IMG/VR virus record: IMGVR_UViG_3300022745_000103
Coordinates: 1-35,377 of that record
Source of the DNA: a virus
Length of the DNA stretch: 35,377 bases
Direction: 5' to 3' (one strand)
Numbering within the stretch: the first letter of the stretch is position 1; each line of letters opens with the position of its first letter. Of this stretch, positions 1 through 35,377 are shown in pieces. The translations under genes were made by a program, and so were the position numbers. The notes beneath the pieces are model-generated. The model ran no database searches and had not been told where the DNA came from. It saw nothing but the letters and a program-made list of their open reading frames with translations.

Positions 1-2
1 GC

Positions 3-149
3 GTTGTGCTGCGTCAGAGCCGGGGCGGACGGGGGCAGCGGGCGGTGTTGGAGCCGGTGGTCTTGAGCGATGAGCAGGTCTCCAAATTCTCCATCACAGA
101 CTTACCCCGCCTACCCCGCGAAACCCCGCCGGGTGGGACGGCGGGGTAA
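3..149 (+). CDS. Possible 3' end of an upstream gene (partial)
   Basis: An open frame enters from the left edge and runs to a TAA at 147-149, giving 48 residues with no internal stop. It includes a basic stretch (RQSRGGRGQRAVLEP) and then SDEQVSKFSITDLPRLP. The basic and hydrophobic start faintly recalls the C-terminal tail of phage DnaB- or RecA-type helicases, but this is too short to assign and I give no function. The last 15-20 codons lie inside the GC-rich repeat cluster, so the end of the protein would be encoded by repeat sequence. It may simply be a chance open frame in GC-rich DNA. Confidence 0.35.
   Translation, partial: VVLRQSRGGRGQRAVLEPVVLSDEQVSKFSITDLPRLPRETPPGGTAG
123..147. 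repeat. 9-bp inverted repeat in the leader region
   Basis: ACCCCGCCG at 123-131 is the exact reverse complement of CGGCGGGGT at 139-147, with a 7-nt loop. It is one of three palindromes in the leader repeat cluster. No T-tract follows the 3' arm, so it does not look like an intrinsic terminator. Confidence 0.7.
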
Positions 150-164
150 AGGATAGGCGATGAA

Positions 165-205
165 AGAGAGTCATTATCGGTTACTCCGCCGATAATGATC
201 TCTCT
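165..205. repeat. Long stem-loop built on TCATTATCGG/CCGATAATGA
   Basis: TCATTATCGG at 171-180 is exactly complementary to CCGATAATGA at 189-198, around the 8-nt loop TTACTCCG, which is itself most of a cluster repeat unit. After a one-base bulge (T199) the stem continues, with AGAGAG (165-170) pairing with CTCTCT (200-205), for about 16 pairs in total. The flanks are AT-richer than the rest of the region. An operator dyad, packaging signal or transcript structure are all possible. Confidence 0.75.
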
Positions 206-279
206 ATAAGGCGGGCGGGGTTTCGGGCGGAGTTTACGGCGGGGTAGGAAAAGTAGTGTGTTTGTGCGTGGGGTTGCGG

Positions 280-310
280 TTTACTCCGCCGAACACTCCG
301 GCGGAGTAAA
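280..310. promoter_or_regulatory. Perfect 12-bp palindrome just before the small terminase gene
   Basis: TTTACTCCGCCG (280-291) and CGGCGGAGTAAA (299-310) are exact reverse complements separated by the 7-nt loop AACACTC. The 3' arm ends 21 nt before the preferred start at 332 and 11 nt before GGAG (322-325). Its position suggests either a protein-binding operator that controls terminase expression or an RNA hairpin affecting translation. No convincing -35/-10 pair could be placed in the same interval. Confidence 0.75.
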
Positions 311-331
311 GACGGTAAAATGGAGAGCGTT

Positions 332-883
332 ATGAGCATGAACGACAAGCGTAAGAAGGTGCCTGCGGTGGTGGGAACGGTCACAGACGTCAAGCCCAAG
401 ATCAATCCGTGGTTCAAGCGCGAGGGCTCGATTGAAGAGCTCTGCGGGTACGTCGCGCAGGGAGGGCACCTGGCAGGGTTCTGCCGGGAGAGGGGCTTGC
501 TGTACACCTCTGTGTCGGATTGGATTTACGGCAACGAGCAACGCTCGGTGCTGTACGCGCGCGCCCGGGAAGAGCGTGCCGAAGTCCTCGCCGACGAGAT
601 CGTCTCCATCAGCGATGAGGTGGCTGTTGAGACGAAACACGAAGGCGAGGAGGTCAAGCTGGTGCTGGATGCGACGGCGGTGGCACGCAACCGGCTGCGT
701 GTTGATGCACGCAAGTGGGCCGCTTCAAAGCTCAAGCCGAGGAAGTACGGCGACAAGATCACGCAGGAGCACACGGGTGCTGGCGGCGGGCCGATTACGC
801 TGGCCGCGCTGGACCTCAAGAACATGTCCGACAGCGAGCTGGCGCAGATGCAGGCGCTGCTCTCTAAGGCCTCCGGACAGTGA
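332..883 (+). CDS. terS: Terminase small subunit (Sf6 gp1-like)
   Basis: A 183-residue protein that probably recognises phage DNA and recruits the large terminase subunit for packaging. Residues about 31-66 form a helix-turn-helix-like segment (EELCGYVAQGG, then CRERGLLYTSVSDWI), in which a short variable loop precedes a recognition-type helix. Residues 74-98 (LYARAREERAEVLADEIVSI) carry the Arg/Glu-rich oligomerisation helix typical of Sf6-type small terminases, and residues 119-140 end in the familiar KWAASKLKPRKYGDK pattern. ATG codons lie in frame at 320, 332 and 338. I chose 332 because GGAG at 322-325 gives a 6-nt spacer, whereas 320 has no ribosome binding site. The stop overlaps the GTG start of the large subunit. 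The repeat cluster directly upstream is a candidate binding target. Confidence 0.9.
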   Translation: MSMNDKRKKVPAVVGTVTDVKPKINPWFKREGSIEELCGYVAQGGHLAGFCRERGLLYTSVSDWIYGNEQRSVLYARAREERAEVLADEIVSISDEVAVETKHEGEEVKLVLDATAVARNRLRVDARKWAASKLKPRKYGDKITQEHTGAGGGPITLAALDLKNMSDSELAQMQALLSKASGQ

Positions 884-2451
884 ACGGTCCGCTCGCCCCT
901 GCGGTGTTGCTGGACATGATCCGGCGCGAGCGGGCGCGGCGCGAGGCCTGCCGGGACCTGATGTCGTTCACGCGGCAGTGCTTCAACATCATTGAGCCGG
1001 GGCAGGACTTCCGCGACAACTGGCACCTGCACGTGATTGCGGAGCACTTGATGGCGGTGACGCGGGGTGACGTGCGCAACCTCGTCATCAACATCCCCCC
1101 GGGGTGTATGAAGTCAATCCTAACCTCCGTGGCGTGGCCCGCGTGGGAGTGGGCCAACGACCCCACGCTGCGCATCATGGGTGCGAGCTACGGCGTAGAG
1201 CTCGCCATTCGCGACGCCAGCAAGACCCGCGACATCCTGCTGTCCGACTGGTACCGGGAGAACTGGCCGCAGGTGCAGATCAAGGCGGGCGAGGATCAGA
1301 AGACCAAGTACGCGCTGACCGAGGGCGGCTGGCGCATGGCGACCTCGGTGGGCGGGCGGGCCACCGGCGAGCACCCAGACCGCAAGATCGTGGACGACCC
1401 CCACAACGCCAAGCAGGCCGAGAGCGACGCCGAGCGGGAGTCGGCGCTGGTGTGGTTTGACCGCACGCTCTCCACCCGGGGGCAGTCGCGCGGGGCGAGC
1501 ACCGTGGTCGTCATGCAGCGGCTGCACGAGCGTGACGTTACGGGGCACATCCTGGCCGACCTGACGGGCTACACCCATCTGTGCATCCCGATGGAGTACG
1601 ACGGGGTGCAGCGCAAGACCTTCCTGGGCACCTACGACCCCCGCACCGTGAAGGGTGAGCTGCTGTGGCCGGAGATGTTCGACGAGCACTCGGTCGTCGA
1701 GCTGAAGCAGCTGCTGGGTAGCTACGGCGCGGCGGGCCAGCTCGCACAGGACCCCGCCCCGGCTGAAGGCGGCATACTGAAGACCAAGCACTTCCGACTC
1801 TGGCCTGCGGCGGAGCGCAAGCCGCAGCTGGAATACGTGCTGCAGTCGTACGACACCGCATTCACCGAGAAGACCTCCGGCGACCCCACGGGGTGTGAGG
1901 TGTGGGGGGTCTTCACGCACAACGGCGAGCGCAACGCCATCCTGCTGGACGCCTGGGACGAGCACCTGTCCTACCCCGAGCTGCGCAAGCGAGCCATTGA
2001 AGACTGGACCGCCGAGTACGGCGGCGACTCCCGGGCGCAGGGCGGGATGATCGTCAAGCCCCGGCGTCCGGACCGTGTGCTCGTGGAGGCTAAGGCCTCC
2101 GGTCAGTCGCTGCTGCAGGACCTGAGGCTGGCCCGGGTGCCGGCAGTGGGTTATAATCCTGGCAATGCTGATAAGGTCGCCCGCGCTCATCAGGCTGCTC
2201 CCACGCTGGAGCTGGGCATCCTGTGGATTCCCGAATCAGCCAAGAACCCGGGGCAGCCGGTCAGTTGGGCTGAGCCGTTCCTGCGCCAGCTGGCCAAGTT
2301 CCCGGTGGCGGAGCATGATGAATACGTCGACTGCTTCACTCAGGCGGTCATCTACCTCAAGAACGACGGCTGGTTCCAGCTGCAGCGAGCCAAGGACATC
2401 GACACAGACCGTCCGCCCCCGCGCGAGCGGGTTAACCCTTACGGGGTGTGA
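880..2451 (+). CDS. terL: Terminase large subunit (ATPase and nuclease)
   Basis: A 523-residue packaging motor. The N-terminal ATPase shows a Walker A variant PPGCMKS at residues 73-79, and IVDDPHN at about 170-176 fits the Walker B region (D172, D173). The C-terminal RNase H-like nuclease contributes acidic residues D325 (SYDTAF), E403 (VEAKASGQ) and D480/D484 (HDEYVD), the usual order for headful and related terminases. It would cut concatemeric DNA and pump it through the portal. Translation starts at GTG 880, which overlaps the preceding TGA as GTGA and implies coupling. An alternative ATG at 916 lacks a better ribosome binding site. The length is normal for the family. Confidence 0.95.
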   Translation: MNGPLAPAVLLDMIRRERARREACRDLMSFTRQCFNIIEPGQDFRDNWHLHVIAEHLMAVTRGDVRNLVINIPPGCMKSILTSVAWPAWEWANDPTLRIMGASYGVELAIRDASKTRDILLSDWYRENWPQVQIKAGEDQKTKYALTEGGWRMATSVGGRATGEHPDRKIVDDPHNAKQAESDAERESALVWFDRTLSTRGQSRGASTVVVMQRLHERDVTGHILADLTGYTHLCIPMEYDGVQRKTFLGTYDPRTVKGELLWPEMFDEHSVVELKQLLGSYGAAGQLAQDPAPAEGGILKTKHFRLWPAAERKPQLEYVLQSYDTAFTEKTSGDPTGCEVWGVFTHNGERNAILLDAWDEHLSYPELRKRAIEDWTAEYGGDSRAQGGMIVKPRRPDRVLVEAKASGQSLLQDLRLARVPAVGYNPGNADKVARAHQAAPTLELGILWIPESAKNPGQPVSWAEPFLRQLAKFPVAEHDEYVDCFTQAVIYLKNDGWFQLQRAKDIDTDRPPPRERVNPYGV

Positions 2452-2454
2452 GTG

Positions 2455-3957
2455 ATGAGCGAAGACGCCGCGTATATCGGATACCCGGCTGCGCGAAGTT
2501 ACGCAGCCGCAAAGCAACGCTCCGAGCAGTCCGATGTGAACCTGCTGCCCGACCCCCGCACCTACGCTGCGGTTGCGTCGCTCCTGGGTACCGCGCCGGA
2601 CCAGCTCGGGTTCTCGGTTGAGCATCCTGACTACGCGGGTGTGCGTGCTGTTGCCGGCCCCGCGTTCTTGGCAGGAACGGCTGTGGGGGTGGCTCCAGTG
2701 TTGGGAGGGCTGGCTCGGCTGAGTCAGTCGCTACGCACTGGGCGCAACCTGGCGCGGGCGGTTGGTTTGCGCGAGAGCTCGCCCTTGGCGGTTGCCCGCG
2801 AGGAGATAGGGCGTTCGCTTCCCTCTGCGCGGGGGAGCGAGCTGGCTGTAGTGGTGTCTCCCCGGGGAATGGCGGGGCCTGTGCGGGCGGGCTCGGGGGC
2901 CAGCGTCTTGCCCTCCCGCAAGAGCCGGTTGAGCTTCGCCCCGGAGTCAAAGCAGGCCGATTTCCACACGCACTCGGCTGACGCCGGAGGGTACTACTCG
3001 CTGCATCCAGGTGATGTACAGGCGGTGCTAGGGCGAGGACGGAATTCGGCGGGTGTGGTTCATCTTGACGCGGCGGGTCAGCTCACGCCTTACGATGAGT
3101 TGATCAACGACCTGGGTCGCGCCGTCGAGGCACCTAGTAACTGGTCTTACGCCCGTCCGGAAGACTACCGTGCGGCAATGCGCGAGCGCGGAGTGTACAC
3201 TAGCTCCGTGCCCGAGGAGCTCTACAGCCGCGAGCCGTGGGGTGACCTGGGGGTGCCCGAGGACGGGCTTTTACGTGGGGCTCCAGCCAAGCGGCACATC
3301 GACTACGGCCCTGATCGTTCTGTGTATAAGATACTGCCGCTGCCGGAGATGCGCAAGGCGGGGGAATACGCGGGCTACGACATTCTGGAGGCGGACGCTC
3401 CGTTTAGAGTTTATCACGGTACGCCTAAGCCATGGGTCGGTGATGATTTCAAACCTAAACCCATCAATCCGAAACAACGTTACCTCGGGGATGTTCTTGG
3501 TCCGCACGCTACTTTAGACCAGTACCTAGCTACTCGTTTCTCCTACGGTACCAATGCTGAAAGCGAGCTGCTCGAGTATCCTAGGCCCGGGGCGAACGTG
3601 CGTGCGTACAATCCGCGCAGGATCATAGAGGTTCCTCACGAGCCTTATGGTGTAGACTATGACGATCTCAACTCGGTTATAGCGCGACTGGCCGGAGAGA
3701 GCTCGGAAACTATCATTTCTACGTCTCCGCAGGCTCTGAATACCTGGATTTTGCGTGCTCGTGAAAACGCCAGGCGTCACGGTATTGATGCTCTCCGGTA
3801 TAAAAACACGGGTGTGGAGCTGGAGGTGCTACCTGAATATTCTCCCTGGGTTGATGAGTCAACAAGTGAGAGGTCTTTCTTAGTCTTGCCGCACGTTAAA
3901 TCAGGTTACGCTCGCGGCGGACTCACCCGACTCAAGGAGTGCTCCTGTGGCCGATAA
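2455..3957 (+). CDS. Accessory protein with JAB-like motif and C-terminal ADP-ribosyltransferase-like (PolyVal) domain
   Basis: A 500-residue protein of uncertain function. A hydrophobic Ala/Gly-rich stretch lies near residues 60-90. DFHTHSADAGGYYSLHPGD (about 169-187) resembles the metal-binding H-x-H...S...D core of JAB/JAMM or DUF4329-type domains, although the S-to-D spacing is longer than canonical. From about residue 317, FRVYHGTPKPW followed by ANVRAYNPRRIIEVP, HGIDALRYKN and FLVLPHVKS matches, in order, the conserved blocks of ART-PolyVal ADP-ribosyltransferase-like domains in phage polyvalent proteins. The C-terminus carries GYARGGL (484-490), a motif shared with the internal virion proteins. 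The 3' half is AT-richer than neighbouring genes. ATG 2455 is preferred over GTG 2452. The gene overlaps the next by 11 nt. Catalytic activity is inferred only. Confidence 0.7.
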   Translation: MSEDAAYIGYPAARSYAAAKQRSEQSDVNLLPDPRTYAAVASLLGTAPDQLGFSVEHPDYAGVRAVAGPAFLAGTAVGVAPVLGGLARLSQSLRTGRNLARAVGLRESSPLAVAREEIGRSLPSARGSELAVVVSPRGMAGPVRAGSGASVLPSRKSRLSFAPESKQADFHTHSADAGGYYSLHPGDVQAVLGRGRNSAGVVHLDAAGQLTPYDELINDLGRAVEAPSNWSYARPEDYRAAMRERGVYTSSVPEELYSREPWGDLGVPEDGLLRGAPAKRHIDYGPDRSVYKILPLPEMRKAGEYAGYDILEADAPFRVYHGTPKPWVGDDFKPKPINPKQRYLGDVLGPHATLDQYLATRFSYGTNAESELLEYPRPGANVRAYNPRRIIEVPHEPYGVDYDDLNSVIARLAGESSETIISTSPQALNTWILRARENARRHGIDALRYKNTGVELEVLPEYSPWVDESTSERSFLVLPHVKSGYARGGLTRLKECSCGR

Positions 3958-5809
3958 CATGCAAGCAACCCCGCAGGTGCGCCCGGGGCTGGGGGCGCTG
4001 GCTCGCCTGTTGTCCTCGGCGGACGAGTTTGCGCGGCGGCCCTTCGGCTACCCCAACCCGCCCGTCGCGCTGCTGAGCGACCTGCTGGGGGTGCCGGGCA
4101 CCGCTCGCACGTTGGAACGCCTGGCTTACGGGGAGCCGCTGACCACGGGTAGGGGTATGGCTACCCGGGTGCGCGACGACACCGTAGACGCGGTTTTTAA
4201 CGCCCCTGGACCGCTGGCTGCCGTGGCCCGAGCGACCAAGGGCTTGCCCGTCGGCATGGTGATCAAGCCGAAGGGCGGAAACTGGCTTGCGGGGAGCGTT
4301 GAGAACGCGGTGAAGCCGTTGAAGAATCCACACGTTGACAAGTATGCGGCTGAGCTTGAACGACTGGGGTCGCCTGAGCAAGCGCGGCAATGGGTCGCTG
4401 ACCCCGGCGACGCAGAGCGAGCCCTCAACCAGTGGATCGACAAAAAGCTAGCGGGTTACATTCGCAACGAGATGGCGACGCCTGAGGACCCAGTGAGGGC
4501 TTTGGCTGAGAGGGGTATCTCGCACGTAAGTCCTGAACACTTAGCAGGGGGTAGTGCCGGCCCAGATGTGATCATGTTCCGTGAGATGGCTGGGCTCCCG
4601 ACAGGCGGGATGGGTAAGTCTGATGTTGCGCGAGACTGGGAAAACTTGGCAGACCAGGCGGTAGACGTAGAAAAAGCGGGGTCAATCCTCAGAAACCAAG
4701 GTTACCCCAACGCTGACCGTGCTGTTTTGTCTAACCCTTGGTTGAAGAAAGTTCCTCCTGAGACGACGGTGTATAGCCTGGATCCATTTATAGATGCGCG
4801 GGAACTCGGCTTCTCCCACCTCGTAGACGAGCTGCGAAACGCCGTCAACCCTGAGTCCGGCCTGCCTCGTGAGCTGTTGTGGAAGTATGCCGACTTGAAT
4901 AAGGTCACAGTCCCCCAAGCCGTCCAGCGCGTTCACGACATCAATCAGTGGCGGGTGGCTCAGGCTGAGGTCGCACGCAAGGCTGCCCGGGAAGGTATTC
5001 CTGTGCACAAGCAGTACCCGGAAGGCTACCAGTGGACTGCGGTGCCCGACCTGGCCAAGGACAAGCAGGCGCTGCAGTACGCCACCGACGTCGGGTGCGA
5101 AGGCGGCTGGTGTACGCAGAGCCCCGACACCGCTGAGCGCTACGGCTCCGGGGGGCGTCAGCTCTACGTACTGCACGACCCCAAGGGCAAGCCCGTGGTA
5201 CAGGTGGCGACGCGTCCCGGTCGTAGCGAGTATGACGCGTACATGGATGTGTATCAAAGGTATCCTAAAGAGTATGAAGCTCTTTTGAGGCGATACTCAG
5301 AGCAATCCGGACGAGATTATAACAAGCTGCTGAACGCCGACAACATTGACCCCGCTGTCCAAGCGTTCATACTTGAAAACTCTCCTTACGCAAGCCGCCT
5401 TCCGAGCATCGTGGAAATCAAAGGCCGGTTCAACAAAGCCCCTGACCCCGAACTGCTGCCCTACGTGCAGGACTTCGTACGCAGTCAGCCATGGAGCGAT
5501 GTGGGGGATGCTAAGAACGCCGGGTTGCGCCGCTTCACTGACGTCTTCAACTCCAACGAGCTCCGCGCCCTGCAAGAGGCGCAAGCCGAAGCGCCGACCC
5601 ACGGCTGGCTGTCAGGCGAAGAGATCCAGCGACTGCACAACCTGATCAACCCTGAGGGCAAGCGACTGAAGTATGATCTTCGAGGCAACATCGTCGGCGA
5701 CGAGGCTGAGAACTTCGCCCGGGGCGGGGCGGTTTCCGCCGCGCCGTATGATTCAGCTAAAATTGAGTCCCTCGCGGCCCAGCTCGCAGCTGAGCTCGCC
5801 CCCGCCTGA
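3947..5809 (+). CDS. Large accessory protein with PcfJ-like segment
   Basis: A 620-residue protein of unknown function. AAGGAG at 3934-3939 sits 7 nt before GTG 3947, so that start is preferred over the in-frame ATG at 3959. Near residue 180, IRNEMATPEDPVRALAERGI is a pattern I associate with large phage proteins encoded beside terminases. Residues about 360-425 (WTAVPDLAKD, GGWCTQSPDTAERYG, LYVLHDPKGKPVVQVAT) resemble a PcfJ-like layout with a Trp-Cys core and a following beta hairpin. FARGGAV occurs at 590-596, near the C-terminus. The gene is co-translated with the preceding ART/JAB gene, so the two may act together. They could be injected effectors or virion-associated factors. No catalytic residues can be assigned confidently. 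Confidence 0.6.
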   Translation: MADNMQATPQVRPGLGALARLLSSADEFARRPFGYPNPPVALLSDLLGVPGTARTLERLAYGEPLTTGRGMATRVRDDTVDAVFNAPGPLAAVARATKGLPVGMVIKPKGGNWLAGSVENAVKPLKNPHVDKYAAELERLGSPEQARQWVADPGDAERALNQWIDKKLAGYIRNEMATPEDPVRALAERGISHVSPEHLAGGSAGPDVIMFREMAGLPTGGMGKSDVARDWENLADQAVDVEKAGSILRNQGYPNADRAVLSNPWLKKVPPETTVYSLDPFIDARELGFSHLVDELRNAVNPESGLPRELLWKYADLNKVTVPQAVQRVHDINQWRVAQAEVARKAAREGIPVHKQYPEGYQWTAVPDLAKDKQALQYATDVGCEGGWCTQSPDTAERYGSGGRQLYVLHDPKGKPVVQVATRPGRSEYDAYMDVYQRYPKEYEALLRRYSEQSGRDYNKLLNADNIDPAVQAFILENSPYASRLPSIVEIKGRFNKAPDPELLPYVQDFVRSQPWSDVGDAKNAGLRRFTDVFNSNELRALQEAQAEAPTHGWLSGEEIQRLHNLINPEGKRLKYDLRGNIVGDEAENFARGGAVSAAPYDSAKIESLAAQLAAELAPA

Positions 5810-5831
5810 CACCCCCTGAGGACACCGCACA

Positions 5832-8333
5832 ATGGCTTCCCTGATGAAAGACGAAGACACAGCAGAGGATGTGCTGGAAGGCGAAACCCTCGGCCTGCCT
5901 GAAGACGACGATGACGAGGCCGAGGTTATCGAGAACGAAGACGGTTCCGCCATCGTGCGGCTGAAGAACGAGGAGCAGGTGCAGGACAACCGCGCTCACT
6001 TTGCCAACATCGCCGACGACGTCGAGCCGGGGCTCCTGCGCAAGATCGCCACCGAGCTGGTGGAGAAGATCGAGCGCGACAAGGAGGCGCGGGAGAAACG
6101 CGACAAGCAGTACGAGGAAGGTCTGCGCCGCACCGGGCTGGGGGACGACGCCCCGGGCGGGGCGCAGTTCACAGGCGCGACCCGGGTCGTGCATCCGATG
6201 CTGGTGGAGGCCTGCGTGGACTTCAGCGCCCGGGTGATGAAGGAGCTCTTCCCGCCCACCGGCCCCGTCAAGAGCAAGATCGTCGGCCTGCAGGACAAGG
6301 AGAAGGTTGAGAAGGCCCAGCGCAAGAGCGAGTTCATGAACTTGCAGGCCACTGAGCAGATGACCGAGCTTCGCGGCGAGCTGGAGCAGCTGACCACGCA
6401 GGTACCCCTGGGCGGGGGCCAGTACCTCAAGCTCAGCTGGAGCGAGGACCGTCACCGCCCGGCGGCGGAGTTCGTGCCGATTGACGACGTCCTCATCCCC
6501 TTTGCCGCCACCAACTTCGCCAACGCGGAGCGCAAGACTCACGTCCAATACATCACCGAGAGCGAGTACCAGCGCCGGGTGCGCTCGGGCATGTACCGGG
6601 ACGTCGACCTGCCGTCCACGCAGACCCCAGAGCGCAGCAAGACGAGCCAAGCGAACGACAAGATTGAAGGGCGCAAGGAGACCACCTACAACGAGGACGG
6701 GTTGCGCAAGGTGTACGAGGTGCAGACCCGGCTGGACCTGGGTCTGCCGGGGGACAAGGGTCCCGAGCCCTACATCATCACCATTGACGAAGCCACCGAT
6801 GATGTGCTGGCGCTCTACCGCAACTGGGAGCCTGAAGACCAGTACAAATGCGAGCTGGAGTGGATGGTGGAGTTCCCCTTTGTGCCTTGGCGCGGGGCAT
6901 ACCCCATCGGGCTGACGCACATGATTGGGAGCCTGTCCGGGGCGGCCACTGGCGCCTTGCGCGCCCTGCTGGACTCGGCCCACATTCAGAACATCCCCAC
7001 GCTGCTGAAGCTCAAGGGCGGTCCCAACGGTCAGACCATCAGCCTGCAGCCCACCGAGGTTGCGGAGCTGGAGGGCGGGGCGCTCATCGACGACATCCGC
7101 AAGCTGGTGATGCCGATGCCCTTCAATGGGCCATCGCCTGTGCTCTTCCAGCTGCTGGGCTTCCTGACGGAGGCGGGGCGCGGGGTCATTCAGACGTCCT
7201 TTGAGAAGTTGGCGGATCAGAACCCCAACGCCCCCGTGGGTACGACGCTGGCGCTGATTGAGCAAGGGATGGTGGTGTTCAGCTCCATCCACTCCCGGCT
7301 GCACGCCAGCATGACCAAGGTGTTCAAGATCCTGCACCGGATCAACAGCGCCTACCTGACGCAGGAGGTCATTGACGAGTTGGCGCCGGACTGCGGCGTC
7401 CGCCCCGAGGACTTTGACGGCCCGATGGACGTCATCCCGGTGAGCGACCCGGCGATCTTCAGTGAGACGCAGCGGTTTGCCCAGGTGCAGGCAATCATGC
7501 AGCGGTCCGCCCTCCTGCCTCAGATGTACGACGGGCGCAAGGTGGAGGAGATGTTCCTGCGGGCGCTCAAGGTGCCCGACGACATCCTGCAGCCCAAGCC
7601 CGGGCAGGATGACGTGGACCCGGTGTCGGAGAACGTCGCCGCCACCCTCAGCCGCCCCATCTACGTCCTGCCCAAGCAGGACCATCTGGCGCACCTGAAG
7701 CTCCACATGGCGTTCCTGCAGTCGCCGCTGTTCGGGCAGAACCCGGCGATCATCAAGACCTACCTGTTCCCCATGGCGTCACACCTGCGGGATCACCTGC
7801 TCAACTACTACCTGACTGAGACCCACCGCGCGGTGCAGCAGGCTACGGAGCAAGAGCTCATCCAGGACGAGGCCGAGCAACAAGCGCAAGTCATCATCCG
7901 CGTGCAGCAGATGATCGAACAGCAGCTGGGGGCGCAGTTCGGTCAGATGTTGGCGCAGATCGACCAGCAGGCTCAGCAGTTCAAGCCCCAGCCGCCGATG
8001 CCGCCGGACAACTCCATGCAGGTGGCGCAGCTCAACGCACAGCAGAAAGCCCAGGACCGGGCCGCACGCCAGCAGTCCGAGCAGCAGCGCCTCACCGTGC
8101 AGCAGCAGTCCGAAGCCGCTACGCTGCAGGACCGCGAGCGCGAGCGCCAGGCTCGCCTCGCCCAGGAGCAACTGGCGCAGCAGCAAGAGTCCGTCCGCAA
8201 GACGCAAGACATCGCGTCCCGCGAGCGCATGAACACTGCCGACAACACCACCGCCATGACGATCGCAGCTGCGGAGATTGAGAGCGGCGAGCGGGTCGGC
8301 GTGAGCACCGGCACAGGTATCAACCCGGGCTGA
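5832..8333 (+). CDS. Portal protein
   Basis: An 833-residue protein in the expected place after the terminase and at the length of podovirus-type portals with C-terminal extensions. The N-terminal 55 residues are acidic. Residues about 112-140 contain GATRVVHPMLVEACVDFSAR then VMKELFP, which fits the portal wing and clip entry region. FVPIDDVLIPFAATNFANAE and IGLTHMIGSLSGAATGALRA match core blocks of large portals. From about residue 665 the chain becomes a Gln/Ala/Glu-rich coiled coil, probably the barrel or C-terminal crown inside the head. It forms the DNA channel and nucleates head assembly with the scaffold. GAGG at 5818-5821 precedes the ATG by 10 nt. Confidence 0.88.
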   Translation: MASLMKDEDTAEDVLEGETLGLPEDDDDEAEVIENEDGSAIVRLKNEEQVQDNRAHFANIADDVEPGLLRKIATELVEKIERDKEAREKRDKQYEEGLRRTGLGDDAPGGAQFTGATRVVHPMLVEACVDFSARVMKELFPPTGPVKSKIVGLQDKEKVEKAQRKSEFMNLQATEQMTELRGELEQLTTQVPLGGGQYLKLSWSEDRHRPAAEFVPIDDVLIPFAATNFANAERKTHVQYITESEYQRRVRSGMYRDVDLPSTQTPERSKTSQANDKIEGRKETTYNEDGLRKVYEVQTRLDLGLPGDKGPEPYIITIDEATDDVLALYRNWEPEDQYKCELEWMVEFPFVPWRGAYPIGLTHMIGSLSGAATGALRALLDSAHIQNIPTLLKLKGGPNGQTISLQPTEVAELEGGALIDDIRKLVMPMPFNGPSPVLFQLLGFLTEAGRGVIQTSFEKLADQNPNAPVGTTLALIEQGMVVFSSIHSRLHASMTKVFKILHRINSAYLTQEVIDELAPDCGVRPEDFDGPMDVIPVSDPAIFSETQRFAQVQAIMQRSALLPQMYDGRKVEEMFLRALKVPDDILQPKPGQDDVDPVSENVAATLSRPIYVLPKQDHLAHLKLHMAFLQSPLFGQNPAIIKTYLFPMASHLRDHLLNYYLTETHRAVQQATEQELIQDEAEQQAQVIIRVQQMIEQQLGAQFGQMLAQIDQQAQQFKPQPPMPPDNSMQVAQLNAQQKAQDRAARQQSEQQRLTVQQQSEAATLQDRERERQARLAQEQLAQQQESVRKTQDIASRERMNTADNTTAMTIAAAEIESGERVGVSTGTGINPG

Positions 8334-8361
8334 CCCCAGCCCACAACCTAGGAGCTGAAAG

Positions 8362-8502
8362 ATGAGCGACACCAAGGGTTCCCCCGTACCCATGACCGGG
8401 GCGGGCATTCCGCAGCACAAGCGCATGGCCGCTGGCCAGCCCGTGGACGGCAAGTCCATCCCGGCCCAGCAGCCTAACGGGTCTCCCAAGACGCCCGCAT
8501 GA
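8362..8502 (+). CDS. Small unknown protein, 46 residues
   Basis: A short gene reading MSDTKGSPVPMTGAGIP then QHKRMAAGQPVDGKSIPAQQ to a TGA at 8500-8502. TAGGAGCTGAAAG lies just upstream and gives an AGGAG ribosome binding site. The stop overlaps the next start as ATGA at 8499-8502, a sign of translational coupling. The protein is Pro/Gly/Lys-rich, has no Cys and is probably disordered. Small basic proteins after the portal gene are common in podovirus-like genomes. No function can be given. Confidence 0.7.
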   Translation: MSDTKGSPVPMTGAGIPQHKRMAAGQPVDGKSIPAQQPNGSPKTPA

Positions 8503-8696
8503 ACCTGGCCGATGCGCTGCTCCGCCGGCTGAAGACGGAGCAGGCCCAGTTCGCACTGGAGGGGCTGCAAAAGCCCGCTCAGCGAGATGCCTTTGAATAT
8601 GGGTTCCGGTCTGGCGTGGTCACGGGCTACGACAAGGCGATTCAGGCCTTGCTCTCCCTGCTCGATGACGACGAAAAGCACGGTGACCAACTGTGA
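8499..8696 (+). CDS. Small helical unknown protein, 65 residues
   Basis: The gene begins at the ATG overlapping the preceding TGA. The 65-residue product (MNLADALLRRLKTEQAQF at its start, LLSLLDDDEKHGDQL at its end) is predicted from composition to be helical, with a central FEYGFRSGVVTGYDKAIQAL segment. It lies between portal and co-chaperonin genes, so a head-assembly or head-completion role is possible but unproven. The HNH gene appears inserted right after its stop. Confidence 0.7.
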   Translation: MNLADALLRRLKTEQAQFALEGLQKPAQRDAFEYGFRSGVVTGYDKAIQALLSLLDDDEKHGDQL

Positions 8697-8717
8697 GTAG
8701 AACGCCTAACGACTAAC

Positions 8718-9392
8718 ATGAACTATGAAAAGCACTACGGCTTGCTGATAGAGCGAGCTCGGGCTAGAACGATAGAAGGGTACTCTGAAGAGCACCACGT
8801 TGTTCCTAAGTGTCTCGGCGGATCAAACGACCCGCTTAATCTGGTTTCTCTAACTCCGGAAGAACACTACCTGGCGCACCAGCTTCTATTCGAAATGAAC
8901 CCTGACAATGTTAAGCTGTTGTACGCGGTTACGTACATGTGTGCGCCTAGAAATCAAGGGCTTAGCAAGAACAAAATGTACGGATGGCTTAGAAGAAAGC
9001 TGTCTTTGGTTCAGTCTGAAAAGTTCTCGGGTCGGGTGTGGACAGACGAGCAGAACCGCGCTCGCTCCGAGGCGGCCAAAAACAATTGGCAAGACGAAAG
9101 CATTAAGGCTAGAATGCTTGAAAACATGTCTAAGCCTAGGAACTGGAGCGAAGACACTTTGAAAAGACACTCCCGCAGAACTTCTGAAATGCTCAGAGAG
9201 CTATGGAAAGATCCTAGCTATCGCGAAAAGCGAATAGCTAAGATGAAGGGAAGAAAGATGACCGATGAGCAACGCGCCGCTGTTTCAAAGCGGATGTCTG
9301 CACGAACGGTATCTGAAGAATCCATAAAGAAGATGCTTGAAACTAGGCGTCTAAACAAACTTAAAGCTGAAAAGGAGCTTTTACGTGTCTGA
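8718..9392 (+). CDS. HNH homing-type endonuclease
   Basis: A 224-residue putative free-standing HNH endonuclease. HHVVPKCLGGSNDPLNLVSL followed by TPEEHYLAH places H26/H27, N41 and H50 (with H54) in the HNH order. The C-terminal half has repeated basic helical units rich in Lys/Arg (WTDEQNRARSEAAKNNW, WSEDTLKRHSRRTSEML, MTDEQRAAVSKRMSAR, VSEESIKKMLETRRL), resembling the NUMOD-type DNA-binding modules of phage homing endonucleases. Codon use is clearly AT-richer than flanking genes, with many aaa, aag, tct and aga codons. The start has no good Shine-Dalgarno sequence. The last codons contain the AAAGGAG and GTG start of the next gene. This looks like a later insertion into the head module. Confidence 0.88.
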   Translation: MNYEKHYGLLIERARARTIEGYSEEHHVVPKCLGGSNDPLNLVSLTPEEHYLAHQLLFEMNPDNVKLLYAVTYMCAPRNQGLSKNKMYGWLRRKLSLVQSEKFSGRVWTDEQNRARSEAAKNNWQDESIKARMLENMSKPRNWSEDTLKRHSRRTSEMLRELWKDPSYREKRIAKMKGRKMTDEQRAAVSKRMSARTVSEESIKKMLETRRLNKLKAEKELLRV

Positions 9393-9765
9393 AGATCTAG
9401 CAAATGCTTTTCCGACTGTCGACCCCGGTATGCGCCCTCTGGGCTCGCGGGTCTTGGTTCAAATCAAGTCCGCGCGGGAGAAGACTAAAGGCGGAATCAT
9501 TCTCACGAATGAAGACCGCTCCACTGAGAAGTGGAACACGCAGATCGGCAAAGTGATCAGCGTCGGTCCCTTGGCCTTCCACAACCGCAACACTGCCGAA
9601 CTCTGGCCGGAAGGCGCATGGGTGCAAGGTGGTGAGTTCGTCCGGGTGCCGAAGTACGGCGGCGACCGGTTCGAAGTCGACGGCGCCCTGTTCGTTGTTT
9701 TCAACGACCTGGACCTGCTGGCAGTGGTCACCGCCGACCCGCTGCAAATCAAAGCGTTCTTCTGA
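9385..9765 (+). CDS. GroES-like co-chaperonin
   Basis: A 126-residue Cpn10/GroES-family protein. MRPLGSRVLVQIKSAREKTK corresponds to the GroES N-terminal strand, KTKGGIILTNED to the mobile-loop segment that docks on GroEL, and IGKVISVGPLA, FVRVPKYGGDRFEVDGALF and FNDLDLLAVV to the later beta strands and C-terminal strand. It is longer than bacterial GroES, with extra residues around HNRNTAELWPEGAWVQGGEF, as in other phage versions. By analogy with T4 gp31 it may modify host GroEL for folding of the capsid protein. No GroEL gene is present here. The start is GTG 9385, with AAAGGAG at 9371-9377 lying inside the HNH coding sequence and an 8-nt overlap with its end. Confidence 0.88.
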   Translation: MSEDLANAFPTVDPGMRPLGSRVLVQIKSAREKTKGGIILTNEDRSTEKWNTQIGKVISVGPLAFHNRNTAELWPEGAWVQGGEFVRVPKYGGDRFEVDGALFVVFNDLDLLAVVTADPLQIKAFF

Positions 9766-9776
9766 AGGAGGAGATC

Positions 9777-10019
9777 ATGCAAGACAGACTCACCGTAGGC
9801 GGTCCGGTCACCGCCCAGCCGCGCGATCCATGGGCGCATCGTTCCGAAGGCATGACCTGTCGGACCTGCATGTGGATGTGCCCCAAGAAGCCCTCCAACC
9901 CGGGCGAACAGTCCGTTGTCGGGCGCTGTCGTCGACATGCTCCGACGATGAACGGGTACCCTGTTGTCTTCCTCACCGACTGGTGCGGAGACCACAAGCT
10001 GAACGAAAACGCTCTTTGA
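9777..10019 (+). CDS. Small Cys-rich, probably zinc-binding protein
   Basis: An 80-residue protein behind a very strong AAGGAGGAG site at 9765-9773. MTCRTCMWMCPKK supplies three Cys, and GRCRRHAP and WCGDHKL supply further Cys and His, consistent with a zinc-ribbon-like fold. The motif MNGYPVVFLTDWCGDHKL is a pattern I associate with small phage proteins. Position between co-chaperonin and scaffold suggests a head-assembly or regulatory role. The exact function is unknown. Confidence 0.75.
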   Translation: MQDRLTVGGPVTAQPRDPWAHRSEGMTCRTCMWMCPKKPSNPGEQSVVGRCRRHAPTMNGYPVVFLTDWCGDHKLNENAL

Positions 10020-10037
10020 TCTGAAGGAGATTGAACC

Positions 10038-11024
10038 ATGGCCAAGCCCGACACGTTGAAGGAAGACGACGAACTCGCAGTCGTCGAGGACGAACCGAAG
10101 GAGAAGCCCGCCGCCGAGCCGCAGGGCTCCACCGTTGAGGCGGACGACCACGAGGACGATGACGAAGACCCGAAGTCGGAAGACGAGCGGGACATCGACC
10201 CCGACAATCCGGACGCAGGTGACGAGCGCGAGGCGATCCGCGAACAGCGTCGCCGTGAAAAGCAAGAGCGCCGGGTCCGCCGCGCGGAAGCCATCAAGCG
10301 CGAGCGGCTGGAGATGGAATTCCTGCGCAAGCGCAACGACGACCTGGAGCGCCGGTTCAGCGCCCTGGAGCACCAGCAGAGCCGGCAAACCATGGCCAAT
10401 GTGGATGCGCAGATCGCTCACGCGACCCGCGAAGTCAACATGGCCGAGGAGGTCATCGCCCGCGCCATCAAGGAGGGCAACGGCGAGGACGTCACCAAGG
10501 CGCTGCGCTACCGCGACCAGGCTATGGAGCGTGCCCGGCAGCTCGCCGCCCACAAGCAGCAAGCTCTTGCTCAGCCCCAGCGCCAGGGTCAGCTCGAGCC
10601 CGAAGTCGCCAACTACGCGGGCAAGTTCCTGTCGGACAACAAGTGGTACGACCCCCAGGGGCGGGACGAGGACTCCGCCATCGTGCTGGCGATTGACCAG
10701 GCGATGGCCCGCGAAGGCTACGACCCGCGTTCGGCGGATTACTGGGATGAATTGCGCAAGCGAGTCGCCCGCCGCCTGCCCGACAAGATGAAGCCGCCCG
10801 CTCAGGAGACCCAGGACGACGAACCCCCGCGCCGCGAGGCCCGGGGCGGTCCGGCGGTGGGCTCGGGCCGTGAGCACGCCCCCGCGAGTTCGCGTCGGGA
10901 GGTGTACATCTCCCCCGAGCGCAAGCAGGCTCTCATGGACGCCGGGGTGTGGGACGACCCGCAACTGCGCGCCCGCTACATCCGGCAGTACGCCGAGTAC
11001 GACAAGCTGAACCGGGGCCGCTGA
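10038..11024 (+). CDS. Scaffolding protein
   Basis: A 328-residue, highly charged, Cys-free protein two genes upstream of the major capsid gene. Residues about 5-75 are very acidic and disordered. Residues about 75-190 form a long Arg/Glu/Gln-rich coiled coil (REQRRREKQERRVRRAEAIK and following). The C-terminus ends with a helical, basic segment (YISPERKQALMDAGVWDDPQ then RARYIRQYAEYDKLNRGR) that fits a coat-binding region. This acidic N-terminus, coiled-coil middle and helical C-terminus is the usual layout of phage scaffolds. AAGGAGA at 10024-10030 precedes the ATG by about 7 nt. Confidence 0.82.
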   Translation: MAKPDTLKEDDELAVVEDEPKEKPAAEPQGSTVEADDHEDDDEDPKSEDERDIDPDNPDAGDEREAIREQRRREKQERRVRRAEAIKRERLEMEFLRKRNDDLERRFSALEHQQSRQTMANVDAQIAHATREVNMAEEVIARAIKEGNGEDVTKALRYRDQAMERARQLAAHKQQALAQPQRQGQLEPEVANYAGKFLSDNKWYDPQGRDEDSAIVLAIDQAMAREGYDPRSADYWDELRKRVARRLPDKMKPPAQETQDDEPPRREARGGPAVGSGREHAPASSRREVYISPERKQALMDAGVWDDPQLRARYIRQYAEYDKLNRGR

Positions 11025-11032
11025 GCTGGAAG

Positions 11033-11061
11033 TTGCCCTCCCCTGAAATTCAACCTATAAT
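11033..11061 (+). promoter_or_regulatory. Sigma70-type promoter before the capsid gene block
   Basis: TTGCCC at 11033-11038 and a consensus TATAAT at 11056-11061 are separated by exactly 17 nt, in the non-coding gap after the scaffold gene. The 11 nt before the -10 end in ATTCAACC, and a near-identical ATTCAAC precedes the -10 at 23655. It would drive 11090 through the capsid gene to the terminator at 13183. Confidence 0.82.
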
Positions 11062-11089
11062 CCAGCCCAATCGCTGAAAGGAGCGATCA

Positions 11090-11617
11090 ATGTCCGACGA
11101 ACGCCTCAAGAAGTCTGCCGAGAACCGCGATGGCCGTGCGATGCAAGATCGCGCAGTGACCGAGTCGCGCGAGCTCACTGAAGACGACCGAGTGGAAATG
11201 TTTCGACAGCAGTTCTTCCAGTCCGCTTTGCCGGACCTGCCCAAGTTGCCCGGTTGGCACATGTGCTGGCTGACGACCACCAATCCCCGCGACCCCATCC
11301 AATCCAGGCTGCGCCTGGGTTACGAACCTGTGAAGCCGGAAGACGTTCCCGGCTGGGAATACGCCACGCTCAAGACGGGCCAGTGGCAAGGGTTCATCGG
11401 TGTCAACGAGATGCTGGCCTTCAAGCTGCCGATGTCCCTGTACGAGCGTTTCATGCGCGAGGCTCATTACGATGCTCCGCTCCGCGAGGAGCAGAAGCTG
11501 ACTGAGACGGCCGAGTTCATGCGTCGCCAAGCAGAGGCCTCGGGGTCGCACGTGAGCATGGGTGATGGCACGTCTGAGCTGGGCGAAACCAGGAAAGCTC
11601 AGTTCGAGCTGACCTGA
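11090..11617 (+). CDS. Unknown head-region protein, 175 residues
   Basis: AAAGGAG at 11077-11083 gives a 6-nt spacer to the ATG. The N-terminal 45 residues are charged (MSDERLKKSAENRDGRAMQD), followed by FFQSALPDLPKLPGWHMCWL and GYEPVKPEDVPGWEYATLK, and GFIGVNEMLAFKLPMSLYER suggests a compact folded core. The last 40 residues are helical and polar. It is the first gene after the 11033 promoter and is followed by the decoration-like and capsid genes. I recognise it as a conserved neighbour of capsid genes but cannot name its function. A minor head protein or assembly factor is likely. Confidence 0.75.
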   Translation: MSDERLKKSAENRDGRAMQDRAVTESRELTEDDRVEMFRQQFFQSALPDLPKLPGWHMCWLTTTNPRDPIQSRLRLGYEPVKPEDVPGWEYATLKTGQWQGFIGVNEMLAFKLPMSLYERFMREAHYDAPLREEQKLTETAEFMRRQAEASGSHVSMGDGTSELGETRKAQFELT

Positions 11618-11645
11618 CTCTTCATCCTCACAGGAGCACGCAACT

Positions 11646-12245
11646 ATGTCTTCGACCAGTGCTGCTTTCGGCTTCCGTCCGTCGTTCCACAACAGCGGAC
11701 AGATTCGCCCGAAGGCGTACACCATCGCGAGCGGATACGCCGCCAACATCTTCTCCGGAGACCCGGTGAAGCTGGTGGATGCGGGCACCGTTCAACTCGG
11801 CACCTCTGACGGCACCCGCTCGGGCACCGTGGACGGTATCGCTCTGCTCGGCGTCTTCGCCGGTGTGGAGTACCTGGACTCCAACGGCAAGCCCTGCGTC
11901 AGCAACTTCTGGCCGACGGGCACCACGGCGACGAACATCCGCGCCTACGTGTACGACGATCCGGAGACGCTGTTCGATGTGCAGTTCACCAACCCGGGCA
12001 CCCCCGGCTCGTCCTCGGTGCAGGCCTCGGTCGGCGAAGAGTGCGACTGGACGGTGGCGAGCCCTGGTGGCAGCACCTCCACCGGCCTGTCCAGCACCTA
12101 CCTGACCGCTGAGCAAGCGACCTCTGGCCAGTTCCAGATCGTCGGCTTCGCCTACGGGGTGAATGACTCCCTCACTGATGCCTACGTGGTGGCGACGGTT
12201 CGTATCAACGAACACCACTACAAGGCTTCGGTCAACTCGATCTAA
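11646..12245 (+). CDS. Probable capsid decoration or cement protein
   Basis: A 199-residue, Ser/Thr/Gly-rich, beta-type protein immediately upstream of the major capsid gene. Features include GFRPSFHNSGQIRPKAYTIA near the N-terminus, IALLGVFAGVEYLDSNGKP, VSNFWPTGTT, AYVYDDPETLFDVQF and a C-terminal VATVRINEHHYK. The order of a VFAGVEY strand, a WP(A/T)GTT turn and a DDPETLF block is one I associate with phage head stabilisation or decoration proteins encoded beside HK97-fold coats. AGGAG at 11632-11636 precedes the ATG by 9 nt. The cement role is inferred from position and composition. Confidence 0.65.
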   Translation: MSSTSAAFGFRPSFHNSGQIRPKAYTIASGYAANIFSGDPVKLVDAGTVQLGTSDGTRSGTVDGIALLGVFAGVEYLDSNGKPCVSNFWPTGTTATNIRAYVYDDPETLFDVQFTNPGTPGSSSVQASVGEECDWTVASPGGSTSTGLSSTYLTAEQATSGQFQIVGFAYGVNDSLTDAYVVATVRINEHHYKASVNSI

Positions 12246-12258
12246 GGAGGGCTAGAAA

Positions 12259-13173
12259 ATGGCAACCCCGATGCGCAGTACGGACTTCCGGTCCGTTGTT
12301 GAGCCCATCCTCAACGAAGTCTTCAACGGTGTCTACGACCAGCGTGCTGATGAGTGGAAGCAGGTCTTCGAGGAACGTCGCGGCATCCCCCGCAACTACC
12401 ACGAAGAGCCGGTGCTCTACGGGTTCGGCGCAGCGCCTGAGCTGCCGGACGGCATGGCCGTCACGTACCAGTCGGGTGGCGTGCTGTTCCTGCAGCGCTA
12501 CCTCTACAAGGTCTACGGTTTGGCGTTCGCGCTGACCAAGGTCCTGGTGGAGGACGGCGATCACGTGCGCGTGGGCCAGACCTACGCCAAGCACCTGGCG
12601 CAGTCGCTCATCGAGACCAAGGAGACGCTGTGTGCGAACATCCTGAACCGCGCCTTCACCGCCTCCTACACGGGTGGTGACGGCGTGTGCCTGGTGAGTG
12701 CTTCGCACCCGATCGTCAACGGCACGTTCAGCAACGTCCTGACCGCCGCTGCTGCGCTGTCGCAGACCTCGCTGGAGCAGATGCTCATCCAGATCCGCAA
12801 CGCCGTTGACAACAACGGCAAGCGCATCCGGCTGACGCCCAAGTCGATCGTGACCGGCCCGTCCAACGTGTTCCAGGCCGAGGTGCTCCTCAAGAGCGCC
12901 CTGCGGTCCGGCAGCGCGGACAACGACATCAACCCGGTGAAGTCGATGGGCCTGCTGAACGCGGGCCAGGCCAACCTGTCGCGTATCACGTCGACCACCG
13001 CCTGGTGGGTGCAGACGGACGCGCCGGAAGGCCTGAAGCTGATGATGCGCCGTCCGCTGGAGAAGAGCATGGAAGGGGACTTCGAGACCGACTCCATGCG
13101 CTACAAGGCGACCGAGCGTTACGCGGTGGGTTGGACCGACCCGCGCGGCGTGTTCGGCACGGCTGGCGTGTAA
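12259..13173 (+). CDS. Major capsid protein
   Basis: A 304-residue protein with the strongest ribosome binding site in the window (AAGGAGG at 12244-12250, 8-nt spacer) and a terminator directly behind it, as expected for the most abundant virion protein. MRSTDFRSVVEPILNEVFNG and EWKQVFEERRGIPRNYHEEP form the N-terminal arm and helix. LIETKETLCANILNRAFTAS, LIQIRNAVDNNGKRIRLTPK and IVTGPSNVFQAEVLLKSALR fit the HK97-fold coat spine helix and P-domain of Mu gpT-like and related coats. DTDSMRYKATERYAVGW-type residues near the C-terminus close the fold. No N-terminal delta domain is obvious, consistent with the separate scaffold gene. Confidence 0.87.
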   Translation: MATPMRSTDFRSVVEPILNEVFNGVYDQRADEWKQVFEERRGIPRNYHEEPVLYGFGAAPELPDGMAVTYQSGGVLFLQRYLYKVYGLAFALTKVLVEDGDHVRVGQTYAKHLAQSLIETKETLCANILNRAFTASYTGGDGVCLVSASHPIVNGTFSNVLTAAAALSQTSLEQMLIQIRNAVDNNGKRIRLTPKSIVTGPSNVFQAEVLLKSALRSGSADNDINPVKSMGLLNAGQANLSRITSTTAWWVQTDAPEGLKLMMRRPLEKSMEGDFETDSMRYKATERYAVGWTDPRGVFGTAGV

Positions 13174-13182
13174 TGCGGCCAC

Positions 13183-13215
13183 GAACCCCCGGGCAGCCGC
13201 TCGGGGGTTCTTTCT
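13183..13215 (+). terminator. Strong intrinsic terminator after the capsid gene
   Basis: GAACCCCCG (13183-13191) pairs exactly with CGGGGGTTC (13202-13210). G-U, G-C and C-G pairs extend the stem to 12 bp around the tetraloop AGCC (13195-13198). TTTCT follows immediately. It begins 10 nt after the capsid stop codon, so it separates the highly expressed head genes from the downstream appendage genes, which may be reached by partial read-through. Confidence 0.9.
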
Positions 13216-13292
13216 AGGGTTCCCAGCTCGTCAGACCGCGCCCTAGCGGACGATGCACAGACGGACGAGCAACTCGTGCATAGAGGATTATC

Positions 13293-13817
13293 ATGGCAAA
13301 CACGCATTTCTCAGGCCCGGTCAACTCCACCAACGGCTTCATCGGAGCCGTCACTGGCAACATCACGGGCAACGTCACGGGCAACGTCACGGGCAACGTC
13401 ACGGGCAACGTGGTCGGCGGCGTCACTGGCCCCATCACCAACTCCAACGTCACGGCGACCAAGACCGTCACGGCAGCCGAGTCGGGCACGACCTTCTTCC
13501 TGAACTCCACCACGGAGTTCGTCTCCACGCTCCCTGCGCCTGCGGCGGGCCTGTTCTACCGCTTCATCGTCGTGTCCGCGCCTTCGGGTGCCAGCTACAC
13601 GGTGGTGACGAACGCCAGCGCCAACATCATCAAGGGCCAACAGTACGTGGCTGCCAATGCGGCAGGCGACACGGGTACGGCAGACGACACCATCACCTTC
13701 GTGGACAGCCAGTCCGTGGCTGGGGATCGCGTCGACGTGTACAGCGACGGTACGAGCTGGTTTGCGTACGCCTTCAGCGCGGTTGCCGCAGGCATCACCT
13801 TCACGCAAGTCTCTTAA
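13293..13817 (+). CDS. Virion appendage protein with GNVT repeats
   Basis: A 174-residue Ser/Thr/Val/Gly-rich protein starting at an ATG behind an AGAGGA site. Residues about 18-42 repeat the tetrapeptide GNVT or GNIT, a pattern common in beta-solenoid or fibre shafts of phage appendages. The C-terminal part (FFLNSTTEFVSTLPAPAAGL, FYRFIVVSAPSGASYTVVTN, IKGQQYVAANAAGDT, DRVDVYSDGTSWFAYAF) resembles the compact beta-sandwich found at the tips of capsid fibres and decoration proteins. It is the first gene after the capsid terminator, so a head fibre or spike is plausible. Receptor specificity cannot be inferred. Confidence 0.65.
   Translation: MANTHFSGPVNSTNGFIGAVTGNITGNVTGNVTGNVTGNVVGGVTGPITNSNVTATKTVTAAESGTTFFLNSTTEFVSTLPAPAAGLFYRFIVVSAPSGASYTVVTNASANIIKGQQYVAANAAGDTGTADDTITFVDSQSVAGDRVDVYSDGTSWFAYAFSAVAAGITFTQVS
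13356..13409 (+). repeat. Tandem 12-bp repeat GGCAACGTCACG
   Basis: About 4.5 head-to-tail copies of GGCAACGTCACG encode the GNVT repeat of the appendage gene. The first copy differs by one base (ATC instead of GTC) and the last decays to GGCAACGTGGTC. The near-perfect nucleotide identity indicates recent expansion or slippage and a locus able to change length in frame. Confidence 0.9.
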
Positions 13818-13832
13818 GTCGGAGACGACGTA

Positions 13833-14162
13833 ATGCGTCCCGTCCGACTCACAGTCAGCTCGCAGGCCGCGTCTGCGATCTGTCCCATGGATCAGTACAT
13901 CAGCCCGTTCAACGTCGGGCTGTCGGTCAACCTGAGCTCCGGGGCGACCCTGACCTACACGGTGCAGCACACGTTCGACGATGTGTTCTCACCCACCTTC
14001 GACGCGTCCACCGCCAAGTGGTTCGATCACTCCTCGCTGGCCGCCAAGACCGCGAGCTCAGACGGTAACTACGCCTACCCGGTGTCCGCCATCCGTCTGA
14101 ACGTGAGCGCCTACACCAGCGGCACGGCCACACTCAACATCCTGCAGGCCGGAGTCCGCTAA
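13833..14162 (+). CDS. Small virion structural protein
   Basis: A 109-residue beta-rich protein. MDQYISPFNVGLSVNLSSGA, TLTYTVQHTFDDVF, KWFDHSSLAAKTASSDGNYA and a final AIRLNVSAYTSGTATLNILQ form a compact pattern of strands ending in an amphipathic strand, as in small decoration proteins and tail accessory proteins. GGAG at 13821-13824 lies 8 nt before the ATG. It sits between two appendage-type genes. I recognise the overall pattern as a recurrent phage structural family but cannot name a specific virion location. Confidence 0.65.
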   Translation: MRPVRLTVSSQAASAICPMDQYISPFNVGLSVNLSSGATLTYTVQHTFDDVFSPTFDASTAKWFDHSSLAAKTASSDGNYAYPVSAIRLNVSAYTSGTATLNILQAGVR

Positions 14163-14172
14163 GGAGCAAAGC

Positions 14173-14694
14173 ATGAACATTGATCGCGCTGCACTCCAGC
14201 AGTTCCGAGACACATGGGCTCCGCTGATTGAGGGCATCCCAGCGGTTATCGACACCTTCATGCGGCTGGAAGACCTGAAGCATGCGGTAGCGCTGAAGGA
14301 GAAGGAGCTCACCTCGATCGGCGAAGCCTGCACGGCCGCAGAGGCTGAAAGCCAGCGCCGCCTCAAATCCGTTGAGTCCCAGGTGGACGAGGCCAAGAAT
14401 CGGCTGACCGCAGCCAAGGCCAATATCCTGGCCGAGGTCGACCGGAAGCACCGCGAGGCTACGGAGGCGATTGCCCAGGCCAACCAGCGGGTGTCGGACG
14501 CCCAGCAGAGAGCGCAGACAGCGGAGGCGGAAGCCTCTTCCGCTGTCGCCTCGCACCAGGCGGTGCTGGCGCAGATCCGCCAGGCGGAAGAGGCCGAGCG
14601 CCGGCGAGTGCAGGCCGACATCGTGGTGCTGGAAGAGCGCCGAGCCGAGATCCAGCAGTCGATCGAAAACCTGCGCCAGCGCATCCTGGGGTAA
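14173..14694 (+). CDS. Long coiled-coil protein
   Basis: A 173-residue protein in which residues about 30-170 form an almost uninterrupted Ala/Glu/Lys/Arg/Gln-rich coiled coil with no Pro after the first 30 residues. Cys occurs only once, near residue 54. The N-terminus (MNIDRAALQQFRDTWAPLIE) is amphipathic. AAGGAG at 14161-14166 gives a 6-nt spacer. In the middle of an appendage-gene run it may be a fibre-assembly or oligomerisation factor, or a rod-like virion part. No enzymatic motif is visible. Confidence 0.7.
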   Translation: MNIDRAALQQFRDTWAPLIEGIPAVIDTFMRLEDLKHAVALKEKELTSIGEACTAAEAESQRRLKSVESQVDEAKNRLTAAKANILAEVDRKHREATEAIAQANQRVSDAQQRAQTAEAEASSAVASHQAVLAQIRQAEEAERRRVQADIVVLEERRAEIQQSIENLRQRILG

Positions 14695-14697
14695 ACG

Positions 14698-15045
14698 ATG
14701 ACCGTCACTGGACAGGTTTTCAGTGGGGTCAGCGCTCAACCCAGTATCGACTCTGCCGAGCAGCAGTTCACGCACGTGGTCGCCACGGTGACGACTTCCG
14801 GCAGCACGACGCTGCACACACCCGCCACGGGCAAGGCGGTGCGGCTGCGCTGGATCTACGCCGTGGGCGACCCGGCAGCCGCCACCACCCCGCTCATCAA
14901 GATCCTGCTCGGCGCGGAGGAGAAGTACCGCGTCTACGCTATCAGCAAGCGCCAGCTGGTCACGGGGCCGGTTGACGGGGCGCTGATTGTGAACCTGAGC
15001 GCCAGCGGTAGCGTGGCGGTGACGGCCCTGCTCGAGGAAGTCTGA
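14698..15045 (+). CDS. Small tail or head appendage protein
   Basis: A 115-residue beta-type protein. TSGSTTLHTPATGKAVRLRW then IYAVGDPAAATTPLIKILLG, EEKYRVYAISKRQLVTGPVD and a terminal GSVAVTALLEEV follow a strand-rich order I associate with small structural proteins next to fibre genes. The start ATG lies 3 nt after the TAA of the coiled-coil gene and has a weak ribosome binding site, suggesting translational coupling. The stop is just before the GTG of the large fibre, so the four genes 13833-17479 probably form one unit. Confidence 0.65.
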   Translation: MTVTGQVFSGVSAQPSIDSAEQQFTHVVATVTTSGSTTLHTPATGKAVRLRWIYAVGDPAAATTPLIKILLGAEEKYRVYAISKRQLVTGPVDGALIVNLSASGSVAVTALLEEV

Positions 15046-15046
15046 C

Positions 15047-17479
15047 GTGGCGTTCGACGCGCATACCAACTTTGCCTACACAACGGTAGCGACCGCGCCC
15101 TCCCCGGCTTCGTCGGGGACGACGATGGTGCTGGCTGCCGGCACCGGGGCGCTGATGCCTGCGGTGCCGTTCAACTTGGTGGTGTGGGCGACCGGCGCGG
15201 CTCCGCTGTCGACCAACGCTGAGATTGTGCGCGTGACCGCCCTCAGCGGCGACAACATCACGGTCATGTCTCGTGCTCAGGAAGGCTCCTCCGCCCGGAG
15301 CATCCTGGGGGGCGACCAGGTCATGGCGGGTATCACCGTCAAGACGATCACCGACCTCGAGTCCGCGATGACCCTGGCAGCGGTGGTGCCCAACACGGCT
15401 CCTACGGCGGGGCAAGTGCTGGTGGGTAACGCCGGGGGTACCGCCTACGCGCCGGTAGCTATGTCCGGCGACGCCACGCTTGCCAGTACGGGAGCGATCT
15501 CGGTCACGAAGTCGGGCGGGGTTGCATTCGGTACGAATGCGTTTTTGTCTACCGCGTTCGTGCCGACGTCTACTACCGTCAATGGGCACGCGCTGTCGTC
15601 GAACGTGTCGGTTACGGCCTCTGATGTAGGGCTGGGCTCGGTTACGAACGACGCGCAAACCAAGGCGGCAATCGTCCCCAATACTGCTCCGACCTCTGGA
15701 CAAATCCTAGTCGGGAATGCTGGCGGGACGGCGTATGCACCTGTTGCCATGTCTGGCGATGGGACATTGGCAAGTACGGGTGCGATCACCGTCACCAAGA
15801 CAAATGGCACTGCATTCGCAGCAAGTGCAACCACAGACACCACGAATGCCAGCAACATCAGTTCTGGGACTCTAGCGGCTGCGCGGGGAGGATCGGGTAC
15901 TGTCAGTGGAATCCTGAAGGCTAACGGCACAGGAACCGTTTCTGCTGCTGCTGCGGGGACGGACTATCTTGCTCCTCCTTCGGGAACCTCAATTCTGAAG
16001 GCCAATAGCGGTGGTGCCCTTGCCAACGCATCCGCCGGGGCTGATTACGTTGCTCCTGGCGCTGCTACGGGCTCAGGGCTCACGATGGCTACGTCGCGTC
16101 TCCTGGGCCGGTCTACTGCGAGCACGGGGGCGATTGAGGAAATCACCCTCGGGACAAATCTGAGCCTCAGTGGAACGACGCTGAATGCTGCGGGTGGTGG
16201 TTCTTCATCCGTGCCCATCGTTGCAAGCAGCAGCGCAGCAACGGTCACTTCGTCGGATGCCGGGAAACTGTTCAGGCAAACCGGCACCACTGCTGCGGCC
16301 CTTGCTGTCGGTATCACGCCGACCGCGGCTACCGCCGGCAATGGGTTCGCGTTCTACGTCGAGCACGCGGGCGGAGGCAGCAGCGCGGCCAACAAGGCCC
16401 TGGTGATCACGCCAACGACATCGACCATCGACGGACTGTCCTCGATCACGGTCTATCCCGGTGATCTGCGGATGATCGTCAGCGACGGCAGCAACTGGCA
16501 GAGCAAGCTCCTGCGCGGCGGCTACATCGAGGTGGCCTACTCCGACAGCCCGTTCACGCTGACCCACCCAAGTGGATTCACAAACGGGTTTGTGCTTGCG
16601 TTCGGTGCTGGAGGTAGCGGTGGCGGTGGTGTCGGGGGAGCAACTTCGACCGACAGACCCGGAGGACCGGGTGGTGGTGGTGGTGGTCAGGCGCGGCGCA
16701 ACGTAACACCATCGGATCTTGTGGCCGGGAGCACAACCACATGCACGATTGGGTTAGGAGCTACTGGCGGGAATGGTGGATCTAGCGCAAATGGATCTGT
16801 AGGCGCTACTGGCGGTAATACGACATTTGGCTCCATGCTGACCGCGTTTGGTGGTGGGGGTGGTGACAAAGGTACGTCCGGTTCTAATAGTCGAGGCGGA
16901 GGGGGTGGTGGCGCTACCGGAGCAGGATCAAACGGAGCCAGCGGCGGGGCGGGTGGCGCTTCGTATGTTTCTGGCCCTGCGGATAGTGCAAGCGCAAGCT
17001 GCCAATCAAACACGTTTTGCGGTGGTGGAGGCGGGCTGCAAAACGGGCCGGGCGGTGGCTCTGTTTACGGAGGTGGAGGCGGAGGCCGCTCAAGTACCGG
17101 AGGCGGCTCTTATCCTGGCGGGTGCTCTGGGTATGCCGCTGGCGGCGGAGGCGGAGGCGGAGCCCGAACTTCAAGCAATAACGGCCAAGCCGCTGCCGCT
17201 GGTGGGTCCACGGGGCTCAATGTCACTGGGTCGAGCGGCGGTGGCGGCGGTGCGGCTGGAAATGCATCAGCGGGCGGAAATGGGAGCACTCCAACTGACT
17301 TGAACATTGGAGGCTATGGCGGTGGTGGTGGCGACAGTAACAACGCTGGCACAGGGTACGCGGGCGGTAACGGAGGCTTCCCTGGCGGCGGTGGTGGTGG
17401 CGGTGGCGGTGGAACAACCACGGGCGGCAAGGGTGGCGACGGCGGCAACGGCTGCATCCGCTTCTGGTACTGGCCCTGA
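15047..17479 (+). CDS. Large tail-fibre-type protein with glycine-rich C-terminus
   Basis: An 810-residue putative host-recognition fibre. GTG 15047 is used, with GAGGAAG at 15034-15040. Residues 1-110 form a conserved-looking attachment domain (FAYTTVATAPSPASSGTTMV, VRVTALSGDNITVMSRAQEG). Residues about 114-340 are fibre-shaft repeats, including a 48-residue unit present twice (114-161 and 210-257) and a weaker ILKAN...DY(L/V)AP repeat. Residues about 505-805 are extremely Gly-rich, with runs of GGGGG separated by Ser/Thr/Asn and a terminal GCIRFWYWP. Such Gly-rich tips are known in phage adhesins that fold as polyglycine-type sandwiches. The middle of the gene is AT-richer, as if exchanged. 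Receptor binding is inferred, not shown. Confidence 0.8.
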   Translation: MAFDAHTNFAYTTVATAPSPASSGTTMVLAAGTGALMPAVPFNLVVWATGAAPLSTNAEIVRVTALSGDNITVMSRAQEGSSARSILGGDQVMAGITVKTITDLESAMTLAAVVPNTAPTAGQVLVGNAGGTAYAPVAMSGDATLASTGAISVTKSGGVAFGTNAFLSTAFVPTSTTVNGHALSSNVSVTASDVGLGSVTNDAQTKAAIVPNTAPTSGQILVGNAGGTAYAPVAMSGDGTLASTGAITVTKTNGTAFAASATTDTTNASNISSGTLAAARGGSGTVSGILKANGTGTVSAAAAGTDYLAPPSGTSILKANSGGALANASAGADYVAPGAATGSGLTMATSRLLGRSTASTGAIEEITLGTNLSLSGTTLNAAGGGSSSVPIVASSSAATVTSSDAGKLFRQTGTTAAALAVGITPTAATAGNGFAFYVEHAGGGSSAANKALVITPTTSTIDGLSSITVYPGDLRMIVSDGSNWQSKLLRGGYIEVAYSDSPFTLTHPSGFTNGFVLAFGAGGSGGGGVGGATSTDRPGGPGGGGGGQARRNVTPSDLVAGSTTTCTIGLGATGGNGGSSANGSVGATGGNTTFGSMLTAFGGGGGDKGTSGSNSRGGGGGGATGAGSNGASGGAGGASYVSGPADSASASCQSNTFCGGGGGLQNGPGGGSVYGGGGGGRSSTGGGSYPGGCSGYAAGGGGGGGARTSSNNGQAAAAGGSTGLNVTGSSGGGGGAAGNASAGGNGSTPTDLNIGGYGGGGGDSNNAGTGYAGGNGGFPGGGGGGGGGGTTTGGKGGDGGNGCIRFWYWP
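15386..15817 (+). repeat. Two 144-bp in-frame repeat units in the fibre gene
   Basis: The units at 15386-15529 and 15674-15817 each encode 48 residues starting VPNTAPT. They match at 41 of 48 amino acids, but only 13 of those 41 identical residues use the same codon. The protein repeat is therefore clear while the DNA repeat is weak. Confidence 0.9.
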
Positions 17480-17488
17480 AAGGACAAC

Positions 17489-17926
17489 ATGCCCACATAC
17501 GCACAGATCCGCAACGGCGTCGTCCTGGCGCATTTCACGACCGACCGACCGGCGTCTGACTTCTCGGACATCCAGCACGAACTGTACGAGGCTCCCGCTG
17601 ATGTGCAGGACGGCTGGGTGCTGCGCGAGGATGGCAGCATCGGACCCGAGATTCCGAGCGCCGAGCAGATCGCCGCAGACTACACCGCCCGCCTGGAAGC
17701 CCTGTACGACGCAAAGGCGCAAGAGCGTCGATACGACACTCGCTTCACCTGTGCGCTGCGTGCCGGATACGTCGGACCATTCCAAGCGGATGGAGTGGCT
17801 TTCGCTCAGTGGATGGATGCATCGAACGCCCACGGATACACCGTGATGGCAGCAGTCCAAGCGGGAGATCGCCCCCTCCCGACGTGGGAAGAACTGGCGG
17901 CAGAACTGCCTGCAGCACCGTGGTGA
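17489..17926 (+). CDS. Tail-fibre assembly-like protein
   Basis: A 145-residue protein directly behind the large fibre gene. It starts MPTYAQIRNGVVLAHFTTDR, followed by VQDGWVLREDGSIGPE. An acidic, helical middle follows (AEQIAADYTARLEALYDAKA), and the C-terminal part contains a basic helix and QWMDASNAHGY. The N-terminal pattern and the position immediately after a fibre gene are typical of DUF4376-type or fibre-assembly chaperone proteins, which help trimerise the fibre or stay attached to its tip. A role in folding the glycine-rich fibre is plausible. The assignment rests mainly on context. Confidence 0.6.
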   Translation: MPTYAQIRNGVVLAHFTTDRPASDFSDIQHELYEAPADVQDGWVLREDGSIGPEIPSAEQIAADYTARLEALYDAKAQERRYDTRFTCALRAGYVGPFQADGVAFAQWMDASNAHGYTVMAAVQAGDRPLPTWEELAAELPAAPW

Positions 17927-17953
17927 CGGATTCACCGAACAACAAGGACGGAC

Positions 17954-18193
17954 ATGACTGAAAACACCCGTGAACTGACTTTCGGCGAGCGCGCCGTTGG
18001 CCTGACCTTCAACCCGTCTGGTGATCAGACCGTGCAGCGCATCAAAGAGAAGTTTGCCGCCGTCATTGACGAGTGCAACGACCTGCGGGCCGTCTCGGAG
18101 GATCAAGAGGTCAAGCGCATGGCGTCCATCGCCATCACTGAGGCCCAGACGGCGCAGATGTGGGCGGTCAAGGCCGCAACGTGGCGGTTCTGA
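17954..18193 (+). CDS. Candidate Acb2/Tad1-hairpin-like anti-CBASS nucleotide sponge
   Basis: A 79-residue protein with AAGGA at 17944-17948 before its ATG. GERAVGLTFNPSGDQTVQRI is followed by a helical hairpin: KEKFAAVIDECNDLRAVSED and KRMASIAITEAQTAQMWAVK, ending AATWRF. I recognise this arrangement (a GLTFNPSG loop, then two helices with ITEAQTAQMWAVKA(A/T)W) as that of small phage proteins assigned to the Acb2/Tad1 hairpin group. Acb2 proteins bind cyclic di- and trinucleotides and thereby block CBASS effectors, and some relatives also bind Thoeris signals. This assignment is from memory of the family and could not be searched. If true, the gene would be an anti-defence factor expressed among late genes. 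Other possibilities include a small structural or regulatory protein. Confidence 0.6.
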   Translation: MTENTRELTFGERAVGLTFNPSGDQTVQRIKEKFAAVIDECNDLRAVSEDQEVKRMASIAITEAQTAQMWAVKAATWRF

Positions 18194-18194
18194 T

Positions 18195-18503
18195 GTGAAG
18201 CAACGCCTCGTCCTCCTGTTGCTGCTCATCCCGTGTGCGCTTGCTGCGTGCGCAGCGCTTATGCGCATGATTTATGCGGTGCTGGTTGCCCCGCCCCGGG
18301 CGTGGAAGATTGCCATGGCGTATGACCAGCTCTTCAATGCAGCGGCTAACGGGAATGAGGACGAGACGGTGTCGAGCCGTGCAGCGCGGGCAATGCTGGA
18401 GGGAAGGAAGTGGGGCTGCGTGCTGTGCCGCCTTCTCGACGTTCTTGACCCTGATCACTGCCTGAAGAACATCGAGCGGCGGTTCCTGAAGAAGGACAAC
18501 TGA
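18195..18503 (+). CDS. Small membrane or lipoprotein-like phage protein
   Basis: A 102-residue protein starting at GTG 18195, one base after the TGA of the previous gene. Residues 5-31 are strongly hydrophobic (LVLLLLLIPCALAAC, then ALMRMIYAVLV), and L16-A17-A18-C19 fits a lipobox, so it could be either a lipoprotein or a simple N-terminal anchor. The soluble part contains WKIAMAYDQLFNAAANGNED and ETVSSRAARAMLEGRKWGCV, ending with two Cys and LDPDHC. The NEDETVSSRAAR block is a pattern I associate with phage inner-membrane proteins. It has no lysis motif and the lysis cassette lies far downstream. A longer open frame starting at 18021 overlaps the previous gene out of frame and was rejected. 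Confidence 0.7.
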   Translation: MKQRLVLLLLLIPCALAACAALMRMIYAVLVAPPRAWKIAMAYDQLFNAAANGNEDETVSSRAARAMLEGRKWGCVLCRLLDVLDPDHCLKNIERRFLKKDN

Positions 18504-18631
18504 TGTTCGGCGGCTCATACTTTGCGGGCATCTACTTCGCGGACCACTGGTTCGGGGAACACAGCGGCGGAGGCGGCGGAGGGTATCCGGCTGCGGTCTA
18601 TTGGCTTTTGCTTATTGAAGACGACGACTGA
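18503..18631 (+). CDS. Small aromatic phage protein, 42 residues
   Basis: ATG 18503 overlaps the preceding TGA (TGATG). The product starts MFGGSYFAGIYFADHWFGEH, continues with a Gly run and GYPAAVYWLLLIEDDD, and stops at 18629-18631. Tiny proteins beginning with repeats of G-x-Y-F are frequent beside phage fibre and internal-protein genes. Their function is unknown. It is coupled to the previous gene and probably translated. Confidence 0.6.
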   Translation: MFGGSYFAGIYFADHWFGEHSGGGGGGYPAAVYWLLLIEDDD

Positions 18632-18641
18632 GGACAAGACC

Positions 18642-19112
18642 ATGGGCAAGACTCTCAAGTACGGTGAATTCGACTTCGGCCCCTCCAAGACCTACGTCAG
18701 CGGCTACTGCCGGGGCGGCACGATCAAGAAGGCTGCAGGCGGGCGAGTGACGGAGAAGGCGACCGGCGAGGTCTACCCGAGCCGCAAGGAGATGGTGAAG
18801 CACGAGGCGGAAGAGACCCCCACGATGCAGCGCCGCGAGGATGTGCAGAAGTACCAGGTGCAAGCCCCCGTTCGCCCGTCCCGACCCGCCATGCGCCGCG
18901 CGGTGCCGGTTGCCCCCGCCGGACCGATGATCACCATGAAGAAGGGCGGTGCGGTCTCGGCGGCAGGCGCTTACAAGGTGCCCAAGGTGATGAACGAATT
19001 CAAGGCGGGCGAGCTGCACTCGGGCAGTAAGAGCGGGCCGACCGTGACCAACCCCAAGCAGGCGGTCGCCATCGCCCTGAGCGAAGCCCGCGCCGCCGCC
19101 AAGCGGCGCTAA
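18642..19112 (+). CDS. DUF6496-like small virion-associated protein
   Basis: A 156-residue basic protein. Although an in-frame ATG lies at 18522, that stretch overlaps the 42-residue gene, and ATG 18642, preceded by GAGGACAAG, starts the conserved part. Near the N-terminus, GYCRGGTIKKAAGGRVTEKA occupies residues 21-40. The centre is Pro/Arg-rich, followed by MKKGGAVSAAG. The C-terminal KVMNEFKAGELHSGSKSGPT and NPKQAVAIALSEARAAAKRR match the DUF6496-type end found in many phage small proteins. The ARGG-like segments recur in the internal virion proteins, so packaging in the particle is possible. Biochemical role unknown. Confidence 0.7.
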   Translation: MGKTLKYGEFDFGPSKTYVSGYCRGGTIKKAAGGRVTEKATGEVYPSRKEMVKHEAEETPTMQRREDVQKYQVQAPVRPSRPAMRRAVPVAPAGPMITMKKGGAVSAAGAYKVPKVMNEFKAGELHSGSKSGPTVTNPKQAVAIALSEARAAAKRR

Positions 19113-19113
19113 G

Positions 19114-19142
19114 TTGTCTGGCGACGCACGCGAGGTTATAAT
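19114..19142 (+). promoter_or_regulatory. Sigma70-type promoter before the first adaptor gene
   Basis: TTGTCT at 19114-19119 and TATAAT at 19137-19142 are 17 nt apart, right after the stop of the DUF6496-like gene. The 57-nt leader to the ATG at 19200 contains a short imperfect hairpin (GCGAGCTG with CAGCTTCGC, around 19153-19173). Confidence 0.82.
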
Positions 19143-19199
19143 TCCACACGCGGGCGAGCTGTAGCAGCTTCGCCATTCTAGCAACCTGTTGAGGCATGA

Positions 19200-20183
19200 A
19201 TGGCGACATCCGGCACCGTTAGCGAGACCACATTCAACACCCTGAAGGTCATTGACCATGCCTTCAGGCGCTGCCGTCTTCCTGCGCAGGCGATCACCGC
19301 CGAGATGCACTCCTACGCCAAGGATGCGCTCTACTTGCTGCTGTCGGACTTGGCTAACGGGAAGCCTCCGTCTTGGTGCATCGAGCGTCAGGTCTATCCG
19401 ATGTATCAGAACCAGCCGATCGTCACGCTGGACGTAGGGACGGTGGGGCTGCTGAACGTCAACTACCTGCAGCTGCAGGAGCTCACGGGCACGGCGACGG
19501 TATCCACGACCACCAACAAGACCTACGACCTGGAAAGCGCATCCTCCGTCAACTCCGTCGGCATCAAGTGGTCCGGGTACTCGGTTACGTTGACGTTCCA
19601 GACCTCGGACGATGCGATCGTCTGGACCACGGTCGGCACGCAGACCACGCTGGCCTCCTCTGGCGAGTGGACGTGGATGGACATCTCCGGGGCGCTCCCC
19701 GCCCGGTACTTCCGCATTACCTCCACCTCCGCACAGAGCGTGGAGCAGTATTACCTGGGCACCCTGCCGCAAGAGGTACCGCTCGGACAGTTGAACCTGG
19801 ACAGCTACGCAGCGCAGAGCAACAAGGTGTTCCCCGGGCGACCGGTGAGTTACTACTTCAAGCGCGACCGCCTGAACCCGCTGCTGTACTTGTGGCCTGC
19901 GCCTTGGGCAGCGTCTGAGACTGCGCAGCTCGTCGTCTGGCGTCACCGACACGTGATGGACGTCGGCACGCTGGCGCAGGAGGTCGAGGTGCCGCAACGG
20001 TGGATGGAGGCGATCGTCAACTCCCTGGCCGCGCGGATGGCGATGGAGACCCCGTCGGTGGACGTCAACCTCATCCCCATGCTGGAGGCGCGGGCCGCTG
20101 CCTCCATGTCCCAGGCGCGGGACGGGGACAATGACGGCAGCTCCACCTTCATCCAGCCTCGGATCTCTGCATACACGCGGTAA
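19200..20183 (+). CDS. Head-to-tail adaptor-like protein with inserted discoidin-like domain
   Basis: A 327-residue protein with an unusual composite layout. Residues 1-85 (TFNTLKVIDHAFRRCRLPAQ, MHSYAKDALYLLLSDLANGK) and about 195-327 (FPGRPVSYYFKRDRLNPLLY then LWPAPW, LAQEVEVPQRWMEAIVNSLA, ISAYTR) resemble podovirus head-tail connector and adaptor proteins such as those of SU10-like or T7 gp11-like type. Between them, about 86-194, lies a beta-rich domain with LESASSVNSVGIKWSGYSVT, SSGEWTWMDISGALPARYFR and ITSTSAQ, which matches the F5/8 type C (discoidin) carbohydrate-binding pattern. It would thus be a connector with a surface-exposed domain, perhaps decorating the tail knob or aiding host binding. 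A weak GAGG precedes ATG 19200. It is the first gene after the 19114 promoter. Confidence 0.72.
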   Translation: MATSGTVSETTFNTLKVIDHAFRRCRLPAQAITAEMHSYAKDALYLLLSDLANGKPPSWCIERQVYPMYQNQPIVTLDVGTVGLLNVNYLQLQELTGTATVSTTTNKTYDLESASSVNSVGIKWSGYSVTLTFQTSDDAIVWTTVGTQTTLASSGEWTWMDISGALPARYFRITSTSAQSVEQYYLGTLPQEVPLGQLNLDSYAAQSNKVFPGRPVSYYFKRDRLNPLLYLWPAPWAASETAQLVVWRHRHVMDVGTLAQEVEVPQRWMEAIVNSLAARMAMETPSVDVNLIPMLEARAAASMSQARDGDNDGSSTFIQPRISAYTR

Positions 20184-20188
20184 CGCTC

Positions 20189-20497
20189 ATGTCTACGTTC
20201 CTTGACACCAGTAGTGACGCAACGTGTGGTGTTGGTATTTGCGCCCGCTGTTCGCGTAAGTTTCCGCTGGGTGAGTTGATGCAAGACCCCAACTACCCCA
20301 ACCTCATGGTCTGCCGCGATGACAGCGACGACTACGACCCCTACAGGCTCGCGCCCCGGGCTCCGGACCAGATCGTGCTGCCGTTTGTCCGCCCTGACAC
20401 CAACGTGGCCGTGGACCCGGGGGTGACCCTGTCGCCCAACGGCACCCAAGTAGAGAAAGACGCAACGGGTCAGCCGGTGCTGTTCCTGTTTGATTGA
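20189..20497 (+). CDS. Small Cys-containing phage protein
   Basis: A 102-residue protein starting 5 nt after the adaptor stop, with no strong ribosome binding site. CGVGICARCSRKFPLGELMQ and, after DPNYPNL, MVCRDDSDDYDPYRLAPR carry a C-x4-C-x2-C and a later Cys, suggesting a zinc ribbon. The second half (LPFVRPDTNVAVDPGVTLSP) is Pro/Val-rich and beta-like. I recognise the CxxCxxxF...C...D-x-YDPYR type as a small recurrent phage protein beside adaptor and fibre genes. Function unknown. Confidence 0.7.
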   Translation: MSTFLDTSSDATCGVGICARCSRKFPLGELMQDPNYPNLMVCRDDSDDYDPYRLAPRAPDQIVLPFVRPDTNVAVDPGVTLSPNGTQVEKDATGQPVLFLFD

Positions 20498-20513
20498 CAC
20501 GGAAGAGTAACAC

Positions 20514-21455
20514 ATGGCTGCAACCAACTACACCCCCATTCAGCTGTACCGCAGCGCCACGGCTGCGGCCACTCCCTCGGCGGGTAACCTAGCCTATGGC
20601 GAGCTCGCAATCAACTACGACGACGGCAAGCTGTACTACAAGGCGACGGGCGGCACCGTCAAGCTGATTGCAGCCAACGTCATGCCGGTGGCGAACGGGG
20701 GCACCGGGGCGTCCTCGGCCAGCATTACCGCGTTCAACAACATCACCGGGTACACGGCCAGCGGTGCAACCGGAACGACGAGCACAAACCTGGTGTTCAG
20801 CACGAGCCCGACCCTCGTCACCCCGAACCTAGGCACCCCTTCCGCCCTGACGCTGACCAACGCGACCGGGCTCCCGCTGTCAACCGGGGTCACGGGCAAC
20901 CTGCCGGTCACGAACCTGAACAGCGGAACCAGCGCCTCGTCCTCGACGTTCTGGCGCGGAGACGGCACCTGGGCGACGCCTTCCACGGGGGTCAGCCTGT
21001 CCGCCGACAACACCTGGACCGGGGTTCAGTCGTTCACGGGTTCCACCAGCAAGCTGGCTGCGATCCTGGCGAACGCGGCGGAGACCTGTACCGTCTCTGC
21101 TACTGCCGCAACGGGCACCATCGACTACGATGTGACCACTCAATCCGTCTTGTACTACACCAGCAACGCGGCGGCCAATTGGACGCTCAACCTACGGGCG
21201 AGCAGCGGGACGTCACTGAACACCGCGATGAGCACCGGACAGTCGCTGACGGTCGCCTTCCTAGTGACCCAGGGCGGCACTGCCTACTACCAGTCGGCGC
21301 TGACTATCGATGGTAGCTCAGTTACCCCGAAGTGGCAGGGCGGAACAGCGCCCACGGCGGGCAACGCGAGCTCAGTGGATGCCTACGTGCTGACGGTGGT
21401 GAAGACCGGCTCCGCCGCCTTCACGGTGTTCGCCTCACAAACCCAGTTCAAGTAA
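20514..21455 (+). CDS. Tail-fibre-type protein
   Basis: A 313-residue, Ser/Thr/Ala/Gly-rich protein with phage-fibre signatures. [20 protein letters not shown] is the adhesin-like N-terminal block seen in many virion appendages, and [20 protein letters not shown] contains the NGGTGA motif common to fibre shafts. [35 protein letters not shown] and a C-terminal [20 protein letters not shown] form the distal beta-rich region. GGAAGAGT lies just before the ATG. It lies between the adaptor and the second glycine-rich protein. Receptor cannot be inferred. Confidence 0.75.
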
Positions 21456-21456
21456 G

Positions 21457-22284
21457 ATGCCCACCCCGATCACATTCGGCGCTGCGTCGGCTCGGGGGCT
21501 GGGGTTTACGGCCAGAACCGTCGCCATAGGTCAACAGGCTTACACGACCGCAGGCACATATTCATGGGTCGCTCCTGCCGGGGTAACCTCAGTAAGCGTG
21601 GTTTGTGTTGGTGCGGGGCAGGGCGCTCAGAATACGAATGCTGCTGGCAAAGGCGGTGATCTCAGATACATCACTTCCTATGCCGTCACACCAGGAAGCA
21701 CCTACACAGTTGTGGTCGGGGCGGCTTCTTCTACCACCTCAACAGACGCTTTCTCTTCATTCAACGGAACTACGTTGCGGGCGGCGGGGGGTAACAAGTC
21801 TACCGCAAGCACTTCAATCGCAGGGGCGGTAGGCGGCGGGAATGGTTCAAACAACAACCGCGCTAATGGGGGTGGTGGAGGCGCTGGTGGATATTCGGGC
21901 AATGGGGGTGACGGTCAATTCTCAGGCGGTACCGGAGGCTCGGCTGGTTCTGGTGGTGCGGGTGGTGGTGGCGGTGGTGGCGCTTTCGGGGTAACCGGAG
22001 GTGGTGGGGGCGGAGGTGTCGGCATTCTGGGCGCGGGCTCTAGCGGCGCACAAGGCTCTTACAACAGTGGCTCCGGAGCCACCGGAGGTGGCGGCGGTTC
22101 TTCCGGCTCCTCTGGTTCTGCAAATGATGGTAGCGGCTCAGGTGCGGCAGGCGGAAACTACGGCGGCGGTGCGGGGGGCAGTTATGACTCCAGCGGCACT
22201 GCGGCGTTGCCCGGAGGAGGAGCCGTTCGCATCATCTGGGGTCCGAATCGTGCTTACCCCTCCACCAACACGGCAGACATGTAA
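21457..22284 (+). CDS. Glycine-rich appendage or tip protein
   Basis: A 275-residue protein starting one base after the preceding TAA. The N-terminus (GAASARGLGFTARTVAIGQQ, YTTAGTYSWVAPAGVTSVSV then VCVGAGQGAQ) and C-terminus (GGGAVRIIWGPNRAYPSTNT) bracket a Gly/Ser/Asn-rich region at about residues 115-250. The final GAVRIIWGPxRxYPSTNT is a recurrent end of glycine-rich phage tail proteins. It may act as a second, smaller adhesin tip beside the 810-residue fibre, and perhaps caps the fibre encoded just upstream. A chaperone or glue role is also possible. Confidence 0.72.
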   Translation: MPTPITFGAASARGLGFTARTVAIGQQAYTTAGTYSWVAPAGVTSVSVVCVGAGQGAQNTNAAGKGGDLRYITSYAVTPGSTYTVVVGAASSTTSTDAFSSFNGTTLRAAGGNKSTASTSIAGAVGGGNGSNNNRANGGGGGAGGYSGNGGDGQFSGGTGGSAGSGGAGGGGGGGAFGVTGGGGGGGVGILGAGSSGAQGSYNSGSGATGGGGGSSGSSGSANDGSGSGAAGGNYGGGAGGSYDSSGTAALPGGGAVRIIWGPNRAYPSTNTADM

Positions 22285-22297
22285 TGGAAAACTCTAC

Positions 22298-22319
22298 AGG
22301 TCGAAGCCGACTTCGACCT
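22298..22319 (+). promoter_or_regulatory. Perfect 9-bp stem-loop before the lysis genes
   Basis: AGGTCGAAG (22298-22306) and CTTCGACCT (22311-22319) form a 9-bp stem with the tetraloop CCGA. It lies in the 57-nt gap between the glycine-rich gene and the first lysis gene. No T-tract follows (AAATCAGC), so it is more likely an RNA-stability, processing or translational-control element than a terminator. Confidence 0.7.
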
Positions 22320-22341
22320 AAATCAGCAACAGGGAGTCAGG

Positions 22342-22668
22342 ATGGTACAAAAAGAAGAATCCATCACAAATCACAGGCACGAGGAGCTGCTCATGCGGCT
22401 GATATCGGACATCAAAGAGCTACAAGATGCATTCCCCAGAGACAGCGACGGGAATCCTGACACTGGCGGCCACCGGCGCTATCACGAAGCTGCGATAGAG
22501 GCAATGCAAGCCCAGACTGAATTCTGGAAAGAGCTGCGCCTGGAGATAGCCAAGAAGGGGGCCTGGGGGTTGCTCATCCTCATCTGCGGGTTGATCTTGA
22601 CCGGCGCGGCTGCCAAGATGGGGCTCGCGGTCAAGGTCGGCGCGGCCACCCTACCCATCGTCAAGTGA
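22342..22668 (+). CDS. One-TM lysis-cassette protein (possible holin partner)
   Basis: A 108-residue protein with AGGGAG at 22331-22336. The first 70 residues are polar and helical (MVQKEESITNHRHEELLMRL, TEFWKELRLEIAKKG), and residues about 73-93 (GAWGLLILICGLILTGAA) form a single membrane segment, followed by a short Ala/Val/Lys tail. The orientation would put the long domain on one side of the inner membrane, unlike a typical N-anchored inner spanin. Adjacency to a holin and lysozyme suggests it is a holin, antiholin or pinholin-type component. The exact role is uncertain. Confidence 0.6.
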   Translation: MVQKEESITNHRHEELLMRLISDIKELQDAFPRDSDGNPDTGGHRRYHEAAIEAMQAQTEFWKELRLEIAKKGAWGLLILICGLILTGAAAKMGLAVKVGAATLPIVK

Positions 22669-22678
22669 GGTAATCAAC

Positions 22679-23161
22679 ATGGACTTCGGCATCGGTACAG
22701 GGCTTCTTGGCTCGCTATTTGGCGGGCTGTTCCGCATCGCCCCGGAAATCCTGAAGTGGCTTGACCGCAAGGACGAGCGCGCACACGAGCTTGCGATGTT
22801 TCAACTCCAGACCGATCTGGAGAAGCAGCGCGGTACCTTCACGATGGAGGCCAAGTACGCAGACCACAGCATCGCAGCCCTGGATGCCATCAAGTCCGCC
22901 TTTGAGGACCAGCAGGTTGCTGTGTCCCGCGCCTCCACCTGGGTGGCGTCGGCCTCCGCCTTCGTGCGCCCCGGTATCACTTACGTGCTGTTCGGCATGT
23001 ACTGCCTCGTGAAGCTGGTGACGCTGGTGTACGCGCTCATGCACGGGGCGGACTGGGGCAAGGTGTTGACCGAAAGCTACGACGCCGAAGACTTCGCTAT
23101 GCTGAACCTCGTGATCACGTTCTGGTTTGTGGGCCGCGCTATCGAGCGGTATCAGAAGTGA
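22679..23161 (+). CDS. GTA-type holin (3TM family)
   Basis: A 160-residue protein with GAGG at 22667-22670, 8 nt before the ATG. A hydrophobic N-terminal stretch (GIGTGLLGSLFGGLFRI, residues 4-20) precedes a charged helical middle (about 29-85), and two membrane segments lie at 96-121 (FVRPGITYVLFGMYCLVKLV then TLVYAL) and 139-155 (FAMLNLVITFWFVGRAI). The pattern of KDERAHELAM, then RP(G/A)ITYVLF and FWFVGRxIE, fits holins of the gene-transfer-agent release or 3TM type. It would open the inner membrane for the endolysin encoded by the overlapping next gene. Confidence 0.82.
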   Translation: MDFGIGTGLLGSLFGGLFRIAPEILKWLDRKDERAHELAMFQLQTDLEKQRGTFTMEAKYADHSIAALDAIKSAFEDQQVAVSRASTWVASASAFVRPGITYVLFGMYCLVKLVTLVYALMHGADWGKVLTESYDAEDFAMLNLVITFWFVGRAIERYQK

Positions 23162-23628
23162 GCTTCGACACTGCGGTCACACTTGCCACCGAGGGGCTGA
23201 TCAAGCCCTTTGAGGGGTGTCATCGCATGCTGTCCGCTGACCTCTGCCAAGCCTACCCGGACCCCGGCACTCACGCCGAGCCGTGGACCATCTGGTGGGG
23301 TAGCACGCACGGGGTGGAGAAGGACGCGGTCTGGGACCGGGCGCGGGGGGAGGATGCGCTGACCCGCGAGGTGCTGGCGTGTGCCATGAACTTGCTCAAG
23401 CAGTCTCCGGGGCTGTCCCAGGCTACCGACGCTCGGTTTGCTGCGCTGATCTCCTTCGTCTACAACTGCGGGATCGGCAACTACCGCATCAGCACACTCA
23501 AGCGCAGAGTGAACGAGGGCGACTGGGTGGAAGCAGCACGGGAGATTTTGAAGTGGAATAAGGCCGCAGGGCGGGTGATGCCCGGTCTGACGCGCCGTAG
23601 AGCAGCGGAAGCTGCGCTGCTGAGGTAG
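23158..23628 (+). CDS. GH24 lysozyme (endolysin)
   Basis: A 156-residue muramidase that would degrade peptidoglycan at lysis. GTG 23158 overlaps the holin TGA as GTGA. FEGCHRM supplies the catalytic Glu (E19). AYPDPG supplies D35, and WTIWWGSTHGV, an unusual version of the TIGYGHT motif, supplies T44 (W46 replaces the usual Gly). RFAALISFVYNCGIGNYRIS and WNKAAGRVMPGLTRRRAAE match the C-terminal GH24 helices. No signal peptide or SAR anchor is visible, so release depends on the holin. Extra residues between Glu and Asp, with Cys at 21 and 30, are slightly atypical. Confidence 0.87.
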   Translation: MSFDTAVTLATEGLIKPFEGCHRMLSADLCQAYPDPGTHAEPWTIWWGSTHGVEKDAVWDRARGEDALTREVLACAMNLLKQSPGLSQATDARFAALISFVYNCGIGNYRISTLKRRVNEGDWVEAAREILKWNKAAGRVMPGLTRRRAAEAALLR

Positions 23629-23631
23629 AAA

Positions 23632-23660
23632 TTGGCATTCACGTCGGATTCAACTATAAT
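23632..23660 (+). promoter_or_regulatory. Sigma70-type promoter before the second adaptor and ejection genes
   Basis: TTGGCA at 23632-23637 and TATAAT at 23655-23660 are 17 nt apart, immediately after the lysozyme stop. ATTCAAC precedes the -10 as in the 11033 promoter. Transcripts would have a leader of about 40 nt before ATG 23710 and could run through the tail and ejection genes to about 34640. Confidence 0.85.
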
Positions 23661-23709
23661 TCTGTTTCAACGTGCGTGCTGCATCAGCTGCCGAACATTT
23701 GGAGCCTAG

Positions 23710-24342
23710 ATGAGCTATGCGATGACATACGACTCGCTCCTGGTAGACGCACGCCGTTACCTGGAGCGAGGATTCACCGAAGCTGACGACCCGCTCGTCT
23801 ACGAGCAGCTACCCAGGCTGATTTCGCTGGGCGAGACGCGCTGCGCTCGTGAGCTCAAGATCCAGGGCTTCATCCGAGCCGTGACCACCCCGCTGCAGAT
23901 CGGCGTCGCCAGCTACCGGAAACCCGACCGCTGGCGCGACACGGTCTCCATGACTGCGGACGGGGCTCCCGTGTTCGGGCGTTCGTACGAGTACTGCCGG
24001 TCGTACTGGCCGGACGAGTCACAGACGGGCACCCCGCAGTTCTACGCTGACTACGATTACAACCACTGGCTGCTGGTTCCGACGCCGAGCACAGCAGCTA
24101 CGCTGGAAATCATCTACTACGAGCGCCCGAGGCCTCTAGCGGAGGACTTCCAGACCAACTGGCTGACGGACTACGCGCCTGACTTGTTGCTGTACGCCAC
24201 GCTGCTGGAAGCCACCCCGTTCCTCAAGAACGACGAACGCATTCAGACCTGGCAGGCGATGTATGACCGGGCTGCACAGGCGGTCAACGGCGAAGACCTG
24301 AAGCGCATTCTTGACCGCGCAGCTACTCGGAGTGAAGCATGA
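23710..24342 (+). CDS. Head-to-tail adaptor protein (SU10-like)
   Basis: A 210-residue protein with GGAG at 23701-23704 and ATG 23710. YDSLLVDARRYLERGFTEAD then DPLVYEQLPRLISLGETRCA is the helical N-terminal part of adaptor proteins. FIRAVTTPLQIGVASYRKPD, YEYCRSYWPDESQTGTPQFY and YYERPRPL fit the beta domain, and DYAPDLLLYATLLEATPFLK then NDERIQTWQAMYDRAAQAVN the C-terminal helices of the SU10-type adaptor family. It probably forms the ring between the portal and the tail. It is the first gene after the 23632 promoter and overlaps the next gene by 4 nt (ATGA). Confidence 0.82.
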   Translation: MSYAMTYDSLLVDARRYLERGFTEADDPLVYEQLPRLISLGETRCARELKIQGFIRAVTTPLQIGVASYRKPDRWRDTVSMTADGAPVFGRSYEYCRSYWPDESQTGTPQFYADYDYNHWLLVPTPSTAATLEIIYYERPRPLAEDFQTNWLTDYAPDLLLYATLLEATPFLKNDERIQTWQAMYDRAAQAVNGEDLKRILDRAATRSEA

Positions 24343-25538
24343 CGACGTACACCGACGCGTTTGGCGGCGCGAACATCTACCCGGCAGACATCAGCTACAG
24401 CGCGGTCAGCCTGACTGCGAACGCGACCTTCTCCTGGCCGGAAGAGACCTCAACCTCCACCAACCTCGTCACCCGCATCATGGACGTGACGGCGGCTTCC
24501 GGACCGTTCGCCATCATCATGCCGTCGGCGGAGAAGGCCGGCACGGGCGAGACTGTGCTGTTCAACAACATCGGGTCTTACGCCTTCAGCGTCAAGGACG
24601 CCGACGGCACCGAGCTGGTGTCGGTTGACCCGGGCGACGCCTGGCAGATCTACCTGACCGACAACACGGGCGCAGCCGGCAGCTGGCGAGTGTTCCAGTA
24701 CGGTGCGGGTAGCTCCGCTGCACAGGCCTCGGCCCTGGCCGGAACGGGTATCGTCGCTGTCAGCGGTCTGCTGTCCCAGTCGGTGCCGATCATCACGTTC
24801 AACTCCGATTACACCGCAGGTGTGACCGACCGGGCGAAGATGTACGTGTGGACCGATGCGGGGGGAACGCTCTCCCTGCCTACCTGCGCCACGGTCGGCA
24901 GCAACTGGTTCCTGTACGTGCGGAATGCGGGCTCCGGGGCGCTGGTGGTTGACCCGGGCGGCTCGGACCTGATCAACGGCGCATCCACTCTGAGTTTCCA
25001 GCCTGGGGATTCGGCTATCGTTGCGACCGACGGATCGGCCTATTACACGATCGGCTACGGGCGCTCGGCGGTGTTCGCGTTCGACTACACGAGCATCTCG
25101 GTTGCGGGCACGGGCGACTACACCCTGTCCGGCACAGAGCTGAACCGCATCGCCTACAACTTCACCGGGCTGCTCACGGGTAACCGCAACATCATCGTGC
25201 CCGCTACGGTACAGCAGTACTGGGTGTCCAACTCTACGACGGGTTCTTACACCCTCAAAGTCAAGACGGCTGCTGGTACCGGAGAGTTCGTGGGTCAGGG
25301 TGCGCGAGCGATCTTCTACTGCGACGGGACCAACGTGGTGGACGCTGACACGTCTACCGTGTCCACGCCGATCTCCGTGGTCAACGGTGGAACGGGCTCG
25401 ACCACGGCGGGCGGGGCGCTGATCAACCTGGGCGGCACCTCCATCGGCACGACGCTGTTCACCGCTGCGGACACGGCCACCGCCTGGAGTGCGTTGGGAG
25501 TAGCGCCTTCCGGAGCGATTGACGGAGGCACCTTCTGA
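24339..25538 (+). CDS. Virion or tail structural protein
   Basis: A 399-residue, Ser/Thr/Ala/Gly-rich, beta-type protein translated from an ATG overlapping the adaptor stop. ADISYSAVSLTANATFSWPE, DVTAASGPFAIIMPSAEKAG and TGETVLFNNIGSYAFSVKDA suggest repeated beta units, and similar spacing recurs at VYVWTDAGGTLSLPTCATVG-like and AFDYTSISVAGTGDYTLSGT segments. Near the C-terminus, PISVVNGGTGSTTAGGALIN has the NGGTG signature of fibre or spike proteins. Location between the adaptor and the tail hub argues for a tail-proximal structural part. No enzymatic motif found. Confidence 0.7.
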   Translation: MTTYTDAFGGANIYPADISYSAVSLTANATFSWPEETSTSTNLVTRIMDVTAASGPFAIIMPSAEKAGTGETVLFNNIGSYAFSVKDADGTELVSVDPGDAWQIYLTDNTGAAGSWRVFQYGAGSSAAQASALAGTGIVAVSGLLSQSVPIITFNSDYTAGVTDRAKMYVWTDAGGTLSLPTCATVGSNWFLYVRNAGSGALVVDPGGSDLINGASTLSFQPGDSAIVATDGSAYYTIGYGRSAVFAFDYTSISVAGTGDYTLSGTELNRIAYNFTGLLTGNRNIIVPATVQQYWVSNSTTGSYTLKVKTAAGTGEFVGQGARAIFYCDGTNVVDADTSTVSTPISVVNGGTGSTTAGGALINLGGTSIGTTLFTAADTATAWSALGVAPSGAIDGGTF

Positions 25539-27070
25539 TGCCTACGTCCACTATCGTGCTGCGTTCCAACGCTGGTATCAAGCGGGACGGCACGAAGTTT
25601 GACGGCGATTTCTACACTGACGGACGCTGGGTTCGGTTCCAGCGCGGACTGCCGCGGAAGATGGGCGGATACCGCAGCATCAACAAGTACCTGACGGAGA
25701 TCTCCCGAGGGTTCCACAGCTACACCCAGATGGGGCTGCAGTACTGCCACTCGGGCAGCGCCAACTACCTGCAGCGGTTCACCATTGACAGCTCCCGCAA
25801 CAGCTCGGTCATCTCCAATCGCACCCCGAGCGCCCTGGTTGCGAGCACCGACAATCGCTGGATGTTCCAGACGATGTACGACGGCTTGTCGCACAGCGGT
25901 ATGCGTATCGTGGCGCACGTGGCTCCGAACGGGTCATGCCTGTGCAACGATCAGGGTGGGCAGATCTTCTACGGAGACGTGACGGGGACAGCCGCGCTCA
26001 CCGCCGTCACTACGCTGCCCGCAACCGCCAGCGTCACGGGCGGGATTGTGGCGCTGCACCCGTACATGTTCTACTACGGCACCAGCGGAATCGTCGGCTG
26101 GTCTGTGCCGGGTGACCCGACGGACTTCTCCAGCCCCGGCTCCAACATCACCCAGCCCTGGGGGCAGAAGTTCGTCAAAGGGATGCCGCTGCGTGCGGGT
26201 GCGGGGTCGGCTCCGGCGGGGGTGTTCTGGGCCTATGATGCTGTGGTGCGGGCGAGCTTCGTCGGCGGTAGCACGGGGTTCGGCTTTGACGTCCTCGCCA
26301 CCGACACCTCTATCATGTCTGCGGACTCCGTGGTCGACTACGACGGGGTGTTCTACTGGGCGGGGGTAGACCGCTTCTTCATGTTCAACGGGGTAGTGCG
26401 CGACCTACCCAACCCAATGAATTTGAACTGGTTCTTTGACGGGCTCAACACCGCGCAGCGCAGCAAGGTGTTCGCGTTCAAGGTGCCTCGCTATGGAGAG
26501 ATCTGGTGGTGCTACCCTCGGTCTAGCGCCACGGAGTGCACCCACGCCATCATCTACAACGTGCGGGAGAACTGCTGGTACGACACTGAGCTGCCGACGG
26601 CGGGCCGCTCGGCGGGCGGGTTCAACAACGCATTCGCAGCGCCTCTGCTGGTTGACAGCGTGGCCTCCAGCAGCGGGTACCGCGTCTGGATCCACGAGCA
26701 AGAGCACGACGAAGTGGACGGCACCAACTCGTACCCCATCCAGAGCTACTTCGAGACCGCCGACCTGTCTCAGCTCGTACAGGGCAAGGACGCCCGCCTG
26801 CGCATCACCTCCATCGAGCCTGACTTCATCCAGTCCGGTCCGATGAATGTGCAAGTGACGGGCCGCGCGAACGCCCGCGCCCCTGAAGTGTACAGCGCCA
26901 AGTTTGAGTTCCCAGAGGTGGCAACTGAGCCCCGGGAGCAGATCGTGATGCTGAAAGAGCAGCGGCGTGAGCTGCGTGTCAAGTTCGAGAGCAACACCCC
27001 GGGCGGTGACTACCAGATGGGGCAGATCATCGGTCACATCGGCTCCGGCGACAGCACGAGGCTGGGATGA
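25538..27070 (+). CDS. Tail hub or P22 gp10-like DNA stabilisation protein
   Basis: A 510-residue protein with TGATG coupling to the previous gene. LRSNAGIKRDGTKFDGDFYT and RGLPRKMGGYRSINKYLTEI start the protein. FYWAGVDRFFMFNGVVRDLP, MNLNWFFDGLNTAQRSKVFA, PRYGEIWWCYPRSSATECTH and AIIYNVRENCWYDTEL form a run of Trp-rich blades typical of the propeller-like phage stabilisation or tail hub family that includes P22 gp10. YRVWIHEQEHDEVDG and SYFETADLSQLV follow. It likely closes the tail channel after packaging. The high Trp, Tyr and Cys content distinguishes it from the fibre genes. Confidence 0.82.
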   Translation: MPTSTIVLRSNAGIKRDGTKFDGDFYTDGRWVRFQRGLPRKMGGYRSINKYLTEISRGFHSYTQMGLQYCHSGSANYLQRFTIDSSRNSSVISNRTPSALVASTDNRWMFQTMYDGLSHSGMRIVAHVAPNGSCLCNDQGGQIFYGDVTGTAALTAVTTLPATASVTGGIVALHPYMFYYGTSGIVGWSVPGDPTDFSSPGSNITQPWGQKFVKGMPLRAGAGSAPAGVFWAYDAVVRASFVGGSTGFGFDVLATDTSIMSADSVVDYDGVFYWAGVDRFFMFNGVVRDLPNPMNLNWFFDGLNTAQRSKVFAFKVPRYGEIWWCYPRSSATECTHAIIYNVRENCWYDTELPTAGRSAGGFNNAFAAPLLVDSVASSSGYRVWIHEQEHDEVDGTNSYPIQSYFETADLSQLVQGKDARLRITSIEPDFIQSGPMNVQVTGRANARAPEVYSAKFEFPEVATEPREQIVMLKEQRRELRVKFESNTPGGDYQMGQIIGHIGSGDSTRLG

Positions 27071-27294
27071 CGATAACCCGCCCGACCGGCATGGTGTTCT
27101 TGGACTGGGCGAGCTGCACCGTGCAAGACCTCAGCGAGTTCGGCATCATCGGAGGTCCGCAGAGCGAGGTGAAGTGGCAGGAGTGGGCGATTCAGATCTC
27201 CAACAACTCCTCCATCAACGGTGTGCTCCCGGACCCTTACGGGTTCTCAACGTGGCAAGAATGGGCAGAGCGGCTCTGCGCAACCATAGGCTGA
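27067..27294 (+). CDS. Small unknown tail-module protein
   Basis: A 75-residue protein with an ATGA overlap on the hub gene. MTITRPTGMVFLDWASCTVQ, then QSEVKWQEWAIQISNNSSIN and FSTWQEWAERLC contains four Trp and looks compact and well folded. Its stop is 6 nt before the next ATG. I cannot name it. A cofactor of the tail hub or ejection apparatus is the simplest contextual guess. Confidence 0.7.
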   Translation: MTITRPTGMVFLDWASCTVQDLSEFGIIGGPQSEVKWQEWAIQISNNSSINGVLPDPYGFSTWQEWAERLCATIG

Positions 27295-27300
27295 AACGAC

Positions 27301-29013
27301 ATGGACAAGCAACAGATTCTGCAAATCGCTCATTCCAACCCGCAGTTCGCGCAGGCTGTGGATGCGATGCAACAGCACATGGGCGACATGCCTGTGACCT
27401 CGGAAGGTATCGGCGAGCTCGTCAAGATGCTGGAGTTCGCGCTCTCGCATCCGCAGGCGTACCCGGAGATCAAGCGGGCAGCGGTCGCTGACGGCTACAT
27501 CGACCCTGAAGACCTGCCCGATCAGTTCGATCAGACGGTCATCATCTCCATCCTCGCCGCGCTGTACGAGCTGCAAGACCGCACCCAGCAGCAAGGGTAC
27601 GCCCGGGGTGGCTTGGCTATGGCGGCCCAGCGGCTGCAGGGTGCAGGTCGGGGCGGCGACACGATGCTCGCACACATCAACCCGCGTGAAGCTGAAATGC
27701 TGCATCGCGCGGGCGGTAGCGGTCGCATCAACCCGCACACCGGACTGCCTGAATACGGCTTCCTGAGCGGACTGATGAAGGCAGTGGTGCCGATCGCGGC
27801 GACTTTCATTGCTCCGTATCTGGCTCCGATGCTCGGCGGGAGTATGCTCGCTGCGGGTGCGGTCACCGGCGCGATCGGGGCGGGTCTGACCGGGGGCAAT
27901 CCGCTGCAAGGCGCCATCTTCGGGGGTCTGGGTCAGGGGTTGGGCGGTGCACTCGGGTCGGCTACGAACTCGGGCCTCAACCTGAACCTGAGCGAGAGCG
28001 CACAGAACTTGCTCGGTGCGGGGCTGGCGGGCGGCGCTGTAGGCGCGGCGACGGGCAAGGGATTCCTGCCCGGGATGGCACAGGGCGCTATCGGCTCCTA
28101 CCTAGGTAGCGAGCTCGGGGGTGCCAGCGGTAATGAAGCAGTCAAAGCGGGTGGGGCTAGCTTCGGCAACATGCTGACTGCGGGCTACGACCCGAAGACC
28201 GCAGCTATCGGTGGCGGTCTGTCCGGGCTGGCGTCTTCGATGGGCTTCCGCCCTCCCACCGGTCCCGCCCCCAAGCCCTCCGACATGGTGCTGGACGCGA
28301 TGCGGGCCGCGCCGGGTACGACCGACTTCGGCACCCCGAGCGGGCTGGAGATGGCCAGCCAGGGGGAACTACCCACGCAGCCTCAGATCGGCTCTATGAA
28401 CCCTGCGCCTGCTGTCGGCCAGGGTGCTGCTTGGACCGGGGAGCCGACGCAGGTCAACATGACTCCCAAGCCCGAAGGGGGGCTCTCGAGCCTGCTCAAT
28501 GATCCCAAGAAGTTGCTGATGGGCGCCACGCTGCTCGGCTCGCTGTCGTCGGCTCCGCAGCCGGTTAAAGCGGCGGTGTCCTCGCTGTCCCCTCAGCAGC
28601 AAGCCTACTTCAACCGACCCAGCATCACGTGGGACTGGAACAAGATGCAGTCGGATGCGGCTGCGCGTGGGCTGGGTCTGAGCCAGTACATGTCTCAATA
28701 CTGGCCGCAGATCACCGGCGGAGCGTACAACCAGACGGTTCCGCGCTACGCTCACGGCGGGCCGCTCATGCAGCTGGCCCGGGGCGCGGGCTCAGGGCGG
28801 GCAGACACCATCGACGCTCGGCTGTCCGACGGTGAGTACGTTATGGATGCGGAGACCGTGGCGCTGCTAGGCGACGGCTCCACGCAAGAAGGGGCTCGTC
28901 GCCTGGATGAGATGCGTCACAACATCCGGGTGCAGAAAGGGCGGGCGCTGGCGCGTGGGAAATTCAGCCCGAACGCCAAATCTCCGCTACAATACTTGAA
29001 GGAGGCCAACTGA
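27301..29013 (+). CDS. Internal virion or tape-measure-like ejection protein
   Basis: A 570-residue Gly/Ala-rich protein. The N-terminal 100 residues are helical (MDKQQILQIAHSNPQFAQAV, EIKRAAVADGYIDPEDLPDQ), with GYARGGLAMAAQ at 99-110 and HINPREAEMLHRAGGSGRIN just after. Residues about 160-320 form an extended hydrophobic Gly/Ala segment (LGGSMLAAGAVTGAIGAGLT) able to cross membranes. Near the C-terminus, YAHGGPLMQLARGAGSGRAD and DARLSDGEYVMDAETVALLG then DGSTQEGARRLDEMRHNI match a motif seen in many phage internal and tape-measure proteins. It is probably released into the host envelope during DNA delivery. Biochemical activity is not evident. Confidence 0.72.
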   Translation: MDKQQILQIAHSNPQFAQAVDAMQQHMGDMPVTSEGIGELVKMLEFALSHPQAYPEIKRAAVADGYIDPEDLPDQFDQTVIISILAALYELQDRTQQQGYARGGLAMAAQRLQGAGRGGDTMLAHINPREAEMLHRAGGSGRINPHTGLPEYGFLSGLMKAVVPIAATFIAPYLAPMLGGSMLAAGAVTGAIGAGLTGGNPLQGAIFGGLGQGLGGALGSATNSGLNLNLSESAQNLLGAGLAGGAVGAATGKGFLPGMAQGAIGSYLGSELGGASGNEAVKAGGASFGNMLTAGYDPKTAAIGGGLSGLASSMGFRPPTGPAPKPSDMVLDAMRAAPGTTDFGTPSGLEMASQGELPTQPQIGSMNPAPAVGQGAAWTGEPTQVNMTPKPEGGLSSLLNDPKKLLMGATLLGSLSSAPQPVKAAVSSLSPQQQAYFNRPSITWDWNKMQSDAAARGLGLSQYMSQYWPQITGGAYNQTVPRYAHGGPLMQLARGAGSGRADTIDARLSDGEYVMDAETVALLGDGSTQEGARRLDEMRHNIRVQKGRALARGKFSPNAKSPLQYLKEAN

Positions 29014-29014
29014 A

Positions 29015-30004
29015 ATGGCTGGACTGTTCTCTGGTACGCCGCAGACGGCAACTTCGTACACTACCTCATCCACGGAGACCCCGAAGTGGATGCAGGACGC
29101 GATCTACAACCAGATCCAATGGGCGACCAACGTCGCCAACTCGCCGTTCCAGCCGTACGCAATGCCGACGGTGGCGGAGCTCTCTCCGCTGCAGCAGCAA
29201 GCCTACCAGCGGGTGCAGCAGAATCAGGGGGTCTGGCAACCCGGTATGAATGTGGCGCAGGCGGGGATGCAGAGTATCGCCCAGGATACCGACGCCGCTC
29301 AGTCTGCCGCGCAACCCTACATGGCGCAGGCGGCGCAGACCTCGGCCCAGAACGTCGGTCAATACATGAGCCCCTACACTCAAGGTGTGCTGAACGTCAT
29401 CGCAAAGCAGGGCGCTCGCAACCTGACGGAGAACTTGCTGCCCGGGGTGAGCGACGCCTTCATCCGCGCGGGGCAGTTCGGCTCCGGGCGCATGGGTGAG
29501 TTCGGCTCCCGGGCGCTGCGCGACACCCAGGAGGGTATCCTCAACCAGCAAGCCCAGGCGCTGCAAGCGGGCTATGGGCAGGCGCTCGGCGCGGCTCAGA
29601 CGGACCTCTCCCGCCAGGGGCAGCTGGCCTCCACGGCGGGGCAGCTGGCCTCCACGGATATCAACCGTCAGGCGTCCGCGCTCAACTCCATCGCCTCCAT
29701 GGCTGACCAGCAGCAGCGGATGGGTACGGCGGATGTAGCTGCGCTGGAGGCTGCCGGTACGTCGCAGCAGGCGCAGATGCAAAAGCAGCTGGACGCAGCC
29801 TACCAGCAGTACGCTGCCGGACAGCAGTATCCGAAGAGTCAGCTCGACTGGCTGAACGCGCAGGTGCGGGGTATGGCTCCCAGCGTACCGACCACCACGA
29901 CGGGCTCGGGCGGCTCTACAGGGCAGGCCTACTCCGCCTCGCCGCTGTCGCAGCTCGCATCCGGAATGTACACCTACAAGGGCTTGTCCTCGCTCGGACA
30001 GTAA
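29015..30004 (+). CDS. Gln/Ala-rich internal virion (ejection) protein
   Basis: A 329-residue, Cys-free protein rich in Gln, Ala, Ser and Thr, with GAAGGAGG 15-20 nt before its ATG. Residues about 16-60 are helical (TETPKWMQDAIYNQIQWATN), YMSPYTQGVLNVIAKQGARN then LTENLLPGVSDAFIRAGQFG sits near the centre, and long Gln-rich helices follow (SQQAQMQKQLDAAYQQYAAG). Proteins of this type and position, between tail hub and larger ejection proteins, resemble P22 gp7/gp20-type or T7 gp14-type components. No catalytic motif is visible. Confidence 0.75.
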   Translation: MAGLFSGTPQTATSYTTSSTETPKWMQDAIYNQIQWATNVANSPFQPYAMPTVAELSPLQQQAYQRVQQNQGVWQPGMNVAQAGMQSIAQDTDAAQSAAQPYMAQAAQTSAQNVGQYMSPYTQGVLNVIAKQGARNLTENLLPGVSDAFIRAGQFGSGRMGEFGSRALRDTQEGILNQQAQALQAGYGQALGAAQTDLSRQGQLASTAGQLASTDINRQASALNSIASMADQQQRMGTADVAALEAAGTSQQAQMQKQLDAAYQQYAAGQQYPKSQLDWLNAQVRGMAPSVPTTTTGSGGSTGQAYSASPLSQLASGMYTYKGLSSLGQ

Positions 30005-30013
30005 GGATCTGCT

Positions 30014-32737
30014 ATGGGATACGAACTCGACCGCCTGATGCAGCAGTACGGCGTCAGCACCCCGACGGTGGGGATCGCGCCCACCACCCCGGCGACCCTC
30101 GGTGCGGGCGCGACTGCGGAGCAGAAGGCCGCGTACACGGCAGACAAAGCGGCGTACGACGTCGCTGCGCCCAAGTTCGACGCCTATCAGGCTGAGTACA
30201 AGGGGCGGCTGGGCAATACCCCGATGTACATGCAGCAGCAGTTCCAGACGCCGGGCAACACGCCTTCCACAGCCTACACCTTCACCCCTGCAGCGCAAGC
30301 GGCGATGACCCCGGGGGGTATTGGTATGGAAGGTATGAACACCGCTATTCGGGACTGGATGACGGCCAACCCGAACGCCACGCCGCAGCAGATTGCAGAG
30401 AAGAAGTCCCTGTTCGGGCTCAGCGACTTTGACGTTCGCAACGCAATGGGCACGAACCTCGGCAGGCAGCCAGCGCACTCGGCTAGCGAGATCCAGGCCG
30501 CACTGGTGCAGAACCCCAGCCTGTCATACAAAGACATCATGTCCGCGGAGAAGCAGTACAACGTCTCCCCTCAGGACATCTACAACGCCACGGGCAGCCG
30601 TTGGGGTGGGCAGCTGTCGCAGACCAATTACCTGCCTTCTGCGTACGCGCCTGCCACCCCGGCTACTCCGGTCACCTATGGTAGCGGACCGGACGCCAGC
30701 TTCCCCGCGACGCTGATGAGCCCTGCCGGGGGCGGAGCGGGTCCGAACACCTATAGCCCGGGGTTCGTCGGCCCCCTGCCTCCCGGAGCGCCGGGTGCAG
30801 GATCACCCACCTACACCAACCAGCAGATCCTTGACGCGCAGCGCAGTCTGCTGTCGGAAGGCGCATCGCTGCAGAACATCTACAACGCTGCGCAACAGTA
30901 CGGTGTCGGACTGGATCAGTGGGCTGCAGCCAACGGGGTTTCTACCGAGGAAGCTCGCCGCTACCTGCAAGAGCATGGGGTGGACCTGGGCGCGGGCTCC
31001 TCCGCCTCGACGACTGCCCCCACCGCTTCTGTGGCTCGGTCGCTGCCGATGCAGACCTCGTACACCGGACAGCTGGCGCCGGACCAGGTTGCAGCCGCTC
31101 GCTCGTTCATCAATCAGCAGTACGCGCCCTACACTTTCGGTTACACGACCGCGGACCTGCTCGGCACGGAGCCGATTGGGCCGGGAGTTGCCACAGGCAG
31201 AAGCACGTGGAACTTCAACGGCGACTTCGACCCCTACGCGACGAACGAGATGGGCTACCTGACCGGGGCGCAGACCTCCATGGGTCTGAGCGATGAGAAC
31301 ATGGCTCAGATCTTGGGCATGGACCCGGCCACATACTCAGCCTACGTGCAGAGCATCAGTCCGAGGTCCCTGGCGTACAACGCGCAAGGGTTCGCCCACG
31401 ACTGGAGCAACCTCGCCAACCCGGACATCATGCAGGGTATCAACACCTACCTGGAGAATTCCCGGCCGGAAGCTAAGATCGGCTACGCACGGGGCGGTCT
31501 CGCGCAAGTGAAGCACAAGTACGCAGCGGGCGGGACTGTGACAGATGCTGGACCGGGGGTCGACGAGTACATGGCGCAACAGCCGGACCAGCCTTCCGCC
31601 ACGCCGCCTCAACCCACGGGCACGGACCTGACCGCCCTGCTGACCAAGTACATCCCGGGCGGGAGCATGTACGGCTCCGAGCTCGCGCAGGCCCGGGCGA
31701 AAGCGGACCTGGAGACCAACGCATTCAACAAGATGCTGACGGATGCGATCTCCTCCCAGGAGAGCAACGCACCTTCCAAGGCGGAGATGTACTTCCGCCT
31801 AGCGTCTGCGTTCGGAGCGCCGACGCGCACGGGCACCTTTGGGGAGACTGTGGGCAACGTCGGCAAGGTGCTGCAAGAGCACACCAAGGAGACGCGCGAG
31901 GCTCAGAAGGCGACCGAAGCCATGAAGCTGCAGCTGGGGCTGAAGGGGCAAGAGGCTCGCATGTCCGCTGCGAAGGACGAGCTCGGTACGCTGCGCACGC
32001 TCACGGCGGAGGAGATGAAGGACAAGCGAGCTATCACCTCCGAGCTGATCAAGGACTACGTCAAGTCCGGAGAGCCTCAGTCTGCAGCGGGCAAGCAGGC
32101 GCAAGACGAAGGTCTGCACCCGGGCACCCCGCAGTTCCAGAAGCGGGTGTCTGAGATCGCGCAAACAGGCGTCGACGCTAAGTTGGCGCAGATCACGGCC
32201 ACGCTGTCCAGCATGAACGTCGCGCAAGCGAACGCGCTGCTCGCGCAGGCGAAGTTCCAGCAGGTTAAGGAACAAGCCTCGAAGCTCACCCCGGGCGAGG
32301 TCAAGATGAAGGCCGAGACCGAAGACCTGATCGGCGCAACGGACGCGGCTATGACCGCACTGAAGCGGGCCTACCAGCTGAACCCGAACACCTTCGACAA
32401 CTCGGCGCTGGACATCGTGCAGCGCAAGGCGCTGGAGGCTGCAGGCTCTACCAACCCCAAGGTGGTGGCCACCCGGGAGCAGGAGAACCTGCTGGCCGAG
32501 AAGGCGCTCGCCGGTCTCAGGTCTGCTTTCGGCGGCAACCCGACCGAGGGCGAGCGCAAGATCATGCTTGACCTGCAGGGTATTGGCGCCAAGAGCCGAC
32601 AGGAGCGTGAGATCATCATGAAGAATGCGTTCCGGGCTCTCAAGGTCACTCGCGAGCGGCAGCAGAAGCGGCTCAACGAGATCACCCAGGGGCTCTACCG
32701 AGAAACTGTTCCCGCAGCCGCTCAGGAGCTCGAGTGA
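30014..32737 (+). CDS. Large internal virion (ejection) protein
   Basis: A 907-residue protein, the largest in the window, preceded by AAGGA. The N-terminal part carries repeated short helical units of the type QQYGVS, QYNVSPQDIYNATGS and AQQYGVGLDQWAAANGV. KIGYARGGLAQVKHKYAAGG occupies about 489-508. After a Pro-rich linker near 530-545 the C-terminal 350 residues are an Ala/Glu/Lys/Gln-rich helical region (LETNAFNKMLTDAISSQESN, EATKAMKLQLGLKGQEARMS-like) with few aromatics. This fits an internal-core or DNA-ejection protein packaged in the head. No lytic transglycosylase motif was recognised. Confidence 0.72.
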   Translation: MGYELDRLMQQYGVSTPTVGIAPTTPATLGAGATAEQKAAYTADKAAYDVAAPKFDAYQAEYKGRLGNTPMYMQQQFQTPGNTPSTAYTFTPAAQAAMTPGGIGMEGMNTAIRDWMTANPNATPQQIAEKKSLFGLSDFDVRNAMGTNLGRQPAHSASEIQAALVQNPSLSYKDIMSAEKQYNVSPQDIYNATGSRWGGQLSQTNYLPSAYAPATPATPVTYGSGPDASFPATLMSPAGGGAGPNTYSPGFVGPLPPGAPGAGSPTYTNQQILDAQRSLLSEGASLQNIYNAAQQYGVGLDQWAAANGVSTEEARRYLQEHGVDLGAGSSASTTAPTASVARSLPMQTSYTGQLAPDQVAAARSFINQQYAPYTFGYTTADLLGTEPIGPGVATGRSTWNFNGDFDPYATNEMGYLTGAQTSMGLSDENMAQILGMDPATYSAYVQSISPRSLAYNAQGFAHDWSNLANPDIMQGINTYLENSRPEAKIGYARGGLAQVKHKYAAGGTVTDAGPGVDEYMAQQPDQPSATPPQPTGTDLTALLTKYIPGGSMYGSELAQARAKADLETNAFNKMLTDAISSQESNAPSKAEMYFRLASAFGAPTRTGTFGETVGNVGKVLQEHTKETREAQKATEAMKLQLGLKGQEARMSAAKDELGTLRTLTAEEMKDKRAITSELIKDYVKSGEPQSAAGKQAQDEGLHPGTPQFQKRVSEIAQTGVDAKLAQITATLSSMNVAQANALLAQAKFQQVKEQASKLTPGEVKMKAETEDLIGATDAAMTALKRAYQLNPNTFDNSALDIVQRKALEAAGSTNPKVVATREQENLLAEKALAGLRSAFGGNPTEGERKIMLDLQGIGAKSRQEREIIMKNAFRALKVTRERQQKRLNEITQGLYRETVPAAAQELE

Positions 32738-34641
32738 TGGCAGAAAACGTCAACCCCTACGTTGGGTTTGCCCGGGCTACGCTCGGCCAGGGTCTGGGCA
32801 TGGGCTGGGGCGACGAGGCGGAGGCCTGGCTCCGGTCCAAGCTGGGCAACGAGGACTACGAGTCGGCCCTAAACCGTATCCGCAAGGAGTACGGAGCCTA
32901 CTCTGAGCAGCACCCGGTAGCCTCCTCCGCCGGAGAGTTTGCGGGCGGGTTCGCCCCCGGCGCGGTCATGATGATGGTCCCGGGTGGGCAGGCTGCGGGT
33001 GCAGCGGCCCTCGGGCGCTCAACGATGGGTGGGTTGGCGCGGCTCGCAGCCACGGGCGCAGCCACGGGTGCGGTGTCCGGTGCGGGCAGCGCTGAAGACT
33101 CTCGGCTGAGCGGAGCGGGCTCGGGAGCCGTTGCGGGGGGCCTGCTAGGCACGGCCATCCCGCTCGGTATGCGTGGCGCCTCGGGAGCAGCTCAGTGGCT
33201 GCGTGAGCGCCTTGCACCGACGTCAGGTTACATTGCCGAGCGTGCGGCTGACAAGATGAACCGCGCGTTGCGAGAGTCGAAGATGACTCCGCGCGACATC
33301 GAGCGGGGTGTAACATCCGACCGCGCCCTAGGGGTGCCGTCCGTGGTAGCCAACGTCGACCGGGGACTGACGGACCTTGCGGAAACGGTTGCCCAGCGCA
33401 CGGGAGCGGGGGCTCGGACGATCGAAGAGAAGCTGGGGCAGCAGAAACTGGGCGCCAAGGAGCGCACCCACCAGCAGATGGTCAAGGGACTGAACCCTGG
33501 CGACTACTACGACGACCTGGAAAAGCTCAGCAAGGAGATGTCAGCCCGGGCAGGCCCCGCGTACAAGAAGGCTTACGCCTACGGAGAGGTCTCCGACCCA
33601 GAAGTGCTCAAGTTCATGGAGCTGCCGCAGTTCAAGCAGGCTATGACGGAGGCGGAAAGGCTCTTGGCTGCGGAGGGGCGTAAGCTGGACACCAGCAAAC
33701 CCACCGTGGAGGTGCTGGACCAAGTAAAGCGGGGTCTGGACACGCTCATCGAGAAAGAGACCGACGCACTCACCGGCAAGACGACCGCGCTGGGTCGTGT
33801 CTACGTGCAAGAGAAGAACAAGTTCCTGCAAGCCCTGGACAAGGCGGTACCGGACTACGAGCTCGCCCGGGGTATTTACGCGGGCGGAGCTGAGCTGCAA
33901 GACGCTATGCGGCGAGGCCTGAACGACTTCGGTCGGATGGATCACGAGCAGGTGATGCGAACCATCGCGAAGATGAGCTCGGCTGAGAAGGAGGCGTTCC
34001 GCACCGGGGTGTCGCGCCAGATGTATAGCACTATCATGAACCCGAGCTCGAACTTCAACGCGGCGCAGAGGATCATCGGTTCGCCCGAGATGCAAGCCAA
34101 GCTACAGCCGCTGTTCAACAGCGCGGGAGAGTTCAACCTGTTCAAGGCGGCGCTGGAGCGTGAGGCGCAGCTGTTCCATCAGGCCAACCAGATCCTCGGC
34201 GGCTCACAGACGGGTAAGCGTATGCAGATGCGCGAGCAGTTTGACGAGCAGTCCCCGGTCGGGGATGCCATCGCCCGGGCAGTCACAGGCGGTTTCTGGT
34301 CATCTCTGACGGGGTTGGCCGCAGGAGCTATCCGCAGCGGGCAGATCTCAGAGAAGACCGCTGAGAAGCTGGCCGGGATGCTCATGTCCAAAGACCCGCA
34401 CGAGGTGGCTTCGGTGGTCAAGATGCTGGAAGACCAAGCGGCCCGGGCAGCGCCTAAGGCGGTGCGGGCTTCAGCAGCGGAGAGCGGGGCAGTCACCGGA
34501 GCTGCGTCCTCAGTCTTCCCCGCTCCGGCGGCAGAGGGAACGCTGAGCATCGAGTCTGACATCGAAGGTGAGGCTCCGAAGTCAGGTTCCGGTCCGGACA
34601 TCGAGGCCGACATCCTGCGCGAGTCCGCGCCTCAACGCTGA
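32737..34641 (+). CDS. Internal virion / DNA transfer protein
   Basis: A 634-residue protein. ATG 32737 overlaps the previous TGA as TGATG and has AGGAG at 32724-32728, so it is preferred over GTG 32734. Residues about 60-150 form a hydrophobic Gly/Ala region (SSAGEFAGGFAPGAVMMMVP then GGQAAGAAALG, GAATGAVSGAGSAEDSRLSG). The rest is mostly helical, with Lys/Glu/Ala-rich stretches and RTIAKMSSAEKEAFRTGVSR-like segments, and the C-terminus is acidic and disordered. The N-terminal membrane-active Gly/Ala domain followed by a long helical body resembles P22 gp16- or gp20-type ejection proteins. It is the last gene of the late + strand block. Confidence 0.75.
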   Translation: MAENVNPYVGFARATLGQGLGMGWGDEAEAWLRSKLGNEDYESALNRIRKEYGAYSEQHPVASSAGEFAGGFAPGAVMMMVPGGQAAGAAALGRSTMGGLARLAATGAATGAVSGAGSAEDSRLSGAGSGAVAGGLLGTAIPLGMRGASGAAQWLRERLAPTSGYIAERAADKMNRALRESKMTPRDIERGVTSDRALGVPSVVANVDRGLTDLAETVAQRTGAGARTIEEKLGQQKLGAKERTHQQMVKGLNPGDYYDDLEKLSKEMSARAGPAYKKAYAYGEVSDPEVLKFMELPQFKQAMTEAERLLAAEGRKLDTSKPTVEVLDQVKRGLDTLIEKETDALTGKTTALGRVYVQEKNKFLQALDKAVPDYELARGIYAGGAELQDAMRRGLNDFGRMDHEQVMRTIAKMSSAEKEAFRTGVSRQMYSTIMNPSSNFNAAQRIIGSPEMQAKLQPLFNSAGEFNLFKAALEREAQLFHQANQILGGSQTGKRMQMREQFDEQSPVGDAIARAVTGGFWSSLTGLAAGAIRSGQISEKTAEKLAGMLMSKDPHEVASVVKMLEDQAARAAPKAVRASAAESGAVTGAASSVFPAPAAEGTLSIESDIEGEAPKSGSGPDIEADILRESAPQR

Positions 34642-34645
34642 GGCG
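34628..34645. terminator. Hairpin at the convergent junction containing both stop codons
   Basis: CGCCTCA (34628-34634) and TGAGGCG (34639-34645) form a perfect 7-bp palindrome with the loop ACGC. The TGA of the + strand ejection protein (34639-34641) and the TGA of the minus-strand gene (complement of 34632-34634) lie in opposite arms. It could act as a weak bidirectional terminator, but no T-tract follows on either side. Confidence 0.5.
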
Positions 34646-34820
34646 GCTTCGTATCCTCAAACATCACCCGGTTGCGCAGCTTAAGCAGCGTCTGAAGGTG
34701 CTCGGCTGCCTCCGGGCGGTTGTCGCTGTGGGCCTGTGCAATCGCGCGGCTCAGTTGCTCTTGAGACTTGCCCCAAAGCAACCCCGGGCCAAGAAGGCGG
34801 AGAATGTAAGCCCACGGCAT
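34632..34820 (-). CDS. Small unknown minus-strand protein, 62 residues
   Basis: A 62-residue product starting MPWAYILRLLGPGLLWGKSQ, with a helical middle (EQLSRAIAQAHSDNRPEAAE then HLQTLLKLRNRVMF). It is convergent with the ejection gene and overlaps its 3' end by 10 nt. The start at 34820 lacks a strong ribosome binding site, and an in-frame TAG not far upstream prevents a longer form. It probably belongs to a minus-strand cluster of small genes running in from the right edge. Function unknown. A chance ORF is possible. Confidence 0.5.
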   Translation of the reverse strand: MPWAYILRLLGPGLLWGKSQEQLSRAIAQAHSDNRPEAAEHLQTLLKLRNRVMFEDTKPPQR

Positions 34821-34892
34821 GTTAGCTGCGCGCGGGCAAGTTCCAAGCCCTGCGAGTTGTCTCTATGATCCTGCGTAGCTGGTTGTTCAAGG

Positions 34893-35072
34893 TTACAACT
34901 CCTTCAGAAAGTCCTTGAATTCTTCGACTGCCCGCCTGCGCATGCTGTCGAAGCGTGACTGCGGCTCGGCGTTGAGCTTGGCCCGCTCCTCTCCCATGCG
35001 TGCCCGCACGAACATGGTCGCCATGCGCTTGGCTGCGTCGAGCACCTCACGCTGTTCGAGGGGGGTCAGCAT
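34893..35072 (-). CDS. Small charged helical unknown protein, 59 residues
   Basis: Minus-strand gene, missed by longer ORF cut-offs. ATG at 35072 is preceded by GGAGGAAGG, directly adjacent. The product MLTPLEQREVLDAAKRMATM, FVRARMGEERAKLNAEPQSR then FDSMRRRAVEEFKDFLKEL is strongly helical and basic/acidic in alternation, like many small phage regulatory or early proteins. It ends with TAA at 34893-34895. No known family recognised. Codon composition and ribosome binding site make it more credible than the neighbouring frames. Confidence 0.65.
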   Translation of the reverse strand: MLTPLEQREVLDAAKRMATMFVRARMGEERAKLNAEPQSRFDSMRRRAVEEFKDFLKEL

Positions 35073-35153
35073 CCTTCCTCCACAGTTGTAGCGGGCTTCT
35101 TTGGATATATTCCGATGCGTTGACGCAGGGAGATGGATTGCACATGATTGCTC

Positions 35154-35377
35154 TCATTGGCAGACGGAATCGAACTTGGACAAGTCGCCCATCGATTGCG
35201 GCCTCCACTTCTTCACGGCATCGAAAAACCGCTGGAGCTTCGATTCATGGGCGTCGCGGTCTGCCTTGCTTGCTTCCTTCCTGAGCTTGTCAAAGCACGG
35301 CCCGCAGACATCCACCACGTTGTCCCACCGATAGGCATGAGCCAGTGTCTGGAAGCCGTGATAGTTGAACTCGCCAC
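35154..35377 (-). CDS. Partial minus-strand protein with a CxxC motif
   Basis: A frame that enters from the right edge on the minus strand and stops at TGA (complement of 35154-35156), giving 73 residues of C-terminus. It reads GEFNYHGFQTLAHAYRWDNV then VDVCGPCFDKLRKEASKADR, and ends RPQSMGDLSKFDSVCQ. A CGPC pair suggests half of a zinc knuckle whose other Cys pair may lie beyond the window. The remainder is helical and basic. It is the longest open minus-strand frame here and fits the orientation of the two small genes downstream. Function unknown. Confidence 0.6.
   Translation of the reverse strand, partial: GEFNYHGFQTLAHAYRWDNVVDVCGPCFDKLRKEASKADRDAHESKLQRFFDAVKKWRPQSMGDLSKFDSVCQ

Follow-up and report, generated by a model that had tools for sequence, protein, structure and literature searches.

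A repeat array in both orientations before the terminase genes of a phage, probably an iteron origin of replication read by a prim-pol

The oriV system of RSF1010 comprises RepC iterons, the RepA helicase, the RepB' primase and the hairpins ssiA and ssiB, one on each strand (PMC4434180). Iterons are understood here as repeated initiator-binding sites in both orientations, and a prim-pol as a primase-polymerase, a PriCT-2 domain, a RecA-like AAA_25 helicase and a winged helix in one chain. The origin of a prim-pol has been placed 3' of its gene, as in the stem-loop origin of pRN1 and the one also suggested for phage BIP-1, and in the satellite phage P4 the multifunctional primase-helicase alpha binds origin repeats through a winged helix (PMC4234260); a part in origin recognition has been proposed for the winged helix as well (PMC5862659). 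In PLE, a Vibrio satellite, origin iterons and the DNA-binding domain of the RepA initiator vary together, and the modules are swapped (PMC8263062). On the packaging side, pac of SPP1 surrounds the promoter and start of terS and has several TerS contact sites (PMC6316719). Few uncultured phages have a known origin, and a repeat array next to terminase genes is readily classed as a packaging site.

The window, by which we mean the whole analysed stretch, is a viral fragment of 35,377 bp from IMG/VR, and its left end cuts the gene upstream of such an array. The features of this end are as follows.

3-149, plus strand: 3' end of an open frame entering from the left (by translation)
103-148, both strands: left repeat block, with copies at 103-111 (+), 112-120 (+), 122-130 (+) and 140-148 (-)
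123-131/139-147: 9-bp perfect palindrome
165-205, plus strand: central hairpin, consisting of AGAGAG and TCATTATCGG, the loop TTACTCCG, CCGATAATGA, a bulged T199 and CTCTCT
214-246, minus strand: right repeat block, with cores at 214, 226 and 238 (spacing 12 bp)
280-291/299-310, both strands: 12-bp perfect inverted repeat of the full unit, TTTACTCCGCCG/CGGCGGAGTAAA, arms 7 bp apart
320-883, plus strand: terS, with candidate starts at 320, 332 and 338 (Pfam Sf6_terminase, E 3.8e-24; PHROG 1482)
880-2451, plus strand: terL (PHROG 38, E 1.1e-84)

The repeat cluster that the original prediction had placed before the terminase genes, with copies in both orientations, is confirmed. The exact core ACYCCGCC occurs nine times in 209 bp (102-310), four times on the plus strand and five times on the minus strand, and the 8-mer repeat score of this region is 31, whereas 2000 dinucleotide shuffles average 1.7 and reach at most 10. 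The other 35.2 kb of the window hold five exact cores. The full-length 12-mer, allowing up to two mismatches, gives 11 matches in the whole window against 4.8 expected, a weak enrichment, and the significance of the array lies in the clustering of its cores and not in this window-wide count. It had also been claimed that no comparable cluster exists elsewhere, which is true in kind but not in score: one stretch, 13276-13550, is more repetitive than the array (k-mer repetition 43 vs. 31), but its repeat (13293-13450) is in-frame coding sequence for GNVTGNVTGN and not comparable. All three stems described as perfect or nearly perfect palindromes are perfect (12, 9 and 10 bp), and the 21 nt given between the end of the last one at 310 and the terS start fit the ATG at 332.

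Within the array, plus-strand copies of the left block are spaced 9-10 bp start to start, a repeat copy supplies the TAA stop (147-149) of the upstream frame, and the inverted repeat at 280-310 holds the last unit copies before terS. The central hairpin is built on a perfect 10-bp palindrome (171-180/189-198), which AGAGAG/CTCTCT and one bulged T extend to 165-205, and a further repeat copy (182-190) lies in its loop and upper stem; the predicted fold of 151-215 has -25.8 kcal/mol and a z of -4.5. No AT-rich unwinding tract is obvious in this GC-rich array, and an Rfam scan of the window at the gathering threshold and a tRNA scan found nothing. An exact search of IMG/VR for the inverted unit gave no match, and a relaxed one returned two single terminator-like hairpins that are unrelated to the array. 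Further along the window, inspection by eye suggests a GroES-type co-chaperonin-like protein at 9385-9765 (CRP-901, a cultured TerL relative, likewise carries an annotated GroES) and a look-alike of HNH-type homing endonucleases inserted among the structural genes at 8718-9392.

The relatives, which are metagenomic sequences related to one another, keep the layout and the place of the array, while the word of the window is private to this phage. In each of the 53 loci where terS lies downstream of a prim-pol, the gap between the two genes contains a repeat cluster (criterion, a score of at least 12; gap median 33 vs. a median background maximum of 11), and in 49 of the 53, or in 30 of 32 once near-copies are removed, this cluster outscores every other window of its locus; those of L182 and L174 are weak, and diverged arrays could escape a choice based on k-mer score. 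A second search yielded 80 loci, and a search for nearer TerS relatives gave no additional contigs. The predicted anchoring at the boundary of the packaging module, on the terS side, is borne out, the array lying between prim-pol and terS. It usually ends within about 100 bp of the start of terS or of a small winged-helix gene before terS. Repeats are short and occur in both orientations, with a spacing of 9-12 bp, about one turn of the helix, within runs. They lie on either side of a hairpin, whose place is taken by an AT-rich tract in L007, L017 and L019. The earlier likening of the array to iterons or operators rather than to a simple tandem repeat is supported. The word itself varies from phage to phage (TAATCGTTCGG, TAACGGGTC, TAATCAAGTGG, CCTAAATAA and others). 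Among TerL relatives, in which the most repetitive stretch is again often the one before terS, the units include the following.

L005 (TerL 80% identical to that of the window): ATCGTTCGG
L006: TGATCAGTC
L010/L011: TAACGGGTC
L013: GGCGCAACC
L017: GACTATAAA
L019/L020: ATGGATCC

In L010/L011 a GIY-YIG-like endonuclease gene (by eye; about 1440-1985 in L010 coordinates) lies between array and terS.

Placement is tighter to terS than to prim-pol, which can sit 5 kb from the array and in G024 is on the opposite strand more than 10 kb away. Loci lacking terS in the fetched flank mostly have no array there, so the place of the array follows terS, and an early rule that would tie the array to prim-pol in every case was abandoned when, with more loci, its position proved to track terS. 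When loci were fetched by primase sequence alone, the top repeat cluster was often found at the primase stop codon (e.g. L098, L099, L105, L112 and L117-L121); no TerS match lies in the locus in L117-L121, which are distant primase contigs, and three types of distant primase-bearing contig have such an array at the stop codon without an adjacent TerS match. Arrays after distant primase-helicases may reflect a wider rule for AAA_25 helicases. Distant primase-helicases end at dual-orientation arrays in L118 (4592), L120 (4583) and L119 (3845); by eye, the primase of L118 is of the TOPRIM/zinc type, and the gene next to the array of L119 resembles a capsid gene. In CRP-901, which also encodes a prim-pol, neither terS nor prim-pol has a strong array nearby, and no prim-pol relatives were confirmed in bacterial genomes.

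Most arrays of the relatives contain a covarying hairpin. In an alignment of 18 array hairpins, 14 of 19 pairs show compensatory change, and the covariation score is 0.476 compared with 0.211±0.021 for shuffled and at most 0.203 for slid partners; as the hairpins were chosen for folding, the percentage paired is biased upward, and compensatory change is less so. The covariance model built from them, R1, finds the hairpin in most arrays outside its training set (E 1e-5 to 1e-19). The window has no hairpin of this family, its best R1 score being 7 bits, and its membership in the model was rejected. Its own hairpin at 165-205 occupies the same position; this hairpin has a 6-bp foot and a single base bulged out on the 3' side, and by eye it is similar to the inner stem found in many relatives. 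An Rfam scan of four relatives by E-value gave sub-threshold matches only, none of them convincing. The hairpin is inverted relative to terS in one clade (L129, L219, L220 and L221), which disfavours a 5' leader RNA and argues for a role as DNA. L098, L005, L105 and L112 share a second kind of small hairpin, e.g. CCCTCTCTCGAAGAGAGAGG, located between their last iterons and terS.

The gene before the array in relatives is often a prim-pol with Prim-Pol, PriCT-2 and AAA_25 domains, and its C-terminus is predicted to form a winged helix (AlphaFold, pLDDT 89.5). The ten best PDB matches of this C-terminus are weak and all winged-helix proteins, with MarR, PadR-like and replication-terminator proteins among the best. 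The motif QERKER, which defines a class, opens helix 3 of the predicted fold, and almost all ATCGTTCGG arrays are accompanied by a prim-pol carrying [S/A]-Q-[E/D]-R-[K/R]-E-R in its helix 3 region.

Mantel tests over 32 loci relate unit similarity most closely to the prim-pol helicase core (r=0.57) and the winged helix (0.51), followed by TerS (0.32) and TerL (0.22); the word thus travels with prim-pol more than with TerS or TerL. The winged-helix association persists after control for TerS (r=0.47, p<0.001), and that of TerS is r=0.17 (p=0.09) after control for the helicase and r=0.22 (p=0.03) after control for the winged helix. Because control for the helicase core leaves the winged helix little (r=0.14, p=0.13), the tests support the whole prim-pol and not the winged helix specifically, and the association of unit and winged helix is confounded by phylogeny. 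That the winged helix is the reader of the word is suggested by its fold and by the precedents named above.

Seven units were predicted from the winged-helix class before the sequence was fetched, of which five were exact (four ATCGTTCG and one TAAATGTTC) and two within one base (CCGGGCATTCGA found where GGGCTTTCGA was predicted in G047, and AACGTTCGG in place of ATCGTTCG in G037); this is a test of consistency and not an independent one, since the genomes are related to those behind the rule. A clean one-residue code from helix to word was considered as well, and it is weakened by L132, L133 and L145, which keep SQERKER with units altered in the 3' half, and by the partial Mantel test.

We consider it probable, though well short of certain, that the array is an iteron origin of replication arranged around a hairpin and read by the C-terminal winged helix of prim-pol. 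What the computation shows is the array, its conserved place and changing word, the covarying hairpin of the relatives and the association of the word with prim-pol rather than with TerS. In the proposed course, winged helices of prim-pol would bind the iterons and load the hexameric helicase onto them, unwinding would expose the hairpin as single-stranded DNA, and the primase domain would prime there; the word would change fast, in step with the replication protein. In the window, as expected of an origin, near-identical short sites in helical phase lie at one locus. The gene of the putative initiator is adjacent in many relatives and up to 5 kb or more away in others, the window being cut at this point, and covariation of site and putative initiator is seen in the relatives, with prim-pol taken as a whole. 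GC skew of the long relatives gives no pointer to an origin. As the window breaks off in the upstream gene and has no family hairpin, its own reader is one that we infer: the missing gene would be a prim-pol or an equivalent primase-helicase. Its 48-aa remnant gave no significant hit to the prim-pol profile (hmmsearch, -4.3 bits), being too short for recognition.

Iteron-bound prim-pol might also tune late transcription, given that the array borders directly on the terS operon and, in many relatives, on a late-type promoter. Taken as the sole function, control of late genes, with a winged-helix regulator (a standalone protein or prim-pol itself) switching the terS operon on and off at an operator, appears unlikely to us. 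The array adjoins terS in nearly all relatives, and TATAAT is enriched directly before terS (16 of 32 relatives vs. 75 of 1380 background windows). Standalone winged-helix genes akin to the prim-pol C-terminus lie between array and terS in L006 (745-1152), L014 (1477-2154, in tandem), L016 (1770-2195) and L178, and their products are candidate iteron-binding regulators. Such a gene is nevertheless absent from most relatives, some ten sites and an invertible covarying hairpin exceed the needs of a switch, the arrays of L117-L121 have no neighbouring terS operon to control, and no sigma-70-like promoter was found in the window. The two roles are compatible and not exclusive, and the TATAAT enrichment together with the standalone genes makes operator function likely enough to be kept as a second role of the origin.

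A pac or cos site, at which TerS rings would bind the repeats and TerL would cut nearby, was part of the original prediction and is, in our view, improbable. Adjacency to terS and terL is what would be expected of it, repeated sites would suit a ring of HTH motifs, and pac of SPP1 overlaps the promoter, ribosome site and 5' end of terS (PMC6316719). The words, however, do not follow TerS: the proteins of L010, L133 and L205 are 60-67% identical to that of the window, and yet the four phages have four units (TTTACYCCGCCG in the window, then TAACGGGTC, TAATCAAGTGG and TAATCGTTCGG), whereas a single unit, ATCGTTCGG, stands before many unrelated TerS N-termini. In addition, some arrays have no neighbouring terS, the unit tracks prim-pol better than either terminase subunit, and in several pac phages TerS binding is reported as weak or non-specific, with pac of P22 lying inside terS (PMC9611059). 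A pac site read by TerS is thus disfavoured, although other elements of the region, e.g. the hairpin or the 5' end of terS, may serve in packaging. Neutral or selfish repeats (REP/MITE-like or due to slippage) without phage function are very improbable, for although the units change fast, their short palindromes look like REP-type repeats and an intergenic gap tolerates repeats, clusters occur in every one of the comparable gaps and are largely restricted to them within the genome, unrelated words share one layout and a covarying hairpin, and knowing the replication protein allows the word to be predicted.

More tentatively, and with rather less confidence than we place in the origin itself, these arrays may represent an undescribed and widespread class of phage origin, in which iterons and a strand-specific covarying hairpin before terS are read by one prim-pol-helicase-winged-helix protein, the word drifting with the protein into lineage-specific lock-and-key pairs and replication possibly being coupled to late transcription. 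If so, one could locate the origin by eye in a common group of prim-pol phages, and nature would supply dozens of matched replication proteins and iteron words for studying how an initiator changes its DNA specificity. The hairpin, in turn, would lend itself as a substrate to work on start-site choice by prim-pol enzymes.

Among the described systems, the locus differs from pac of SPP1 in that unit and TerS are unlinked. The PLE origin has an initiator of the RepA_N family and iterons of about 30 bp, and belongs to a satellite rather than a phage. P4 alpha differs in its TOPRIM primase, and the layout and units of P4 are different too; binding by the winged helix is only predicted here. With RSF1010 the locus shares iterons and a hairpin, which in RSF1010 is recognised by the primase, and the prim-pol of the relatives has an AAA_25 RecA-fold helicase and an AEP-type primase. 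The RepA helicase of RSF1010 is of the AAA_25 kind. A profile search against the PDB found no sequence relation to the RSF1010 proteins, and what is divided among three proteins there is one chain here, with one main hairpin in place of one per strand. The likeness to pRN1 and BIP-1 extends to a prim-pol with a C-terminal winged helix and a hairpin in the 3' gap whose structure is kept in the relatives while its sequence changes, but those origins were reported without iterons, and here iterons dominate.
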